NCBI GenBank assembly: GCA_017453045.1
Contig: JAFTKX010000006.1
Span: 1-64,000 of the forward strand
Length of the DNA: 64,000 nucleotides
Direction of reading: 5' to 3'
Origin: Clostridia bacterium
GTDB lineage: Bacteria > Bacillota > Clostridia > Christensenellales > Borkfalkiaceae
Position numbers and translations under genes: made by a program. Under the pieces are notes generated by a model, which was given only the letters and a program-made list of their open reading frames with translations, was not told the DNA's origin and did not search any database. Positions 1 through 64,000 of the stretch are shown here, in pieces (within the stretch, counting starts at the first letter, position 1; each line of letters begins with the position of its first letter).

Positions 1-617
1 AAATGAGCGTGCCTTTTGTATTTGGTACGTGGCGTAGCAAGGCGAGAAACAAAATTTAGCATAAATTTTGGTCGCATTTCCGCAAGGAAATCTTGCCGAG
101 TTAGTTTACCTACTATAACAACGAGACTCTATCGCTTTGCTCCAGAGTGACAAAAACGACAACTCTTTTTCGGCAAAATCCTACCGCCCTTTTTTCCATC
201 TTTAAATATTTTAATTGCCCAAGCGGGTGCTTTTTTATTTGGTGCGTGGCGTAGCAAGACAATTTACATAAACGTTATTTTAACACCTCATCCACCGCAA
301 GCAGTCCCCCTTCTCCTCAAGGAGAAGGCTTGTTAAAATAAAATTAGAATATCGCTTGTTCTATCTTTTTGGGAGGGGCAATCCCCTCCCCTACGGGTTT
401 TGTCATTTTTGCTTTTTACCATTTTCTTGTCATTTTGGCAGTTTGTAGAGTAAATAAGCCATTGAATTTCTTTCACGAGATAGTACACAGTATAAAAAGT
501 ACTTAATATTTTTTATTTTTGCGGTGTTTTTTCTTTGACTTTTTAAACCTAAAGGTTTATACTTGCCGTCGGACGTAAAAATGAAACGATACCTTACTCT
601 TGGAAAAGGAATTTAAA
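1..617. repeat. Intergenic region of dispersed repeats
   Basis: No gene is evident in the first 617 bases. A 22-bp direct repeat (TTTGGTRCGTGGCGTAGCAAG) occurs at 20-41 and 237-258. A G-rich palindrome at 371-397 (GGGAGGGGCAAT followed by CCCCTCCC and TACGGG) recurs three more times at 7030-7175. The stretch around 72-103 (TTTTGGTCGCATTTCC, then AAGGAAATCTTGC) matches, in inverted orientation, part of the tandem repeats near 40.1-40.4 kb, so it belongs to a dispersed repeat family of this genome. Confidence 0.6.
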
Positions 618-1784
618 ATGAAAACACACACCCACGTTCATAACGGTAAACTCTTAAATAATCAACTTATAGCCGACTTTTTACATAAATTCGTAAATTT
701 TTGCAAAAATAACGTCGTAATGATTATCGCGCTTTTTGTAGCGCTAATAACCACGTTTTTCGTTAAACCAGACGCAACATATTTAGATTATTTCGACTTT
801 AAAACGCTAACGTGTCTTTTTTGCACTTTAGCGGTGGTTAACGCTCTTAAAAATCTTCGGTTTTTCTTTTCGTTAGCGCAAAAAACGGTAAGGCTTTTTA
901 AAACGGCAAAAACGAGCGTGCTTGCTCTCGTATACATAACGTTTATAGGTTCTATGTTTCTTGCAAACGATATGGCGCTACTTACTTTTCTTCCGCTTGG
1001 ATATTTAGTTTTAACTACGACGGGCAAAGAAAAATATATGCCTTTTACCTTTATAATGCAAAATATAGCGGCAAACTTGGGCGGTATGCTAACCCCGTTT
1101 GGAAATCCGCAAAACCTTTATCTTTACTCAAAATTTGCAATTCCAACTCTCGAATTTATTGGTATAATGCTAATTCCTTTTCTAATTTCGATAGCAATAA
1201 TTACCCTTTGCTGTATAATTTTCGTAAAAAGCGAGCCTTTAGAAATTTCAGAAGGAAAAATTACTTTACCCCCTTTAAAAACAACCGTTTATTTGCTTTT
1301 ATTCGCTCTTGCGATAATCATAGTATTTGAAATTATCCCATACTGGATTGGGCTTATAATTATTGTGATTTCACTTACCTTTTTAGATAGAAAAGCCCTT
1401 GTAAAAGTCGATTATCCGCTACTTTTTACTTTTGTATTCTTTTTTATCTTTGCAGGAAATATGTCGAGAATTGAACCCGTCAAAAACCTATTTTGTTACC
1501 TTTTAGATAAAAACACTCTACTGTTTAGCGCGCTTTCGTGCCAAGTTATAAGCAACGTGCCTTCGAGCATTCTTCTTGCTCAATTTACTACTAATTATAA
1601 GGATTTATTACTCGGCGTAAATATAGGCGGAGTTGGAACGCTAATTTCTTCGCTTGCAAGTTTGATTACTTTAAGAGAATTTTTGAAAAATAATCCGCAT
1701 AAATCTCGCTCGTATATATTACAATTTTCAATTTTTAATTTTTCATTCTTAGGAATTTTACTTTTAGTTTGCTCGTTTATTTAA
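618..1784 (+). CDS. ArsB/CitM-superfamily ion transporter
   Basis: Integral membrane protein of 388 aa with about ten hydrophobic segments, resembling the ion-transporter superfamily that includes ArsB, NhaD and citrate/anion transporters (CitMHS-like). The two internal-repeat signatures are visible: an N-terminal half with NDMALLTFLPLGYLVL followed by ANLGGMLTPFGNPQNLYLY, and a C-terminal half with SNVPSSILLAQFT followed by GVNIGGVGTLISSLASL. These are the re-entrant hairpin and substrate-binding regions of the fold. The ATG at 618 is chosen over an upstream TTG because GGAAAAGGA sits about 8 bases before it. It probably moves an anion or dicarboxylate across the cytoplasmic membrane; the substrate cannot be told. 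The gene stands alone, followed by a hairpin at 1799-1847. Confidence 0.8.
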   Translation: MKTHTHVHNGKLLNNQLIADFLHKFVNFCKNNVVMIIALFVALITTFFVKPDATYLDYFDFKTLTCLFCTLAVVNALKNLRFFFSLAQKTVRLFKTAKTSVLALVYITFIGSMFLANDMALLTFLPLGYLVLTTTGKEKYMPFTFIMQNIAANLGGMLTPFGNPQNLYLYSKFAIPTLEFIGIMLIPFLISIAIITLCCIIFVKSEPLEISEGKITLPPLKTTVYLLLFALAIIIVFEIIPYWIGLIIIVISLTFLDRKALVKVDYPLLFTFVFFFIFAGNMSRIEPVKNLFCYLLDKNTLLFSALSCQVISNVPSSILLAQFTTNYKDLLLGVNIGGVGTLISSLASLITLREFLKNNPHKSRSYILQFSIFNFSFLGILLLVCSFI

Positions 1785-1798
1785 CTCAATATTTTTTT

Positions 1799-1847
1799 AA
1801 CACCATTTTTTGACGAAGTTATCAACGTTAAGTCGATAAATGGTGTT
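1799..1847 (+). terminator. Hairpin after the transporter gene
   Basis: AACACCATT and AATGGTGTT form a 9-bp stem 15 bases after the transporter stop codon, followed by a T-rich stretch. The loop is long, so it is a weak terminator candidate. Confidence 0.4.
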
Positions 1848-2004
1848 TATTTTGTGTTGTTATTGTGAAAACTGTGTGAATTGTTCAAAAAAAAAAAAAA
1901 ACACTTTTATTTATTTGATTTATCAACTAAAGGAGAATATAATATTGTATTATATTTTTGATGCGCGCATACGAGCGCGAAAAAGGCAGAATTCGCTTAT
2001 ACAA

Positions 2005-2094
2005 AGAAATTCTACCATTGCCTTTGACAATTCCAGAATGACAATAGCGTATAAGAGATTCTACCATTACCTTTGGCAATTTTAGAATAGCAAT
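2005..2094. repeat. Imperfect tandem 41-bp repeat
   Basis: Two copies of a 41-bp unit beginning AGAAATTCTACCATTGCC (2005-2045) and AGAGATTCTACCATTACC (2054-2094) lie between the transporter and the small peptide gene. The rest of 1785-2137 shows no convincing gene; a poly-A tract lies near 1888-1901. Confidence 0.6.
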
Positions 2095-2137
2095 AAAATA
2101 ACGTCAATTATTACGCCATATTAAAGGAGAAATTATT

Positions 2138-2272
2138 ATGGTTTGTGAAGATAAGAAAAAAGGTTATCTTGAACCGACTTTACAAGTTATCGACTTTGTA
2201 AACGACGTTCTTACCAACGGCTCGCAAGAAATCGGTAGCCCGTACCCAAGCGATTGGGAAAACGGCATTTAA
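2138..2272 (+). CDS. Small 44-aa peptide with DVL motif next to surface protein
   Basis: A 44-aa ORF with a strong ribosome-binding site (AAAGGAGAAATT) and a 12-base gap to the large secreted protein gene downstream, so the two are almost certainly co-transcribed. It has a basic N-terminus, a YLEPTLQVIDFVNDVLTN core and an acidic/aromatic tail ending in DWENGI. It has no signal peptide. I recall many small Clostridia proteins of the form basic N-terminus, (E/K)xP, (V/I)xF, DV(I/L)T-S, commonly unannotated and often beside exported proteins; this one fits that pattern. Function unknown; a secreted or processed peptide precursor cannot be excluded. A similar peptide is at 39668-39775. Confidence 0.7.
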   Translation: MVCEDKKKGYLEPTLQVIDFVNDVLTNGSQEIGSPYPSDWENGI

Positions 2273-2284
2273 GGAGAAAGGATT

Positions 2285-5200
2285 ATGAAGATTTTTAACC
2301 TTAAAATGAAAACCTTTTTAATTTCCGTTCTTTCGGTAATCGCTATTGCTTTTACGGCTATTGCTTTTGCTCCTAATTTTTACTCGGCAAAGGCAGACGG
2401 CGCTATCGCTTCTAACGTTTACCAAACCGACGGTTCGTCCGTGCGTGTTTTTGAAAAAGACTCTGAAGGCAATTTTATAGAAACGCAAAGAACCGGTATT
2501 CGTTTTCACGTTGAAATGGGTGTGGGCTACGTTTACGGTGGTAAAGAAGTTATAAACACCAACGCCACCAACGAAAGAAACGGCTCGTTCGTTTTAAACG
2601 AAGGGTTTAAAACTTATACCCTTATTTTGCCAACCCGTATTTTAGGCGTAGGCGAAAATCTTAGCATTAACTCTGCTAAAGTTTTAAAGTTAGACACTTC
2701 GGAATATTGGTTTTATGATAGCGACAAAAACTTAGAATCGGTTGCGTACCTTTGGAATATCCCGACAAAAAGATATACCGATACTTTTTCGTTCTGCGGT
2801 GTGCTCTGCACGGTTGACGCAAACGGTAACGAAACGGTAGTTGCTCAAACCGACGTCGCAGTAAGATGTATTGCCGAAGTTTCTAAACTTGCTCGTCAAA
2901 CTGCTCTTGACGAAGCCGAAGAAGGAAAGTACCGTTGGGGCGAAGACTTACACGACACGTCTCTTGAAATTCTTGAGGGCTTTATTCCAACTTACACGTT
3001 GAACTACACGACGTCAAACGGAACGAAAACGAGCGAAACGGTTTTATGGGGCGACGCTCCGCAAAACGTTCCTACTGACAACGTTTTAGACTCTTGGTAC
3101 GACACGAAAGCAAGCGAAGAAATTGACCTTTCGGGCGTGTTAACCTTTGCAGAAAGCAGAACTTTAACGTTGCAAACGACAACTTCTAACGAATTCGTTT
3201 TAACAGGCGTTGCTTCCCACGATACTTTTAAAATAAACGGCAACGTTTTAGACGGATTTAAAGTGTTTGCAACCTTACATAACGACGGCTTTGAATATAA
3301 CCAAGAACTTGATATTCACGCAGTAAACGCGCAACTTAACGGAGCAACTTTTGCGTTTACACACGTTTACACTATGGAAGAAGGCGGTCAAATGCGTTTA
3401 TTCTTCGAGTGCGACACTACGAAGTTAAAAAATGGCGACGAAATAGTAATACAAGGCGACTCGGTATTCTATGCAAACGGCGTTATGTATAAACTTACCG
3501 CAAATTACACGATAGACGTTACCGTAACCACAGTTGGAACAAGTTCTACCACCGACTTCGGTATGTTTTTGGGTTATCTTAACAACTCGCACGTAAAATC
3601 TATTTACAACGCGCCTGAAGACACGGACGAAGATGGTATCGACGACGAATGGACTATCCGTGTAGAATTCCACGACGACATAATGATAACGGATAACTTC
3701 ACTTTCGTTCACGACAGTAGTTCAAACCCCGTTTACGTTCAAAGATTAAATGAAACCGACCCTTCTAAATTCATACCTATATTGGGTGGAGAATATTACT
3801 GGAATAACGGCGAATTTAAAATACTTGAACTTCTTTGTTCAAGCGCAAGCAGTAAAGAATCGTCTGCCTACGGTTTAAATACGGGTGACGAACTTAAAGG
3901 CTTAGCAGGAACTAAACTCGTACAAAACGGCGGATATTATATTTTTGAAGACGAAATGTACGCAAAATTCGTTGCAAGTAGCGCACCCGAATATGAAAGA
4001 ACGGGCGGTTACTGGACTGTTGGTTCTGAAAGTGGAAGTTACGGCGCTAGCGAATTTGACGAAATCGGCTCGAACGTTGAACCTTATATAGACGGCGATA
4101 GAGAAATTAGAGAAGTTCGTATAAACACGGCGCATCGTTGGTTTACTAATACTCCTTCGCTTTCTATTGAAAATATGTCTGACAGCGCAACGTACGGCGC
4201 ATACTTTACAAAGGCAGACGGAACTGTAATTGAGATTAACGAGTTTGTATATCACGGTCAAGATAACGGCAGTGGTGGAAACTATCAAATTTTAGGTATT
4301 CGCGGTAATATTGGCGAAACTGCCGGCGATATGATAACTATCGTTGGTGGCACGAGACTTTGGAGCGGAAACGTTTATTACACGATAAATGAAACCGTAA
4401 CTTTCTACTACAACGGCACTTACTGGGTAAAGAATTTTGACGGAACTTACGGCGAACTTAATTCGTCGAGTTTTAACGGAAGAACTTACCACAACGGATC
4501 AACTCAAATTCGTATGCACTTCACTGCGCCTTTAGCAGGTTTGACTGAAACTGACAACAGTTTAAACTCTTGGCAAATTGGTAAAGGTAGTATAACTATG
4601 AACGGTATCCGTTATACGTCTTTAACCTATTATTATTGGGACGCAAACATGGTATTCCTTATCATTGACCAAGGAACAGCAAGTGTTTCGCCTGTTGGTA
4701 TTGACCTTTTCCAAGACACTCTCGTAATTGAAGAAGGTACTACCCTTTGGTCCGGTACGGTTGCTTATAAGTTTACCGAAAGGCTTGAGTTTAGATATAT
4801 CGGTTACGAGCCAGCGGGCGATATGCCACAGGCTTGGGTACTCGTTAGAGATAACAACGTAAACGTTGCAAATAGCAATTTAAGTTGGGTTTCAAACGAT
4901 ACGTCTAATGGTGGCGAAGTTCGTTTATGGCTTAGTGGTAACGGAAAAGTTTTAAATACCGATTACTACGGCGAAATGGTTATTGACACCAGAAATCCTG
5001 TAATTTTCAACGGAAATACTGTAACAAAAGGACACTATTACAATCAAACCAACAACATGGTATCTCTCGTTTATAGTCAAGGCGTAAACGACGGCGATTA
5101 TTTTATCGTTCCCAAAGGCTCTGTTTGGTGGACTCCACAAAACGGTACGGTAACCTTTACTGAAGAAATTTTCTACACCTACGTAAACGGAAACTGGGTA

Positions 5201-6904
5201 AACGGCGACTATAGGTCAAACGTAACCATAAACGCAAACAACGCAAGCGTTACGGGCTTAGAACACACTGCAAAAGGTCAAGCTTACACCTTTAAAGTAA
5301 CTGCAAACAGCGGATACGTTGTATCTAAGGTTGTTATAAACGGCGTAGAACAAACTTTAAATGCAAACGGCACTTACACCCTTACCGCAGGAGCAAACAA
5401 TACCGTTACCATTGAAACCATTGTCGGTTATACCATAAAGTTTGTTATAGGCGACGGTGCAACCATTGACGGCATTTCAAACGACGAAGTATTCGCTATG
5501 GCAAGCGGAACAACGAAAACGTTTACGGTTAACGTAGCCGAAGGATATAAACTTACGAGCGTTGTAGGCGCAACTGATAGTGGCAACAACAGTTACACCG
5601 TTACAGCCAACGAACATAAGACTGTAACCATTTCAACCGAAAAACTTTACCAAGTAACGTTTAGCGCAAGTAACGCAACTGCAACGATTACAGCAGACGG
5701 AACGGCAATAGACTCTGGAGAATGGGTTGACAACGGAACTCAACTTGTATTTACAGTATCGGCAAATAGCGGATACGTTTTAATAGCAGTTAGCGGAGCG
5801 ACAAAGCAAAGTGATAACGTTTACGAAACGACAGTAAACGGCGCTGACGTAAACGTAACCGCAACAATCGTTGCATCGAGTTCAATTATCGACGTTTCGG
5901 ATACTATAACGATAACTCAAGACGACTGGATGACGAGCGGTGGCAACGCTACTGACTGTACGACGTTCTCAATTAGAGTAACCAACGCAAGCGGCGGTTA
6001 TCTCTACGAATATCTCAAAGCAAATTCTTCAATTCGCGGTTATTGGAACGATAACGGACCTACGTATGCTAATACAAACGGCGTTGATATTTTAGATTAT
6101 TTGCATTTTAACGGAGAGTCTGCAAGAAATATTTTAACAAAAAATGCAAATGGCACAACGAGTTATTCTGGTACCACGTTCCCATTCTCAAAAGGTGGCA
6201 TTCTTTCTCCGATTGCGTTAGAAACGACGGATTCGTTTACAAAGTTTATGGTTTTAAAGGCTTGGATGCCAGAAAATAGTTTTGTAGTAATTACAATCAA
6301 GAGTGGTTTCCAACTTTTATTAGATGACGGAAACGTTATAACGACGACAAAAGACGTAAAGTTTAGTTACGCAAATGGAACGATTGCAAAAATTGAGGTT
6401 TTTGAAGAATTAGACGTAACTGATACGATAACCTTAACTAAAGACGACTGGATGACGAGCGGTGGCAACGCTACTGATTGCACAACGTTCTCTATTAGAG
6501 TAAACAATGCAAGCGGCGGTTATCGCTATGAATATCTCGTAGCAAATTCTTCAATTCAAGGTTACTGGAACGATAACGGATCTACGTACACTACAGTAAA
6601 CGACGTTGATATTATGGATTATTTGTACTTCAACGGAAAATCTGCAAGAAGTATTGTTAGTAGCAACACTTCTTACACGGGTACGACTTCCCCGTTGTCT
6701 AAAGGCGGAATTTTCTCTCCGATTGCAGTAGAAACGACGAGTTTGTTTACAAAGTTTATGGTTTTAAAGACTTGGATGCCAAGCAATCTTACTATCACTA
6801 TAAAGAGTGGTTTTAAACTTTTGTTAAACGATGGCAATATTATATTTACTACTAAAGACGTATCGTTTACATATTCAAACGATGCAATTTCAAAAAACAG
6901 CTAA
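2285..6904 (+). CDS. Large secreted surface protein with repeats
   Basis: 1539-aa exported protein. Residues 1-38 form a Sec signal peptide (basic start, hydrophobic core, cleavage near KADG). The middle is rich in Asn, Thr and Tyr with no enzyme motif I recognise. About residues 980-1200 hold three InlB/BACON-like beta repeats (for example FKVTANSGYVVSKVVING and FTVSANSGYVLIAVSGA). The last 350 residues contain a duplicated module beginning with DDWMTSGGNATDCTTFSIRV, at roughly 1210 and 1390. There is no LPXTG or other sortase signal and no C-terminal membrane anchor, so it is released or held non-covalently. It is probably an adhesin or polymer-binding wall protein. Confidence 0.75.
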   Translation: MKIFNLKMKTFLISVLSVIAIAFTAIAFAPNFYSAKADGAIASNVYQTDGSSVRVFEKDSEGNFIETQRTGIRFHVEMGVGYVYGGKEVINTNATNERNGSFVLNEGFKTYTLILPTRILGVGENLSINSAKVLKLDTSEYWFYDSDKNLESVAYLWNIPTKRYTDTFSFCGVLCTVDANGNETVVAQTDVAVRCIAEVSKLARQTALDEAEEGKYRWGEDLHDTSLEILEGFIPTYTLNYTTSNGTKTSETVLWGDAPQNVPTDNVLDSWYDTKASEEIDLSGVLTFAESRTLTLQTTTSNEFVLTGVASHDTFKINGNVLDGFKVFATLHNDGFEYNQELDIHAVNAQLNGATFAFTHVYTMEEGGQMRLFFECDTTKLKNGDEIVIQGDSVFYANGVMYKLTANYTIDVTVTTVGTSSTTDFGMFLGYLNNSHVKSIYNAPEDTDEDGIDDEWTIRVEFHDDIMITDNFTFVHDSSSNPVYVQRLNETDPSKFIPILGGEYYWNNGEFKILELLCSSASSKESSAYGLNTGDELKGLAGTKLVQNGGYYIFEDEMYAKFVASSAPEYERTGGYWTVGSESGSYGASEFDEIGSNVEPYIDGDREIREVRINTAHRWFTNTPSLSIENMSDSATYGAYFTKADGTVIEINEFVYHGQDNGSGGNYQILGIRGNIGETAGDMITIVGGTRLWSGNVYYTINETVTFYYNGTYWVKNFDGTYGELNSSSFNGRTYHNGSTQIRMHFTAPLAGLTETDNSLNSWQIGKGSITMNGIRYTSLTYYYWDANMVFLIIDQGTASVSPVGIDLFQDTLVIEEGTTLWSGTVAYKFTERLEFRYIGYEPAGDMPQAWVLVRDNNVNVANSNLSWVSNDTSNGGEVRLWLSGNGKVLNTDYYGEMVIDTRNPVIFNGNTVTKGHYYNQTNNMVSLVYSQGVNDGDYFIVPKGSVWWTPQNGTVTFTEEIFYTYVNGNWVNGDYRSNVTINANNASVTGLEHTAKGQAYTFKVTANSGYVVSKVVINGVEQTLNANGTYTLTAGANNTVTIETIVGYTIKFVIGDGATIDGISNDEVFAMASGTTKTFTVNVAEGYKLTSVVGATDSGNNSYTVTANEHKTVTISTEKLYQVTFSASNATATITADGTAIDSGEWVDNGTQLVFTVSANSGYVLIAVSGATKQSDNVYETTVNGADVNVTATIVASSSIIDVSDTITITQDDWMTSGGNATDCTTFSIRVTNASGGYLYEYLKANSSIRGYWNDNGPTYANTNGVDILDYLHFNGESARNILTKNANGTTSYSGTTFPFSKGGILSPIALETTDSFTKFMVLKAWMPENSFVVITIKSGFQLLLDDGNVITTTKDVKFSYANGTIAKIEVFEELDVTDTITLTKDDWMTSGGNATDCTTFSIRVNNASGGYRYEYLVANSSIQGYWNDNGSTYTTVNDVDIMDYLYFNGKSARSIVSSNTSYTGTTSPLSKGGIFSPIAVETTSLFTKFMVLKTWMPSNLTITIKSGFKLLLNDGNIIFTTKDVSFTYSNDAISKNS

Positions 6905-6914
6905 CGCAGAATAA

Positions 6915-6956
6915 AATCAAAACCGCAAGGGAAATTCCTTGCGGTTTTGATTTTTC
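6915..6956 (+). terminator. Rho-independent terminator after surface protein
   Basis: AAAACCGCAAGG, a short loop, CCTTGCGGTTTT then a T-rich tail, starting 10 bases after the stop codon of the surface protein gene. Confidence 0.85.
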
Positions 6957-7029
6957 CGACGAGTTTGTTTTTAGCACGATACTTCTCAAACAGAATTTTT
7001 ATAAATTAAAATAAAATACAAGATAACGT

Positions 7030-7175
7030 GAGGGGGCAAGCCCTCCCCTACGGGCTTTATTTTATTTTTGCTTTCGTTATATAAATTTTTGGGAGGGGAC
7101 AAGCCCCTCCACTACGAAATTTGGTTTTTTTTGAAACCGCTTTATATAATTGGGAGGGCAAGCCCCTCCCTTACG
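7030..7175. repeat. Three copies of G-rich palindromic repeat
   Basis: Units of the type GGGAGGGGCAAG-CCCCTCCC-TACG at 7030-7054, 7091-7116 and 7152-7175, each separated by AT-rich spacer. The same unit occurs at 371-397. Each unit can form a hairpin. They are a dispersed palindromic repeat family rather than coding DNA. Confidence 0.75.
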
Positions 7176-7195
7176 TTGTAACGTTTAATTTGATA

Positions 7196-8608
7196 CTATA
7201 ACGTGGAAATATTTATAAGCGACGAGTTTCCACCCCTGCCGATTGGCGTTCCTCCCGTCATAACGACGGTTTCGCCCTTTTTAACGAGTCCGCTTTCTTT
7301 TGCGGCTTGCTTTGCAAAATAGAATAAAATATCTACCGAATTGTATTCGTCGCTCATCATAGGAAGAACTCCCCAAGAAAGAGCGAGTTGACGAAAGGCT
7401 TTTACGTCGGAAGTAAGACCGATAATAGGAATTTGCGGACGGAAACGAGAAACCATACGAGCAGTTTTGCCCGTGTGCGTACAAACGACGATTGCCTTTG
7501 CGTGCAAATCTCTTGCGAGCGTACATGCAGAGTGCGAAAGCGCTTCGCCCGTGGTTGAAATTATAAACTGTTCGTCGTTAATCTTTTGTATATACTGGGT
7601 ATTGTTTTCGGCTTGTTCAACGATTTTTGCCATTGCCCTAACCGCTTGGATAGGATAAGCGCCTGCGGCGGTTTCGCCAGAGAGCATTACTGCGCTCGAT
7701 CCGTCGTAAACGGCGTTGGCAACGTCGGAAATCTCGGCTCTCGTTGGGCGCGGATTATGTATCATAGACTCCAACATTTCGGTAGCCGTTATACATCTTT
7801 TACCTATAATACGGCAAGTGTCTATCATTTGCTTTTGAATATTTGGGAGTTCTTCGTAAGGAATTTCAACCCCCAAATCGCCCCTTGCTATCATAATTCC
7901 GTCTGACACTTCGGCGATAGCGCGCAAGTTGTTTACGCCTTGACGAGATTCGATTTTTGCAATGATGTCTATCTTTTCTCCACCGTTTGCTTTTACAAAA
8001 TCTCTGACAAGCAAAAGGTCTTCTTTGCACGAAACGAAAGAAAGGGCTATAAAATCCACGTCGTGCTTAATGCCGAATAAAATATCTTGCTTATCTCTCT
8101 CGGACAAAAACTCGATTTTAAGTTCTTTATCGGGGAAATACATACTCTTATGGTCGGACGTTTCGCCACCTTCTAATACCGTGGTGTAAACGTTTTTATC
8201 GTCAACCGAGTCGACCTCAAAAACCATAAGTCCGTTGTTTAAAAGTATTTTATCGCCCTTTTTCATAACTTCACAAATATGTTTGTAAGTTACCGAAACG
8301 CGAGTTTCGTCGCCGACGATATCTTCGGTTGTAAACGTAAACTTTGCCCCTTTTTCAAGGGTAATTTTGCCGTTTTTATAAGTTCCCGTTCTAAATTCGG
8401 GGCCTTTGGTGTCTAACAAAATGGGGAGCGGAATTCCGCGTTCTTCCCTAATTTCTTTAATAATTCTAATCTTTTCAGCGTGTTCTTCGTGAGTGCCGTG
8501 AGAAAAATTGATACGGCAAACGTTCATACCCGCGTCGTACATTTGGGATATAATTTTTTTAGAAGAACTCGCAGGTCCTAACGTACATACTATTTTAGTT
8601 TTCTTCAT
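7196..8608 (-). CDS. pyk: Pyruvate kinase
   Basis: 470-aa pyruvate kinase, converting phosphoenolpyruvate and ADP to pyruvate and ATP in the last step of glycolysis in the cytoplasm. Visible signatures: N-terminal TKIVCTLGPAS and CRINFSHG, substrate-site DTKGPEFRTG, the active-site lysine region IIAKIESRQGVNNL, the metal-binding MIARGDLGVEIP and TATEMLESM, and a normal C-terminal allosteric domain ending in GRGGNSSLINISTL. It lacks the extra C-terminal PEP-utiliser domain found in Bacillus enzymes. It starts 9 bases after the glycosidase gene, giving an unusual two-gene operon that ties a glycolytic enzyme to polysaccharide breakdown. Confidence 0.97.
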   Translation of the reverse strand: MKKTKIVCTLGPASSSKKIISQMYDAGMNVCRINFSHGTHEEHAEKIRIIKEIREERGIPLPILLDTKGPEFRTGTYKNGKITLEKGAKFTFTTEDIVGDETRVSVTYKHICEVMKKGDKILLNNGLMVFEVDSVDDKNVYTTVLEGGETSDHKSMYFPDKELKIEFLSERDKQDILFGIKHDVDFIALSFVSCKEDLLLVRDFVKANGGEKIDIIAKIESRQGVNNLRAIAEVSDGIMIARGDLGVEIPYEELPNIQKQMIDTCRIIGKRCITATEMLESMIHNPRPTRAEISDVANAVYDGSSAVMLSGETAAGAYPIQAVRAMAKIVEQAENNTQYIQKINDEQFIISTTGEALSHSACTLARDLHAKAIVVCTHTGKTARMVSRFRPQIPIIGLTSDVKAFRQLALSWGVLPMMSDEYNSVDILFYFAKQAAKESGLVKKGETVVMTGGTPIGRGGNSSLINISTL

Positions 8609-8617
8609 ATTCGTCCT

Positions 8618-11497
8618 TTATTTTATGCTGAATTTTACGAAAGAATAATTTTCTCTATAATGTTCGCAAGTATAATCGTCCTTCCACGCGCCCGTTAAAT
8701 CAAACGAATACGGCGAAACGTCGAGCGGTTCGTAATGGATAAAGTGGTGCGGTCCATAAATATTACGGTTACTTGCGTAAGCGACAAGGCGTACGGTATG
8801 TTCCTTTCCGTCGGCAAAAGACGAAAGGTCTACCCAGTTTTGGAACATAAGCGTTTTTACAAACTTACCGTCTACGTAAACGTCGACGACTGCTTTTCTA
8901 CCGCAAAGGTCTAACCTGCTCGCGCCCTTGTTTATAATTACGTTCTTTTCGATTTCAAGTTTACCTGCAAAGAATAAATATCCTTGCTTTGTGAAGTTTT
9001 CGGGGGTGAGTTTTTGCTTTGCGCTTGCTATATAATAGTCGCCGTCGGAAAGCATTATAAAATCGTCGACTTGTTTTAAATTATCGTCGTAAACGCCGAA
9101 ATCTCCCCTAATATAAATACTTTCGAGTTCGGTATCGTACGAAAGACAGTTTTTAAGAGATTCTTTTTCAGGCGTAACGTCGGATAAAACGAAGTAAACG
9201 TGCTCGCTTTGATAGAAATCAATTTCGTATAAAATTTCGTTTTCGCCGACCTTTAAAAGCCCTGCAAGATTTGCAGTTATAAAACTCTTATCTAAACTTC
9301 CTTGACCGTCAAATTCAATCTTTTTGCCGTTTACAGAGCAAGAAATAATACTCATTTGTTCGCTTTCAAGATAAATCCTTTCGGGTATTTCTTTTACGTT
9401 AAAGGTGTATTTAAGGTAAATTTTTCCGATATGCTGTTTGTTTATAAGGTCGTTAAAAATAGCCATTAAATAAGCCTTTCTACTATAATTTACACCGTCT
9501 AAAGAAACTTGCGCCTTATCTATCGTAAGACTATTATCAGTAGAAGATAAAACTTTCCACTCGCCCGAAAGGTCGATTTGGTCGTTATTTTTATCGCCTA
9601 AAACAGCGTAAGGCTCGTCGCTTTCAAAAATTATTGCCGAAGCGCCGAAATCTAAATGAAGTTCAACCTTACCGTCTTTTATGCAAAGGGGCTTAGACTC
9701 TAAAGTTTCAAGGTCGTATAAAACGGGATATTTAGAATTTAAGGTGATTTTTGCGTCGACTTCGGTTTCGCCGATATTTACTACGTAAAGGAAAGTTCCA
9801 AACTCGCCCGTACGATACGCGCTTCTAACCATATCGCTATCAGTTTCGATTTTATATTCAAGGTCGGCTACTATATCGTCTACGTTAGCGTTTGCAACTA
9901 AATCGTCAAAAGCGTATGGCTCGCCTTCTAAATATTCGGGCTTGCCGTGTTCCATAACGAGTTTTCCACCTTGCGCCAAAAATTCTTTTATAAGGGCGTA
10001 GGTAGATTTATCCATAGTTTTCATCCAAGGAAGTACGACGTATTTATAATCGCAGTTGCCGATTTTTAATTTTCCGTCGCTTACGCTTGCGTGTCTTTTC
10101 ATAAGGTTCTCGTCGCCGTAGTGGTGCGGAATATTTTTAGCGCCGTAAGACTCGATAAGGCGTTCAAAACTTTCGTCAAGTTCTTTTACCGAAACCCAAT
10201 CGTTTCTTCTATCAAAGGTTAGATACGCCGTTTTGATAGGATGAAGTATAAGCGTATCTACCCTATTTTTACTCTCTGCAAGCAAATAACCAAGATATGA
10301 GAAATAATCGTTAAAATGCCTAAATTTTTCGTGCCAAGAGTTATGTTCCGAATAGTTAAGCGGATAATCTCTCTTTCTTTGTCCCCTAATTGAATAAGGC
10401 GACAAATGCGCGCACATAAGGTTTACGCCGTTTACGTATTGCCACTCGGTAATGCGCTTAAGTTCAGTAGGCGTTACGTCCCATCCGCACATAGCAAAAG
10501 TTTCGGTTAAAACGTGCTTTTTACCAAGTTGCTCACAAGCAGAACCTATTTGTTTTGGCATAAGTTCGGAGCATATTCCCCTGCCGAGTTTATCTATACC
10601 GGGAACGTGTTCAAACTCGTAAAAGTCCATAACGCCTGCGCAACACCACATTTGCATAAACATTGCCGATTCTTCTACCGCGTGCCCCGTAAGTTGACAA
10701 CCGTGCTCGTCGCACCAGTCGTAAATTTGCTTTGCAAAACTCTCTATAAAAAACTTATGCAAAGCGTTCCAGTATTTATAACGAAAAGCGTACGCGCCGT
10801 CGCATTCGACGAAAAGTTTACCTATCTCGTCCCAAAGGTCAATGCCGTATTCTTCTTTAAAATACGGAATTAAAACCTTTGAATACGGGGTGTCCCATCT
10901 ATAAAATTGCGGTTCGTCGGTAAAAAAGCCTTTCATAAACTCACCGAAATCCGCTCCGCATTCTTTGTAATATACTTCGTGCGTAAGGTCAATAAACTTT
11001 CTTACTATATCTTTATCCAAAATATCTACAACAGACGGATTGGTACAAATAGTAACGTTTACGTACGTTCCTTCTCCGCAGGGCGCGCTAACTCTTTTTA
11101 AGGTCGTTCCGTCTAAAAAGTAAACGGCGTCCGCCTTTTCGTCGAATTTATCGCAAACTTCTCTGCTTAAATAATTTTCAAGATTTGCAGGGTCTTCTAA
11201 AAGTTTCATACCCGCAAAACCGCTTGGCCAACCGTTTTCGTCGTAACACCAAGCGTTCATATCTATCTTTTTACTTTCTTCTATACAAGCCTTAATACAC
11301 TCGAACCATTTTTCGCCAAGGTATTCGGTTTTAAGCCCACCTCTTGCGTGCATAAAAAATCCGCCGATACCCTTGTCTTTCATATCGCGAATTTGCCTTA
11401 CGAGTTCGTCTGGCTGAAGGTCGTCGTTCCAACTCCAAAACGGTACCGGTCTATAATCTCTTAAATTGCCTTTCAATCTTTCGGTTAAATTTTTCAT
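8618..11497 (-). CDS. GH106-like glycoside hydrolase
   Basis: 959-aa protein of the family annotated as glycosyl hydrolase near GH106 (alpha-L-rhamnosidase type). Signatures at the N-terminus: PFWSWNDDLQPDELVRQI, GIGGFFMHARGGLKTEYLG and WCYDENGWPSGFAG, then FFTDEPQFYRWDTPY near residue 190, GHAVEESAM near 270 and LTETFAMCGWD near 340. The C-terminal 300 residues look like beta-sandwich domains (galactose-binding-like). No signal peptide, so it acts on imported oligosaccharides in the cytoplasm. The substrate is not certain; rhamnose-containing glycans are the family expectation. The start at 11497 follows a GGAG-type site. Confidence 0.8.
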   Translation of the reverse strand: MKNLTERLKGNLRDYRPVPFWSWNDDLQPDELVRQIRDMKDKGIGGFFMHARGGLKTEYLGEKWFECIKACIEESKKIDMNAWCYDENGWPSGFAGMKLLEDPANLENYLSREVCDKFDEKADAVYFLDGTTLKRVSAPCGEGTYVNVTICTNPSVVDILDKDIVRKFIDLTHEVYYKECGADFGEFMKGFFTDEPQFYRWDTPYSKVLIPYFKEEYGIDLWDEIGKLFVECDGAYAFRYKYWNALHKFFIESFAKQIYDWCDEHGCQLTGHAVEESAMFMQMWCCAGVMDFYEFEHVPGIDKLGRGICSELMPKQIGSACEQLGKKHVLTETFAMCGWDVTPTELKRITEWQYVNGVNLMCAHLSPYSIRGQRKRDYPLNYSEHNSWHEKFRHFNDYFSYLGYLLAESKNRVDTLILHPIKTAYLTFDRRNDWVSVKELDESFERLIESYGAKNIPHHYGDENLMKRHASVSDGKLKIGNCDYKYVVLPWMKTMDKSTYALIKEFLAQGGKLVMEHGKPEYLEGEPYAFDDLVANANVDDIVADLEYKIETDSDMVRSAYRTGEFGTFLYVVNIGETEVDAKITLNSKYPVLYDLETLESKPLCIKDGKVELHLDFGASAIIFESDEPYAVLGDKNNDQIDLSGEWKVLSSTDNSLTIDKAQVSLDGVNYSRKAYLMAIFNDLINKQHIGKIYLKYTFNVKEIPERIYLESEQMSIISCSVNGKKIEFDGQGSLDKSFITANLAGLLKVGENEILYEIDFYQSEHVYFVLSDVTPEKESLKNCLSYDTELESIYIRGDFGVYDDNLKQVDDFIMLSDGDYYIASAKQKLTPENFTKQGYLFFAGKLEIEKNVIINKGASRLDLCGRKAVVDVYVDGKFVKTLMFQNWVDLSSFADGKEHTVRLVAYASNRNIYGPHHFIHYEPLDVSPYSFDLTGAWKDDYTCEHYRENYSFVKFSIK

Positions 11498-11527
11498 ACA
11501 TACTCCTTTCTTTTAGATAAGAACAAA

Positions 11528-11565
11528 AAATATGCGAAAAGGTCAACCCTTTCCGCATACATTAT
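11528..11565 (-). terminator. Hairpin with U-tract upstream of the glycosidase gene
   Basis: On the minus strand ATGCGGAAAGG-GTTGA-CCTTTTCGCAT is followed by ATTTTTTG. It lies about 90 bases after the stop codon of the gene at 11656-11952 and about 35 bases before the glycosidase start. It can serve as terminator for the former. A TATAAT lies immediately upstream of it on the same strand, so it could instead be a 5' leader hairpin of the glycosidase mRNA. Confidence 0.6.
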
Positions 11566-11655
11566 ATCATAAAGAAAACCATTTTTACAATGCAATTGTA
11601 AAAATTTTTATCTTAAATTTTAAGATTTTTTCAATCTTTTTTGATTTTTCTTTGG

Positions 11656-11952
11656 TTAACTTAAAGTCTTTATTTTTATACCCCTTTGCAAAAGGAAAAG
11701 CGCGCACGAGCCACTCTTTGCCTTAGCGTTTTTTAAAGCGTCCGTCTTTAACGAGTCAAAGCGAGAAAATGGGAAAACAATCTCGTCTAAAGTTGAGTAA
11801 AAAACTATTTTTATCTCGCCGTTTTCGTATAATTCTTCGCCGTAAAATCCGTCTTCGCCCATTTTTAAATCGCTAAACGACAACTTTCCGCCGTCGTAGT
11901 AAATACCGTCGTCGGCAATATTGAAAATCAATGAAAAATCAATTTTTTTCAT
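11656..11952 (-). CDS. Small conserved-context protein coupled to DNA glycosylase
   Basis: 98-aa protein starting at the ATG at 11952 (MKKIDFSLIF). The start overlaps the 3' end of the glycosylase gene by 14 bases, suggesting translational coupling. The sequence is acidic in the middle and basic at the C-terminus, with no signal peptide, membrane span or motif I recognise. Function unknown. Confidence 0.6.
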   Translation of the reverse strand: MKKIDFSLIFNIADDGIYYDGGKLSFSDLKMGEDGFYGEELYENGEIKIVFYSTLDEIVFPFSRFDSLKTDALKNAKAKSGSCALFLLQRGIKIKTLS

Positions 11953-12784
11953 ATTTTTCCAAACTCCTTTTGTAGTAGAAAAGATATTGCTGAATATAGC
12001 CTGCAAATTCTTTAAATTCGCTTAAAAACCACTCGGTTATCTTTTTTCTATCGGTAAGTTTTCCGCTAAAATTTTCGCGGTAAATCTTCTCTATCCAAGT
12101 GTCTACGGGAAAACTATCTACTTTATGAAAACCGAAAAGAGCAACGCAGTCGGCAACCTTTTCGCCCACGCCTTTAAGGGCTAAAAGACGCTTTTTGAGT
12201 TCTTTGGTTGGCAAACTTGAAATATTTTCTAAATCAATTTCTCCACAAACTATCGCTTTAGCCACTTCAACCATATATTTCGCCCTGTATCCGTAGCCTA
12301 AGTCTTTAAAAAACTGCTCGTCTTTGCTCGCTAAAACAGATGCGGACGGAAAAGTGTAATATTCTTCACCGTCAAAAATCTTTTTTTCGCCCAAAGCAAG
12401 ACAAGTGCGTTCGATTATTGTTTTTATTCGCGGTATCATATTGTTTTGCGATATGATAAACGAAAATAGCATTTCTTCTTTTTGCTGATTTAAAATTCGT
12501 ATACCCTTGCCAAGTTCGGCTGATTTTTTAACTATTTCGTAAGGCGAAGAAAGCGCCGAAATATTTATCTTTTGGTAATCTTCGTTTAAATCGAAAAAGT
12601 TTTCAAAATAATCTTTGTTCTCACACTTTATAATCGTCGCGTTACCGTTTTGATACGCTTTACATACAAAATCTCCCGAAAACACCAAAAAACCGCCGTT
12701 AATCGACTTATAGCGAAAGATTTGACCACAATCTAAGGTGTCTTTCAAATTGAAATATTCACTTTTAAATTCTAAAATTTCCAT
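11939..12784 (-). CDS. 8-oxoguanine DNA glycosylase (OGG1 type)
   Basis: 281-aa base-excision repair enzyme of the HhH-GPD superfamily, resembling eukaryotic/clostridial OGG1. The N-terminal domain has LDCGQIFRY. The helix-hairpin-helix reads LKGVGEKVADCVALF, where the Lys of GEKVADC corresponds to the catalytic Lys, followed by DSFPVDTW with the catalytic Asp (hOGG1 GTKVADC and VPVD). It excises oxidised guanine and nicks the abasic site by beta-elimination. It lies downstream of rpmA, separated by a terminator. Confidence 0.92.
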   Translation of the reverse strand: MEILEFKSEYFNLKDTLDCGQIFRYKSINGGFLVFSGDFVCKAYQNGNATIIKCENKDYFENFFDLNEDYQKINISALSSPYEIVKKSAELGKGIRILNQQKEEMLFSFIISQNNMIPRIKTIIERTCLALGEKKIFDGEEYYTFPSASVLASKDEQFFKDLGYGYRAKYMVEVAKAIVCGEIDLENISSLPTKELKKRLLALKGVGEKVADCVALFGFHKVDSFPVDTWIEKIYRENFSGKLTDRKKITEWFLSEFKEFAGYIQQYLFYYKRSLEKYEKN

Positions 12785-12847
12785 AATCTTTCCTACTTAT
12801 TTTGGGTTTTGAAAACTTAAAACGCAAATTCGTTTTAACGATTTAAA

Positions 12848-12876
12848 AAAAACGGACACTATTTTCGTGTCCGTCA
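12848..12876 (-). terminator. Rho-independent terminator of rplU-rpmA
   Basis: ACGGACAC-GAAAATA-GTGTCCGT followed by a run of T on the minus strand, a few bases after the rpmA stop codon. Confidence 0.9.
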
Positions 12877-12886
12877 TTTTTACAAA

Positions 12887-13162
12887 TTATTCAGCAACGT
12901 AAACGCTTACTTGCTTTTTGTCTCTACCAAGTCTTTCGAATCTTACAACGCCGTCAACTAAAGCGTATAAAGTATCGTCGCTACCGATACCAACGTTCTT
13001 ACCTGGGTGGAACTTAGTTCCTCTTTGTCTTACAAGAATGTTACCTGCAAGAACTGCTTGTCCGTCAGCGCGCTTTGGTCCAAGACGCTTTGCTTCGCTA
13101 TCACGGCCGTTTCTGGTGCTACCTACACCTTTCTTATGTGCAAACAATCTGATGAATAACAT
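12887..13162 (-). CDS. rpmA: 50S ribosomal protein L27 with N-terminal extension
   Basis: 91-aa L27. The mature protein begins at [15 protein letters not shown], the usual start of L27 in most bacteria. In front of it is a short MLFIRLF extension, the Firmicutes-type propeptide normally removed by the Prp cysteine protease so that the L27 tail can reach the peptidyl-transferase centre. The extension is two residues shorter than the usual LxLQxFA form. The RBS AAGGAGG is strong. The gene follows rplU after 21 bases. In most Firmicutes prp sits between these two genes; here there is no room for it. Confidence 0.97.
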
Positions 13163-13183
13163 AATTTCCTGTCCTCCTTCCGA

Positions 13184-13492
13184 TTATTTCTGAGCGATCT
13201 CGACAATCTTTACTTCGGTAAACGGTTGTCTATGACCCTTCTTCTTTCTTTCGTTCTTCTTTGCTTTGTATTTGTAAACGATAACTTTCTTGTCTTTATC
13301 TTGTTTTAATACTTCAGCAACTGCTTTGAAGCCTGCGGCTTCTTCCTTTACCTTAAGCGCGCCTTCGTCAGAAACGAGAACAACGTTGAGTTCAACCTTT
13401 GCGCCAACTTCAGCGTCAAGTTTCTCAAGTCTTACTACGTCGCCAACTTGCACTTTGTACTGCTTGTTTCCATTGTCAATAATAGCGTACAT
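13184..13492 (-). CDS. rplU: 50S ribosomal protein L21
   Basis: 102-aa L21, binding 23S rRNA in the large subunit. Signature MYAIIDNGNKQYKVQVGD at the N-terminus and KAKKNERKKKGHRQPFTEVKI in the C-terminal half (GHRQPFT is the L21 hallmark). First gene of the rplU-rpmA operon, preceded by a leader RNA and a consensus promoter. Confidence 0.98.
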   Translation of the reverse strand: MYAIIDNGNKQYKVQVGDVVRLEKLDAEVGAKVELNVVLVSDEGALKVKEEAAGFKAVAEVLKQDKDKKVIVYKYKAKKNERKKKGHRQPFTEVKIVEIAQK

Positions 13493-13616
13493 GAAAAATA
13501 GACCTCCTGTCTAATCTCGCCGGAACTTGATTTTTGGGCGGCGCTTTATAGCGCGACTTTGTTGCCCTTTCCGAGCGGTTCTTATCTATTATATATTTTT
13601 ACCACTTTACTGTCAA
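13493..13616 (-). ncRNA. Ribosomal L21 leader with sigma-A promoter
   Basis: Minus-strand promoter TTGACA (13611-13616), 17-base spacer, TATAAT (13588-13593). The transcript begins near 13581, giving an 89-base leader to rplU. The leader holds a GCGC-TATAAA-GCGC hairpin and ends with AGGAGGTC. Position and hairpin content fit the Firmicutes L21 leader, which is thought to bind L21 for autoregulation. Confidence 0.75.
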
Positions 13617-13674
13617 CCGTTTTTAAGCCAAAAAACAAACTTTTTGAATATTATTTCTATTTTTTGCAAATACT

Positions 13675-13957
13675 ATATACCAAACGAGAATAACCTGAAC
13701 CCGCCTAAAACGGTGGATTTTCCTTGTTTTTTGTCAAATCCGCTCTTGTTGTATTTGTATACGACTGCGAGCGTCTTTAACACAAAACACTTGAAACTTC
13801 GCCGTTTTAGGTGCTTGCAATTTCAAAAGTCTGATTTTAAGTGTAGACAAGGCAAAATATGAAGGCTAACCTTGCGCGGTTAGACAAGAATTTTAACGAA
13901 GTATACACCAAAATTAGCCTTTTCAAATCGGGTTAGTTTTATTCTCGTTTGGTATAT
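13675..13957. mobile_element. MITE-like element, 283 bp
   Basis: Terminal inverted repeats ATATACCAAACGAGAATAA (13675) and its complement ending at 13957, with partly matching inner extensions (AACCCG/CGGGTT). An inner inverted pair CGCCTAAAACGG (13702) and CCGTTTTAGGTG (13802) is also present. It encodes no plausible protein. The TA-rich ends resemble IS630/Tc1-type non-autonomous elements. It fills the gap between the L21 leader and the gene at 13975. Confidence 0.75.
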
Positions 13958-13974
13958 CGAAAAGGAGAAAACTT

Positions 13975-14415
13975 ATGAATTACAAAAATATTGATGAAGA
14001 AGTTTTAACTTCGGTTTATAAAAACGCGCACATTGCTCTACAATCAATTTCAAACGTTATAGGCGAAACGACCGACGAAAAAATGAAAAACGAACTAATC
14101 GGCGAATACGACGGTTACGAGAGTTTTATAGGTAAACTTTCTTCTTATATGAAAGAAATAGGTTGCGAGCCGAAAGATATTGGCGTTTTACAAAAAGCGT
14201 TTATGTTTACGTCAATAAAAATGAATACTTTAACCGACGATTCAACAAGCCACATAGCCGAACTTATGATTAAAGGCACGGTAATGGGTATAACCGAACT
14301 TACCGAAATCTTAAACAATCACGAAAGCGAACTAAACGAGAAAACCGTTTCTTTAACTAAAGAACTTTTATCGTTAGAAGAATCTTACGAACAAAGGCTA
14401 AAAAAATTATTATAA
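13975..14415 (+). CDS. Helical-bundle protein, DUF2383/ferritin-like resemblance
   Basis: 146-aa soluble, strongly helical protein (heptad-like charged helices, C-terminal coiled coil EELLSLEESYEQRL-type region). Its length and four-helix layout resemble DUF2383-type ferritin-like proteins common in Clostridia, but the metal ligands are not obvious. The RBS AAAGGAGAAAACTT is strong. Its promoter may lie in or beside the MITE immediately upstream. Function unknown. Confidence 0.65.
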   Translation: MNYKNIDEEVLTSVYKNAHIALQSISNVIGETTDEKMKNELIGEYDGYESFIGKLSSYMKEIGCEPKDIGVLQKAFMFTSIKMNTLTDDSTSHIAELMIKGTVMGITELTEILNNHESELNEKTVSLTKELLSLEESYEQRLKKLL

Positions 14416-14450
14416 ACCGCTCTATAAGTTGATTATTAGACAATTTCACA

Positions 14451-14490
14451 AAAAACCTTACCGTTGCCGTCTGGCTCTGGTAAGGTTTTT
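14451..14490. terminator. Bidirectional terminator
   Basis: AAAAACCTTACC and GGTAAGGTTTTT flank a 16-base loop between the converging genes at 13975-14415 and dnaJ, with A and T runs on both sides. Confidence 0.85.
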
Positions 14491-14493
14491 AAT

Positions 14494-15648
14494 TTATTTT
14501 TTCTTTTTGTAAGGTCTATCGCCGTATAAAGACTCAACGTTATCGGAATATTTTTTCATATTTTCGCATTGCTTTAATTCAACGCTTTCGTCAAAATCTT
14601 CAAGCATTTGCTTTTGCTTTTTAGAAAGTCTCGTAGGAATTTCTATAAGTACGTTTACGTAAAGATGTCCCGTTCCCCTTTGGGTTTTTATACCTTTATT
14701 TCTAACTAAAAGTTGAGCGCCGTGTCCCGTACCTTCGGGAATTTCAATCTCTATCGTATCGTCTAAAGTTGGAACTTTAACCTTTCCTCCAAGCACGGCA
14801 GTTTTATAGTCGATAGGTAAATCCACGTACAAATTAAAGTTCTTTCTCTTGAAAATCTTATGAGATAAAACCCTAAATTCAACGATTAAATCGCCGGCAG
14901 GTCCGCCAAATGGCGAGGCGTTACCAAAACCGCGTTTTTGCATATAACTGCCCGTATCTGCGCCTGCTGGAATATCTAAATTTACTGTCGTAGTAGTTTT
15001 TTGATAACCCTTTCCGTTACACGACGAACACTTTTCTTGAATTATTTTACCTTTTCCCGAACACGCGTCGCACGCTTTTCTCGATACGGTTCTAAAAAAT
15101 CCGCTACTGTTTACGTACTGAATAGTTCCTTCGCCGTTACACTTTGAGCACGGCGTATACGCCGTACCGTTTTTCGCGCCAGTCGACCTACACGCTTTAC
15201 ACGGTTCGTCGCGAACGTACTTCACTTCTTTTTTACAACCTTTTGCAGCGTCTAAAAAAGATAAGTCTAAATCAATCTTTATACTCTTTCCGACTTTTTG
15301 CGACGAATCTTCTCTACCTCCGCCACCGCCGAAAAATCCGCCCATCAAGTCGTCGAAAATACTTGAAAAGCCACCGCTGAATCCGCCTTGACCGCCACCG
15401 AATCCACCAAAACCGCCAAAATTACTTGCGCCTGGATTTTCAAGTTCAAAGTCGTACTGTTTTCTTTTGTCGGGATCGGACAAAATTTCGTTGGCTTCGT
15501 TTATTTCTTTAAATTTACGGGCGCACTCATCGTCGTTTGGATGTAAGTCGGGATGATACTGCCTTGCAAGTTTTCTATACGCCGATTTTATCTCGTCTTG
15601 CGTGGCGTTTTTTTGCACGCCGAGTGTTTCGTAATGATTTTTTGCCAT
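14494..15648 (-). CDS. dnaJ: Chaperone DnaJ
   Basis: 384-aa type I Hsp40 that stimulates DnaK ATPase and delivers substrates. Order: J domain with the HPD motif ([10 protein letters not shown] near residue 31), Gly/Phe-rich linker ([12 protein letters not shown]), four zinc-finger repeats [32 protein letters not shown] (about 150-215), and a C-terminal substrate-binding domain. Last gene of the hrcA-grpE-dnaK-dnaJ cluster, 69 bases after dnaK. Confidence 0.98.
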
Positions 15649-15717
15649 TATGTCCTCTATATGCGTAATAAGGCAGGAAACTGCCTTATTACCCTATCTA
15701 TAAGTCGATTATTTGAA

Positions 15718-17517
15718 TTATTGATGGAATTCCGTGTCGCCGTCGTCGCTACTTGCGTCGCCGTTTGGAGCGCCTGCGCCTTGCGCTTGTTGATAAAGTT
15801 TAGTAAATACGCCTTGAACGTCGTTAGACAATTTTTCGGTAGCCTTTACAATTCTATCGTTATCTTCAGAAGCAAGTTCTTCCTTCGCTTCTTTAACGGC
15901 GTTTTCTACGATAGCCTTGTCTTCGTCGGAAATCTTATCTCCACTATCTTTTACAGTCTTTTCAACTTGGAAAATAAGACTGTCAAGTTTGTTTCTATTT
16001 TCAACTGCTTCCTTTCTCTTTTTGTCTTCTTCTTCGTACATTTCGGCTTCTTTAACCGCCTTATCAATGTCTGCGTCTGAAAGGTTGGTTGACGAAGTAA
16101 TAGTAATATCAGCCGCCTTTTGAGTTCCAAGGTCTTTTGCAGTAACGTGTACTATACCGTTAGCGTCGATATCGAAAGTAACTTCGATTTGTGGAATACC
16201 CCTTGGAGCAGGCGCAATTCCGCCGAGATTAAATTGACCAAGGCTCTTGTTATCTTTTGCGAACTGTCTTTCACCTTGTAAAACGTGAATAGTAACTTCG
16301 GGTTGATTGTCGGCAGCAGTTGAGAAAACTTGAGATTTCTTTACGGGAATAGTCGTATTTCTATCAATGAGTTTAGTAAATACTCCACCCAAAGTTTCAA
16401 TACCGAGTGAAAGTGGGGTTACGTCGAGAAGAAGAACGTCTTTAACTTCGCCCGTTAATACACCGCCTTGAACGGCAGCGCCGATTGCAACGCATTCGTC
16501 AGGGTTAATACCCTTAAACGGCTCTTTACCCGTTTCGTGCTTTACTGCTTCAACTACCGCAGGAATACGAGTTGAACCGCCGACGAGAATTACTTTTGCT
16601 ATATCCGAATAAGAAAGACCTGCGTCTTTCATAGCCTTTCTCATAGGCTCTTTGGTCTTTTCAACAAGGTCAGCCGTCATAGTATCGAACTTGTCTTTGG
16701 TAAGGTTTACGTCCAAGTGTTTTGGACCTGTTGCGTCAGCCGTAATGAAAGGAAGGTTGACGTTAGTTGAACTCATACCCGAAAGTTCGATTTTTGCTTT
16801 TTCTGCGGCTTCTTTAATTCTTTGCATTGCCATTCTATCTTTAGAAAGGTCAATACCTTCTTTAGCCTTGAAATCTGCAACGATATAATCCATTACTCTT
16901 TGGTCGAAGTCGTCGCCACCGAGCATATTGTTACCGCTCGTTGCTAAAACTTCAAATACTCCGTCGCCGATATCGAGAATTGAAACGTCGAACGTTCCGC
17001 CGCCGAGGTCGTAAATCATAACCTTGTGAGAAGTAGTATCTTTGTCAAGACCGTAAGCAAGCGCAGCCGCGGTAGGTTCGTTGATAATTCTTAAAACGTT
17101 TAAACCTGCGATTTTACCTGCGTCTTTAGTTGCTTGACGTTGACTGTCCGTAAAGTAAGCGGGACAAGTGATAACCGCGTCTTTGACGGTTTCGCCAAGA
17201 TATGCTTCGGCGTCTTTTTTAAGTTTAGTTAAAATCATAGCCGAAATTTCTTGCGGAGAATAATTTTTATCGTCGATTTTTACTTTGTAATCGCTACCCA
17301 TGTGTCTTTTGATAGAGATAACCGTTCTGTCGCCGTTTGCAACTGCTTGACGCTTTGCAACTTGACCAACGAGTCTTTCTCCGTCTTTTTGAAAACCTAC
17401 TACTGATGGAGTAGTTCTTGAACCTTCGGCGTTTGCAATAACGACGGGTTCACCGCCTTCCATAACTGCTACGCACGAGTTAGTCGTTCCTAAGTCAATA
17501 CCTATTACTTTTGCCAT
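15718..17517 (-). CDS. dnaK: Chaperone DnaK (Hsp70)
   Basis: 599-aa Hsp70. N-terminal [14 protein letters not shown], nucleotide-binding [14 protein letters not shown], linker [19 protein letters not shown] and a full substrate-binding domain. The C-terminus has a helical lid and ends QQAQGAGAP...DTEFHQ. ATP-driven folding with DnaJ and GrpE. The gap to grpE (about 156 bases) is unusually long for this operon and contains repeat-like sequence. Confidence 0.98.
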
Positions 17518-17673
17518 AATATATCTCCTTTTTGGTGTTTAACTTTATAATTTTACCGTAAAATACGGATTTTTTACTTTTTAATAGTTGTTGAGTGATT
17601 AATGAGTTAGTCAAAACTCGCTTTATTTTGGGGTCTCCACCGTTGCCGTTGGCAACTCCAGAGTGCCGCGCAT

Positions 17674-18237
17674 TTACTTAACTACAGTTACCTGCGCGTA
17701 GCGAATAACCTTTTCGCCAAGTTTATAACCCCTACCGAATACTTGCTTAATATTTCCGCTTTCTTCGCCTTCGTCGCCGTCCATTTGCATTACTGCGTTT
17801 GCGGTGTTAGGATCGAAAGGCGTTCCCACTTCGGGAGTAAATTCAACAACCCCTAAATTTGCAAGCGTTTCGTGATATTTTTTAAGGAGCATTTCAATGC
17901 CCTCTCTCGTCTTGGCGTCGAGTGGCATTTTAAGCGCCCAGTCTAAACTATCGCCTATGCCGAGTATTTTTTCAACGGTTTCGGTTTTTCCTTCTTCGTA
18001 AGCGCGCCTTACTTCTTCGCCTTTATGCTTTCTTACGTTTTCGCAATCGGCCCTGGCTCTTAAATAGTCCTTTTGGAATTCTTCGCACTTTACGGTAAGG
18101 TCTGCGTTTTGCTTTTCGAGTTCGTCGATTTTCGCTTGCAAATCGACTTTTTGTTCAGTTTGTTCGGTTTTTACCGCATCTTCTTCAACTTGTTCAACTT
18201 TTTCTTGATTTTCTTTTTTGTCTTTTTTATATGCCAT
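17674..18237 (-). CDS. grpE: Nucleotide exchange factor GrpE
   Basis: 187-aa GrpE. An acidic, coiled-coil N-terminal half (DELEKQNADLTVKCEEF) is followed by the conserved head FDPNTANAVMQMDGDE and VFGRGYKLGEKVIRYAQVTV. It releases ADP from DnaK. Starts 3 bases after the hrcA stop, so the two are tightly coupled. Confidence 0.97.
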   Translation of the reverse strand: MAYKKDKKENQEKVEQVEEDAVKTEQTEQKVDLQAKIDELEKQNADLTVKCEEFQKDYLRARADCENVRKHKGEEVRRAYEEGKTETVEKILGIGDSLDWALKMPLDAKTREGIEMLLKKYHETLANLGVVEFTPEVGTPFDPNTANAVMQMDGDEGEESGNIKQVFGRGYKLGEKVIRYAQVTVVK

Positions 18238-18240
18238 AAT

Positions 18241-19272
18241 TTACCTGTTAGTCAATATACTTTCTAATATTTTTCCTACGTTTTCCAAAACGGCAACGAC
18301 CTTTTGATAGTCCATTCTGATAGGTCCTATTACGCCGTAAGTCCCTATCTTTACGCCGTTTGCGGAATAAGTTGCAGTAACGAGCGAACAATCGTCGGGA
18401 ATTTCCTCGTATCCGTCAGTACCGATTTTAACGTTTATCTTTATATCTCTACCGTCGCCCGATAAAAGAGTCATAACCTTGTCTTTTTGGGTTACTACCG
18501 ATAAAAAGTTCTTAATTTTATTTATGTCTGCGTATTCGGGATGATTTAAAATCTTATCTTGTCCTTCCATAACGACGTCAGACTCCTTAACGGTCATATA
18601 AACTTTAAGGGCTTCGACAAGATTTAAGAAAATGTTTTTATAGCCTGCAAATTCGCTACTTATGTCGTCTTTTATACTGCAAATTTCTTCAAAACTTCTT
18701 CCCGAACAAAGTTTTCCTAACACCGTTTCGGCTTCGACTAACTGTTCGTCGGTCATGCTTTCGGGCACGTTAATATAATTGTCTTTTAAAAGTCGCCTTT
18801 CGGTAACGATTAAAACGAGCGCCGTATCAGGCTTAAAACGGAAAAATTTGATTACGTTTATCTTTTCGCCAACGTCGGGACTTACAACGCCAACCGACGT
18901 TAAAGAGGTAAGTTCGCTTATAATTTTAGTAGTGTTTTTGATAACTTCTTCTAAATTGTCCGCCTTTTCAAGAAAAATTTTCTTAATATAGTCAAGTTCT
19001 TTATCGCTTAACTTATCTTTTACCATAAGGTCGCTTACGTAAAGTTTATACGCTTCCGCCGACGGAACTCTACCCGACGAAGTGTGAAGTTGGGTTAAAT
19101 AACCCAGTTCTTCCAAAGCCGAAAGTTCGTTTCTTACCGTTGCCGAACTTATGTTGGATAAATGCCTTTCGGTAAGACTCTTTGACGAAACGGGTACGGC
19201 AGTTTCTATATAATCGTCAACGACGTACTGTAAAATCTTTTTCTTCCTTTCGGAAAGTTCCATACTTGGCAC
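18241..19272 (-). CDS. hrcA: Heat-inducible transcription repressor HrcA
   Basis: 343-aa repressor of class I heat-shock genes. N-terminal winged helix (LSERKKKILQYVVDDYIE, SSATVRNELSALEELGYL), HTSSGRVPS hinge, GAF-like core and C-terminal PIRMDYQKVVAVLENVGKIL. It binds the CIRCE element just upstream of its own gene and is itself folded with chaperonin help. First gene of the operon. Confidence 0.97.
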   Translation of the reverse strand: MPSMELSERKKKILQYVVDDYIETAVPVSSKSLTERHLSNISSATVRNELSALEELGYLTQLHTSSGRVPSAEAYKLYVSDLMVKDKLSDKELDYIKKIFLEKADNLEEVIKNTTKIISELTSLTSVGVVSPDVGEKINVIKFFRFKPDTALVLIVTERRLLKDNYINVPESMTDEQLVEAETVLGKLCSGRSFEEICSIKDDISSEFAGYKNIFLNLVEALKVYMTVKESDVVMEGQDKILNHPEYADINKIKNFLSVVTQKDKVMTLLSGDGRDIKINVKIGTDGYEEIPDDCSLVTATYSANGVKIGTYGVIGPIRMDYQKVVAVLENVGKILESILTNR

Positions 19273-19288
19273 TCCTTGGTTTTGTTTG

Positions 19289-19315
19289 TTAGCACTCTTT
19301 TGGGCTGACTGCTAA
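19289..19315 (-). promoter_or_regulatory. CIRCE operator (HrcA binding site)
   Basis: TTAGCACTC, 9 bases, GACTGCTAA: one mismatch from the consensus TTAGCACTC-N9-GAGTGCTAA. It lies 16 bases before the hrcA start codon and just downstream of the promoter at 19326-19354, the expected place for HrcA autorepression. Confidence 0.93.
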
Positions 19316-19325
19316 TTTCAGCCTT

Positions 19326-19354
19326 ATTATAGAATATATTTCCATCTTTGTCAA
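19326..19354 (-). promoter_or_regulatory. Sigma-A promoter of the hrcA operon
   Basis: On the minus strand TTGACA (19349-19354), 17-base spacer, TATAAT (19326-19331): exact consensus in both boxes. The predicted start falls at the edge of CIRCE. Confidence 0.9.
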
Positions 19355-19484
19355 CTTTAGAACTGCATTTTTAAAAAATTTTTTTTATCTTCTGCATTTA
19401 AGCAACTTTATAGTATATTTTAGGTTAATTTTGGCAAAATTTTATAAAAGCGTTGGCTTAACAAATATATAAAGGAGCATAAAT

Positions 19485-20030
19485 ATGAAAGCGACAGGAA
19501 TTGTAAGAAGAATCGACGTTTTAGGTCGGGTTGTTATTCCAAAGGAAATACGAAAAATTTTTAACGTATCCGAAGGCGACCCCGTGGAAATTTTTACCGA
19601 AAAAGACGGAATAATTTTAAGAAAATACTCTCCCCTTTCCAACATGGACGGGCTTGCAGACGAAATGGCTTACGCCTTATTTTCAAAAACGGGCAAATGC
19701 GTTTATATAACCGATAAAGACACCTACGTTTCTGCAAGCGGAAATTGCGTTAAAGATCTTTTGGGTAGACGACTTACAAGCAAATTGATTAGACTTATCG
19801 CCGATAGGCAAACGCTAATCAATAATTTTGAAGTAGGAAAAACCACCGTTCCGCTTGACGGGGAAGAAGGATTTGGCTACTGTAATCAACTGGTTATACC
19901 TATCGTTTGTAAAGACGAAGGCGTTGGCTCGATAATTTTGTGCAGTAGAGATAAAAGTGAACAAATCACTTTAAAAGACGTCGACCTTGCAGAACTTGCG
20001 TGCTCGGTGCTTGCGGGAAGATTTAGATGA
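19485..20030 (+). CDS. spoVT: Stage V sporulation regulator SpoVT
   Basis: 181-aa AbrB-family transcription factor. N-terminal swapped-hairpin DNA-binding domain (MKATGIVRRIDVLGRVVIPKEIRK) with the nearly invariant SpoVT sequence, then a GAF domain. In Bacillus it tunes late forespore genes. Its presence argues for an endospore-forming lineage. Overlaps the next gene by 4 bases (ATGA). Confidence 0.93.
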   Translation: MKATGIVRRIDVLGRVVIPKEIRKIFNVSEGDPVEIFTEKDGIILRKYSPLSNMDGLADEMAYALFSKTGKCVYITDKDTYVSASGNCVKDLLGRRLTSKLIRLIADRQTLINNFEVGKTTVPLDGEEGFGYCNQLVIPIVCKDEGVGSIILCSRDKSEQITLKDVDLAELACSVLAGRFR

Positions 20031-21436
20031 TAGGCGACGATTTAAAAATTGAAAATTCTACGATCAAAAAAAATAAATTTTCAAAGCAAAAAGACGGACT
20101 GCTAAAAGGGGCGAGTATCTTGGCTATAGGCGGACTTATAACCAAAATTTTAGGCGCGTTTTACCGCATTCCTTTAACGTCGCTACTCGGCACGGAAGGT
20201 CTTGGCGTGTACCAAACTGCGTTTCCCGTATACTGTTTACTTCTAACGTTTTCGTCTACGGGAGTACCGTCGGCTATTGCAAAACTCGTTTCAAGCGGTT
20301 ACGGAGAAAACGGCGTGCTTAAAAAATCTCTTTCTCTGTTTATACCGATAGGTTTACTCGGCAGTTTAATTATGTGCCTTTTCTCATTTAAAATATCAGC
20401 CATGCAGGGAAACGAACGCGCTACGCTGTCGTACGTTTTTTTGTCGCCGTCGGTTTTTTTAGTGTCGGTAATTTCTTGTTTAAGGGGCTATTTTCAAGGC
20501 AAACTGAACATGCTACCGACTGCGATTTCGCAAATAACCGAGCAAGCGGTAAAACTTACCGTTGGTCTTTTGCTATGCTTTTATATTAAAGGTTCGCCGT
20601 CGGTTAAAGGCGCGCTCGCTTGTCTTGCCGTAACGGTTAGCGAAATTGTAACGCTAATTTATCTTTCGTTAAGATTTCGCCTTGACGGAAATCCGCGTGG
20701 AAACACCTTCGTTTTGTCGTATAAACGACTTATAGGCACACTTTTGCCCATTTCTTTATCTACTCTTATAATTCCGCTTGCAAGGGTTTTCGACAGTTTT
20801 ACAATCGTTAATATTATCGGAGATTACACCCAAAACGCCACTGCCCTTTACGGTATTTATACGGGTAGCGTAGAGTCCGTAGTAAGCGTTCCCGTTGCCG
20901 TTTGCTACGGCGTTGCGGTTTCGGCGTTACCGCAAATTTCGTCGTCTTTAAAAAAGGGTAATATTCTATCGGTGAAAGACAAACTTTTAAAAGCCTTTTC
21001 CCTTACGATATTTTTAGCAAGCGTTTCGGGGCTGTTTTTATTTTCTTTTTCGCAAACAGTTACTAAAATGCTGTTTGGCGGACTTTCAGAAAGCGAACGA
21101 AAAATTACCGCGTCGCTTTTATCCTTAGCCTTTTTTACAGTAGTTGGGCTTTCGCTAAACCAAACTCTTTCGTCGTGTTTAATCGCGCTTGGCAAACCGT
21201 TTGCCCCCTGCGTTTTTTCAACCGCCGGCGTTTTAATTAAATTTATTATGCAATTATTTTTATTAAAAAATCCTAAAATAAATATTTTTGGCGTTTTATA
21301 TTCGGATATTACTTGTTATTTTGTTGCAGTTTTTTTGAATTTGTTATATATTATTTATATCTTGTATAAAGAGAGAGCGAGCGATGAAAATAACTTTAGT
21401 TGGAATAGGAATTCAAGCGGGCGACCTTTCGCTTAA
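20027..21436 (+). CDS. SpoVB/MurJ-like polysaccharide flippase
   Basis: 469-aa membrane protein of the MOP superfamily with about 14 hydrophobic segments. The N-terminal GASILAIGGLITKILGAFYR and PLTSLLGTEGLGVYQ are typical of SpoVB/YabM-type flippases. It probably flips lipid-linked envelope or cortex precursors across the membrane. The spoVT-spoVB-mazG (yabN) order matches the Firmicutes yab cluster. Its last 53 bases overlap the start of mazG in another frame. Confidence 0.88.
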   Translation: MIGDDLKIENSTIKKNKFSKQKDGLLKGASILAIGGLITKILGAFYRIPLTSLLGTEGLGVYQTAFPVYCLLLTFSSTGVPSAIAKLVSSGYGENGVLKKSLSLFIPIGLLGSLIMCLFSFKISAMQGNERATLSYVFLSPSVFLVSVISCLRGYFQGKLNMLPTAISQITEQAVKLTVGLLLCFYIKGSPSVKGALACLAVTVSEIVTLIYLSLRFRLDGNPRGNTFVLSYKRLIGTLLPISLSTLIIPLARVFDSFTIVNIIGDYTQNATALYGIYTGSVESVVSVPVAVCYGVAVSALPQISSSLKKGNILSVKDKLLKAFSLTIFLASVSGLFLFSFSQTVTKMLFGGLSESERKITASLLSLAFFTVVGLSLNQTLSSCLIALGKPFAPCVFSTAGVLIKFIMQLFLLKNPKINIFGVLYSDITCYFVAVFLNLLYIIYILYKERASDENNFSWNRNSSGRPFA

Positions 21437-22790
21437 AGGCTATCAGGCTATAAAAAACGGTCAAAGAGTTTTGCTTAGAACCGCGCTTTCGGTTGCAGGC
21501 AAAAGCGTTTTAGAACTTGACGAAAAAATCGAGCCGTTAGATTATATTTACCAAAAATCAAAAAATTTCGATACCCTTTCAAAAAATTTGGCAAAGTCAG
21601 TATTAGACGCGAGTAAAAATCAAGACGTAGTTTATCTCGTAGACGGCAACGTAACCGACGACGTTTCGTGTTCGATTATTTTACGAAAAAGAAAGAACGT
21701 CGAAGTAATTGCAGGCGTTTCAAAAGCCGATTATCTCTTTTCGCAAATAGGCGTGTCGGGCGGTTTTTCGGCGTGCTCTGCATACGATATAAAAAACTTC
21801 TCTTTTTCGCTTCCGCTCGCCGTTTACGACGTCGATAATCAATTCGTTGCAAGTGAAGTAAAACTTGCCCTTGCAGACCGTTTTGGCGACGAAATACCCG
21901 TCTATAAGTTCAAAAACGGCTCTTTTTCAAAAATGAAACTATACGAGTTCGACTTTGAAAACGACTTTGATTATTCGTCGGCAATCGTCGTAGATAAACT
22001 TGATCTTATACAAAAAACGAGATTTGATTTTGACGATTTACATACTATAGTATCCGTTCTACGCTCTGAAAACGGTTGTCCTTGGGATAGAGCACAAACC
22101 AAAGAAAGCATTAGAAAAGACATTTTAGAAGAAGCCTACGAACTCGTAGACACGATAAACCGAAATGACGAAGACGGTATGCTCGAAGAATCGGGCGATT
22201 TGATTTTACAGTCGGTATTTTCTTCCATGTTTGCCGAAGAAAGAAACTCTTTTACCGTAAGAGACGTACTCAGCGGAATTTGCTCTAAACTTATCCAAAG
22301 GCATACTCATATCTTTGGAGCGGACAAGGCGTCAAGCGCCGAAAACGCCCTCGACATTTGGGAAAAGAATAAACAAAAGGAAAAAGGTTTTGAAAACGGC
22401 GGAGAATATCTTGATTCCGTTCCAAAAAACTTCCCCGCTCTTATGAGAGCCCAAAAAGTCGGTTCGAGAGCAAAAAAATACAATATGGATTTTGAAGACG
22501 CTTTAGCAGTTTTCGACAAGGTAACCGAAGAACTTTTGGAAGTTAAAGAATGCCTTGACAAAAACGATATTTCTCATCTTGCTGAAGAACTTGGCGACCT
22601 TTTGTTTGCCGTGGTAAGTTTAGCAAGACTTTCGGGGCTTGAAAGCGAAGAAATTTTAAATCTTTCTACTGAAAAATTTATTCAAAGATTTAAAAAAGCC
22701 GAACGTCTTATTTTAAACGACGGAAAAAATATGAAAGAACTCTCTCCAAAAGAGATTGACGATTACTACAATGCTACTAAAAGAAATTAA
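21384..22790 (+). CDS. mazG: YabN: tetrapyrrole-methylase/MazG fusion
   Basis: 468-aa two-domain protein. Residues 1-210 are a degenerate SAM-dependent tetrapyrrole methylase domain (MKITLVGIGIQAGDLSLKG), and 225-460 hold two MazG nucleotide pyrophosphohydrolase modules (ENGCPWDRAQTKESIR, LEEAYELVDTI, and a second with AEELGDLLFAVV). It hydrolyses aberrant NTPs. The start overlaps the flippase gene; an AGAGAGAGCG site precedes the ATG. Its 3' end overlaps dusB. Confidence 0.93.
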   Translation: MKITLVGIGIQAGDLSLKGYQAIKNGQRVLLRTALSVAGKSVLELDEKIEPLDYIYQKSKNFDTLSKNLAKSVLDASKNQDVVYLVDGNVTDDVSCSIILRKRKNVEVIAGVSKADYLFSQIGVSGGFSACSAYDIKNFSFSLPLAVYDVDNQFVASEVKLALADRFGDEIPVYKFKNGSFSKMKLYEFDFENDFDYSSAIVVDKLDLIQKTRFDFDDLHTIVSVLRSENGCPWDRAQTKESIRKDILEEAYELVDTINRNDEDGMLEESGDLILQSVFSSMFAEERNSFTVRDVLSGICSKLIQRHTHIFGADKASSAENALDIWEKNKQKEKGFENGGEYLDSVPKNFPALMRAQKVGSRAKKYNMDFEDALAVFDKVTEELLEVKECLDKNDISHLAEELGDLLFAVVSLARLSGLESEEILNLSTEKFIQRFKKAERLILNDGKNMKELSPKEIDDYYNATKRN

Positions 22791-23712
22791 AATAGGCAAT
22801 ATAACCACGCCGAACAACTTGTTCCTTGCGCCACTCGCGGGGTTTTCCGATTTTGCTATGCGACAAATTTGTTTAAACTTCGGCGCGGGACTTACCTTTA
22901 CCGAAATGGTAAGTTGCAAGGGGCTTTTATACGACAACGAAAACACTAAAGATTTGCTTTACTGCTCCCAAGACGAAAAGATAAAATGCGCGCAAATTTT
23001 TGGAAACGACCCGTATATTATGCGTAGGGCGATTGAAAGTCAAGCCCTTTCCGCGTTTGATATTATCGACGTCAATTTCGGTTGTCCTATGCCAAAGATT
23101 TTTAATAACGGAGAAGGTAGCGCACTCCTTCAAAACCCGTCGCTTGCTGAAAAAATCGTTTACGAGTGTTCAAAAAGCGGTAAGCCTATTACCTGTAAAA
23201 TCAGAATAGGAATAACCGACGGGCAATACGTTACGGAAGACGTTGTAAAAGCAGTCGTAAACGGTGGCGCGCAGATGGTTACCGTACACGGCAGAACGAG
23301 AGATAAAATTTACGCGGGCGAAGTAAATTACGCCGAAATTGCAAAGGCTAAAAAAGTTTCTTCAGTACCCGTAATTGCAAACGGCGGAATATTTACTCCC
23401 GACGACGCTGAAAAGATGATAAACGAAACGGGAGCGGACGGAATTATGATTGCTCGCGGAGCGTTAGAGCGTCCTTGGATTTTTGCCGAACTTTTGGGAA
23501 AAGACGTTAAAATTAGCAAGAAAGAGTTGATTAACGAACATATAGACCGACTTTTGACGAGATTTGACGATAAAACCGTTTCGGTTATTTTTAGAAAACA
23601 ACTCTGTTTATACCTTAAAGGCGAGAAAAACTCCGCCGAACTTAAACAAAAACTTTTTACATACAAAGACGTTAAATCTATAAAACTTGCAATTAACGAT
23701 TTTTTCAATTAA
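22771..23712 (+). CDS. dusB: tRNA-dihydrouridine synthase
   Basis: 313-aa FMN enzyme reducing U to dihydrouridine in tRNA D-loops. Motifs: APLAGFSDFAMRQ, catalytic-Cys NFGCPMPKI, GEGSALLQNP, VTVHGRTRDKIYAG and FMN-binding NGGIFTPDDAEK / GIMIARGALERPW. The ATG at 22771 is preferred to an upstream TTG because alignment begins at LLKEIKIGNI. It overlaps mazG by 20 bases, suggesting coupling. Confidence 0.93.
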   Translation: MLLKEIKIGNITTPNNLFLAPLAGFSDFAMRQICLNFGAGLTFTEMVSCKGLLYDNENTKDLLYCSQDEKIKCAQIFGNDPYIMRRAIESQALSAFDIIDVNFGCPMPKIFNNGEGSALLQNPSLAEKIVYECSKSGKPITCKIRIGITDGQYVTEDVVKAVVNGGAQMVTVHGRTRDKIYAGEVNYAEIAKAKKVSSVPVIANGGIFTPDDAEKMINETGADGIMIARGALERPWIFAELLGKDVKISKKELINEHIDRLLTRFDDKTVSVIFRKQLCLYLKGEKNSAELKQKLFTYKDVKSIKLAINDFFN

Positions 23713-23757
23713 CAAATTTTTACCCTTTCAAATATTATAAAAAAAGGGGATTTTTAA

Positions 23758-24399
23758 TTGAAAATAAAAGTTGATTACGAAAACAAACTGCCGATTGAAA
23801 AAGATTTGATAGGCGATTTCGACCTGTTTATAAACGGCTTTAACGACTGCGAGAAAATTAAATACGGCAAAGAGTTAAGCGGACAATCTCAAACGCTAAA
23901 AGGTCTTTGCGCTTTATCCGCAAAGTTTTCAAAACCCGTAATTTCGGCGTTTGATACCGATAATTACGGCGTGCTTAAAAAGTCCGTCGGAGTGTTTGAA
24001 AAAGGCAAACTGCTCGGAATTTGCGACGCGTCGCAAATAATTGAAAATTTCGACTATCTACCGGGTAGCAGTTGTAAATTGTACGACTTGAGCGTTGGAA
24101 AAATTGGAATAGCAGTACAAGACGATTTGTTTTCGTTTAACCTTTTTAAATCGCTTGCCGTTTGCGGAGCGGAAATTATAATTTGTCTTACCGATTTTTC
24201 TAAAAAGGAAATTCAGTCAATTTTAATTCGCGCTTATTCTTTTCTACTCGGCATGCCGATAATTTTGACTTACAAAGGCGGTTGTTTCGTTTCGGACGTA
24301 AAAGGAAATTTAAATAAAAAAACCGACGGCGAAATTTATCAAGTTTTACCAAACTTTGAATTTGTTTTAAAAACGACTAAAACCCGTATTCGCAAATAA
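23758..24399 (+). CDS. Nitrilase-superfamily-like protein lacking catalytic Cys
   Basis: 213-aa protein using a TTG start with GGGGA about 8 bases upstream. The second half follows the carbon-nitrogen hydrolase fold (GKIGIAVQDDLFSFNLFKSL, CGAEIIICLTDF, then a strand-helix before IILTYKGG). Where active nitrilases carry the nucleophile in G(V/I)xxCYD, this protein has AVQDD, so the catalytic Cys is gone. It is also shorter than typical amidohydrolases (250-300 aa). Likely a pseudo-enzyme or highly diverged member; function unknown. Confidence 0.55.
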   Translation: MKIKVDYENKLPIEKDLIGDFDLFINGFNDCEKIKYGKELSGQSQTLKGLCALSAKFSKPVISAFDTDNYGVLKKSVGVFEKGKLLGICDASQIIENFDYLPGSSCKLYDLSVGKIGIAVQDDLFSFNLFKSLAVCGAEIIICLTDFSKKEIQSILIRAYSFLLGMPIILTYKGGCFVSDVKGNLNKKTDGEIYQVLPNFEFVLKTTKTRIRK

Positions 24400-24456
24400 A
24401 AATGGGCTATAAGTCGATTATTAGCAATTATTACAAAAATTAGGAGATTACTAAAG

Positions 24457-24951
24457 ATGTTTCATATCGTTTTAGTCGAGCCTGAAATTCCACAAAATAC
24501 CGGCAACGTATCAAGAACTTGCGCCGCTACGCATAGCGTTTTACATCTCGTTCGTCCGCTTGGTTTTGAAATCACAGACAAAAATTTAAAAAGAGCGGGA
24601 CTTGACTACTGGCAATATTTAGACGTTAGATATTACGACAGTTTTCAAGAACTTTTAGATAAGTATTACGACGGGACGAACTTTTACTTTATGTCAACCA
24701 AAGGCGCGAAAGTTTATTCGGACGCCAAATTTAAAGACGGCAATTTTTTAATTTTTGGAAAAGAGTCGCACGGATTACCAGAACCGTTACTTAAAGAACA
24801 TTACGATAAAACTTTACGAATTCCGATGTGGCAAGATTTAAGAAGTTTAAACCTTTCAAACTCCGTCGCTCTTACCCTTTACGAAGCGCTCAGACAAAAC
24901 GGTTTTGAAGGACTTAACGGCGAAGGTCATTTAACGGGTAGAAAAGACTAA
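24457..24951 (+). CDS. trmL: tRNA (cytidine(34)-2'-O)-methyltransferase TrmL
   Basis: 164-aa SPOUT methyltransferase acting on the wobble base of tRNA-Leu. Signatures: HIVLVEPEIPQNTGNVSRTC at the N-terminus, FGKESHGLPEPLL and IPMWQDLRSLNLSNSVAL forming the trefoil-knot SAM pocket. Normal family length. Confidence 0.96.
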   Translation: MFHIVLVEPEIPQNTGNVSRTCAATHSVLHLVRPLGFEITDKNLKRAGLDYWQYLDVRYYDSFQELLDKYYDGTNFYFMSTKGAKVYSDAKFKDGNFLIFGKESHGLPEPLLKEHYDKTLRIPMWQDLRSLNLSNSVALTLYEALRQNGFEGLNGEGHLTGRKD

Positions 24952-24961
24952 GGAGAAAAAG

Positions 24962-25645
24962 ATGAATTATCATATAGGAACTATGCTTATAGACGAAAAT
25001 TTCGACGGTAAATGCGACTGCCCGCTTTGCAGAATTAAAGCGAGAGTCGACCAAAGGCTTACCGAATCGTATCTTGGCGAAGGCGTTATGGAAGACAATA
25101 CGAGAGCCGAAGTAAACAAACTCGGTTTTTGCGACCATCACTACTCTTTACTTTTTGCGTCGCGTTCTAAACTCGGTTTGGCTTTGCAGATTTCAACAAG
25201 ACTAAACACCGTACTCAAAGAAATTAAACTTCCCAAAAACGCTAAAGAAGCCAAAAAACAAGGCGATGCAGTTTTAAAACTCAACGAAACTTGCGTCGTT
25301 TGTAAATACCTTGACGAACATATGATTCGCTACTACAAAACGGTTGCCCAAGTATATCAAAACGTTGCAAGTTTTAAAGACAGACTTTTGGCAACCCACG
25401 GTTTTTGTTTAGAGCATTACGCCGTACTTTTAAAGTATTCTTCGTGCGCAGGCGGAAAGCAAAAGGAATATTTAGCCGACCTTTATACAGTTCAAATCAA
25501 GAGAATTGAGCAACTTAAAAAAGACGTTGACGAATTTACCTATCATCACGATTATAGGCAAGTAAACAATCCTTTATCTCAAGGCGCAAAAGACTGTTTA
25601 AAAGAAACTTCTAACCTTTTCTACGGCGATAAATTTAAAATTTAA
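24962..25645 (+). CDS. DUF6062-like cysteine-rich protein
   Basis: 227-aa soluble protein, 10 bases after trmL. It has paired Cys/His motifs: CDCPLCRIK near residue 19, GFCDHHY near 58, CVVCKYL near 111 and GFCLEHY near 153. This is the layout I associate with the DUF6062 family of Clostridia, probably a metal-binding protein. Function unknown. Co-transcribed with trmL and followed by a terminator. Confidence 0.75.
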   Translation: MNYHIGTMLIDENFDGKCDCPLCRIKARVDQRLTESYLGEGVMEDNTRAEVNKLGFCDHHYSLLFASRSKLGLALQISTRLNTVLKEIKLPKNAKEAKKQGDAVLKLNETCVVCKYLDEHMIRYYKTVAQVYQNVASFKDRLLATHGFCLEHYAVLLKYSSCAGGKQKEYLADLYTVQIKRIEQLKKDVDEFTYHHDYRQVNNPLSQGAKDCLKETSNLFYGDKFKI

Positions 25646-25688
25646 AAAGTGTGGCATTAATACCCAGTTACTAATACCACACTTTTTA
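25646..25688 (+). terminator. Terminator after the DUF6062 gene
   Basis: AAAGTGTGGCATTA, a loop, then TAATACCACACTTTTT, directly after the stop codon. Confidence 0.85.
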
Positions 25689-25761
25689 TACAATTAGGCA
25701 TATCTAATCCTCCATTTATTTTGTTATTCAACATCTTTAAATTTCTTTTTGTTGTAATTTG

Positions 25762-25790
25762 TTGATTTTTAATAAATTATTCGTTATACT
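25762..25790 (+). promoter_or_regulatory. Promoter of the NACHT-like gene
   Basis: TTGATT (25762-25767), 17-base spacer, TATACT (25785-25790), ending 30 bases before the ATG at 25821. Confidence 0.65.
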
Positions 25791-25820
25791 ATAGTAGTGT
25801 TTCTACTCGGGGGAAAATTT

Positions 25821-27860
25821 ATGCTTAAGATTATTGATTCTCTTTTAAATTTAATTCATTTCGGCCTTACTAAACTTTCTAAACAAACTGAAGAACAAAT
25901 TAAAGCACAGGAATATTTATACAAAACCTATCTTACACAAAAAAATAAAGCTTTCGCTTCAAATGCTGATTTTTTTAAATTGTTTATAGATAACTCTAAA
26001 AGCACGACTATTAAACTTTTTTCAAAAAATATTCCTCTATACAATGTTGCAGATAATTCAAAAAGAAAGGTTTCCTTGCATAAACTTTCTCAAAATTATT
26101 TAATTATTGGAGAAGGTGGATCTGGAAAGTCGTCACTTTTATATAACGCTTTTTCCAAGCAGCCATATTTCAAACATTGGAGTTTAATTTTATTTTTCAG
26201 CGCTCAAGACATACTTAACAGCACTAAAGATACATTCGATAAAATTTTGGACAACGTAAAAACAATACTACCCAGAAAATTAACTGTGTACTTTGATTCA
26301 GTTGATGAAATTGGAGAAACTTTTAAAACCAAAAAAGAACTAATTGTATCTTTCATAAACGATCTTTTTTCATCTTGTAAAAATCCTCCTTTTATTCGTG
26401 TTTCATGTAGAAAAAATTTTGCAGACAAGTTCCATGTAAAAAAATATTTTTTCCCAAACGAGATAGGAATAAAATTTACTTGCTACGAAATACAGGACTG
26501 GGACTCTTCATCTCTTGAATCAATTGTTCTTTCCCTATCCAAAAAGAAAGGTTTTTTAAAAATAGTAAACACCCAAAAGAAAGGACTCATGTTGAAATCT
26601 ACAGTTAGAGAAATAAAAAGCAATAAAGGACACTATTTTAATGGAGATAAAGCTTATATAAATAATCCTCTCTTACTTATGCTTTTTATTTACTTACAAA
26701 TTTTTAGTGAGTCCAGTTTATGTCATATAAACCGATTTTATTTATTTGATCAATTCGTACACTCATTAATTGATACATATACTTCTCAACAGCAAATAGA
26801 TCGAGATAAAATTAACATTTCAAACTCGATTAATTCTCTTGCAAAAATTGTTTTTAAATCATACAAAGATGGTAAACCTCTTAGAAAAAAAGATATTGAA
26901 TACTATGAACTATTCAAATGGTTGTTTAAAAATGCTGACCTTAGCCACATAATATTTATACATGCTAGATTTTTTGAATATTTTATTGCAAAATACTATT
27001 TTGAAAGTTTAATTGCCTTTGACGCAAAAAATACTAGTATTTGCCCAAATGCAATTCGTGAAATCTTGTCAACACCATTTAATAATGATCATGCTGATAT
27101 GATTACAAGTGCAATCGATACCCAAACGGATAACAATTTATTAGCAAAAACCTTTCTTTGCTTTTATGGAAACATATTAAAAGAGTTAAAGGAACAAAAT
27201 AAAAATTCTAAAAATTTATTAATAATAAAAGAAATTATTTTTAGACTAGGCCGTTTCAATATTACAGATGATGGAATTTTAGCAGAAATTTCTTTAGTTT
27301 TAAAAAACTTGTATTACAGTTCAAGTGAGTCTTATGAAAATGTTTGCATAAAACGATGGTGTGCAATTAGTTCATCACTATTAGGATTTGAAGAAATTGA
27401 AATGGACTATGTTGAAAAAATGCTATTCCCCAAAGAAGACAACATGTACGATCTTGTAAACCGCTCAGAAACTCTTGTTTTTTACGGAGATATTAGCATT
27501 AACATTAAAAACTTTGTAGATACCGATCCTGAAAATTGCATCTCAAAAGCTTTATCTAAACGATTCGAGCGAATTAGCAAATACAATGAAACTGAATACT
27601 ACACACTGCTAAAAGCTTATACAAACGCAAAAGATGACCCTTTAAAGAACTATAGGTTTAGGCTTTTTGATTTAGCAACCATATATACTATGTTACGCTT
27701 TCACAAAATCTCTCTTTCACCCGAACAGATGCGTATTATAAGCAACTGTAGAATTGATTTTTGCGGTATACCAAGCAAAAGAAAGGAAATGTTAAAGCAA
27801 CTAAAAATAGCTCTAAAAAGTAATCCAATGCCTATATCAATAAAATTTCATAGGTTATAA
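25821..27860 (+). CDS. NACHT-like STAND P-loop NTPase
   Basis: 679-aa protein. Walker A is LIIGEGGSGKSS near residues 95-105. Walker B is LTVYFDSVDEIGE near 154-165, with the acidic DxxDE arrangement of NACHT NTPases. A winged-helix-like region (YINNPLLLMLFIYL) near 275 and an all-helical C-terminal half follow. The first 90 residues are helical without a known effector. The lone architecture, own promoter and terminator, and more AT-biased, less ACG/GAC-rich codon use than its neighbours suggest a horizontally acquired gene. Single-gene bacterial NACHT proteins are known anti-phage sensors; that role is inference here. The ATG at 25821 follows GGGGGAAAATTT. Confidence 0.75.
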   Translation: MLKIIDSLLNLIHFGLTKLSKQTEEQIKAQEYLYKTYLTQKNKAFASNADFFKLFIDNSKSTTIKLFSKNIPLYNVADNSKRKVSLHKLSQNYLIIGEGGSGKSSLLYNAFSKQPYFKHWSLILFFSAQDILNSTKDTFDKILDNVKTILPRKLTVYFDSVDEIGETFKTKKELIVSFINDLFSSCKNPPFIRVSCRKNFADKFHVKKYFFPNEIGIKFTCYEIQDWDSSSLESIVLSLSKKKGFLKIVNTQKKGLMLKSTVREIKSNKGHYFNGDKAYINNPLLLMLFIYLQIFSESSLCHINRFYLFDQFVHSLIDTYTSQQQIDRDKINISNSINSLAKIVFKSYKDGKPLRKKDIEYYELFKWLFKNADLSHIIFIHARFFEYFIAKYYFESLIAFDAKNTSICPNAIREILSTPFNNDHADMITSAIDTQTDNNLLAKTFLCFYGNILKELKEQNKNSKNLLIIKEIIFRLGRFNITDDGILAEISLVLKNLYYSSSESYENVCIKRWCAISSSLLGFEEIEMDYVEKMLFPKEDNMYDLVNRSETLVFYGDISINIKNFVDTDPENCISKALSKRFERISKYNETEYYTLLKAYTNAKDDPLKNYRFRLFDLATIYTMLRFHKISLSPEQMRIISNCRIDFCGIPSKRKEMLKQLKIALKSNPMPISIKFHRL

Positions 27861-28224
27861 ATCTTCCTATATTTATCAAAAATCGACTAATACGACGCTT
27901 TTTGATAAAAACAAAAACCACGATTGTCGCATAGTAGGCAAAAGATTTACCGATAAACATAAAAAATACGATGTAATATAATTGGGATTCTTACGTAGTT
28001 TGTAAACAATTTTTATGTAAAGCATCGTAAGGGAGTAGCTCGCTACTCCCTTTTATTTTTTAAGCTCCCGTATAGGTGAGATTTTCTTATTTGCAGAGCA
28101 AACTGCCAGAATGACTGTACACCTATTTTATACTCGTAAACAATATGTTGATAGATCGCATATAATCAATGCATAACGACAGGTCAATAAAAAGTAAATT
28201 TCTATCATATAGTGCATAAGGACT
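27861..28224. other. Non-coding region with terminator hairpin
   Basis: No gene is supported here. A strong hairpin GGGAGTAG-CTCG-CTACTCCC with a T-run lies at 28031-28060. Fragments such as ACTAATACGACGCTTTTTGATAAA near 27886 and ACATAAAAAATACGATGT near 27957 look like repeat debris. This region may mark the right edge of the island carrying the NACHT-like gene. Confidence 0.5.
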
Positions 28225-29055
28225 TTAAGAGTTTTGTTTTCGATATTTAAGCGGAGTTATTCCAACTATACTTTTAAATCTTTGAATAAAATTATTATAA
28301 TCTAAAAAACCTAAATATTCGGCTATTTCGGTTACCGAATAAGTAGTTTGGGCAAGTAATTTTTTCGCCTTATCTATCTTCCTTTTTAACACGTACTGTT
28401 TTACCGAGATTTTAAATCTCTCGTAAAAAACCGAATTAAGCCGTTGCCTACTTATAAAAAAGTTGCTACAAATTTCGGCTACGGTTAAACTTTCGCATAG
28501 GTTTTCGTCGATAAACTTTTTGACTTTTTCAGCAATTCCCGTTTCTTTTAAAGAAATTGCTTCCGACAGCCAAAACTGTAAAATACACGAGCCTAAAACG
28601 TTACAAGTTGCGTCGATTTGGCTTTGGGTTAAAAGGGTAAGTTCGTCGTACGCCTTTTGTAGTTTTTCGCCGTCGATTGCGTTTTTATTTGCGTACGCTT
28701 TTACGTCTATACTATCTCCCGTTAACCTATATTCTCCGAACATTATATATCCTATAATATCGTTTTCAAAACGTATGGGGGTTATCGTTTCGTTAACTTT
28801 TGCGTGGCATACGTAAGAATAAGTTTTATTACTTTCTTTACATTTTGCGCAAGACTTTTCGTCCGACTCGCGACACTTGTTCGCCCTACCTTTGTCTTCC
28901 CTTATAATTTTGCAATAATCGGTTAAATACCCTTCGAGCGGATAAGACGTAATAAACACGAATTCTTTGTCAAAAATACTTATAGGCGTTTTTAAAAGTT
29001 CGTAAACGTCTTTTAATATTTCCGAAAGTTTTTGCTTGTTGTATTTTATATCCAT
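28225..29055 (-). CDS. PocR-domain AraC-family regulator
   Basis: 276-aa transcription factor. Residues 1-160 form a PocR-type sensory domain with a Cys cluster (DYCKIIREDKGRANKC, CAKCKES, SYVCHA). Residues 175-275 are the AraC double helix-turn-helix (LTVAEICSNFFISRQRL, SVTEIAEYLGFLDYNNFIQRF, GITPLKYRKQ). Divergent from the cupin-GHL6 operon, with a palindrome between them, so it most likely controls that operon. Confidence 0.9.
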   Translation of the reverse strand: MDIKYNKQKLSEILKDVYELLKTPISIFDKEFVFITSYPLEGYLTDYCKIIREDKGRANKCRESDEKSCAKCKESNKTYSYVCHAKVNETITPIRFENDIIGYIMFGEYRLTGDSIDVKAYANKNAIDGEKLQKAYDELTLLTQSQIDATCNVLGSCILQFWLSEAISLKETGIAEKVKKFIDENLCESLTVAEICSNFFISRQRLNSVFYERFKISVKQYVLKRKIDKAKKLLAQTTYSVTEIAEYLGFLDYNNFIQRFKSIVGITPLKYRKQNS

Positions 29056-29139
29056 AACGTTTTATTTCTCCCATAGTTTACAAAAACAATGTTTTTAATT
29101 ATAAACACACCTATAATTCGTAGACTTTTAGTGGTATAC

Positions 29140-29155
29140 TGTCCCTAAAGGGACA
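29140..29155. promoter_or_regulatory. Palindromic operator candidate
   Basis: TGTCCCTAAAGGGACA, a 16-bp palindrome with 6-bp perfect arms between the divergent AraC regulator and the cupin gene, immediately after a TATACT box (29135-29140). Confidence 0.5.
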
Positions 29156-29231
29156 CGTGTCGATATAATTATAGCAGTTTTTCGGCATTTTGCAACCTAA
29201 AAACAAACATTTTCTGATAAGGAGAAAAGAA

Positions 29232-30413
29232 ATGACACTCAGCGAAAAGTTATTTAAAGAAGGCAACGGCATTTTAAGACTTAAACCTACTTGGGTTCCG
29301 AGAAGTTTTTGCCGTCCCGGTAAAAGAATTAAACTTCACCCAGACGATTATTACGTATTAGGACTTGAAAGAGGCGGTATCGACGAAAGATGGTTTGCTT
29401 CGACTACTTGGGCGGAAAACGGACCTAACACGCCTTTTGACGAAGGTCTTTCTTACGTCGTTTCAAAAGACGGAAGCGAGCAAATTCTTCTTCGCGACTT
29501 GGTTGACGAACTCAAAGACGAAGTTATTGGCGACCTTTGGGATAAATACCACAAATGGCCTATGTTCTCAAAGTTTTTTGATAACGCAGGTCCGCTCCCA
29601 CACCACATACATCACCGCGACGAACACGCAGCGAGAGTTGGCGCTGCCGGAAAGCCTGAAATGTATTTCTTCCCCGCTCAAGTAAACAACCACGGCGGAG
29701 AATTTCCGTTTACTTTCTTCGGCATTAACCCCGATTGCACTAAAGAACAAATCAAGACTTGTCTTGAAAACTTTACGAAGGGCGACAATCATCTTTTAGA
29801 TTATTCTCAAGCGTATAAAATCGAACTCGACACGGGTTGGGACGTACCGCCGGGAGTTTTACACGCGCCTGCAAGTCTTTGTACTTACGAACCTCAATTT
29901 GCGTCAGACGTTTACGCAATGTATCAATCGGTTTTATACGACGGACAATGCGTAGGCGAAGATTTACTTTGGAAAAACTGCCCCGAAGAAGAAAAAGGCA
30001 ATTTCGACTACCTTATGGACGTTATCGACTGGGATTTGAACGTTGACCCAAACTTCAAACAAAACCGCTTTATGCGCCCGATAGTTTGTAGCGAAGACAG
30101 CGCTCATAAAGAAGAATGGATTTGTTATAAGAGCAAACTCGCAAGCGCAAAGCGTTTGACTATTTACCCCGGACAAAAAGTTTTAATTAAAGACGCCGCC
30201 GCTTACGGTATGATAATGTTGCAAGGACACGGCACTTTCGGCGGACACGTTATCGAAACCCCGTCGCTTATCCGTTACGGTCAACTTACGCACGACGAAT
30301 ATTTCGTAAGCGCAAAGAGAGCAAAAGAGGGCGTTTTAATTGAAAATTTAAGCGAATCCGACCCCATCGTTATGCTTAAACACTTTGCTGAAAATCCCGA
30401 TTTAAAAATTTAA
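29232..30413 (+). CDS. Cupin-fold sugar-metabolism protein
   Basis: 393-aa protein with a cupin-like metal site: PLPHHIHHRDEHA (His cluster) and PEMYFFPAQVN near 135-165, then GWDVPPGVLHAPASL near 215, resembling class I mannose-6-phosphate isomerase/cupin geometry. A second barrel (LTIYPGQKVLIKDAAAYGMI, GHGTFGG) lies near 310. No signal peptide. It precedes a glycosidase and is probably an isomerase or epimerase for the released sugar; the substrate is unknown. The ATG at 29232 follows AAGGAGAAAAGA. Confidence 0.65.
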   Translation: MTLSEKLFKEGNGILRLKPTWVPRSFCRPGKRIKLHPDDYYVLGLERGGIDERWFASTTWAENGPNTPFDEGLSYVVSKDGSEQILLRDLVDELKDEVIGDLWDKYHKWPMFSKFFDNAGPLPHHIHHRDEHAARVGAAGKPEMYFFPAQVNNHGGEFPFTFFGINPDCTKEQIKTCLENFTKGDNHLLDYSQAYKIELDTGWDVPPGVLHAPASLCTYEPQFASDVYAMYQSVLYDGQCVGEDLLWKNCPEEEKGNFDYLMDVIDWDLNVDPNFKQNRFMRPIVCSEDSAHKEEWICYKSKLASAKRLTIYPGQKVLIKDAAAYGMIMLQGHGTFGGHVIETPSLIRYGQLTHDEYFVSAKRAKEGVLIENLSESDPIVMLKHFAENPDLKI

Positions 30414-30433
30414 TACGAAAAAGAGATATAATT

Positions 30434-32458
30434 ATGTGGTATAAAAAAAATTACGTAAGACACCTTATTGATATGCACATTGCCGACTGGAGCGACGAGT
30501 TTCTTTCGGAATTTAAGGTGGAAAACTATATACAGGCCCTTAAAAAAGGTAGAATACAAAACGCAATGATTTATCTTCAGTCGCACGTAGGGCTTTGCAA
30601 TTTCCCAACGAAAGTAGGCGTAATGCACAAGGCGTTCGTTGGAAAAGAAGATACCATGAAAAGACTTATTGACGGTTGCCACAAAGAAGGGATTGCGGTT
30701 ACCTTGTATTATAGCCTTAATTATAACACTTTAGAGCACGACCGCCACGAAGAATTCCGCGCGCTTACCGAACACGGTGTGTCAGTAAGAGCAGGCGGTA
30801 TGGCGAGCGATAGCCAAGCAAAAAATCAAATATTTGCATCTCCAAAGAGAGCGAGATACGGTATTTGTTGTCCCAACAGTATGCCTTATAGGCAGTTTAC
30901 TTACGAGCAAATCGACGAAATGTTAGATTATGCAGGCGAGGTAGAGGGCGTATTTTTCGATATGCCGTTTTGGGATCATACTTGTTACTGCGACAACTGT
31001 AAGGCGAGATTTTTAAAAGAAGTTGGTAGAGAACTTCCGTCAAATTATAACGATTTAACCTTTATGCAGAAAAAAGCCGAATGGATGGCTGAGTGGATAC
31101 AGTCCGTTACCGACCACGTAAAAGAAAGAAATCCTAAAATTTCAGTTGAACATAATTTCTCTGCGGCAATTTCTCTCGACACGGGTTCGGGTTGCGCCGA
31201 GGGCGTAGCAAAGGCTTGCGACTTTTTAGGCGGAGATTTATACGGCGGAATTTTAAATCACTCTTTCTCGTGTAAATTCTTTAAAAATATCACCCCAAAT
31301 ATGCCGTTTGACTATATGTTTTCGCGTTGTAAACCGGGGCTTAGATATCATACCCTTACCAAAACCGACGACGAAATTCGCACCGAAATATTTATGAATA
31401 CCGCCCACAACGGCGCAACGCTCGTAATAGACGCGATTGATCCCGTAGGCACTATGGATATGCGTTTTTACGATAAACTCGGTAAAATTATTGACGAAGA
31501 AATAGAATACGAGCCGTATTTAAACGGCGAAATGGTAGAAGATATAGGGCTTTATTTCAGCCTTATGAGTAAGCACAACGAAAGAGACGAAGCGTACACT
31601 AACAAGTCTTCTTTGGTTGAGGTTTCTAAAACTTTGATAGGCGAACATATACCTTTTGGCGTTACGGGTAATTTCCATAGGTTAGACGGTTATAAACTCT
31701 TAATCGCGCCTATGCTTTCCATTTTAGAAAAAGACGTTGACCGAATCGTTAATTACGTTGAAAACGGTGGAAATATCTACCTTTCGGGTGGAGATAATCC
31801 AGAACTATTATATAGGCTAACAGGGCTTGAAATTGTTGGAGAAACTGCTGAAAAGTCAATATATATTGCGCCTGAAAAAGAAGAAGGTTTTTTATATTTT
31901 AATAAGAAATATCCTCTTGCTTTCGAGGGAACTGCGCCGTACGTTAAAGCGACGAGAAAGGTTGACGTTTTAGCCACTTTGACCTTACCTTATACAAGAC
32001 CCGACCAGTTTGAATTTGCGGCAATACACTCTGACCCACCGGGAAAAAATACCGAATACCCTGCAATAATCAGCGCAACTTGCGGTAAAGGTAGAGTCGT
32101 TTGGTCGGCGCTACCCATAGAAGCGATAGACTATTGTGAGTATAGAGAGATTTTTATGGGACTTTTAAGACCTATGCTCGTAGATTATAAACCTTCGTTT
32201 AAATCTGACGCGCCTGATACTGTAGAAATCACTTTATTTGAAGAAACCGATGGTTTAAGAGTAAACCTTATTACCGTTGATGAAAAGCCTTACGCAAAGG
32301 AAATCGCGCCTTTTACGGTTAGTGTAAAAACGGATAAAAAACCGACTAAAGTAATTTCTTTGCCTAAAAAAGAAGAACTTGATTTTGATTTTGACGGCGA
32401 ATACGTTACAGTAAAAGTAGAGAATTTTAAAATCTATAATATGTTTAAAATCGTTTAG
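30434..32458 (+). CDS. GHL6-like glycoside hydrolase with trimerisation-type domain
   Basis: 674-aa putative TIM-barrel glycosidase. The N-terminal HLIDMHIADWSDEFLSEF, QSHVGLCNFPTKVG and VEGVFFDMPFWDHTCYC signatures resemble the hypothetical GHL6 family related to beta-galactosidases and fucosidases. About residues 380-570 look like a glutamine-amidotransferase-like trimerisation domain (LLIAPMLSIL, NGGNIYLSGG), and a beta C-terminal domain follows. The catalytic residues cannot be fixed by eye. No signal peptide, so cytoplasmic. It follows the cupin gene by 20 bases in the same operon. Confidence 0.75.
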   Translation: MWYKKNYVRHLIDMHIADWSDEFLSEFKVENYIQALKKGRIQNAMIYLQSHVGLCNFPTKVGVMHKAFVGKEDTMKRLIDGCHKEGIAVTLYYSLNYNTLEHDRHEEFRALTEHGVSVRAGGMASDSQAKNQIFASPKRARYGICCPNSMPYRQFTYEQIDEMLDYAGEVEGVFFDMPFWDHTCYCDNCKARFLKEVGRELPSNYNDLTFMQKKAEWMAEWIQSVTDHVKERNPKISVEHNFSAAISLDTGSGCAEGVAKACDFLGGDLYGGILNHSFSCKFFKNITPNMPFDYMFSRCKPGLRYHTLTKTDDEIRTEIFMNTAHNGATLVIDAIDPVGTMDMRFYDKLGKIIDEEIEYEPYLNGEMVEDIGLYFSLMSKHNERDEAYTNKSSLVEVSKTLIGEHIPFGVTGNFHRLDGYKLLIAPMLSILEKDVDRIVNYVENGGNIYLSGGDNPELLYRLTGLEIVGETAEKSIYIAPEKEEGFLYFNKKYPLAFEGTAPYVKATRKVDVLATLTLPYTRPDQFEFAAIHSDPPGKNTEYPAIISATCGKGRVVWSALPIEAIDYCEYREIFMGLLRPMLVDYKPSFKSDAPDTVEITLFEETDGLRVNLITVDEKPYAKEIAPFTVSVKTDKKPTKVISLPKKEELDFDFDGEYVTVKVENFKIYNMFKIV

Positions 32459-32481
32459 TCGTTTAAAAGACAGATAAAAAC

Positions 32482-32520
32482 AAATTGCCAAACTAAGTTT
32501 TGCACTTAGTTTGGCAATTT
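32482..32520 (+). terminator. Strong terminator hairpin
   Basis: AAATTGCCAAACTAAGT, a short loop, ACTTAGTTTGGCAATTT followed by T-rich sequence, 24 bases after the glycosidase stop. Confidence 0.9.
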
Positions 32521-32536
32521 AATTTTTTGTTTTAGG

Positions 32537-32714
32537 CTGTGTCATAACGTATGACTGATTTTATGAGAGCGGTTAGATGCAAGCAAGACGGGGTTTTTAT
32601 GAGATTTTTACAAGGGAATTACCTTGCTCAAAATCGGAATTGTAAAAAGCCATAAAAATACTAATATTGCGTAGCATATAAACACTCGAATATCAGTCAC
32701 GAGTTGTGACATAG
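32537..32714. mobile_element. MITE-like element, 178 bp
   Basis: Terminal inverted repeats CTGTGTCATAACGTATGACTGAT-type (32537-32559) against CTATGTCACAACTCGTGACTGAT read from the other end (32692-32714), about 18 of 23 matching. The interior has no ORF and includes a palindromic AAAAAC/GTTTTT-type pair. It sits directly after a terminator. The rest of 32459-32838 appears non-coding. Confidence 0.7.
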
Positions 32715-32838
32715 TCTTATTTTAAAATCTTTTTTATCGCAAAAAATTGCAACCGCCTCGGCAAAGCGTTTAGAAGTAACAAAAGTTTATTTCTGTTTAC
32801 GCTATACGCAAATTTAGGCTTTTTAACCGTTAAAATCT

Positions 32839-33507
32839 TTAATGCTTTTTGGGCAATTTTTCAGGGCGAACGCTCTTTGACTCAACGCCGTTTACAATTT
32901 GCTTAAATTTTTCGGCGTTACACTTATAAGTAGTCGTCTTTTCGCAAAAACGGTCTAACGCGTCGGTAGAAACTTTTAGCATCCCAGTAGACACAGCGCC
33001 CGCTCTAATAACCGAAACGAAAATTCCTAAAAGTTGCAATTCCATTTTCAGCGAGTACGCGTATTTATCGAGCGCGCTTTTTGAAATTGCGTAAAGTCCC
33101 GTAAACGGCAAAGGGTCAAGCGGAGCAAGTTCGCTCGTAGTCATTATTATTCTACTTCCGCTCTTTAACAACGGCATAAACGTCTTATTTACACAAAAAG
33201 CCCCGTATAAGTTGATTTTAAACACTTTTTCAAAATCTTCGTCGGCAATTTCGACTAAAGAATCTAAAGTATATATCCCTGCAAAATGGACGATTGCAAA
33301 AAGTTCGTCGGTAAGGCTTTTAACCTGTTGAAAGGCGTTTTGTATACTTTGACCGTCTGTAAAATCAACAATTATAGGCACGACGTTAGGCTCTTTTTCA
33401 AGAACTTTTTTATCAAGCGCAAAAACCGTAAAACCTTTGCTTGCGAAAAGTTTAACGGTTTGATAACCCATTCCGCCGTACGCGCCCGTTATAAGTACGT
33501 ATTTCAT
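32839..33507 (-). CDS. Short-chain dehydrogenase/reductase
   Basis: 222-aa classical SDR. Cofactor motif TGAYGGMGYQ (TGxxxGxG-like), catalytic Ser region SRIIMTTSELAP, YAISKSALDKYAYSLKMEL carrying YxxxK, and IRAGAVSTGM. It oxidises or reduces a sugar or alcohol with NAD(P). Last gene of the leftward oxidoreductase operon. Confidence 0.9.
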   Translation of the reverse strand: MKYVLITGAYGGMGYQTVKLFASKGFTVFALDKKVLEKEPNVVPIIVDFTDGQSIQNAFQQVKSLTDELFAIVHFAGIYTLDSLVEIADEDFEKVFKINLYGAFCVNKTFMPLLKSGSRIIMTTSELAPLDPLPFTGLYAISKSALDKYAYSLKMELQLLGIFVSVIRAGAVSTGMLKVSTDALDRFCEKTTTYKCNAEKFKQIVNGVESKSVRPEKLPKKH

Positions 33508-33523
33508 ATTTTACCTACTAAAT

Positions 33524-33619
33524 TTATTGTAAAACAGTATATTTAACGCCGTCGGGAACGCTTACGTTTAAGGATATTTCGCCGTCAGTTCTTTGTATAC
33601 AAGTTCTTGAAAGACACAT
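33524..33619 (-). CDS. 31-aa small ORF between oxidoreductases
   Basis: A 31-aa ORF (MCLSRTCIQRTDGEIS..., ending VPDGVKYTVLQ) with AAAGGTGAAAACT before its ATG. It fits exactly between the Gfo/Idh gene (11 bases) and the SDR gene (16 bases). The DGEISLNVSVPDGVKYTV part resembles the C-terminal beta strand of glycosidases such as GH78, so it may be the remnant of a lost glycosidase gene rather than an active peptide. Confidence 0.4.
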   Translation of the reverse strand: MCLSRTCIQRTDGEISLNVSVPDGVKYTVLQ

Positions 33620-33630
33620 AGTTTTCACCT

Positions 33631-34590
33631 TTAAATTTTAGTTTCTTTTCCATCACTTTCGTAAGTTGCCAAAACGATTTTCACAGCCTTTAAACCTTCT
33701 TTTCCGTCAATGGCAAAATCTCTACCCGTTTTAATACAGTCGTAAAAATCGCTTATAAGCGCTTTATGTCCTTCGCCGTATACCTTTTTAATAAAACTTT
33801 CTTTTGAAGAATTTTTATTGACGAGTTCTCCGTTTATATACACGTCGTTATCAGTTACGCGGATTTCGCCGTCGCTCGTTACAACGACTATTTGAGTGGG
33901 ATAATCGTCTTTTGCCGACGTGGTTGCGCAAAGCGAAAAATCAACGTCGCCCATACAAGTGAGCATTGCCGTATCTTCAACTTCAATTACGCCTTTTAAA
34001 GAAACGTTTTCGCACCAACCGACTACGCTTTTGGGCATTCCCACAAACCATTGCAATAAATCTACGGTATGCACGGCTTGATTTATTAAAACTCCACCGC
34101 CTTCCGTCTTCTTAACACCGCGCCACTCTGCTTGTCCGTAATAATTTTCGTCCCTATTCCAACAAAGACAACCGCGAGCGGAAAGAATAGTTTTTCCTTT
34201 CAACCACTCTTTTACAAACAAAGAAGAAAGATTGTACCTATTTTGAAAGCAAACGCCTAATTTTGCTTTCGATTCTTTTTCGGCTTGCAAAATTACGGGG
34301 ATATCTTCTTTTTTTATACAAAGCGGTTTTTCGCACAAAACGTGTATATTGCGCTTTAACGCGGACGTTACCATTTCGGTATGTAAATAATGCGGAGTGC
34401 AAATATGCACTACTTCAGGCTTTACTTCGTCCATCATTTGTAAATAATCTTGATACCCTTTTATATTTGGAAACGCAGACAACTTTTTCTCGTCTACGTC
34501 GCACACGGCAACTACGTCTTCATTTCTTTCTTTCAGTAACCAAACGTGTCCGACTCCTATTACTCCAAGTCCTATAACGGCAACTCTCAT
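33631..34590 (-). CDS. Gfo/Idh/MocA-family oxidoreductase
   Basis: 319-aa NAD(P)-dependent sugar oxidoreductase. Rossmann motif MRVAVIGLGVIGVGHVW, then VCDVDEKKL, HICTPHYLHTEMV and the catalytic-region CEKPLCIKKED. The C-terminal domain includes GGGVLINQAVHTVDLLQWF. The ATG at 34590 follows GGAAG; upstream TTG is less likely. It heads the operon with the small ORF and SDR, acting on sugars or sugar acids. Confidence 0.92.
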   Translation of the reverse strand: MRVAVIGLGVIGVGHVWLLKERNEDVVAVCDVDEKKLSAFPNIKGYQDYLQMMDEVKPEVVHICTPHYLHTEMVTSALKRNIHVLCEKPLCIKKEDIPVILQAEKESKAKLGVCFQNRYNLSSLFVKEWLKGKTILSARGCLCWNRDENYYGQAEWRGVKKTEGGGVLINQAVHTVDLLQWFVGMPKSVVGWCENVSLKGVIEVEDTAMLTCMGDVDFSLCATTSAKDDYPTQIVVVTSDGEIRVTDNDVYINGELVNKNSSKESFIKKVYGEGHKALISDFYDCIKTGRDFAIDGKEGLKAVKIVLATYESDGKETKI

Positions 34591-34777
34591 TTTAATTACT
34601 TCCAACTATAAGTTTTGATTTGATATGGTTTTTAACAATTACGTTTATATTTTAAACTATTTTCATAAAAAAATCAATAGCGCGCGCAATAAAACGCTCG
34701 CTATTTTCAATAAAAAGATTTTTAACCGCCGTCACGCTAATTAGATAGATAATTTTCTTTATGCGAAGTTGTATAAA

Positions 34778-34816
34778 CGATAAAAAGAGCGCCCCAAAAG
34801 ATGCTCTTTTTTATCG
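34778..34816 (-). terminator. Terminator of the M81-M24-ASRT operon
   Basis: CGATAAAAAGAGC and GCTCTTTTTTATCG arms, with A and T runs on both sides, 50 bases after the last gene of the leftward operon. Confidence 0.75.
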
Positions 34817-34865
34817 TTACTAATATTTTTGCAATAATACAATTCTTAACGATTATGCAATCGCC

Positions 34866-35231
34866 TTAAAATCCGTAACCTGCAGGGCTATAATACGCCA
34901 TATTCGTTTGTCTTACGTCCAAACGACCAAAGCATGCAACTACGGGTACGTTTGAAATAACGTGAATTGCGTATTGTCCGTAAGGAATTTGATACCCTTC
35001 CTTACCGATAGGTTTATCCAAACGCAAACAAGTCGTGCGTTCTGCGTTTAAATCAATAGTGATATTATCGTAAGGCGGTTTGTCTTCAAACAAGATTTTA
35101 ATTCTAATTTTAGCGTTCTTTTTTGAAATGTTAGTAATCATCAACGCTTCGTGACCGGGGAAATCGGGATTATCGCCTTTAGGGGGTAAATCGCCGTCGC
35201 AAAATACCCAGTTCTTTTTTCCGTAACTCAT
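34866..35231 (-). CDS. ASRT-like (sensory rhodopsin transducer family) protein
   Basis: 121-aa soluble beta protein of the family named after the Anabaena sensory rhodopsin transducer. Signatures: KKNWVFCDGDLPP, FPGHEALMITNISKKNAKI, ILFEDKPPYDNIT and VPVVACFGRLDVRQTN. No rhodopsin is present, and in Firmicutes this family occurs alone in catabolic operons, where a ligand-binding role has been suggested. Third gene of the operon with two peptidase-like enzymes. Confidence 0.8.
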   Translation of the reverse strand: MSYGKKNWVFCDGDLPPKGDNPDFPGHEALMITNISKKNAKIRIKILFEDKPPYDNITIDLNAERTTCLRLDKPIGKEGYQIPYGQYAIHVISNVPVVACFGRLDVRQTNMAYYSPAGYGF

Positions 35232-35246
35232 ATTAGTTTCTCCTTA

Positions 35247-36419
35247 TTATTTAACGTAGTTAAAAAGTTCTTCTTCAAATTCGGGGCACAAAGGTTCTGC
35301 GCCGTTTTCAGTAATGACGTAACAGGTTTCTACACGCAAACCGTGTAAGGTAGGATGTCCGAAAAAAGATACGTCGACGTTAACTATCATATTCTTTTCA
35401 AGCGCGTCGTCGCTGTTTGGTCCAAAGAAAGGCGCTTCGGCTTCCATAAGCCCCATAGTGTGCGCGAAAGGACATACGAGATATCTCAAATAACCGCCTT
35501 GATCGTAAAGTTTTCTACCAACTGCGTCGATTTGTCTACCCGTATTGCCGATTTTAAGCATACTCTTGGTAAGTTTCATAACTTCAATCATATCAATAAG
35601 ACATTTTCTTTGTTCGGGGGTGTATTCTCCGCTTACGGGAATAGTATGACCGAACGTACCTGCATATCCGTTGATACGTGGCGCAATACCAAGCATAACC
35701 ATTTCGCCGTCTTGCATTACTTTATTAGTCGCAGTAGGAACGACTGCGTTAGAACGGATACCGCTACCGACAATCGTTCTATAAGCAAAACTGTCCGCTC
35801 CGTTTTCACGACATACCGCTTCGCCTGCCGCAGCGACTTCATATTCTTTATTGCCCGCCTTTACTTTTTCAGCCATTGCTTTGTACGCTTTACAAGCAAG
35901 TTGGGTAGCCTGACGAGCCTGTTCTACTTCCCAGTCGCTCTTTACGTAACGGAATTTAAGATAATCTTCAGTTAAATCTACTATTTCACAACCTTCAAAG
36001 CCCGCAACTAAATCTTGATGTACTGCGTACGGCATATCCGTAGTACCGACAAGACCTACTTTCTTTACGGGGAATTTTTTAGAAAGTTCTGCAAATAAAT
36101 CGCTAAAACTAATGATGGTTGCCAAAGGATATTCTTCGTCTGGAACCATAAATACGGGGAAACAACGAACGTCGGTAATCGCCGAATCTTGCTTTGCGAA
36201 AGGTTCGCTTTCAGGTCCGCCGAGAAGCATCGTAGTACCATCGCGACCAACTAATACCGCGCCCTTTTCAAACTGTCCGCACCAACCCGTCAAATACCAA
36301 CCGTTTGCAACGTTAAGTTCGTCAAAGTAAATGATTGCAATATCCGTATCTTTCTCGTTGAGAAGTTTTACTACATTTGCAACTCTGTTTTCAGTTTCTT
36401 GTTTGTTGTAATATTCCAG
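35247..36419 (-). CDS. M24-family aminopeptidase/creatinase-like, CTG start
   Basis: 390-aa protein: N-terminal creatinase-like domain (about 1-140) and pita-bread M24 domain. The M24 part carries TIVGSGIRSNAVVPTA, GYAGTFGHTIPVSG and HGLRVETCYVITENG, but the five canonical metal ligands look incomplete, so it may be a non-peptidase member. In-frame coding continues upstream of the first TTG (36293) through LEYYNKQETENRVANVV. The only possible start near the AAGGAG site is CTG (36417-36419); an in-frame TAA lies 18 bases further upstream. It follows the M81 gene by 21 bases. Confidence 0.8.
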   Translation of the reverse strand: MEYYNKQETENRVANVVKLLNEKDTDIAIIYFDELNVANGWYLTGWCGQFEKGAVLVGRDGTTMLLGGPESEPFAKQDSAITDVRCFPVFMVPDEEYPLATIISFSDLFAELSKKFPVKKVGLVGTTDMPYAVHQDLVAGFEGCEIVDLTEDYLKFRYVKSDWEVEQARQATQLACKAYKAMAEKVKAGNKEYEVAAAGEAVCRENGADSFAYRTIVGSGIRSNAVVPTATNKVMQDGEMVMLGIAPRINGYAGTFGHTIPVSGEYTPEQRKCLIDMIEVMKLTKSMLKIGNTGRQIDAVGRKLYDQGGYLRYLVCPFAHTMGLMEAEAPFFGPNSDDALEKNMIVNVDVSFFGHPTLHGLRVETCYVITENGAEPLCPEFEEELFNYVK

Positions 36420-36440
36420 ATATCTTCTCCTTTTTTATTT

Positions 36441-37835
36441 TTACGCCTTCCACTCGAAATCTTCAAGCGGAAACATTGGGCGTTTAATTCGTTTTAAGTT
36501 TAAGCGAGATAACTCTACGCAACTCGCGCCGTCGGATAATGCGAACAATTCTCTGTCCGCGTAGGGTTTAAGTTCGGTAAATAAATAACCGAGTTTAACT
36601 ACGACTATTTCATACGACAGCAAATCTACGTTGGCTTTATCGAAATTACCTTTCTCTATAAACGCGCTACGAAGTTCTGTAAAAACGGCGTCAACGTTGC
36701 CAATAGATACAGTCAGACTTCTGCCGATAATCTCTTTAGTCCAACCGAGAATTTCTCCGTGTGATTTTACGGTTGCCGTTACTCCGCCAAATATTGACAA
36801 TTTTATTTCTTCACCGTCGGATACAGCCCAAAACCTTTCTACAATCTCTTGGTTTGTAATACCTGCAACGCAAGTTTTTTTAGTTGGGTTTGCCTTGATA
36901 AGCAATTCAAGCAAGCCTAAAGTATCACCTTCCGCGCCTGCCGTCGTATTATCTCCGCTGTCCGTTATAAAAATGCGTTTTTCCTTGCCTTCTATCGCGC
37001 GTTTTACACATTCTTCGGGCAGTTCGGCTTCACATAAAAATTTATAATCTCTACGCGTTGCCCAAAGTTTATTTGCTAAATCTTTTGCGATTTTCTCGGC
37101 TGTTTGCTTACTCGTTGCGCAAACGACAGTCGACGCGCTCGTATTTGGAGCGTCTATCCAACAATGCCCTAAAAATAAATTCGCCGTAAAAACGTCCTTT
37201 TGGTTTTCCAAAACGAACGTTTCTTCAATTAAACTCTTTAACGGCTCGTAAACAGTTTGCAAAGTGTCGTTTTTTAACAAAAAGGGTACGCGACACATAT
37301 ATGCGTAGGGCTTAATATTATTTTTTAGGCAATAACAAAGCGCTTTTGCCGAGCGTTCTTGACACTCTTTTTGGTCGATATGTGGAACGGTTTTAAATCC
37401 GCTAATGATATTTGCGTACGTCGGCAGTTCGTCGGTTATATTCGCATGAGCGTCTAAAGAAAGAGAAATTAAACAATCTTCGCTGACAATCTCTCGAATT
37501 TTTTTGAGTAAATACAACTCTCCGCTACCGATTTCTTCAACTTCCATACTGCCGTGAAAAAAGATATACACGCCAGCAACGTCGGGATTTGCGCGAACTA
37601 CGTCCAAAATTTGCTCGCTGTAATCGTTGTAAACGTCTAACGGAACGGTTGCAGAAGGCAACGCTACCGCATAAATAGAAGGAATTACTTCAAAGCCTTC
37701 TTTTTCAAATATCTCTTTAACGACTAACTTTTTGAAAATATCTTCGCCTTTGAAATACTCAAAATCAGACCGCTTTGGATGAAGTTTTGCTTTGCTGTTA
37801 GATTCACATTGAAAAGAAGCAACCAAAATTTTCAT
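36441..37835 (-). CDS. M81-family (MlrC-like) metallopeptidase
   Basis: 464-aa protein of the MlrC/M81 family. Motifs: KILVASFQCESNSKAKLHP, GVYIFFHGSMEVEEIGSGE, ISLSLDAHANITDELP (zinc-site Asp/His), KTVPHIDQKECQERS and FITDSGDNTTAGAEGD. MlrC-type enzymes degrade linear microcystin; bacterial relatives process unusual peptides. The ATG at 37835 follows GGAGAATAAGTTTT. First gene of the leftward operon and divergent from an AraC regulator. Confidence 0.85.
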   Translation of the reverse strand: MKILVASFQCESNSKAKLHPKRSDFEYFKGEDIFKKLVVKEIFEKEGFEVIPSIYAVALPSATVPLDVYNDYSEQILDVVRANPDVAGVYIFFHGSMEVEEIGSGELYLLKKIREIVSEDCLISLSLDAHANITDELPTYANIISGFKTVPHIDQKECQERSAKALCYCLKNNIKPYAYMCRVPFLLKNDTLQTVYEPLKSLIEETFVLENQKDVFTANLFLGHCWIDAPNTSASTVVCATSKQTAEKIAKDLANKLWATRRDYKFLCEAELPEECVKRAIEGKEKRIFITDSGDNTTAGAEGDTLGLLELLIKANPTKKTCVAGITNQEIVERFWAVSDGEEIKLSIFGGVTATVKSHGEILGWTKEIIGRSLTVSIGNVDAVFTELRSAFIEKGNFDKANVDLLSYEIVVVKLGYLFTELKPYADRELFALSDGASCVELSRLNLKRIKRPMFPLEDFEWKA

Positions 37836-38035
37836 AAAACTTATTCTCCGTAGCAATAGTTTTAAAAATATCCTATTACAATTTCATATTGTACCATTAT
37901 TTCGCTATATTTTCAAGGTAAAAAAAATTTGAAAAATGGTAAAAAATAAAACCAATTTTTTTATTTTGTTTTATTTACCCCAAAAGATTGCAAAATGAAA
38001 AATCGTTTGCTATACTTTTTTTTAGGAGTTACGCT

Positions 38036-38896
38036 ATGAATAAATACTTTAAACATCGAGTAAAAAAAGCAATCGTCGTTCAAAATTTAATTACCGTCGA
38101 ATTTTTAGATATCGGCGACGACTTTACCTATCCCGAAGAAACCCACGATTTTTACGAATTCGCATATATCGACAACGGCGCTATTTATTGCCATATAGAA
38201 AACGATAAAATCCAACTTTCGCAAGGCGATTTTTTACTAATAGCCCCACACAAACGGCATTTTTATTCTAGCGTTGAATTAGGAGAGCGTTCGTCTATTT
38301 TTATCGTGTGTTTTCAATGTAGCGCAGACGTATTGTCTATTTTAGAACAAAAAATCTCTTTATCAAGCGACTTAAAAATACTGGTTGCCAACATACTTCA
38401 AGAGGCTAAAAACGCTTTTGAATTTCCTTTTAACCGAAAGTTAAAATTGCTCGATTCTCCTTTATACGCGTCTCAACAACTTGTGGAAAACAACATAGAA
38501 ACGCTACTTATTCAACTAATACGCAACGAAACTAAACAAAACGAACAGATAAAATTCGTTATGAGTAGCATAGAAAAAGAACGCAATTTAATTAGCGATA
38601 TTATTTCACTACTTAAAAATAATCTTTACGCTAGGCTTACGTTAGAGCAAATCAGCCAACAAACCTATTATAGTAAAACTATCTTAAACCACCTGTTTAA
38701 GAAGAATATGGGAATTACTATTATGCAATATTATAACGGTTTGAAAATAGAGGAAGCCAAAAAACTTTTGCGCAAAAATCATTCTTCTGCGGAAATTGCA
38801 AATCTTTTAACCTTTGAAAGCGCGACCTATTTTACAAAAGTGTTTAAAAAATACGTTGGGATGACTCCTTCCGCTTACAAAAAAAGAATTTTATAA
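38036..38896 (+). CDS. AraC-family regulator with cupin sensor
   Basis: 286-aa transcription factor. N-terminal cupin (HDFYEFAYIDNGAIYCHI, LSQGDFLLIAPHKRHFY) and C-terminal double helix-turn-helix (LTLEQISQQTYYSKTIL, AEIANLLTFESATYFTKVF, GMTPSAYKKR). The ATG follows TTTAGGAGTTACGCT. It probably regulates the divergent M81-M24-ASRT operon. Confidence 0.9.
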   Translation: MNKYFKHRVKKAIVVQNLITVEFLDIGDDFTYPEETHDFYEFAYIDNGAIYCHIENDKIQLSQGDFLLIAPHKRHFYSSVELGERSSIFIVCFQCSADVLSILEQKISLSSDLKILVANILQEAKNAFEFPFNRKLKLLDSPLYASQQLVENNIETLLIQLIRNETKQNEQIKFVMSSIEKERNLISDIISLLKNNLYARLTLEQISQQTYYSKTILNHLFKKNMGITIMQYYNGLKIEEAKKLLRKNHSSAEIANLLTFESATYFTKVFKKYVGMTPSAYKKRIL

Positions 38897-38960
38897 TCGT
38901 AACCACTCGTGAACTATCGGCTTTCGCCAACAAAAAAATAATCTAACTAATCGCCAACAA

Positions 38961-38996
38961 AAAAACTCCTTTCGGATGACCGAAAGGAGTTTTTTA
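38961..38996. terminator. Bidirectional terminator
   Basis: AAAAACTCCTTTCGG-ATGA-CCGAAAGGAGTTTTTT between the AraC gene and the converging secreted-protein gene. Confidence 0.9.
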
Positions 38997-39013
38997 CTTA
39001 AGTTAATTTTAGG

Positions 39014-39436
39014 TTACTCCTGTCCGTCAATTTGCACGTATGCTCTGCAATACAAATCGTCCGCCATTTTCTTTGCGGGCAAGCCTTCGGAATAGAATAC
39101 TTCGCACGACAAATCGTCAAGCGTGGTAGACCCTTGCGTTGTTGATACGTACGCTTCAGTACCTTTCACGTAAGCATCTTGCAATTCCGTCCAAAAGAGC
39201 ATAGTGATTTCGTTTTTCGTTTTATCAAAACCACTATTAGTTACTGCGTAAAGTATGTATACTTCGTCGTCGTATGATACGTTGTTAGAAACAATCTCCA
39301 ACGTTACTTCTTCGCCTGACGCTTCAGCCTGTCCTTGCACTCTTTGTAAAGAAGCAACGCCAAGCACACAGCAAAGAACCATGACAATCGTCGAAATCCA
39401 TACGAATAATTTGTTTTTCATTTTTGATTCCATCAT
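39014..39436 (-). CDS. Small exported protein
   Basis: 140-aa protein with a signal peptide (MKNKLFVWISTIVMVLCC core, cleavage near GQAEA) and an acidic, all-beta looking mature part (VTLEIVSNNVSYDDEVYILY). No recognised domain. GGAGAGAAAA precedes the ATG at 39436. Probably in one operon with the lipoprotein and peptide upstream. Confidence 0.6.
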   Translation of the reverse strand: MMESKMKNKLFVWISTIVMVLCCVLGVASLQRVQGQAEASGEEVTLEIVSNNVSYDDEVYILYAVTNSGFDKTKNEITMLFWTELQDAYVKGTEAYVSTTQGSTTLDDLSCEVFYSEGLPAKKMADDLYCRAYVQIDGQE

Positions 39437-39456
39437 TTTTCTCTCCTTTTTTTCAA

Positions 39457-39684
39457 TTACGTCCAACCATTTTGATCTACGTTTTCATCATTCCAAATTT
39501 TTTCCTCGTAGGAAGATTCTGACTTAGATTCTGATGAAATACTTTCCTGCGAAACGTTTTCGGAAGAACTTTGCTCCGAGTCCCCGTTACAACCTATAGC
39601 GCAGATAAGTGAAATTATTAGAAAAAACACCGCTATTAATAAAAACGTCTTTTCTTCACTTTTTCCATTATATCCAACCTCCAT
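39457..39684 (-). CDS. Small putative lipoprotein
   Basis: 75-aa protein with a hydrophobic stretch (TFLLIAVFFLIISLICAIGC) ending in a lipobox-like CAIGC, followed by a Ser/Glu-rich linker and an acidic tail (WNDENVDQNGWT). The start overlaps the peptide gene upstream in another frame, and the RBS is not well placed, so the start is uncertain. The tail resembles that of the neighbouring 35-aa peptide. Confidence 0.5.
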   Translation of the reverse strand: MEVGYNGKSEEKTFLLIAVFFLIISLICAIGCNGDSEQSSSENVSQESISSESKSESSYEEKIWNDENVDQNGWT

Positions 39685-39775
39685 TGTCTACGTTTTCGTC
39701 GCTCCTTTTTTCATTTGAGCGAACAACATCTTCTCTTTTTAAGAAGATTTTTAGCAAATTGGTTTCTTCATACAT
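39668..39775 (-). CDS. 35-aa peptide with EDVV motif
   Basis: A 35-aa ORF (MYEETNLLKIFLKREDVV...) with AGGAGGTTAAAAC before the ATG. It ends ENVDNGGWI and overlaps the lipoprotein gene. The E-DVV-R-S core and Asp/Asn/Gly/Trp tail recall the peptide at 2138-2272, which also precedes an exported protein. Function unknown. Confidence 0.55.
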   Translation of the reverse strand: MYEETNLLKIFLKREDVVRSNEKRSDENVDNGGWI

Positions 39776-40069
39776 GTTTTAACCTCCTATTTTTAACCTC
39801 CTATATTAATTTTTTTGCTTTATATTTGTAAAGAGTAACTAACAGGAAAAACTCCCCCTTTTCACTTTCCGTCAAAAGACGACCGCGATTGAAAATTTCC
39901 CTTTTTGTAGTCGCTTCTTTAAAATTTGAAACTTTATTTTAGCCATATTGTAAACTATTCATCATTATATAATTAAACCACGTGTTATTATATACCGTTC
40001 TAAGAACTTTGTTAATACCTCTTACAAAATAACGTATCACAACGAAAAGGATAAATTTCGTTATGGTTA

Positions 40070-40427
40070 CCGCACCACCAAAAAGAGCGCCCCGAAAGGC
40101 GCTCTTTATTCAGTATTCCTCTAAATTTAAAAGCGGATGACAGGAATTTGCTCCGCAAGGGAGCAAGATTTCCTAAAGGAAATGCGACCAAAATTTGCAA
40201 ACAAATTTTGTTACGATTCTGCTTACCGCACCATTAAAAAGAGCACCCCGAAAGGTGCTCTTTATTCAGTATTCCTCTAAATTTAAAAGCGGATGACAGG
40301 AATTTGCTCCGCAAGGGAGCAAGATCTCCTAAAGGAAATGCGACCAAAATTTGCAAGCAAATTTTGTTACGATTCTGCTTACCGCACCAATAGAAAAGGG
40401 GTGGCAAAGCCACCCCTTGTCTATGGG
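40070..40427. repeat. Tandem 156-bp repeats leading into tRNA-Leu
   Basis: Two full units (40070-40225 and 40226-40381) and a partial third (40382-40427). Each begins CCGCACCA, holds a terminator-like hairpin (AAAAAGAGCGCC-CCGAAA-GGCGCTCTTT in unit 1), then GCGGATGACAGGAAT, which is the 3' end of the adjacent tRNA-Leu, then dispersed-repeat sequence (ATGCGACCAAAATTTGC). The array looks like repeated duplication of the tRNA 3' end with its terminator. No gene is supported in 39776-40069. Confidence 0.85.
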
Positions 40428-40507
40428 TGCGGATGACAGGAATCGAACCTGCACGGTTACCCAATGGATCCTAAGTCCATCGCGTCTGCCAGTTCCGCCA
40501 CATCCGC
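40428..40507 (-). tRNA. tRNA-Leu (anticodon UAG)
   Basis: Minus-strand cloverleaf: acceptor GCGGATG/CATCCGC, D-arm GGCGGAACTGGCAGACGC, anticodon loop CTTAGGA with TAG, a class II variable arm (TGGGTAACCGT) and T-arm GCAGG-TTCGATT-CCTGT. No encoded CCA. A terminator hairpin (GGGGTGGC-AAA-GCCACCCC, near 40397-40417) follows it. Confidence 0.95.
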
Positions 40508-40647
40508 ATAACTATTGCATAACTATTTAAGTTTAACATATATCCCCTTTAAAATCAACTTTTTTAACCCTTTCTTTTACTTTTAAATTCTAAATTTTTT
40601 ACACTCTTTATTTTTCGACAATATTTTAAATTGTACCGTTATTTAAG

Positions 40648-40676
40648 TTGCATACGCGCGATTTATATAGTATAAT
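40648..40676 (+). promoter_or_regulatory. Promoter of serC-serA
   Basis: TTGCAT (40648-40653), 17-base spacer, TATAAT (40671-40676), 29 bases before the serC start codon. Confidence 0.8.
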
Positions 40677-40705
40677 AGACGCAATTTTTTTCAAGGAGTA
40701 ACCCT

Positions 40706-41779
40706 ATGCGAGTATATAATTTTTCAGCAGGTCCAAGCATGCTCCCCGAAGTCGTTTTAAAAAAGGCGCAAGCAGAATTTTTAGACTATGAAGGCTCGGG
40801 ATCGTCCGTTGTGGAAATGAGCCACCGCGGTAAAGTTTTTGACGGAATTGCAAAAAAATGCGAAGCCCTTTTCCGTGAAGTTATGGGTATTTCCGACGAC
40901 TACCACGTTTTATTTTTACAAGGCGGAGCGTTTCAACAATTCGACGCTGTTCCGTTAAACCTTATGAAAACTGGTAAAGCCGATTACGTCGTAACGGGAA
41001 ACTTTTCAGGTAAAGCCCAAAAAGAAGGGGCAAGATACGGCGACGCTAAAATAATCGCGTCTTCTAAAGACGCTAACTTTACGTATATTCCCGAACTTAA
41101 ATACGAGGATTTCCGCCCCGACGCAGATTACGTTCACATAACTTCAAACAACACAATTTTCGGAACGAGATATTTAGAATTCCCTAAAACTCCTACTCCG
41201 CTCGTGTGCGATATGTCGTCGGAAATTTTAAGCCGTGAAATAGACGTGAACAAATTTGGACTTATTTATGCAGGCGCGCAAAAAAATATTGCCCCCGCAG
41301 GTCTTACGATAGTTATCGTAAGAAAAGATTTAGCCCAAACTTCAACCCCAAACTGCCCTACTATGCTTAAATACAGAACTCAGGCAAACGCAGACAGTAT
41401 GTATAACACTCCTCCGTGTTTCCCAATTTACATGGCAATGCTCGTTTTAGAGTGGCTAAAAGGGCTTGGCGGAGTTAAGGAAATTCAAAAAATAAACGAA
41501 TATAAAGCAGGACTTTTATACGATTTTATTGATAATTCTTCATTTTTTACCAACTCGGTAAGAGCGAAAGACCGTTCTATTATGAACGTTCCTTTCGTAA
41601 CCCCAAGCGAAGAATTAGACGCGCTTTTTGTAAAAGAAGCAACGCAAAACGGACTTGTTTCGCTTAAAGGACATAGGCTTGTCGGCGGTATGAGAGCGTC
41701 GATTTACAACGCTATGCCCGTAGACGGCGTTAAAAAACTCATTGATTTTATGAAAGAGTTTGAACTTAACAACAAATAA
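40706..41779 (+). CDS. serC: Phosphoserine aminotransferase
   Basis: 357-aa PLP enzyme of serine biosynthesis, converting 3-phosphohydroxypyruvate and glutamate to phosphoserine. Signatures: VYNFSAGPSMLPEVVL, LFLQGGAFQQFDAVP, and the PLP-Lys in GLIYAGAQKNIAPAGL. Full length, strong RBS, followed by serA after 21 bases. Confidence 0.96.
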   Translation: MRVYNFSAGPSMLPEVVLKKAQAEFLDYEGSGSSVVEMSHRGKVFDGIAKKCEALFREVMGISDDYHVLFLQGGAFQQFDAVPLNLMKTGKADYVVTGNFSGKAQKEGARYGDAKIIASSKDANFTYIPELKYEDFRPDADYVHITSNNTIFGTRYLEFPKTPTPLVCDMSSEILSREIDVNKFGLIYAGAQKNIAPAGLTIVIVRKDLAQTSTPNCPTMLKYRTQANADSMYNTPPCFPIYMAMLVLEWLKGLGGVKEIQKINEYKAGLLYDFIDNSSFFTNSVRAKDRSIMNVPFVTPSEELDALFVKEATQNGLVSLKGHRLVGGMRASIYNAMPVDGVKKLIDFMKEFELNNK

Positions 41780-41800
41780 ACTCTCTTGGAGCAAACCACT

Positions 41801-42958
41801 ATGAAAAAAATATTAAAATTAAACGAGATAAGCCCTTTGGCTGATAAATATTTTGAAAATTACGAATACAGTAATTACGCTGAAAACCCCGACGGAATTA
41901 TGCTTAGAAGTTTCAAAATGCACGACTACGAAATCGGCTCTAATTTAGTTGCCGTTGCAAGAGCGGGCGCAGGTGTAAACAATATCCCCCTTGATAAAAT
42001 GTCCGAAAAAGGAGTTTGCGTTTTCAACACGCCGGGCGCTAACGCCAACGCAGTTAAAGAACTCGTAGTTTGCGCTTTACTTTTGGGTTCGAGAAAAATT
42101 TACGAGGGTATTACTTGGGCGCAAAACCTTTCTAAAGACGACGACGTGGCTAAACTCGTTGAAAAAGGCAAATCGCAGTTTGTCGGCGGTGAAATTTATG
42201 GTAAAACTCTCGGCGTTTTAGGACTTGGAGCAATAGGCGCGAAGGTTGCCAACGTTGCAATCGATCTCGGTATGGACGTGCTCGGTTACGACCCTTACAT
42301 TAGCGTTGACGCGGCGTGGAGGTTGTCGAGAAAAGTTAAGCACGAAAAGGAACTTGCTTCACTTTTTGCAGGCTCTGATTATATTTCCATACATATGCCA
42401 CTCAATCCCGACACGAAAGGAATAATAAACAAAGAAACCATTTCGCAAATGAAAGACGGCGTTTGCATAATCAACTGCGCAAGGGGCGAACTCGCAAATA
42501 ACGACGACTTAAAAGAGGCTTTAAAAAGCGGAAAAGTTTCTCGCTACGTAACCGATTTCCCCGTAGCCGAACTTTTAGGAGTTGCAGGCGTGGTTACTAT
42601 TCCTCATCTTGGAGCGTCCACTCCCGAAGCCGAAGACAACTGCGCTATTATGGCAGGCAGACAACTTACCGACTATATCGAAAACGGCAACGTTGTAAAC
42701 AGCGTAAACTTCCCTAACCTTAAAGGTCCTGACGCGTACGTTCATAGAGTTATAATCATTCACAAAAACGTGCCTTATATGATTAACTACGCAACCAAAC
42801 CTTTCTCGGATGCGCATATAAACATAGATAACCTTTTAAGCGCAGGTCGCGGAGAAGTAGGCTATATGATTTTAGACGTTGAAAAAGAAATTCCGCAAAG
42901 CGTAATTTGCGAACTTAAGAAAATAGACGGTTTTTTGAAAGTTAGAGTTATACGATAA
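41801..42958 (+). CDS. serA: D-3-phosphoglycerate dehydrogenase
   Basis: 385-aa NAD enzyme catalysing the first step of serine synthesis. Motifs: ARAGAGVNNIPLDKMSEKG, Rossmann VLGLGAIGAKVANVA, CARGELANNDDL, and catalytic-His PHLGASTPEAEDN. A C-terminal ACT domain (about 310-385) suggests allosteric control by serine. The ATG at 41801 follows TTGGAGCAAACCACT. Together with serC it forms a serine operon. Confidence 0.95.
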   Translation: MKKILKLNEISPLADKYFENYEYSNYAENPDGIMLRSFKMHDYEIGSNLVAVARAGAGVNNIPLDKMSEKGVCVFNTPGANANAVKELVVCALLLGSRKIYEGITWAQNLSKDDDVAKLVEKGKSQFVGGEIYGKTLGVLGLGAIGAKVANVAIDLGMDVLGYDPYISVDAAWRLSRKVKHEKELASLFAGSDYISIHMPLNPDTKGIINKETISQMKDGVCIINCARGELANNDDLKEALKSGKVSRYVTDFPVAELLGVAGVVTIPHLGASTPEAEDNCAIMAGRQLTDYIENGNVVNSVNFPNLKGPDAYVHRVIIIHKNVPYMINYATKPFSDAHINIDNLLSAGRGEVGYMILDVEKEIPQSVICELKKIDGFLKVRVIR

Positions 42959-42962
42959 TAAT

Positions 42963-42993
42963 AAAAAGGACTTGGCTCGCCAAGTCCTTTTTA
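42963..42993. terminator. Bidirectional terminator
   Basis: AAAAAGGACTTGGC-TC-GCCAAGTCCTTTTT between serA and the converging zinc-ribbon gene. Confidence 0.9.
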
Positions 42994-42996
42994 TTA

Positions 42997-43938
42997 TTAC
43001 TTATCATATTGCGCCGACGTAATGTCTAAAAGCATTTTTTTCGTTTCCGCCTTTTTTAAAACGGATATTACTATATAACCAGTAAAAACTACTAACATTA
43101 TCGCTATAAAACCTGAAAAAGAAGAAAAATTAATCATATTTCTATATTGCATAGTAGTTTCTTCTCCTCCCATATTTGCAAACATTCCACCAAACAATTT
43201 TGCGTAAATAATGTCAAATATAAGATATAATACAATACCAAAAATAGATTGCTTTTGAAAAAAGCCTTGTTTTTTATCCCGTTCACCTGTCTTTAGCATT
43301 GAATTGTACGTCAGCATTGTAGAGCCTTCTTCATCCATAAGCATATTTGCCGTCTTAAAAATTGAAATACTCGACATTACAATTAATGTAACACCAAAAA
43401 CAAACTCAAATAAAGCAAACATTCCCGTTGCAATTTGCCACACCCCACCCAATCCATAAAACTCTTTACTACTTTCAGAAAAAAGTGATTTAAAGGTGAT
43501 TACAATATCTTCTACTAACGTAAAGTTCTTTTCAATATATCCGTCTTCAAGCGCGTCTTCTAACTGCTCAAAGTTTTCAATTTCTTCAATAGTTGGCTCA
43601 TATTTGCACTTGTAAATAGGTAAAAATAACATACATAAAACAAGACAAATAGCGCAACTGTGTAATATTATGTTTAAAACGTTTATCTTCTTTACTGTTG
43701 ACGTATATTTAGTATACGGCTTGACAGTTTGTTCTTTTTTCTCTACCACATCGCTTTTTTCCGCCGTTTCTAAATCGTCGCAAAGCATAAAACCGCAATT
43801 TACACACATTGCTTGACCTGGCAATACTTCCTTGCCACAATGAGAACAAAACTTATTTCCGTTATTGCCACGAAAACCGCAACCTGTACAAATTGCATTT
43901 TCAGACTCAATTTCTTTTCCACAATTTTTACAAAACAT
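42997..43938 (-). CDS. Double zinc-ribbon membrane protein
   Basis: 313-aa protein. The N-terminus has two zinc ribbons (MFCKNCGKEI...CTGCGF, then KFCSHCGKEVLPG...CVNCGF). A cytoplasmic linker is followed by about four transmembrane segments (from about residue 110 on: ILHSCAICLVLCMLFLPIY, ATGMFALFEFVFGVTLIV, SIFGIVLYLIFDIIYA, FIAIMLVVFTGYIVISVL). The start at 43938 follows GGAGAAATAAA. Function unknown. Divergent from a small HTH regulator. Confidence 0.75.
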   Translation of the reverse strand: MFCKNCGKEIESENAICTGCGFRGNNGNKFCSHCGKEVLPGQAMCVNCGFMLCDDLETAEKSDVVEKKEQTVKPYTKYTSTVKKINVLNIILHSCAICLVLCMLFLPIYKCKYEPTIEEIENFEQLEDALEDGYIEKNFTLVEDIVITFKSLFSESSKEFYGLGGVWQIATGMFALFEFVFGVTLIVMSSISIFKTANMLMDEEGSTMLTYNSMLKTGERDKKQGFFQKQSIFGIVLYLIFDIIYAKLFGGMFANMGGEETTMQYRNMINFSSFSGFIAIMLVVFTGYIVISVLKKAETKKMLLDITSAQYDK

Positions 43939-44074
43939 TTTTATTTCTCCTACGTAATTTTTATCAATAATCCGAATAAGATTATCTAATGTGCACATTA
44001 TATCATTTGCAAGTCTATTTGTCAAATATTTTTTAAGTATATAATGATTGCATTATATAATGTTGGGGTACACT

Positions 44075-44278
44075 ATGAAATTACGAATTTTAGAAATTCT
44101 CAAAGAAAAAGGCAGAAGTAAATACTGGTTATATATTCAACTTGGTTTAAGTTATCAAAATTTTAATAAAATCGTAAACAACGAAACGAAAAGCATAAAA
44201 TTTGAAAATCTTAAAACTATTTGCGACATACTTGAATGCACTCCAAACGACTTGTTTGAAGAATATCATAACAAATAA
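44075..44278 (+). CDS. Small Cro/C1-type HTH regulator (YozG-like)
   Basis: 67-aa DNA-binding protein made of a single XRE helix-turn-helix: KLRILEILKEKGRSKYWLY, LSYQNFNKIVN, KFENLKTICDILECTPNDLF. This form is common in Firmicutes. Probably regulates the divergent zinc-ribbon membrane gene. A terminator hairpin (GCCTTGG...CTAAGGC + T-run) follows near 44286-44312. Confidence 0.85.
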   Translation: MKLRILEILKEKGRSKYWLYIQLGLSYQNFNKIVNNETKSIKFENLKTICDILECTPNDLFEEYHNK

Positions 44279-44351
44279 TGGAAAATGCCTTGGCTTACGC
44301 TAAGGCTTTTTAGTTAATTATGTGAAAACGATAAAATTTTTGATTTTTTCC

Positions 44352-44379
44352 TTGATTTATCGAGATTTTAGTGTATAAT
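44352..44379 (+). promoter_or_regulatory. Promoter of pepO-like gene
   Basis: TTGATT (44352-44357), 16-base spacer, TATAAT (44374-44379), 56 bases before the start codon. Confidence 0.65.
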
Positions 44380-44434
44380 ATAATAAAAAGATTAGCGATA
44401 TTTTACGCTATTTTTACAAGATAAGGAGACGACT

Positions 44435-46333
44435 ATGGAAAAAGTAAGAATTCAAGACGATTTATTTACGCACGTAAACCAAGAAGCGTTGGATAAATTA
44501 GTTATTCCCGACGATAAGCCTACCGCAGGCGGATTTCAAGTACTTGCAGACGACGTTGAAAAATTGATGATTGGCGAATTTAACGCTATGAGCAAGTCTA
44601 AAGCATATCCTAACGTTTATTTAGAAAACGCTTGCAAATTGTTTAAGGTTATCAAAAACGTTAAAAAGAGAGAAAAAGACGGTATTACCCCCGCTCTTAA
44701 AAACGTTGCAATATTAAACAAAGTAACGGATATGAAGTCTTTTAGCAAACACTATAAGACTTTGAAACTTAAGAGAATTCCCCTTCCTTTCATCATTTCG
44801 GTTGACACCGATATGAAAGACTCTAAAAAGCATTGCGTTGCAATTCAAGGTCCAAGCGTTATTTTGCCAGACGCTTCTTACTATAAACCCGAAAGAGCGC
44901 AACAAAAGGATATGATTTTGGGCGTTTGGACTAACGTTGCGAAAGCAATTCTTGCAAAAACCGATTTAAGCCCTGAAGATCAAGAATTATTCCTTGCAGA
45001 TACTATTAAATTCGACGCTATTTTAGCAAATCTTGTAAAAACTCGCGAAGAATGGTCTGAATACGTTAAGGCTTACAACCCTATGAAATCAACTAAAGTT
45101 GCTTCTATGGTTAAACCCGTAAACTTTAAGAAGATTTTGAAAGATTTATTCGGTTTCCTTCCCGAAACAGTTATCGTTGCAGAGCCAAGATATTTTAAAG
45201 CGTTTAAAGAAGTATTCAACGAAGAAAACTTTGAAATTTACAAGCGTTGGGCTTACGTAAACGCAATTATCAATTCCTGCTCTTATTTAACCGAAGAGTT
45301 GAGAGATTTAGGTAGCGTTTACTACCGCACTATCGCAGGTATTAAGGCTAATACTCCGCTTGAAAAATACGCTTATCAAATAGCGTCGGGTATGTATTCT
45401 GAACCTGTTGGATTGTACTACGGCGAAAAATATTTCGGCGAAGAAGCAAAGAAAGATATTACCGAAATCGTATATCAAATTATCGACACTTATAAATCGA
45501 GAATTCAAAACAACGATATATTAGAACAAGCAACTAAAGATAAAGCCATTTTAAAACTCTCTACAATGGGCGTTAAAATGGGTTATCCCGACAAAGTTAG
45601 AAAAATTTACGACCTTTTGGTATTTAACGAAAAGAAATCTTTGTTCGATATAATGCTTACTTTAAACCAAGTAAGAGTTTTAGATTCGTTAGCAAAATTG
45701 AACGAGCCTACCGACCCAACCAAGTGGCAAATGCCGGGTCATATGGTAAACGCTTGTTACGATCCGTCGGTAAACGACATTACCTTCCCCGCTGCAATTT
45801 TACAACCGCCGTTCTATTCTTTAAAGCAATCGAGAAGTGAAAACTTGGGCGGTATCGGCGCGGTTATCGGACACGAAATTTCTCACGCTTTCGACTCGAA
45901 CGGCGCTAAATGCGACGAACACGGCAACATCAACAACTGGTGGACAAAAGGCGACGAAAAGAGATTTAAGACTAAAGTTAACGCTATGGTTAAACAATTC
46001 GACGGCATTGAACTTCCTTGGGGTAAGGTAAACGGCAAGTTTATCGTTAGCGAAAATATGGCAGATAACGGCGGTATGGCTGTTACGTTGGAAATTATGT
46101 CTAAAACTCCTAACGCGTCTTACGTAGAATACTTTACTAACTGGGCAAAAGTTTGGTGCGTAAAGGCAAAACCCGAATATCAACAATTACTCTTAAGTAT
46201 TGACGTTCACGGTCCTAATATTTTGCGTACGAACATGCCACCGAGAAACTTCCCCGAATGGTACGAAACGTTCAACGTTAAAAAGACTGACAAGATGTAT
46301 CTTGCTCCAAACAAGCGTATTGTAATTTGGTAA
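44435..46333 (+). CDS. pepO: M13-family metallopeptidase (PepO/neprilysin type)
   Basis: 632-aa zinc endopeptidase. The zinc motif HEISHAFD (HExxH, near residue 485) is followed by the third ligand in SENMADNGGMAVTL (ENxxD), with NDITFPAAILQPPFYS before it and the C-terminal INVHGP-like LSIDVHGPNILRTN. No signal peptide or membrane anchor, so it degrades oligopeptides in the cytoplasm. Stand-alone gene with its own promoter and terminator. Confidence 0.94.
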   Translation: MEKVRIQDDLFTHVNQEALDKLVIPDDKPTAGGFQVLADDVEKLMIGEFNAMSKSKAYPNVYLENACKLFKVIKNVKKREKDGITPALKNVAILNKVTDMKSFSKHYKTLKLKRIPLPFIISVDTDMKDSKKHCVAIQGPSVILPDASYYKPERAQQKDMILGVWTNVAKAILAKTDLSPEDQELFLADTIKFDAILANLVKTREEWSEYVKAYNPMKSTKVASMVKPVNFKKILKDLFGFLPETVIVAEPRYFKAFKEVFNEENFEIYKRWAYVNAIINSCSYLTEELRDLGSVYYRTIAGIKANTPLEKYAYQIASGMYSEPVGLYYGEKYFGEEAKKDITEIVYQIIDTYKSRIQNNDILEQATKDKAILKLSTMGVKMGYPDKVRKIYDLLVFNEKKSLFDIMLTLNQVRVLDSLAKLNEPTDPTKWQMPGHMVNACYDPSVNDITFPAAILQPPFYSLKQSRSENLGGIGAVIGHEISHAFDSNGAKCDEHGNINNWWTKGDEKRFKTKVNAMVKQFDGIELPWGKVNGKFIVSENMADNGGMAVTLEIMSKTPNASYVEYFTNWAKVWCVKAKPEYQQLLLSIDVHGPNILRTNMPPRNFPEWYETFNVKKTDKMYLAPNKRIVIW

Positions 46334-46346
46334 AAATAAAAACACA

Positions 46347-46375
46347 AAAAGTAGGTTGCAAAACCTACTTTTTTA
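46347..46375 (+). terminator. Terminator of pepO-like gene
   Basis: AAAAAGTAGGTT-GCA-AAACCTACTTTTTT, 13 bases after the stop codon. Confidence 0.9.
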
Positions 46376-46463
46376 TTGATATGGGTGAATTATACTTTTA
46401 AGTGCAACACCTTAATTACTAATTGATTTTTAATCAATTAAGGTAGTGCCACCTTAAAATTTT

Positions 46464-46712
46464 GCCCAACTTCGTGCCCAACATTTTTCATTTTCTACTT
46501 AATTTAAAAATTTATTTAGGAAATCTAAACAAAAAAATTAGCGGTTTTAAAAGTTTTTCACTTTCAAAACCGCTATTTTGGTGCACCTTCGGGGACTCGA
46601 ACCCAGGACCCACTGATTAAGAGCCAATTAAAAGGTTTTTTTAACACGCAAAATTGCCCATTTTATCTGCGATTTTAAGAACACGAAAAACCCAACCCAA
46701 CATTTACCCAAC
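46464..46712. repeat. GCCCAAC/ACCCAAC direct repeats around the att site
   Basis: Heptamers GCCCAAC at 46464 and 46476 (left of the tRNA fragment) and ACCCAAC at 46690, 46695 and 46706 (right of it); another lies near 47269. Spaced direct repeats on both sides of a tRNA att core resemble arm-type sites of tyrosine integrases. The copies to the left would lie outside this element and could be left by an earlier insertion. No gene is supported in 46376-46739. Confidence 0.5.
46579..46626 (-). other. att core: 3' half of tRNA-Lys(CUU)
   Basis: The minus strand reads from the anticodon loop (GGCTCTTAATCAG) through T-arm GGGTTCGAGTCCC to GGTGCACCA, including CCA. No D-arm or 5' acceptor strand precedes it; the sequence becomes unrelated AT-rich DNA right of 46626. 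This is the usual footprint of integration into a tRNA 3' end, with the rebuilt full tRNA-Lys expected at the far end of the element. Confidence 0.88.
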
Positions 46713-46739
46713 TTAAAAAACGTCTTTTGCAGTTAATAT

Positions 46740-46763
46740 AAAAAGAGCCGAAAGGCTCTTTTT
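46740..46763. terminator. Bidirectional terminator (end of antisense RNA 1)
   Basis: AAAAAGAGCC-GAAA-GGCTCTTTTT, symmetrical with A and T runs. On the minus strand it lies where antisense RNA 1 should end. Confidence 0.85.
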
Positions 46764-46829
46764 CTTTCCCCTAACTTGACTTCTCTTTTGCTTTCGTATT
46801 AAGCAAGAAGAAAAAGGAGGTTAATCCGT

Positions 46830-46907
46830 ATGTCAACACTTGAACTTCTCTACATACTTTTAAAGATTATCTACCAAATAATCTTAATTCTTAAAGAACT
46901 CGATTAA
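46830..46907 (+). CDS. 25-aa hydrophobic peptide 1 (type I toxin-like)
   Basis: A 25-aa ORF beginning MSTLELLYILLKII and ending ILILKELD. It is almost wholly Leu/Ile with a charged end, so it would form one membrane helix. The ribosome-binding site is near perfect (AAAAAGGAGG, 8 bases before ATG). A consensus promoter lies immediately downstream on the opposite strand and would make an RNA covering the whole gene. Short hydrophobic peptide, strong RBS and overlapping antisense RNA are the hallmarks of type I toxin-antitoxin loci. The sense promoter is weak (TTGACT-15-TATTAA). The sequence is not a family I recognise. Confidence 0.7.
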   Translation: MSTLELLYILLKIIYQIILILKELD

Positions 46908-47025
46908 CCTTCCTTTTCGAGTTTATTGTAACACGTTTCAAAATTTAAGTCAAGTCCTTAATCTTGCCTACTTTTCAAGCCTTCCCCTATCCTTTTACTG
47001 CAAAAACTTTTAAATCTACGCAATA

Positions 47026-47209
47026 AAAAAAGAGCCCTAAGCCCTTTTTAACAATATTTATAACCCCTTTGACAAAGCATTAAAATGTGTTGTTGCAGGC
47101 AAAAAGGAGGTTATTTTTTATGATATCATTACAACTCCTACTTGTAATACTTCAAATCATTAACACAATCATTGAAATTAAAAACAACAATAAAAAATAA
47201 CACTCCCTG
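47026..47209 (-). ncRNA. Antisense RNA 2 (putative antitoxin)
   Basis: Minus-strand promoter TTGACA (47239-47244), 17-base spacer, TACACT (47216-47221). The RNA would start near 47209, cover peptide 2 completely and end at AAAAAGGGC-TTAGG-GCTCTTTTTTT (about 47050-47024), a hairpin that pairs well only in this orientation (G-U in place of A-C). About 184 nt. Confidence 0.65.
47120..47200 (+). CDS. 26-aa hydrophobic peptide 2 (type I toxin-like)
   Basis: A 26-aa ORF beginning MISLQLLLVILQII and ending IKNNNKK: one hydrophobic helix with a basic tail. RBS AAAAAGGAGG, 9 bases before ATG, identical to that of peptide 1. Upstream lies TTGACAAAGCATTAAAATGTG, an inverted and two-base-shorter copy of the antisense promoter found downstream, so this cassette is flanked by an inverted promoter repeat. 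Likely a second copy or paralogue of the same toxin-like module. Confidence 0.7.
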   Translation: MISLQLLLVILQIINTIIEIKNNNKK

Positions 47210-47311
47210 TGTTTGAGTGTAACACATTTTATTTGCTTTGTCAATCCCTAAAACCGACAAACCCAACCCGTTTTATTTTACTGCAATTAGACGTACATTT
47301 ACTATGACAAG

Positions 47312-47491
47312 CGCACCGCTCGCAAGCGAGCGGTGCGGTAAATGCACTGCACTTTTTGCACTTATATGGGTTTTGTTACAAGAAAAAGAAGACGGGATAC
47401 GGAAAATTTCCGCTATCCCGCTCTTCTTTTTTCCGTATTTAACCGTCTTTTTCTTTTTTTGAACGCAAAATACCCACATAACTATGTGGGT
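47312..47491. other. Hairpin cluster downstream of rep: origin/packaging candidate
   Basis: Three strong hairpins in 180 bases with no gene: a 12-bp perfect stem (CGCACCGCTCGC, loop AA) at 47312-47337; a long interrupted stem (AAAAAGAAG, GGGATA, GGAAA and complements) at 47384-47431, which can also terminate transcription both ways; and a 9-bp perfect stem ACCCACATA-AC-TATGTGGGT at 47472-47491. Located directly after the HUH Rep gene, they are candidates for double-strand origin, single-strand origin or packaging signal. Confidence 0.5.
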
Positions 47492-47521
47492 TAAAGTTTA
47501 ATTATTCATTACCGTACCGCT

Positions 47522-48451
47522 CTAATTCAACAGCGGAAACACATCACAATCGGACCTTTTTAATTCTGGATCTAATATGGTTGACTTTAAAATTTCATCA
47601 TAAATTACAAACTTGTTACAATAACTAAGTTTATAGCCAAGACTTATATCGTCTTTTTCCAATTCAACGTCTAAACAACTATCAATATGCCTTGAATAAA
47701 CTATTTTTTCTTCTGTTTTACCTATATACTTAATAATATAATTAGCAACGCCACCGACGTTATTTTCTATAGGCTGAAAATCGTTTCTTCCAAAACGAAC
47801 TGCAAAAAAAGAATTTATCATTGACTTTTCCATACGCTTACGCATAGGATTAAAATACTTACTTACTTTGAAAAAGCCTTTCATCTGTCCTTTAGGTATA
47901 TAAAAAACGCCATGAAAATGTAATCTTCCTGTTACTGCACCGTTTTCCCAAACACCCATAAATCGCCAACCATAATCAGTTGCTAAATGACTTAGGCAGG
48001 TTAAATAAGATTTTTTAAATTCTTCTTCATTATCAAATTTAGAAGAATCGTAAGTTTGCGTTACAAAATAATTCCAACAATGCAAATTAGCCTTTTCCTT
48101 GAAACGTTTTTTCCGCATTATTAAATTAATTCTTTTTTGCTTTAATCGCTTTTCTACGTAATCGCTAAAATCTATATCATTGTTTAACATATCAAACAAA
48201 TCTTCATAATAATGATTATTTTTATACAAAACAATCATTCTACTATTGATATATTCTTTTTGCTTTTCAACGTTCAAATTCAAATCTTTAGACTCTTTAT
48301 AGGCTATCTCGAACAATTCCGAAATAAAATCTTTCTTAATTCTTCTTTTATTGCTCTTAATCGCTGTTCGTGTTCCGACCAAATGAAAACCGTTTACTTT
48401 AAGTTTATATCTTGCAATTTCTGGAATTGCTTCTCTTAATACCATCTCCAT
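47522..48451 (-). CDS. HUH rolling-circle replication initiator
   Basis: 309-aa Rep-like protein. All three HUH motifs are visible: motif I FVTQTY (about 129-134), motif II RLHFHGVFY with the two metal-binding His (177-181), motif III NYIIKYIGK (237-245) with a single candidate nicking Tyr neighbourhood. It would nick one strand at the origin and start rolling-circle synthesis. This single-domain layout resembles initiators of ssDNA phages and small plasmids; no helicase domain. First motif begins after a 120-aa basic N-terminal region. The start at 48451 is tentative (GGAATTTAT upstream). Confidence 0.85.
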   Translation of the reverse strand: MEMVLREAIPEIARYKLKVNGFHLVGTRTAIKSNKRRIKKDFISELFEIAYKESKDLNLNVEKQKEYINSRMIVLYKNNHYYEDLFDMLNNDIDFSDYVEKRLKQKRINLIMRKKRFKEKANLHCWNYFVTQTYDSSKFDNEEEFKKSYLTCLSHLATDYGWRFMGVWENGAVTGRLHFHGVFYIPKGQMKGFFKVSKYFNPMRKRMEKSMINSFFAVRFGRNDFQPIENNVGGVANYIIKYIGKTEEKIVYSRHIDSCLDVELEKDDISLGYKLSYCNKFVIYDEILKSTILDPELKRSDCDVFPLLN

Positions 48452-48478
48452 ATAAATTCCCTACTTATAAAAAACTAC

Positions 48479-48507
48479 TTGACTTTTACGTAAAAATCGA
48501 ATATAAT
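48479..48507 (+). promoter_or_regulatory. Promoter of small RNA 1
   Basis: TTGACT (48479-48484), 17-base spacer, TATAAT (48502-48507), 28 bases upstream of the rep start and on the opposite strand. Confidence 0.85.
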
Positions 48508-48513
48508 AATATC

Positions 48514-48592
48514 AAGAGAGAGGACTCGCTGATTAAGTTCGGCTGAACGACTTACGCTGGAAACAGGACTGTAACTGCCACTCTCTTTTTTT
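48514..48592 (+). ncRNA. Small RNA 1, about 79 nt (class A)
   Basis: Starts AAGAGAGAGG and ends CCACTCTCTTTTTTT, so the two ends pair (7 bp, an A-A mismatch, 2 bp) and form the terminator. Inside are two hairpins: GUUC-GGCU-GAAC and CUG-GAAA-CAG. The core CGCTGATTAAGTTCGGCTGA is nearly repeated in small RNA 3. A three-way-junction fold is implied. It runs against the leftward genes and lies between rep and the gene at 48596. No known RNA family is recognised. Confidence 0.75.
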
Positions 48593-48595
48593 ATG

Positions 48596-48913
48596 CTATT
48601 TTTTCTTAATAGGCTTGTTCATTACTGAATCAAACTTGCTTTTATCTTTTGCGTGTATTTTCCAATCATTATATCCACGAGAAAAATCTTTGATTTTATC
48701 TTCATAAGGATTTGGTAAAATATACGCTTTTTTCTTATCTTTACTATTTGGATTTTTATGTAAAGGAATAGTCGGCTCATTATCATAATTATCTGAATGC
48801 GTTATACTTACGTATTGATATTTACCGTCTTTTTTTGAATAAGTATATGCAGGATGATTAGTTGCTTTGTTTTTTCTAAAACCCTTACGAAAGTTATTTC
48901 TCATTTTAGCCAT
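48596..48913 (-). CDS. Small basic protein C1
   Basis: 105-aa highly basic, hydrophilic protein with no membrane span. The stretch THSDNYDNEP...HKNPNSKDKKKAYILPNP is similar in order to THTKKKDYEE...KPNPDKTDNRSMYLKRP in the gene at 51775, so the two are probably paralogues. Each has a class A small RNA converging on its 3' end. Function unknown; DNA or RNA binding is plausible from the charge. Confidence 0.6.
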   Translation of the reverse strand: MAKMRNNFRKGFRKNKATNHPAYTYSKKDGKYQYVSITHSDNYDNEPTIPLHKNPNSKDKKKAYILPNPYEDKIKDFSRGYNDWKIHAKDKSKFDSVMNKPIKKK

Positions 48914-48920
48914 AATCTCC

Positions 48921-49130
48921 TTATAAACCACCGTCTAAAATATTAAAAACGTTATGCAAAAACTTATATCGTTTATCGTATTGTTTTTCAGTCAGTCCTT
49001 TTTCTTGCATAACCTTTTTCTTTGACTTATTAGAAAACATACCTACCGTATTATGTAGCTCTTGCCGTGTTACGCCCGAATCAAGTTTCTTCTTTATCCA
49101 AGCACGTTCTTTGTAATATTTATCTTCCAT
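48921..49130 (-). CDS. Small basic protein B1
   Basis: 69-aa basic helical protein: ERAWIKKKLDSGVTRQEL, VGMFSNKSKKKVMQEKGL, TEKQYDKRYKFLHN. It is a clear paralogue of the protein at 60158-60481 (ERAWIRKKINKGVLQDEL, VGIFSNRKKKSVMEQKKL, SEKQYAKRKKFLGN). RBS GGAGAACATT. The helix-rich basic character suggests nucleic-acid binding. Function unknown. Confidence 0.65.
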   Translation of the reverse strand: MEDKYYKERAWIKKKLDSGVTRQELHNTVGMFSNKSKKKVMQEKGLTEKQYDKRYKFLHNVFNILDGGL

Positions 49131-49141
49131 AATGTTCTCCT

Positions 49142-49345
49142 TTAATTATTTTCATCCGTTTCGGGGGAAACGTCAACGTCGTCAACCCACTCCGTCACAC
49201 TTGCGCAGAGTTCTTTAATCAAAATTTTCGAGCCCTTTATCGCGTTGTCGGAAAGGGTTATTTTATTGTTTTTTAAAAGAGCAAGCCCTTCTACGTTCGC
49301 GCTTAATAATTTTTCCATTGCCTTAATATCCGTTCCTTTTGCCAT
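49142..49345 (-). CDS. Small acidic-tailed protein
   Basis: 67-aa protein (MAKGTDIKAMEKLLS...), helical core and an acidic C-terminus (DDVDVSPETDENN). RBS GGAGACGTAAGT. No domain recognised. Lies between the ATPase gene and the B1 gene in the leftward operon. Confidence 0.55.
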   Translation of the reverse strand: MAKGTDIKAMEKLLSANVEGLALLKNNKITLSDNAIKGSKILIKELCASVTEWVDDVDVSPETDENN

Positions 49346-49396
49346 ACTTACGTCTCCACGATATTTTTCTAATTCCTTTTGAGTATAACTGTGTTT

Positions 49397-51568
49397 CTAT
49401 AAAAGTTCATCTTGCGTTGATATATAGTCCGCATACTCTTTCATATCGTCAAGTCCGAACAAATTATACTCGACACGACTTTCAAACGTTCCTGACATAC
49501 AGTCGCTCCCGTTACGCTTACTACGATTTTTCTTGAAAGAAAGATAATACTTGCTATTTTTTACCCTACCTTCCATACGTCCGCTTTGCAACTCTATGCT
49601 TAAACGCTTTCCGCCGAACAAATTCATTGTCCTGTCATTCCAACGCCCTATAGTCGTTCTTAAAAATTCAAAAAAAGTTGTCAAAAGCCTATTGTCCGTT
49701 CTTAAAAAACGATTTTCTAAATACAAGCCGTCAAGTTTATTTTTTAAACCTAACAAAAAGGGCGAAAACATCCTAAAAGGGCTAAAAAACGGCAAAACGG
49801 TAGCGCTATCACTACTATCTTCTATTAAAGCAACTTGTCCTACGCCCCTTAAATTTGCCGTTATATTTTCAATACGTTGCATATCCGCGCCTATACTTAC
49901 CATATTCCTATGGCGTATATAACAAGCGTGTCTTGACATTTTAAAAAGGACGTGAGTCAAATCGTTCTTTTGGTTGCATTCTTCATCTGAGCCTTTTACT
50001 TCTTGAAGTTCTAACGTATTTTTGAACTCTTTATCCGCTTCCGTTATTATCCATACGCCCCATCCAAAAGCGTAGCGGTTAGGATTATCCTTAATCATTT
50101 GATTGCCGAGTCTTATCATGTCAAAATCAAGTATATGACTATGACGACTAAACGAATCAATATATCTACTATCACGAGCAAAAAAGTCGCTATTCCACAT
50201 AGGGAAATTGCCTAAATCTTCTAAAAGGCTATCTACTCTTATTGAATAGTTTGATACAATCAAACTACTTTCGGTTGTATAAATCGTATAAGCGAGAGCA
50301 TAATCTCTTAATACGTCCCATATATCTTCAAGATATAAATTGTTATCATAAACTACAGGATATTTATCTATATCGTAACCGTATATCGTTGCGCTACAAG
50401 GGTTATTCAAAAAGATTTCTTTTTCAGAGTTTATCCATCTAATACAGGACCACTTGTCATAGATAACGTGATGGGCATAACATTGTTTCAAAACTCTTTC
50501 AAATGCAAGCCAAGGAAAATTTGGAAAACACGCGTCGCACTCTAATATTATTTCAAGCGCGTCGTCGCGAAGTTGTACTTCCATACTTAAAGCCATATCC
50601 GTAAGCATTGAAGTTTTACCTTCGCCCATTTCCGCGTAAATATAGGTTACGACACCTAATTCATTTATAAAACCCCTATTTCTTCGTTCGTTACGCCTTA
50701 AACGGTTATATCCGATTTTTTTGCTTATGACTGACAAAATAATGAAAGCAATTACTACGTAACCCCACCAAGGAAAGAACGTGAAAAACGCCCATAAATC
50801 TAAAAACAACTTGTATATTTGCCTATACAAATTCACAAAATCAAAAGATACGGCAAAATATAAGTAATAAGATATAAATTCAATAAAAATCGTCGGCACG
50901 TTAATATATAACACGCCTAAGACTATCCAAACTATGTACGTTGCAGGGCTCTTTTTTAGAAAATTTAAAAAACCTACAACCCAATTTTTTATATGCTTAA
51001 ACACGTTAAATTCTAACCAACGCCAAAATTTCAAAAACTTACTATCTTTAATTACGGTTTCAGTTTTTGGTTTGAAATACCACTTTTTAAACAATGAAAA
51101 AGATATAAAAAATATGGGTACGGCAAAAAGTACAATCGTACTTACTATCGTAAATAAGTTTAACACGTGATATATATATCTAAAAAAGACAACTTTTTTA
51201 GCAAAGGTTTGCCAATACAAATCCCATTTCCGCCAAAATGCGCCAATTTCAGAAGGAATAAAAGTCGTCGGATTTGATATCGAAGGCGCGTTCTCGACTT
51301 TAAATAACGACAATACTAAATCTCGTAAGTTTAAAAAGGAATAGTCCGGCAAGTTATTTACCGTCGGAACGTAACCTTCTATATCAAACGCATAACAAAA
51401 CACACTCGCGCAACTTGTACCAAAATCTATACAACTCTCTACTAATCGCCCTAAAAAAGTTGGAAAACGAAATATGCCCAAATAAACAAATATAGCCGTA
51501 ATTACAGCATAAACGTATATATACTGCGCTTTTAAAAAATGATTTTTTATTGCTTTTAAAACTCTCAT
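49397..51568 (-). CDS. Membrane-anchored P-loop ATPase (Zot/pI-like)
   Basis: 723-aa protein. The first 290 residues hold about five hydrophobic segments (near 17-40, 128-160, 208-240, 258-282). Then comes a P-loop ATPase: Walker A YAEMGEGKTSM (about 311-321) and a Walker B-like WGVWIITEADKEF (503-515) after an ACFPNFPW segment. This order, membrane part then ATPase, suits a secretion or assembly motor. In a small HUH-Rep element the closest known role is the Zot/pI assembly ATPase of filamentous phages; a VirD4/FtsK-type coupling protein is the alternative. Start overlaps the 30-aa membrane peptide (ATGA). Confidence 0.7.
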   Translation of the reverse strand: MRVLKAIKNHFLKAQYIYVYAVITAIFVYLGIFRFPTFLGRLVESCIDFGTSCASVFCYAFDIEGYVPTVNNLPDYSFLNLRDLVLSLFKVENAPSISNPTTFIPSEIGAFWRKWDLYWQTFAKKVVFFRYIYHVLNLFTIVSTIVLFAVPIFFISFSLFKKWYFKPKTETVIKDSKFLKFWRWLEFNVFKHIKNWVVGFLNFLKKSPATYIVWIVLGVLYINVPTIFIEFISYYLYFAVSFDFVNLYRQIYKLFLDLWAFFTFFPWWGYVVIAFIILSVISKKIGYNRLRRNERRNRGFINELGVVTYIYAEMGEGKTSMLTDMALSMEVQLRDDALEIILECDACFPNFPWLAFERVLKQCYAHHVIYDKWSCIRWINSEKEIFLNNPCSATIYGYDIDKYPVVYDNNLYLEDIWDVLRDYALAYTIYTTESSLIVSNYSIRVDSLLEDLGNFPMWNSDFFARDSRYIDSFSRHSHILDFDMIRLGNQMIKDNPNRYAFGWGVWIITEADKEFKNTLELQEVKGSDEECNQKNDLTHVLFKMSRHACYIRHRNMVSIGADMQRIENITANLRGVGQVALIEDSSDSATVLPFFSPFRMFSPFLLGLKNKLDGLYLENRFLRTDNRLLTTFFEFLRTTIGRWNDRTMNLFGGKRLSIELQSGRMEGRVKNSKYYLSFKKNRSKRNGSDCMSGTFESRVEYNLFGLDDMKEYADYISTQDELL

Positions 51569-51657
51569 ATTTGCGTACCTACAAAATACATATATCCAAC
51601 TAAAAGGACTAAAAATAATACTAAAATAAAAATTAAAATTCTCTTTAATATCTTCAT
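51565..51657 (-). CDS. 30-aa single-span membrane peptide
   Basis: A 30-aa ORF: MKILKRILIFILVLFLV then LLVGYMYFVGTQI. A basic N-terminus and one membrane helix, with no cleavage site. Its stop overlaps the ATPase start by 4 bases (ATGA), so translation is coupled. AAGG lies 8 bases upstream. In filamentous phages, tiny one-helix minor coat proteins (pVII/pIX) sit in the structural block; this is a candidate of that kind. Confidence 0.6.
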   Translation of the reverse strand: MKILKRILIFILVLFLVLLVGYMYFVGTQI

Positions 51658-51674
51658 AACTTGACCTTAACGTA

Positions 51675-51703
51675 TTGACATTTTTAAATTTATCGTATAT
51701 AAT
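51675..51703 (+). promoter_or_regulatory. Promoter of small RNA 2
   Basis: TTGACA (51675-51680), 17-base spacer, TATAAT (51698-51703): exact consensus, oriented away from the membrane peptide gene. Confidence 0.9.
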
Positions 51704-51708
51704 AATCT

Positions 51709-51777
51709 CAAGAGTTTTGCATTGACCTTGTTTACAAGGTATAGTCGAAAGGACGGGATTGCAAAACTCTTTTTTTA
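51709..51777 (+). ncRNA. Small RNA 2, about 69 nt (class A)
   Basis: Begins near AAGAGTTTTGCA and ends TGCAAAACTCTTTTTTT: a 12-bp perfect closing stem that is also the terminator. Inside are ACCTTG-TTTA-CAAGGT (6 bp) and GUC-GAAAG-GAC. The same plan as RNAs 1 and 3: closing stem, two internal hairpins, U-tract. Its 3' end touches the stop codon of the converging gene at 51775. Confidence 0.78.
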
Positions 51778-52137
51778 TTTACGATTGTTCTTATCATATT
51801 TTTCTTTTAAATGTTTTGGCATATCTAAATCTTTATTGTGAGGAATAAACATTCTTTTAGGAAGTTTAGACGGTCTCTTTAAATACATAGAACGGTTATC
51901 TGTTTTATCGGGATTTGGTTTAATTTCTTCATAATCTTTTTTCTTTGTATGAGTTGCTTCTCTATGAACAAAACCGTCTTCTTCCTTTTTGCTTTTCTTA
52001 TCAATAAAACGTTCTTCATCTATTACAAGAGTAGTTCTATTTTTACTTATTTTAAGCCTTGCCCAAAAAGGAAAACGCTTTGGAAAGTCTTTCTTAACTG
52101 CCGTCTTTTTAGACGGCTTTTTATTTTTCTTTGCCAT
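51775..52137 (-). CDS. Small basic protein C2
   Basis: 120-aa very basic protein (about one third Lys/Arg): MAKKNKKPSKKTAVKKDFPK at the N-terminus, then KPNPDKTDNRSMYLKRPSKL. Probable paralogue of the protein at 48596. Its start lies one base after the stop of the exported protein gene upstream. Nucleic-acid binding is likely from charge; function unknown. Confidence 0.6.
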   Translation of the reverse strand: MAKKNKKPSKKTAVKKDFPKRFPFWARLKISKNRTTLVIDEERFIDKKSKKEEDGFVHREATHTKKKDYEEIKPNPDKTDNRSMYLKRPSKLPKRMFIPHNKDLDMPKHLKEKYDKNNRK

Positions 52138-52138
52138 T

Positions 52139-53551
52139 TTAACTATCCTTTCGTTTAAACAATTTTCCTATCAATTTAAACGGTAAGCATATAACCCACC
52201 ATACACCTTTTATTATCCAAGTAAATACTAATACTATTCCTTTTACAATCATAGGTATAAACGGCGCTAATATCGCCAATATTACGCCACCAACTACTAT
52301 TATTAATACTAATGATATTGCTTTTTGTATCATATCCCATAACCCATCTAAATTAATTTGTGGACTAACCGTACCCACAGGCTCACTACTTCCTGTTTGA
52401 TAATTATCTACAACACCTAAATTATACGTTTTACCGTCAGTTACAAATTTAAGTCGTAGTATAGAAACACTCGACACAATAATAGACTCGATATAAGTAG
52501 TTGTCGTAGTTACAAAACTTATCGGATCCGTTGTTACATAAGACGTACTAGTAAACGAAGTTTCATAAAAGTTTATAACCCAATCGGTTTGCGCAAAAGA
52601 AAAATTCGCTTGATTAGTAAAGGTTACTTCATTACCTTCACTTTCTTCTAAAAAAATTGCGGTGGTCGATATCCTATTCCAATTCTTTTTCTTTGAAAAC
52701 CAAAAATCCCCGCTTGTATCCCCCATTTCTCCTTTAAAAACAATTTCTTCTTTAGGATTTTCTTTGCCTAAAGACTCATTAATTGTTTCAGTAAAACCAT
52801 TGTTGTATATAGATACGCTTTTGTTTTTTGTAACAAAAGTTAAAGAAACTTCGTGCAAATCTTCAATTTTTTTGTCAGTACTAAACGCAACAAAATGAGC
52901 GTCGCACTCTTTGGAAGTATGGAATTTATAACCATCATTGTAGCGAACAAAACCTACAAACTTATCCGTTATTGTTACAGTTTGTAAATATTCATATTTA
53001 TACGTAGTTTCGCCGTTCACAGTCAACGCTTGCCATTTTTGCTTAATAGCAATTTTATCGTGGGTTATAATTTGTCCAAGTAAATTCTTATACGGCTCGT
53101 CAAGTTTAACAAGTATATGAACAACGTCATAATATCTTACGTTGCTTTCACGCACCGTAAAATCTTCAACCTTATATTTAAAAAATACGCCGTTTGAATT
53201 TAACAAAGTTAAATCATAATCTTTGTATTCCGTATCTATACCTATTTCAACGTCGCCTAATCGTATCTTATCTACGTTATACTTCTCCGTTTTGTAACAC
53301 GGCTCGTAAACGTAAATAAATAGTTCTTTATCCGAACTTTCCGCTATTTGAATTACACTTATTTTTTTAACAGTATTTGCAGGATAATTCTCGATTTTAA
53401 AACTGTCATCTTTTTGCAAGTCTTCCAATACGTCCGTGTATGCCGTCGTTTCTTCCGCGCTTGCTGTTAATTTGAACGATATACTGCAAAATAATATACT
53501 CATAATAGCAAGTATTACCGCTATTATTTTTCGCTTTGTGATACCTACCAT
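52139..53551 (-). CDS. Exported protein with C-terminal membrane anchor
   Basis: 470-aa protein. Residues 1-31 form a signal peptide (KRKIIAVILAIMSILFCSI, cleavage near ASAEE). A beta-rich ectodomain follows to about residue 395. Two close membrane helices (LVLIIVVGGVILAILAPFI and IVLVFTWIIKGVWWVICL) and a basic tail KLFKRKDS complete it. Signal peptide, large outer domain and C-terminal anchor match the topology of filamentous-phage adsorption proteins (pIII-like), but sequence similarity is not evident. RBS AAAGGAGAAAT. Confidence 0.65.
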   Translation of the reverse strand: MVGITKRKIIAVILAIMSILFCSISFKLTASAEETTAYTDVLEDLQKDDSFKIENYPANTVKKISVIQIAESSDKELFIYVYEPCYKTEKYNVDKIRLGDVEIGIDTEYKDYDLTLLNSNGVFFKYKVEDFTVRESNVRYYDVVHILVKLDEPYKNLLGQIITHDKIAIKQKWQALTVNGETTYKYEYLQTVTITDKFVGFVRYNDGYKFHTSKECDAHFVAFSTDKKIEDLHEVSLTFVTKNKSVSIYNNGFTETINESLGKENPKEEIVFKGEMGDTSGDFWFSKKKNWNRISTTAIFLEESEGNEVTFTNQANFSFAQTDWVINFYETSFTSTSYVTTDPISFVTTTTTYIESIIVSSVSILRLKFVTDGKTYNLGVVDNYQTGSSEPVGTVSPQINLDGLWDMIQKAISLVLIIVVGGVILAILAPFIPMIVKGIVLVFTWIIKGVWWVICLPFKLIGKLFKRKDS

Positions 53552-53569
53552 ATTTCTCCTTTACGTTAA

Positions 53570-53612
53570 AAGGCTCGGCCCAATTCAAGAGCAGAGCCTT
53601 TTTTATTTAATT
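53570..53612 (-). terminator. Terminator between exported-protein genes
   Basis: On the minus strand AAAAAAGGCTCTG, loop, GCCGAGCCTTTT: AAAGGCTC/GAGCCTT stem after the gene at 53616. Confidence 0.65.
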
Positions 53613-53615
53613 AAA

Positions 53616-54740
53616 CTAATTTGGTAAACTTAAAATTTTAATATTCCCACTACTTGCTGGAGTTATAAAACTAAAGGATTTTTCTCCTGTAATTACTTTT
53701 GATTCAACTCTTTCTACAATTGTTTCGTTATAGTCTGAATCTAAAACAGATTCTTTAACTGTAACGTAAACACTAAATTGATTGCCTATATAAAAATCTA
53801 CGTGTGTTCCATAATCTATATATGCAAATTCGCCCGTAAAAGCTATAGACACAAAATTGCCGTTACTTTCTTCTAAAAAAATCTGCTCTGGTTGTTCTAC
53901 TAATAGATAAAAATAAAAACTTCCACCAGCTTCACTATACAAGCCTACATATGTTTCAGAGCATTCATTATCCAACTCATTTACGTATGTACGACGATAA
54001 AGACGAAGCACAAAAGGTTCAGTAAACGTTTCACCTTCTACTGCATCTCTCTCAATCACGTTAGCAGAATTATACATAGCTAATAATTCGTCGTAAATTT
54101 CTTCATTACAAACATCACAGATAGCGTCTCCGTCTAAGTCTTTATGTCCAACAGCAGGTATTTCCACTTGTTCGTTATACACAACATCACAATTTTCACA
54201 AAAAACGCCGTCCGTTAAACCTGCTTTTTCACAAGTTGCAGGCGTGCCTTTTACTACCACAAGGCTATGTCCGAGTGGAGATATATATTGTTGAACTTCA
54301 AATACTTCGTCGCAGACCGTACAATATTTGCCTTGAGTTAAGCCATTCTCTAAACAAGTTGCCTTAACTGCGTCGTGATACGCTATAGTATGTCCTTTGA
54401 CGGGTATTACAGTAGGCTCAATCTCAACAAAGCCACACTCAATACACTTTTTGTAATCTGTCAAACCAGTCTCACGACAAGTCGCTTCTTTCGCAGGTAC
54501 TACTTCATATTCGTGTGCAGACTTTTCTACTTTTTCCTTATCTACGTATCCACAAATGCTACACGTAAGTTCTTTTTCGCCTTCTGCGCTACAAGTTGGA
54601 TCTACCGTTATTGTTTCGGTATCATACTTGTGTTCACAAGTCATTTGAGTCCAAAATTCTTCAGCGCTACAAGAAACTGCGCTTATCATTATAGTTAATA
54701 CCGATACTACGGCTACAAATATACTTATTACTCTTTTCAT
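53616..54740 (-). CDS. Exported protein with four CxxC repeats
   Basis: 374-aa protein. A signal peptide (MKRVISIFVAVVSVLTIMIS) ends with a lipobox-like AVSC. Residues 35-205 hold four or five repeats of the form ATCxxxGLT-(Y/Q/D)-xxCxxC, IPxxGH (for example EATCRETGLTDYKKCIECGF), the Cys-rich surface repeats common in Clostridia. A beta C-terminal domain follows. Within the element it may decorate the envelope or serve as a virion/attachment protein. Confidence 0.7.
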   Translation of the reverse strand: MKRVISIFVAVVSVLTIMISAVSCSAEEFWTQMTCEHKYDTETITVDPTCSAEGEKELTCSICGYVDKEKVEKSAHEYEVVPAKEATCRETGLTDYKKCIECGFVEIEPTVIPVKGHTIAYHDAVKATCLENGLTQGKYCTVCDEVFEVQQYISPLGHSLVVVKGTPATCEKAGLTDGVFCENCDVVYNEQVEIPAVGHKDLDGDAICDVCNEEIYDELLAMYNSANVIERDAVEGETFTEPFVLRLYRRTYVNELDNECSETYVGLYSEAGGSFYFYLLVEQPEQIFLEESNGNFVSIAFTGEFAYIDYGTHVDFYIGNQFSVYVTVKESVLDSDYNETIVERVESKVITGEKSFSFITPASSGNIKILSLPN

Positions 54741-54752
54741 TTTTTCTCCTTT

Positions 54753-54965
54753 TTAAATCTCGTTTTTATATTTTTTATATTTACTTTGTATCTTAGCAAC
54801 TTTCTTTGAATCGGTTATTCCGCGATTATATCCTGTCAAATTGCTAAAATGCTTTAGATTTACCGATTCTAACGCGCTTTCGTAACCTTTCACGTAGCCT
54901 CGCTTAAAATCGGCTTTTCGTTTTGCTTGACGTTCTTTAAACGTCGGTTTTCCTTTACCAGACAT
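54753..54965 (-). CDS. Small basic protein D1
   Basis: 70-aa basic helical protein: MSGKGKPTFKERQAKRKADF, RGYVKGYESALE, YNRGITDSKKVAKIQSK. The start at 54965 follows GGAGAGTGTT. The RGxxxG patterns recall the broken gene at 62393-62595. Function unknown. Confidence 0.6.
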   Translation of the reverse strand: MSGKGKPTFKERQAKRKADFKRGYVKGYESALESVNLKHFSNLTGYNRGITDSKKVAKIQSKYKKYKNEI

Positions 54966-54981
54966 AACACTCTCCTTATCT

Positions 54982-55290
54982 TCATTTAATAGGTTTTTCA
55001 ACGCCAAAATACGCCACAGTTCGTTTATTTCGCTTACCTTTGTCGTCGTAAAAATGTTCTACTATTTGGCTCTTTGCTATCCTATTTAAATCGTAAGTAC
55101 TTCCCTTATATTTAGGCTTTTTCTTATCACTTGCAGTTACAATCATATTAGGCATTGAAGTTTCTATCTTTCCTACGAAAGAATATTTTGGATTTAACTT
55201 CATTTTTCCGTTTTTTCCTTTTACCCACGCATTTTCCGCTGTAACCAACCTAACGCCTTTATGTTTTAAACTGTAATTTACGTTTGACAT
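54982..55290 (-). CDS. Small basic protein A1, divergent from small RNA 4
   Basis: 102-aa basic protein. VRLVTAENAWVKGKNGK, MKLNPKYSFVGKIE and KPKYKGSTYDLNRIAK define a family shared with the genes at 60787 and 61877. Its start codon (ATGTCAA) contains the -35 box of the oppositely directed small RNA 4, so RNA polymerase at that promoter covers the start of this gene. RBS GGAGAAGAAAA. Function unknown. Confidence 0.68.
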   Translation of the reverse strand: MSNVNYSLKHKGVRLVTAENAWVKGKNGKMKLNPKYSFVGKIETSMPNMIVTASDKKKPKYKGSTYDLNRIAKSQIVEHFYDDKGKRNKRTVAYFGVEKPIK

Positions 55291-55312
55291 TTTTCTTCTC
55301 CTATGTTATTAT
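55284..55312 (+). promoter_or_regulatory. Promoter of small RNA 4
   Basis: TTGACA (55284-55289), 17-base spacer, TATTAT (55307-55312). The -35 box overlaps the start codon of gene A1 on the other strand. Confidence 0.85.
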
Positions 55313-55318
55313 TATTTC

Positions 55319-55436
55319 GCCACCAGCCCCTGTATGGGGAAGCGTTGGGGAACTCCGCAACGACAAGAGAGAACGTTTGGCTTAAATGCGTAGACTCTCT
55401 ATTATAACCGTCCTTTTAGGGCGGTTATTTTATTTT
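55319..55436 (+). ncRNA. Small RNA 4, about 118 nt (class B)
   Basis: Ordered hairpins: CCCC-UGUA-UGGGG; CGUUG-(10)-CAACG; AGAGAG-(23)-CUCUCU; terminator AACCGTCC-TTTTA-GGGCGGTTATTTT. The terminator is nearly the same as that of small RNA 5. No ORF of interest inside. No known family recognised. Confidence 0.72.
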
Positions 55437-55478
55437 GCCTTTTTTCCACGCCAAAGTCTCCCGTTAGGGAGACTAATT

Positions 55479-55952
55479 TTATGACTTATTTTCTTTTAAC
55501 TCAAGCAATTTTTGCTCTTTAGCGATTATATATTCAAGATAGGTCCTATCGCTCGTTTCTCTCGGCTTTATCGCTACTTTAAACGTTACGCCGATTTCGT
55601 CTTCGCCTTCAATATAATAACTGTTGTAACGAACTTTCTTGCCTGCTGAATCTAATCTTACACTACGTTCTATTCCAAGCAACTTCTTCTTTTCGTCGCC
55701 AAAGGCTAAGTCCAAAATTTCATATCCGCCTAAGTCGCCTGCGATAAGGTCCGCCTTAATTTCTTTTCCGTGCATACTCGACCTAACAAAATAATTGTTA
55801 TATTTCTTGCCGTTTGTATGTACTACCGTTCGTTCTACGTATATAGGAAGTGATGGCACTTCTTCTACTGCTTCTACTACTTCTTCTACTTTTACGATTT
55901 CTTCTGCGTTTACGGTTTCGGTTTCATTTACTTTTACGTTTTCGTTTTTCAT
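55479..55952 (-). CDS. Uncharacterised acidic/beta protein
   Basis: 157-aa soluble protein. An acidic N-terminal tail (ETVNAEEIVKVEEVVEAVEE) precedes a compact domain (VERTVVHTNGKKYNNYFVR, ADLIAGDLGGYEILDLAFGD, YNSYYIEGEDEIGVTFKVAI) that looks beta-rich. Size, tail and place in a replication block would fit a single-strand DNA-binding protein with the tail reversed, but no motif proves it. Function unknown. A hairpin AGTCTCCC-TAAC-GGGAGACT (about 55456-55475) follows. Confidence 0.6.
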   Translation of the reverse strand: MKNENVKVNETETVNAEEIVKVEEVVEAVEEVPSLPIYVERTVVHTNGKKYNNYFVRSSMHGKEIKADLIAGDLGGYEILDLAFGDEKKKLLGIERSVRLDSAGKKVRYNSYYIEGEDEIGVTFKVAIKPRETSDRTYLEYIIAKEQKLLELKENKS

Positions 55953-55964
55953 TATTTTTTCTCC

Positions 55965-56174
55965 TTATTTTAAAATTTCTTTTTTGAATCTTTGAAAACT
56001 AAAATCACTTTTCGTCAACGTCGCTTTTTCTCGCGACGATAACAAACTTACGTCTATTACCTTACTTGCTATTCCTTGCGCTTTTAACGTTCGTTGACAA
56101 TAACTTACTTCACTCTTGCTATTGCAAGATACTCTGTGCTTGACAAAACTGCCATACTCTACTTGATATTTCAC
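55965..56174 (-). CDS. Uncharacterised small protein
   Basis: 69-aa basic protein (MKYQVEYGSFVKHRVSCNSK), with SYCQRTLKAQGIASKVIDVS. The beta-alpha-beta look resembles small phage proteins, but no family is recognised. It abuts the 262-aa protein gene without a gap. Confidence 0.55.
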   Translation of the reverse strand: MKYQVEYGSFVKHRVSCNSKSEVSYCQRTLKAQGIASKVIDVSLLSSREKATLTKSDFSFQRFKKEILK

Positions 56175-56963
56175 TTATACTTCATCTCCGTATATCTCCT
56201 TTATTATGTATTTGACTACCGTTTCTGTAGTCGCTTTTTTATTTCCACGAAAAAACGTTATTTCGTTTTCTCGGAAAACTTTTTTTATTCGCCTTACTGC
56301 TTCTTGCTTTTCTAAAAGTGCATTTATGTGCACGTCTTCTCTCTTTGGTATATACTCGCCTTCGGCAGTTATTCGGTCCTTTTTTTCGTACTGTTCTTCT
56401 ACGCTCTCTATATTCTTTATCGTTTCTTCTACCTTTCCTGCCTTTTCCGCTTCAAGATACGCGTTTATTTTAACTATGTTTTCTTCGTTAGACAAAAGAT
56501 AATCAAAAGTATTTTTCTTTATCGCCTTACATAGCATTTTCATATCCGCAACTTTCATTTCGGGGCTAAACCTCGTTATTAAATTTTGATTTACTTTCAA
56601 AACGTCTAACAAAACAACAAGTTGAGAGAAACTATATTCCTTAAATTCCGCTACTACTTCACCGTCAGAATTTGCAAATCGCTTTGCTACTGCTATCCTG
56701 TTTGCTACCGCGCGCTTTTTCAGTCCAAATTCTCGCTCGCAAAACTCATATATATTGCTATAAACTGCCGAAAACGTATATCCCGAATCTGGCTTAATAA
56801 CACTGTAATACCGTTCTTTTTTAAACTTTTGCAAGTTTGCTCCAAATACTACTTCTGAATGCTCTCGCGCTTGAAGATGGTCAAATAGCACTTTATATGC
56901 GCTACACGCCATCTCAAACTTCGTATTATCCTTTGTGTTAAAAGCCTTTTCAAGTTGTCGCAT
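56175..56963 (-). CDS. Replication-block protein with HTH-like region
   Basis: 262-aa protein. The central YSNIYEFCEREFGLKKRAVA and NRIAVAKRFANSDGEVVAE followed by EYSFSQLVVLLDV resembles the helix-turn-helix-like segment of many uncharacterised proteins in Clostridia mobile elements. A similar segment (YTTFGEYVEQAVNIKQRQAY) occurs in the protein at 58902. The C-terminal part is charged and helical. It overlaps the PcfJ-like gene by 14 bases. Probably acts in element replication or regulation. Confidence 0.6.
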   Translation of the reverse strand: MRQLEKAFNTKDNTKFEMACSAYKVLFDHLQAREHSEVVFGANLQKFKKERYYSVIKPDSGYTFSAVYSNIYEFCEREFGLKKRAVANRIAVAKRFANSDGEVVAEFKEYSFSQLVVLLDVLKVNQNLITRFSPEMKVADMKMLCKAIKKNTFDYLLSNEENIVKINAYLEAEKAGKVEETIKNIESVEEQYEKKDRITAEGEYIPKREDVHINALLEKQEAVRRIKKVFRENEITFFRGNKKATTETVVKYIIKEIYGDEV

Positions 56964-58560
56964 ACCACACCTTCGTATTATTTAAAAGTTCTACGTATCG
57001 CCTTACGTAATCTTCAATGTCTTTAGGCGCTTCCAAATTTTTCACTGCCCTTAACTCTAGTAAAGATTTTAGTTTTGGACTATAAGAAAACATATAATAC
57101 GGTATCAATGGCTCAAGTTTTGATTTAACAACAAACACTACACTTTTACCTTCACATATCCCGTTACAACAACCATAACTACAGTTATGGAACTTGTCCG
57201 CGTAACGCCGTAAACTCATTGGTGTTAAAACCGGGCTTATATAATAATCTTTATATGACAATTTTATTTTACAATACGGTATTACTGCTTTATAAAAACC
57301 TTTAAGTAAACTATCTGCATTGTACTTATTTACTAACGCAACCATATTATCGTGCGCTGAAGATAAATTTACAGGGTAAAGCAACTCTTTATTATTTAAA
57401 TCAAAGCCAAATTTCTTTGAATATTCCAAATAGAATAAATATTCCGACACCCATACGGCATTATATCTTTTTCTTTGGTTTAATAAGTAACGACAAACTT
57501 GACTTATTTCACTTATATCAACGTATTTAAATAAATCTTTAAAATAAAAATCTTTAACAAGTTTGTAATTTTTTCGGTTTATTTTTAAACCTTTTTCGAT
57601 TGCAAACTTAACTCTATCGACACAATCACAAGTTATATCTTCACACAAACAATGCGGTATTTTTGATAAAGAAAAACCTAAAACTTTTTCTATCTTTTTT
57701 CCACGATAATTTATTCCTTTTACTAAACTTATAGAGCCACGTCCACACGCTTCGTATATTTCTCGTGCAATCTCGTAAAAACCGTACTTAATAACTTGTA
57801 ATAAGGGATATTTTAACAACGCAAATAAAAATACTTCGGGGAAAAGGTCTAAAGAATCTATTTCACATAAACGTTTTTCAAAATCAATCATATAGTCGTA
57901 AAACGACTTAAAAAGCAAACTCTTTAAATCTTCATAAAAATTTCCTACATAATATAATCTTATATTGTAAGGATATTTTATTTTTGACCAGGTTGCTCTT
58001 ACGCCGATTTTGTAACCTGTATAAGGGTTATAAACTGATACGTATTTATTAAATACTTCTACCGTCCTATCATAGTTATAAAATATCCTTTCAGTTTCTT
58101 CTATATCACAATCGCCTATGCGAATAAGCGGATATCCACAATGATCGTCTTCGGATAAACCTTGTCCTTCTACTCGTTCTGCTCCAAACGTATAAGTAAC
58201 TCTAAACGCCCTAAAAACTATGCCTTTATTCGTCTTTTGAAAAAAACCCACGTCATATTGACGTTTAACGTTATTTAACGAATACTTTGCATTGTAAAAT
58301 CTACAATTACAATACAAACAATCTAACTCGTTTTTGCAAATAAAATTTTGCTCTTTGTAACCTTTACTGCAACAACAATCGCTTTCTTCATAACTTTGTG
58401 TAAACGTTCTTCCTGTGGTTGGACAGTAGCATTCCATCTCTTTTTTCTTACTGTTTTTGTGATAAAAACAGCAATCTAAATTAAGGTCTTCCCTTACACA
58501 TTTATCTAAATTAGGTCCATTTTCTTCAAAAACGTAACCTTCAAATTCAACTTTTTTCAT
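56950..58560 (-). CDS. PcfJ-like protein with N-terminal Cys cluster
   Basis: 536-aa protein. The N-terminal 110 residues carry about 16 Cys (DLNLDCCFYH, CYCPTTGRTF, DCCCSKGYK, CLYCNCRFY), suggesting zinc binding. The C-terminal part (PMSLRRYADKFHNCSYGCCN, GKSVVFVVKSKLEP) follows the PcfJ-like domain seen in conjugative plasmids and phages of Firmicutes. Its biochemical role is not established. It sits next to a possible PcfK-like gene. Confidence 0.7.
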   Translation of the reverse strand: MKKVEFEGYVFEENGPNLDKCVREDLNLDCCFYHKNSKKKEMECYCPTTGRTFTQSYEESDCCCSKGYKEQNFICKNELDCLYCNCRFYNAKYSLNNVKRQYDVGFFQKTNKGIVFRAFRVTYTFGAERVEGQGLSEDDHCGYPLIRIGDCDIEETERIFYNYDRTVEVFNKYVSVYNPYTGYKIGVRATWSKIKYPYNIRLYYVGNFYEDLKSLLFKSFYDYMIDFEKRLCEIDSLDLFPEVFLFALLKYPLLQVIKYGFYEIAREIYEACGRGSISLVKGINYRGKKIEKVLGFSLSKIPHCLCEDITCDCVDRVKFAIEKGLKINRKNYKLVKDFYFKDLFKYVDISEISQVCRYLLNQRKRYNAVWVSEYLFYLEYSKKFGFDLNNKELLYPVNLSSAHDNMVALVNKYNADSLLKGFYKAVIPYCKIKLSYKDYYISPVLTPMSLRRYADKFHNCSYGCCNGICEGKSVVFVVKSKLEPLIPYYMFSYSPKLKSLLELRAVKNLEAPKDIEDYVRRYVELLNNTKVWYATT

Positions 58561-58578
58561 CTCTTTTTTTCTCCGCTT

Positions 58579-58905
58579 TTAAATAAAATCTTCAAAGTCT
58601 ATAACTTTGCCAAGCATTTTATTTATTCCCATCTTCTTTGATGGTCGCTCGTAAGTTGCCCCAAATCTCTTTGCGAACATTTCCGCAACTAAAAACGGTC
58701 CTACACAACTTAAGCACTCTTTTCTCGCTTTCTTTTCTATCATTTCGTATAACGACTCTATCGTTATACTTCCGTCAACTTCAAAATTACTCGGCATTTC
58801 TGAAAGAGAAAGATACACACACTCTACTACGTCAACGTAAGGCTTTTTATCCGACTTACTTACTACGGCTTGTGATAACATTTCTAAATAATCGGCTTTT
58901 CTCAT
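58579..58905 (-). CDS. PcfK-like small protein (tentative)
   Basis: 108-aa soluble helical protein. IESLYEMIEKKARKECLSCV and GPFLVAEMFAKRFGATYE occupy the place and rough shape of PcfK, usually found beside PcfJ. Similarity is weak by eye. Its start overlaps the end of the upstream gene by 4 bases. Confidence 0.45.
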   Translation of the reverse strand: MRKADYLEMLSQAVVSKSDKKPYVDVVECVYLSLSEMPSNFEVDGSITIESLYEMIEKKARKECLSCVGPFLVAEMFAKRFGATYERPSKKMGINKMLGKVIDFEDFI

Positions 58906-59750
58906 AAATAAGCCCCCATAACTGCTTTTAACGCCTTATTACACTTATCTTTGTCCGAACTTTCCATTTCGTCTATCAAACTTTTTATACCAGATAAATA
59001 CACTTGTAATTCTTCAAACTTAACCTTAAACACCATTAATTTGCTGTTACTTGCTAAATCTGTTTTCTTCTTTAATTTAATAATTTCTTCTTGCTTTTCT
59101 TGCAGTTGTAAACTCACTTCTTTTAACTTATTTAGCGTTTCTGGGTTATCGACAACGTCCACCTTCGCAGGAGCGTTCTTTAATTCTTCATACTTTTTAT
59201 ATAATTCGTCTTTTTCTTTTATCGCTTTTTCAAGGTCCTTTTTCGCCTTATCTGCTTTCTTATTTGCCTCTGTAATCTTCTTCTCATGTACTTTACCTAT
59301 ATCAAGTTGCAACTGACTAATTTTACTCTCTTTTTCCGCTATAATCTTTTTTAAATCTTCTACCGTTAAATCGTTCTCTATTGCTTCAATTGCTACTTGC
59401 GCCTTGTCTTCTTCGTTTAAATTTGATAATAATAAAAGTTTCGTTATTCCTAATTTACTATTTTGTATCAAAAAATCTTCACTAAAATTTTCATATACTT
59501 CTATGTATTTATAGGCCTGCCTTTGTTTTATATTTACCGCCTGCTCTACGTATTCGCCAAACGTCGTATATCCTACCTTTTCATACAGTTTACTGTCGCG
59601 CATTTCTTTCAATCGCTTTGCAAACTCTACGATATATAGGCTCGCCGTACTGCCTGCGTACATAATTACTTCATGTAAGCCTAAAAACATACTTTCTTCT
59701 TGGCTTAACTGCGACTTGTCTTTTACAAGTAATGAATTTAAAGTTTCCAT
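58902..59750 (-). CDS. DUF3102-like coiled-coil protein
   Basis: 282-aa protein. The N-terminal HTH-like region (about 25-120: EFAKRLKEMRDSKLYEKVGY, TFGEYVEQAVNIKQRQAYKY) resembles DUF3102-type phage proteins. A long coiled coil (about 135-230, KKADKAKKDLEKAIKEKDEL) follows. Likely a replication or partition accessory. The upstream region has the TTGCACT palindrome shared with two other genes. Confidence 0.65.
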   Translation of the reverse strand: METLNSLLVKDKSQLSQEESMFLGLHEVIMYAGSTASLYIVEFAKRLKEMRDSKLYEKVGYTTFGEYVEQAVNIKQRQAYKYIEVYENFSEDFLIQNSKLGITKLLLLSNLNEEDKAQVAIEAIENDLTVEDLKKIIAEKESKISQLQLDIGKVHEKKITEANKKADKAKKDLEKAIKEKDELYKKYEELKNAPAKVDVVDNPETLNKLKEVSLQLQEKQEEIIKLKKKTDLASNSKLMVFKVKFEELQVYLSGIKSLIDEMESSDKDKCNKALKAVMGAYL

Positions 59751-59763
59751 TTACATCTCCTTT

Positions 59764-59783
59764 TTTTGCACTTGAGTGCAATT
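59764..59783. promoter_or_regulatory. Shared palindrome copy 1
   Basis: TTTTGCACTTGAGTGCAATT, 14 bases upstream of the start codon at 59750. Same sequence and spacing as copies at 60767 and 61771. Confidence 0.7.
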
Positions 59784-60014
59784 TTAAATTATTTTTATAT
59801 ACTTACGAAAATCTTTGCCTACTATACTTACGTATTTCGTTCCGTTTTCGTAATTTATTCGCACTTTATTCCCTGCATTTAACAGTTTTTCAAATTGAAA
59901 CAAATCGTAAATCCCACTTAAACCTAACGTTTCAAACGTTACCTTTGCTGGTATGCTTTTATCTATTTCGCCAAAATTATTTGTTTTATATTCTGTTATA
60001 CTTACTTTTATCAT
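59784..60014 (-). CDS. Small beta protein
   Basis: 76-aa protein (MIKVSITEYKTNNFGEIDKS...), beta-rich, basic C-terminus (GKDFRKYIKII). AAGGAGAAGTGAAA precedes the ATG at 60014. The palindrome overlaps its 3' end. Unknown function. Confidence 0.55.
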   Translation of the reverse strand: MIKVSITEYKTNNFGEIDKSIPAKVTFETLGLSGIYDLFQFEKLLNAGNKVRINYENGTKYVSIVGKDFRKYIKII

Positions 60015-60036
60015 TTTCACTTCTCCTTAAGAGATG

Positions 60037-60096
60037 GCGGAAATTCAAGACTCGAACTTGACAGCGAAACTTAAACTGGCTAACCTGCATTTCCGC
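60037..60096 (-). tRNA. Truncated tRNA-like element (pseudo-tRNA)
   Basis: About 60 nt on the minus strand with a 7-8 bp acceptor stem (GCGGAAAT/ATTTCCGC) and a perfect T-arm (TCAAG-TTCGAGT-CTTGA). Between them only 27 bases remain, too few for normal D and anticodon arms, and no clear anticodon stem forms. It is a decayed tRNA, an att remnant, or a tRNA-mimic structure. A GAAGGTG/CACCTTC hairpin follows at 60103-60124. Confidence 0.5.
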
Positions 60097-60157
60097 ATTT
60101 TTGAAGGTGAACTTGTCCACCTTCATTTAAAAGCGTTGAGTTTACACGGAGAAACAA

Positions 60158-60481
60158 TTACTCGTCGCTTCTATCCCAACTTATTTCGTCTATATCGTCG
60201 TAATGGTCCCAATATCCTTTTGGATAGGTCCTACTTTGAAAAGCCTTATGCTCTTTTTTCTTATCGAACTTCTCATTGTTTAACAATACGTAACAGTTCC
60301 CTAAAAACTTCTTTCGCTTTGCATATTGCTTTTCAGATAATTTCTTCTGCTCCATTACCGACTTCTTCTTTCGGTTGGAAAATATCCCTACCGACGTTCG
60401 CAATTCGTCTTGTAATACACCTTTGTTTATCTTTTTACGTATCCAAGCGCGCTCTTGCTTGTATCTTTCTTGCTTGCTCAT
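60158..60481 (-). CDS. Small basic protein B2
   Basis: 107-aa paralogue of the 69-aa protein at 48921. The shared core (ERAWIRKKINKGVLQDEL, VGIFSNRKKKSVMEQKKL, SEKQYAKRKKFLGNCY) is followed by an extra acidic/aromatic tail (YWDHYDDIDEISWDRSDE). The start at 60481 lies inside the upstream gene, with GGAG about 11 bases before. Function unknown. Confidence 0.62.
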   Translation of the reverse strand: MSKQERYKQERAWIRKKINKGVLQDELRTSVGIFSNRKKKSVMEQKKLSEKQYAKRKKFLGNCYVLLNNEKFDKKKEHKAFQSRTYPKGYWDHYDDIDEISWDRSDE

Positions 60482-60752
60482 AAGGACACAACTCCAAATG
60501 TAATAATTCTTTATACATATAATAGTCATTATATTTTGCATTGTTCGGGACTTGTATCCCACGTATTAACGACCCATCTGGCTCACATACTGCAAAATAT
60601 ACCGACATTACAGTTTTCGTTTGCTGACAAATACAATCAAACATTGTCCATATATCTTCAAACACGTCTATTTCTATTCGATTAGGGCGCTCATATCTCT
60701 CAAAATACGTTACGAATATGTTAAACCCTGCTCTTATTCCTAAGTTTCTCAT
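60435..60752 (-). CDS. Uncharacterised 105-aa protein
   Basis: 105-aa soluble protein (MRNLGIRAGFNIFVTYFERY...), with YFAVCEPDGSLIRGIQVPNN. GGGAGAGATGAAAA precedes the ATG. It overlaps gene B2 by 47 bases in another frame. The TTGCACT palindrome lies 15 bases upstream. Unknown function. Confidence 0.55.
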   Translation of the reverse strand: MRNLGIRAGFNIFVTYFERYERPNRIEIDVFEDIWTMFDCICQQTKTVMSVYFAVCEPDGSLIRGIQVPNNAKYNDYYMYKELLHLELCPYEQARKIQARARLDT

Positions 60753-60766
60753 TTTTCATCTCTCCC

Positions 60767-60786
60767 TTTTGCACTTAAATGCAATT
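60767..60786. promoter_or_regulatory. Shared palindrome copy 2
   Basis: TTTTGCACTTAAATGCAATT, 15 bases upstream of the start codon at 60752; one arm has a mismatch relative to copies 1 and 3. Confidence 0.65.
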
Positions 60787-61074
60787 TTACTTATCAACTA
60801 AATAACATTTATTTTTTGTCTTGTTACGACTATCATCAAAAAAGTTGATAATCTTTTCTTTCGCCACGTTCGGCAATTTAGTCGTATCGTTTACATACTT
60901 TGGTTTATTTTTCTTGGTCTTTCTATCAACTACGTTTTTAAAAATAAAAGAGTGGTCTCTCGATACAATTCCGTAAACTTCTTTCTTTAATCTTTTTCCG
61001 TCATAAGCCTTTTTATAATCAACTACTTCAAGACCAGAAAGATTTGCATTTTTAGGTTTTCTTTTCCTATTCAT
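60787..61074 (-). CDS. Small basic protein A2, divergent from small RNA 5
   Basis: 95-aa basic protein. LEVVDYKKAYDGKRLKKEVY, GIVSRDHSFIFKN and KPKYVNDTTKLPNVAKEKII align with A1 and A3. RBS GGAGAAAGTCAA; the -35 box of small RNA 5 lies directly in front of the start codon on the other strand. Function unknown. Confidence 0.68.
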   Translation of the reverse strand: MNRKRKPKNANLSGLEVVDYKKAYDGKRLKKEVYGIVSRDHSFIFKNVVDRKTKKNKPKYVNDTTKLPNVAKEKIINFFDDSRNKTKNKCYLVDK

Positions 61075-61103
61075 TTGACTTTCTCCTATTTTCTGTCTAT
61101 AAT
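61075..61103 (+). promoter_or_regulatory. Promoter of small RNA 5
   Basis: TTGACT (61075-61080), 17-base spacer, TATAAT (61098-61103), immediately beside the A2 start codon. Confidence 0.87.
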
Positions 61104-61108
61104 GTAAT

Positions 61109-61236
61109 CACATCGGCATATCCGTTTGGATTGAAGTTAAGAACGTTGTTGCTTAACCAGGCAAAGTATCTATGATGTTGAAATAATTTGATGTGAAGCT
61201 TTGCACTAACCGTCCTTTTAGGGCGGTTAATTTTTT
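61109..61236 (+). ncRNA. Small RNA 5, about 128 nt (class B)
   Basis: A 7-bp stem TCACATC/GATGTGA encloses hairpins ATCC-GTTT-GGAT and TTAAG-(10)-CTTAA. GCAAAG (about 61161) can pair with CTTTGC (about 61199) across the closing stem, a pseudoknot. Then AACCGTCC-TTTTA-GGGCGGTTAATTTTTT terminator. The GCAAAR / YTTTGCAYTAACCGT pairing is shared with small RNA 6. The terminator ends 4 bases before the RBS of the gene at 61249, so it could also act as an attenuated leader. Confidence 0.72.
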
Positions 61237-61248
61237 AAGGAAACGTTT

Positions 61249-61443
61249 ATGAAAATTAAAATTTGTTCTTTTTGTTTCTCAAGATTTACACCTATTGAAG
61301 ATGACCACGAACTTTGTATCAACTGCTATAGACTGCTTAAATCTTTACCTAAAAGATATTGTAAAGGTTGTAAAAAACCGCTTTACTCTACTTCTCAAAG
61401 CAATTGGCTATATTGTAATTCCTGCTTTTTTAAAGGGAAATAA
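61249..61443 (+). CDS. Small zinc-ribbon protein
   Basis: 64-aa protein with three CxxC pairs: KICSFCFSRFT, CINCYRLLK, YCKGCKKPLY, YCNSCFFKGK. AAGGAAACGTTT precedes the ATG. It is one of the few rightward genes in this part and follows small RNA 5 directly. Its 3' end overlaps the converging gene by 14 bases. Probably metal- and nucleic-acid-binding. Confidence 0.7.
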   Translation: MKIKICSFCFSRFTPIEDDHELCINCYRLLKSLPKRYCKGCKKPLYSTSQSNWLYCNSCFFKGK

Positions 61444-61756
61444 GGTGTAAATTATGTATAAATTCAAAATACACACTACTTGCTACGTACTTTTCTTCGG
61501 CAAGCCTTACAAACCCTTTTTCAAGTAAACCCTTGTAATCACCGTGTTCTAAATAAGACTTATTTTTTAGCGTTTCTTCTAACTCTTTAGCATTAGAAGC
61601 CTTTTCTATTGCTCTTAATATTTCAGAATACGCTTGCTTTTTTACACACTCTAAGTCTTTCAATCTAAAGCACCTATGAAAAGTGTAATGAGATATTCTA
61701 TCGTTACACTCTTCGATTCTTTGGTATATCTCATCCGTTAAAATTTTAATTTTCAT
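61430..61756 (-). CDS. Uncharacterised helical protein
   Basis: 108-aa soluble helical protein (MKIKILTDEIYQRIEECNDR...), with Cys and His residues that do not form a clear site. The ATG at 61756 follows GGGAGATGTAAA, and the shared palindrome lies 15 bases upstream. Function unknown. Confidence 0.58.
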   Translation of the reverse strand: MKIKILTDEIYQRIEECNDRISHYTFHRCFRLKDLECVKKQAYSEILRAIEKASNAKELEETLKNKSYLEHGDYKGLLEKGFVRLAEEKYVASSVYFEFIHNLHLISL

Positions 61757-61770
61757 TTTACATCTCCCGT

Positions 61771-61790
61771 TTTTGCACTTGAGTGCAAAA
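61771..61790. promoter_or_regulatory. Shared palindrome copy 3
   Basis: TTTTGCACTTGAGTGCAAAA: 9-bp arms around TG. It lies 15 bases upstream of the gene at 61756 and only 4 bases from the -35 box of small RNA 3, so one bound protein could affect both. Confidence 0.72.
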
Positions 61791-61794
61791 AATC

Positions 61795-61823
61795 TTGACA
61801 AAATTTTGCATTTAGAATATAAT
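61795..61823 (+). promoter_or_regulatory. Promoter of small RNA 3
   Basis: TTGACA (61795-61800), 17-base spacer, TATAAT (61818-61823): exact consensus. Confidence 0.92.
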
Positions 61824-61829
61824 ACCTAC

Positions 61830-61908
61830 TGAACGGTGCTTCGCTGATTTATTTCGGCTGAGCGGACATGTACGAATTAAGTTTCGGGTATCCCACCGTT
61901 CTTTTTTA
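61830..61908 (+). ncRNA. Small RNA 3, about 79 nt (class A)
   Basis: GAACGGTG near the 5' end pairs perfectly with CACCGTTC before TTTTTT. The inner segment CGCTGATTTATTTCGGCTGA matches small RNA 1 at 17 of 20 positions. A second hairpin CGAA-(5)-TTTCG follows. Its 3' half overlaps the 3' end of converging gene A3 by about 30 bases. Confidence 0.78.
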
Positions 61909-62221
61909 TGCCTACTTGTTTGAAGTGGGCCTTTTTTCTTACCAAATAAACAACTCGCTTCCCTTCCGTTTTTAACAACTTAACTACTTCATTTTTTGTC
62001 TTTGTGGATAGGTTGCTCGTATCTTCTACAAATTTATGATTTCCACCTGTTAAATTCGTAGAAGTTATAAATGAACTTGTACCTTTGTCTATTCTTCCGA
62101 ATATCCCTAAGTCCTTTTTAAGTTTTGGTTTCCCTTTCTTGTCTTTTTCCCACACTTTATCTGCGGTTACAACTTCTAAGTTTACTAAATCTTTATTTTT
62201 TGATTGAAAAGGTCTTGACAT
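61877..62221 (-). CDS. Small basic protein A3, between small RNAs 3 and 6
   Basis: 114-aa basic protein, paralogue of A1 and A2: LEVVTADKVWEKDKKGKPK, LGIFGRIDKGTSSFIT, NHKFVEDTSNLSTKTKNEVV. The start codon ATGTCAA contains the -35 box of divergent small RNA 6, exactly as in A1/RNA 4. Its 3' end overlaps small RNA 3. RBS GGAGAAAGTTA. Function unknown. Confidence 0.68.
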   Translation of the reverse strand: MSRPFQSKNKDLVNLEVVTADKVWEKDKKGKPKLKKDLGIFGRIDKGTSSFITSTNLTGGNHKFVEDTSNLSTKTKNEVVKLLKTEGKRVVYLVRKKAHFKQVGIKKNGGIPET

Positions 62222-62244
62222 TAACTTTCTCCTTTTGCTATAAT
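62215..62244 (+). promoter_or_regulatory. Promoter of small RNA 6
   Basis: TTGACA (62215-62220), 18-base spacer, TATAAT (62239-62244). The -35 box overlaps the start codon of A3. Confidence 0.87.
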
Positions 62245-62249
62245 GTAAC

Positions 62250-62392
62250 CACTCTTTCAAAGGTCGTGAACACGACAGTTGCGCAATTGTGGCAACCTTT
62301 GCAAAAACCCATGAAAGTTTTATTTCGAGTTTTCGAAAGGGATAGATTTTGCATTAACCGTTCGGGGAAATTTTCCCCGAGCGGTTTTTAAT
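62250..62392 (+). ncRNA. Small RNA 6, about 143 nt (class B)
   Basis: CAAAGG/CCTTTG encloses hairpins GTCGTG-AA-CACGAC and TTGC-(9)-GCAA. GCAAAA (near 62300) can pair with TTTTGC (near 62347), followed by ATTAACCG. The terminator is CGGGGAAA-TTTTCCCCG within AACCGTTCGGGG...CCGAGCGGTTTTTA. The GCAAAR/YTTTGC-A-YTAACCG plan equals that of small RNA 5. Confidence 0.72.
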
Positions 62393-62595
62393 TTAGTCAC
62401 CAAAAAGAGTCTTCTTCGGTGCTTTTTCTTTGTTACCGGACACTACGCCACGGTCGTAACTATCTTTAATTAGCGATTCGTTTTTACGTCCGCGTTCAAC
62501 TTGACCCATTCGGTAAGCGAGTATTTCAATTTCGGTATATTTACCTTTCTTCTTCCTTGAATTGCGCCTACCGTTTGAATAATTGTTTTTGCCAT
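62393..62595 (-). pseudogene. Small basic protein gene with broken start (D2)
   Basis: A convincing coding frame ends at 62393: GKNNYSNGRRNSRKKKGKYT, EIEILAYRMGQVERGRKNES, then DSYDRGVVSGNKEKAPKK and TLFGD. It has no start codon in frame near the AAGGAG site. The ATG at 62595 is in a different frame (ATGGC where ATGGGC would restore a 67-aa protein), so one G appears missing just after the ATG. From the ATG only a 40-aa unrelated frame is read. It is a natural frameshift, a sequencing indel, or a gene starting at the internal ATG. The RG...G pattern recalls D1. Confidence 0.55.
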
Positions 62596-62630
62596 TTTTC
62601 TTTTTCTCCTTTGATTAAATTATTTAAATC

Positions 62631-62643
62631 TTGCGTAACGCAA
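62631..62643. promoter_or_regulatory. Palindrome in the leftward leader
   Basis: TTGCGTAACGCAA, 13 bases with 6-bp arms, between the leftward promoter and the first leftward gene. Operator or leader hairpin. Confidence 0.5.
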
Positions 62644-62656
62644 TATTTATACTTAT

Positions 62657-62752
62657 ATAATACACTCATATTGAAAGATTGTCAAGCGTTTTTTTTAAAT
62701 TTCTTGCATTTTGAGAAAATTTATTTACAAATCTTTCAAATTTTTATATACT
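62657..62752. promoter_or_regulatory. Divergent switch promoters with paired operators
   Basis: Leftward promoter: TTGACA (62680-62685), 17 bases, TATTAT (62657-62662). Rightward promoter: TTTACA (62724-62729), 17 bases, TATACT (62747-62752). Each spacer contains AATCTTTCAA directly after the -35 box (62671-62680 inverted, 62730-62739 direct). An operator pair of this kind fits control by the HTH protein at 62774. Confidence 0.72.
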
Positions 62753-62773
62753 AAAACAAAAAGAGATGTAAAA

Positions 62774-63124
62774 ATGAAACTTAAAGAAATAAGAAAAAAA
62801 CGAAATTTAACACAAAAAGAAGTATCAGAAAATCTTGGAATCCCCCTTAATACATACACGCAATACGAATTAGAATATAGAGAAGCCCCAATAGACTTCT
62901 ATATAAAACTTGCAAACTTTTATAATGTTTCATTAGATTATCTACTAGATAATCCAAACCCAATAAAAGAAAAAAAGTCCGAATTTTCTCTGCACGAAGA
63001 AGAATTAATCGACATTTACAGAGAACTTTCAGACTTTAACAAAGAAGTTATACTTAGAAATATGTATATACTTTTACCTGCAACCGAGCGCACTAAATAC
63101 GACGTGCTTAAAAACGTAAGATAA
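62774..63124 (+). CDS. Cro/C1-type repressor of the element
   Basis: 116-aa regulator. N-terminal XRE helix-turn-helix: KLKEIRKKRNLTQKEVSENL, GIPLNTYTQYELEYREAP, LANFYNVSLDYLLDNP. The C-terminal part is helical, probably for dimerisation. It diverges from the long leftward gene set and most likely represses it, keeping the element integrated and quiet. Confidence 0.85.
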   Translation: MKLKEIRKKRNLTQKEVSENLGIPLNTYTQYELEYREAPIDFYIKLANFYNVSLDYLLDNPNPIKEKKSEFSLHEEELIDIYRELSDFNKEVILRNMYILLPATERTKYDVLKNVR

Positions 63125-63135
63125 GGAGAATGTTT

Positions 63136-63444
63136 ATGGCTTACTATCACACACCTATTCAATGTGAAAACTGCTCAAGTAAAAACATTGCAATCATTTC
63201 AGAATTTCATAAAGAATGGGGATTAAGAATTTTAAATTCTTTTATAAAAGGCATATTGTTCATTATTAGTTTTCTTACTATATACGACGCAATTGAAAAC
63301 AAAAAATTAGGACCAGGTATAGTTGTAATAGCAATTTTAGGCTTATTAATATTTATGATTAATGCTTATATCGTAGCAAGCGAATCTAAATCTCACGTTC
63401 AAATTGTTTGTAAAGACTGCGGACACGTTTGGCTACATAAATAA
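63136..63444 (+). CDS. Zinc-ribbon membrane protein
   Basis: 102-aa protein. Paired Cys at the ends (IQCENCSSKNI and VCKDCGHVW) can form a split zinc ribbon around two membrane helices (SFIKGILFIISFLTIYDAI and GIVVIAILGLLIFMINAYIV). The ATG at 63136 is preferred to 63130 because AAGGAG sits 7 bases before it. Between the repressor and integrase genes; unknown function, possibly superinfection immunity. Confidence 0.65.
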   Translation: MAYYHTPIQCENCSSKNIAIISEFHKEWGLRILNSFIKGILFIISFLTIYDAIENKKLGPGIVVIAILGLLIFMINAYIVASESKSHVQIVCKDCGHVWLHK

Positions 63445-63532
63445 CTCAATTTTACGCCTAAAATTGAGTTAAGAAAAACACTTATTTTTATAGTATAATA
63501 GCCCCTAAAATAAACTTTAGGGGCTTAAATTT

Positions 63533-64000
63533 ATGCTAAATGAGAAAGAATTTTACGAAAAACTACTTTTAATCAATCAACTTACTCTTGAACTTATAGG
63601 CGATATCAACGAATATAAAAATACACGTAGCAAGTTTAAAATTTTACACTTTAAAGATTATGTAGACCGAAAGTCTACAAACGAAGATTTACAACTTAAT
63701 AATAACTGCGAAGACGTTTTGTTTACACCTAAGGAGATAAACAAAATGCCAAAAGAATTTAGGAAACTTTTTAGAACAAACAAAATATCCGCGCACGTAA
63801 GACTACAAAAAAACGGCAGTTACGAAATACGTTGCCAACTTAACTATAACCAAATTACAGCGACTGCTAAAACGATTGAACAGGCTAAAGAAAAATTTAT
63901 TACAAGGCTTTGTATTATCAAAGATAATACAAAAATCGTTAGCAAAAAGAAAATACTCTTTGGAGATTATTTTGTTAAGTGGTTAGAACTTACAAAAAAG
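63533..64000 (+). CDS. Tyrosine integrase (N-terminal part, runs off window)
   Basis: The first 156 residues of a phage-type integrase. A charged N-terminal section is followed by an AP2-like DNA-binding domain (ISAHVRLQKNGSYEIRC, QITATAKTIEQAKEKFITRL) and the start of the core-binding domain (FGDYFVKWLELTKK). The catalytic domain lies beyond the edge. It would recombine the element at the tRNA-Lys att site. Preceded by a promoter-like TATAAT near 63494 and a CCCCTAAA/TTTAGGGG hairpin (63502-63523). Confidence 0.82.
   Translation, partial: MLNEKEFYEKLLLINQLTLELIGDINEYKNTRSKFKILHFKDYVDRKSTNEDLQLNNNCEDVLFTPKEINKMPKEFRKLFRTNKISAHVRLQKNGSYEIRCQLNYNQITATAKTIEQAKEKFITRLCIIKDNTKIVSKKKILFGDYFVKWLELTKK

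Follow-up and report, generated by a model that had tools for sequence, protein, structure and literature searches.

An XRE-family protein encoded at the control end of an integrated element of about 18.3 kb, located at a tRNA-Lys gene, probably represses both its own gene and a phage operon through sites in the spacers of two predicted divergent promoters. The whole stretch of DNA that was analysed, 64 kb in length, is referred to here as the window, and the features discussed below are collected in Table 1. The region is best read as the immunity and lysogeny control of a filamentous-phage-like element. This reading builds on the genes, the promoter matches, a word common to both promoters, attachment-type repeats and a layout that returns in part of the related loci, all visible in the DNA itself; which word acts as the operator we infer from them.

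Table 1. Features of the XRE locus and of the element that carries it (positions in the window unless marked as contig positions)
Feature	Position	Strand	Remarks
Left attachment-type repeat with truncated tRNA-Lys	46420-46629		46420 is the edge of the aligned stretch
Rolling-circle Rep gene, REP_ORF2-G2P	47522-48451	-	PF23343, 41.1 bits, cut-off 27.8
Antisense promoter (48479-48507) facing the leader of Rep, then RNA-like stretch	48479-48603	+	Terminator scan: none assigned
Gene of large membrane protein with Walker-A-like motif	49397-51568	-	Hydrophobic stretches
Antisense promoter upstream of the large membrane-protein gene	51675-51703	+	Consensus match 12/12; no terminator assigned
Antisense RNA gene, pseudoknotted family (model R1)	55318-55429	+	Promoter 55284-55312
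Antisense RNA candidate, promoter to terminator	61075-61229	+	Matches R1 weakly (E 0.0014)
Antisense RNA candidate, promoter to terminator	61795-61930	+	
Antisense RNA candidate, promoter to terminator	62215-62386	+	
First leftward gene	62394-62600	-	One relative place, G207 contig 52 (L062 = L091)
25-bp imperfect palindrome	62625-62649		Candidate further operator or mRNA hairpin
Leftward promoter, TTGACA-17-TATTAT	62657-62685	-	Consensus match 11/12
Candidate operator AATCTTTCAA, leftward spacer	62671-62680	-	Exact copy
Rightward promoter, TTTACA-17-TATACT	62724-62752	+	Consensus match 10/12
Candidate operator AATCTTTCAA, rightward spacer	62730-62739	+	Exact copy
XRE repressor gene, 116 aa	62774-63124	+	HTH_3 E 4.3e-15; phrog_8 transcriptional regulator
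Gene of small cysteine-pair hydrophobic protein, 3' of the repressor	63130-63444	+	No Pfam match
Tyrosine integrase gene	63533-64000 (gene ends at contig position 64762, beyond the window)	+	PF00589 E 1.5e-11
Partner repeat past the integrase	Contig about 64760-64969		Overlaps intact tRNA-Lys 64919-64994

The first-pass annotation had described divergent promoters with 17-base spacers that carry the same decamer on opposite strands, beside an XRE regulator gene. All of these elements were found in the sequence, the promoters as consensus matches and the adjoining gene with an HTH_3 match of E 4.3e-15. The decamer, AATCTTTCAA, has a third exact copy at 45137-45146 and otherwise does not occur in the 64-kb window. 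Its described position next to the -35 box holds for the right copy, which begins directly after its own box; the left copy takes in the final base of its box, so the registers of the two copies lie 1 base apart. The word is non-palindromic, and the leftward spacer contains no dyad. As a bare inverted repeat AATCTTTCAA is unremarkable, since exact inverted repeats of at least 10 bases, at least 20 bases apart, arose in 298 of 2,000 dinucleotide shuffles of the 176-bp gap (15%). Its presence in both promoter segments is beyond chance: a common 10-mer appeared in only 13 of 20,000 trials in which the segments were shuffled separately, and in 14 of the 22,339 promoter-like pairs of the 64-kb window. 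The promoter scan of the 60-64 kb region gave 13 sites against a shuffle mean of 14.9, showing no excess.

The XRE gene, the small gene that follows it and the tyrosine integrase gene all lie on one strand. Pfam searches at E values up to 0.001 gave only HTH matches in the 116-aa XRE protein and no S24 peptidase domain, the domain by which a LexA/CI-type, SOS-inducible repressor would be recognised; the protein thus appears not to be of that kind. Opposite the XRE gene no antagonist (Cro, Cox or excisionase) was recognised, the first leftward gene being small and lying outside the Pfam scan. Because the repressor has no S24 match and no antagonist was recognised, induction of the element is left unexplained. 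That gene has a start adjoining the ribosome-binding site, but its reading frame with a known relative is in another register, which may reflect either an assembly error or a real feature.

We searched for the same repressor in several collections. It was not found in 301 genomes of the family (E up to 1e-12), in 396 genomes of the order (E up to 1e-18) or in viral and genome contigs scanned with exact peptide patterns, by which only close relatives are detectable. Nor was a DNA stretch with the same repressor found in viral contigs, phages, plasmids or 15 genomes of the genus; the other matches in one of these searches were short pieces of 28-94 bases. The best match among the 301 family genomes reached 57% over 60 residues, in the HTH part. 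A 9-kb phage record (H2, L157) with 48 bases matching inside the XRE gene carries an XRE gene of generic type whose upstream region differs, and was set aside.

The layout of the locus was compared with that of divergent XRE loci of the same family. Searched with an HMM, the fetched loci returned 55 hits, which gave 51 distinct upstream regions once one duplicate locus and the short and repeated regions had been dropped. Thirty-six of these, having a leftward promoter of at least 10/12 and room for the test, were analysed, and 15 were skipped. A repeat of the leftward spacer word in the direction of the XRE gene is significant (p<0.05) in 17 of the 36 loci, where about 2 were expected, and not in the other 19; the studied locus, itself one of the 36, gave p=0.005. 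These loci are not independent, as 14 carry one ATCTCA-type word and 8 of those are among the 17; with the ATCTCA-type loci removed, recurrence stands at 9 of 22, the studied locus included. The related loci are alike in a leftward promoter of the form TTGACA-word-TATAAT and, in 17 of 36, in a repeated word near the XRE gene. They differ in the words themselves and in that palindromic leftward spacers occur in 6 of the 36, the studied spacer not among them.

Past the leftward -10 box, 13 of 39 loci carry the spacer word once more at p<0.05, in 12 of the 13 at 5-14 bases; the copies of L009 and L025, both among the 13, resemble ribosome-binding sites. Three loci (L080, L081 and L086) come from contigs that also encode the large membrane protein of the studied element. 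All three have a word copy just 3' of the leftward promoter (p=0.013, 0.003 and 0.003, respectively); near the XRE gene a copy was found in L080 (p=0.025) and was not significant in L081 (0.165) or L086 (0.736). As to the lysogeny-type switch that the first-pass annotation had proposed, its genes, promoters, common word and element setting are borne out and its layout recurs in 17 of 36 loci; binding of AATCTTTCAA by the XRE protein is the part that we infer.

The setting of the locus is that of an integrated element with an integrase and attachment repeats. The attachment-type repeat is about 200 bp long and includes exact matches of 60 and 86 bases. Its left copy is similar to the sequence directly after the integrase gene as well, a likeness that may stem from an earlier related integration. 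Among the leftward genes, the Rep is a rolling-circle protein of the G2P kind, as looked for in a filamentous phage. The large membrane protein has relatives in 86 of the 301 family genomes, G000 included, and our guess is that it could be an export ATPase. No Zot match was obtained for 23 members of its family at E values up to 1, and no PHROG match for the protein; a structure model from two sequences reached a pLDDT of 34, and matches to profiles of solved structures (E 0.016 and 0.089) were read as chance. As none of the 23 members matched Zot, we name the element filamentous-phage-like and leave its membership open. No gene of the element was assigned to a coat protein. The Pfam scans, which covered 19 proteins, also placed a PcfJ-like gene among the leftward genes, a name that comes from a conjugative plasmid.

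In the proposed switch, the rightward promoter would give rise to the XRE protein, the small downstream gene product and the integrase, presumably by co-transcription. The XRE protein would occupy the sites in both spacers, limiting transcription from its own promoter and silencing the strong leftward one. The leftward promoter would drive the phage genes over about 15 kb, as far as Rep and possibly as one transcript, and a fall in repressor would switch the leftward operon on and allow the element to replicate. The leftward promoter could be a master promoter of the phage genes, a role that fits the census of the element: seven promoters there score 11/12 or better, six of them antisense, and the leftward promoter is the only sense one. 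An intrinsic terminator lies 3' of Rep (47491-47472, - strand). A single long leftward transcript is uncertain because the stretch of the leftward genes contains, beyond this promoter, five sense promoter-like sites of 10/12 and, on the - strand within the genes, seven weaker terminator-like sites.

The imperfect palindrome, which was absent from the first-pass annotation, begins 7 bases past the leftward -10 box and contains AAT(C/A)TTGC in each arm. It is possible, if on the doubtful side, that this palindrome is the main operator and that the same protein binds the decamers less strongly, as partial sites; the leftward block would then fall mainly just past the start, and autorepression would be weaker. 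The location of the palindrome favours such an arrangement, as it sits at the same offset as the further word copy past the leftward -10 box in some relatives (13 of 39), and so does AATCTTNC, a motif picked after the sites had been seen, which has three copies in the 176-bp gap (a number reached in 0 of 2,000 shuffles) and 25 in the 64-kb window. The arrangement is weakened by the lack of a match between the palindrome stretch and the leftward spacer of the same locus (p=0.55) and by the frequency of such palindromes, which arise in 136 of 5,000 shuffles and 24 times in the window; a leader hairpin could account for the palindrome instead.

We consider it unlikely that the decamers are a coincidence of A+T-rich DNA, with the XRE protein acting through other sites or elsewhere. 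The ease with which 10-base inverted repeats form in the shuffled gap, the lack of a dyad in the studied spacer and the 19 of 36 loci with no repeat at p<0.05 are what such a coincidence would produce, but it sits poorly with the placing of the decamer in both promoter segments (13 of 20,000) and with the recurrence of the layout among related loci. Finally, the XRE gene might control only itself and the integrase, leaving the leftward operon mainly to antisense RNAs and host factors. The leaders of several leftward genes are indeed faced by strong antisense promoters, but the leftward promoter, which no other sense promoter of the element equals at 11/12 or better, contains the common word too, and we regard this division of control as highly improbable. 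Repression through sites in both spacers remains our preferred reading, and an on/off design of this type is ordinary and recurrent in related bacteria.

Comparison with known systems places the locus among several familiar arrangements. In temperate phages of the lambda and P2 types, an HTH repressor faces the lytic or early operon and the operators overlap both promoters. The studied locus is like these in its HTH repressor facing an operon, with candidate operators at both promoters; it differs in that no second HTH gene was recognised where the opposite operon begins and no S24 peptidase match was found in the repressor. ImmR of ICEBs1 is a short XRE repressor adjoining the integrase of a Gram-positive element, and a short XRE repressor near an integrase is also what we find here. 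The PcfJ-like gene of the studied element bears on the same comparison. Unlike in ICEBs1, the gene after the repressor does not encode an ImmA-type peptidase, as judged from its lack of a Pfam match. In the Pf4r/XisF4 system of Pseudomonas Pf4, a divergent repressor belongs to a filamentous prophage that has its own integrase and lies near a tRNA gene; the gene opposite Pf4r encodes an excisionase, and both proteins are reported to activate their own genes and repress each other (PMC7379572). By comparison, the studied locus has no recognised excisionase, and its repressor would repress itself.

The + strand promoters at 48479, 51675, 61075, 61795 and 62215 face leftward genes, three of the five being followed by a terminator, and the RNA-like stretch at 48479-48603 is related to that at 61795-61930. 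We extended the promoter census to 40 element loci, the studied one and 39 fetched. Promoters of at least 11/12 numbered 45 on the antisense and 20 on the sense strand, and those with a terminator within 250 bases 19 and 0, respectively; promoters of at least 10/12 with a terminator 30-200 bases on numbered 24 antisense against 2 sense. The antisense RNA candidates sort into related groups. Folding energy was dropped as an indicator of strand because the strands hardly differ (mean z of -3.03 for antisense and -2.76 for sense, antisense being stronger in 15 of 27), and RNA bodies without a terminator gave z values mostly between 0 and -2. We argue instead for the strand assignment from promoters, terminators and conserved U-G pairs, which point to the antisense RNAs as the probable products. 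Candidates L069 and L106 were discarded for their weak promoters, and L089_339 at the folding-energy stage.

One of these groups, the pseudoknotted small RNAs described by model R1, which have a candidate promoter and terminator of their own, is a stronger lead than the switch finding. The R1 RNA of the element sits in the leader of a small gene (54982-55290). Covariation in this group is strong. In an alignment of 4 sequences, its 31 pairs are 99.1% paired, with 10 pairs changed on both sides; 0 of 500 shuffles scored as high on four of five measures, and 50 of 500 did on the number of pair types. The corresponding values are 97.4% and 25 of 31 pairs for 23 distinct sequences, weak matches included, and 98.4% and 19 of 27 pairs for 19 distinct sequences from the order-level search, with 0 of 500 shuffles as high on all five measures in both cases; these two alignments were fitted to model R1 and hence lean towards it. 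The pseudoknot lies outside the model and has 91.7% of cells paired, with both-sided changes in 2 of 4 pairs (23-sequence set).

At E values up to 0.01, model R1 matches 14 of the 301 family genomes, weakly in two cases. At E values up to 0.001 it matches 16 of 347 genomes of the order, which represent seven families and 12 of 138 genera; the two sets have three genomes in common. Thirty-nine matches have E values of about 1e-6 or better, and the locus could be examined for 38. A promoter-like site of at least 9/12 lies within 60 bases upstream in 35 of the 38 (shuffles gave a mean of 2.5 and a maximum of 6), two of the three promoter-less loci having no upstream sequence, and a T-run is present in 37. 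In 10 of the 38 a divergent frame of the small-gene family lies no more than 80 bases away; two or more of the ten frames are truncated or split, and eight are 28-29 bases from the R1 RNA. A model of the small-gene family built from one member reaches two members in the window (E 9.5e-9 and 1.2e-6). In L123, another element, a small gene of related sequence (38% over 85 residues) has the R1 RNA antisense in its leader, and the gene and RNA lie between Zot and Rep_1 genes, both above cut-off.

At gathering scores, Rfam recognised tRNA alone in the 64-kb window and no RNA family for R1; weak matches to His_leader (E 0.16), LLnc147 (0.077), anti-hemB (0.031) and ncS54 (0.4) fall far below gathering scores and were rejected. 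None of the paper titles retrieved describes these RNAs. The R1 RNAs also occur in tandem, with five copies in L114/L131 (G222 contig 136), one of which adjoins a truncated small gene, and three in L115 (G018 contig 2). Some tandem copies adjoin broken phage genes or none.

It is a plain guess that the R1 RNA might exert antisense control over the small-gene leader, and a bold one that tandem copies might provide RNA-based immunity. Joined to the switch, these guesses suggest a two-tier scheme, which we put forward as speculative and rather doubtful: the XRE protein would shut the sense promoter, antisense RNAs would silence the leaders of Rep, the putative export ATPase and the small-gene family, and tandem R1 copies may be phage immunity kept by the host.

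As a switch, the locus adds a clear case of the divergent XRE repressor layout among the poorly known large filamentous-phage-like elements, and it carries the prediction that one promoter controls most of the phage. The R1 family, conserved, covarying and found both antisense to phage genes and in tandem copies, would be a new RNA class and perhaps an RNA tier of phage control or immunity, open to direct testing.
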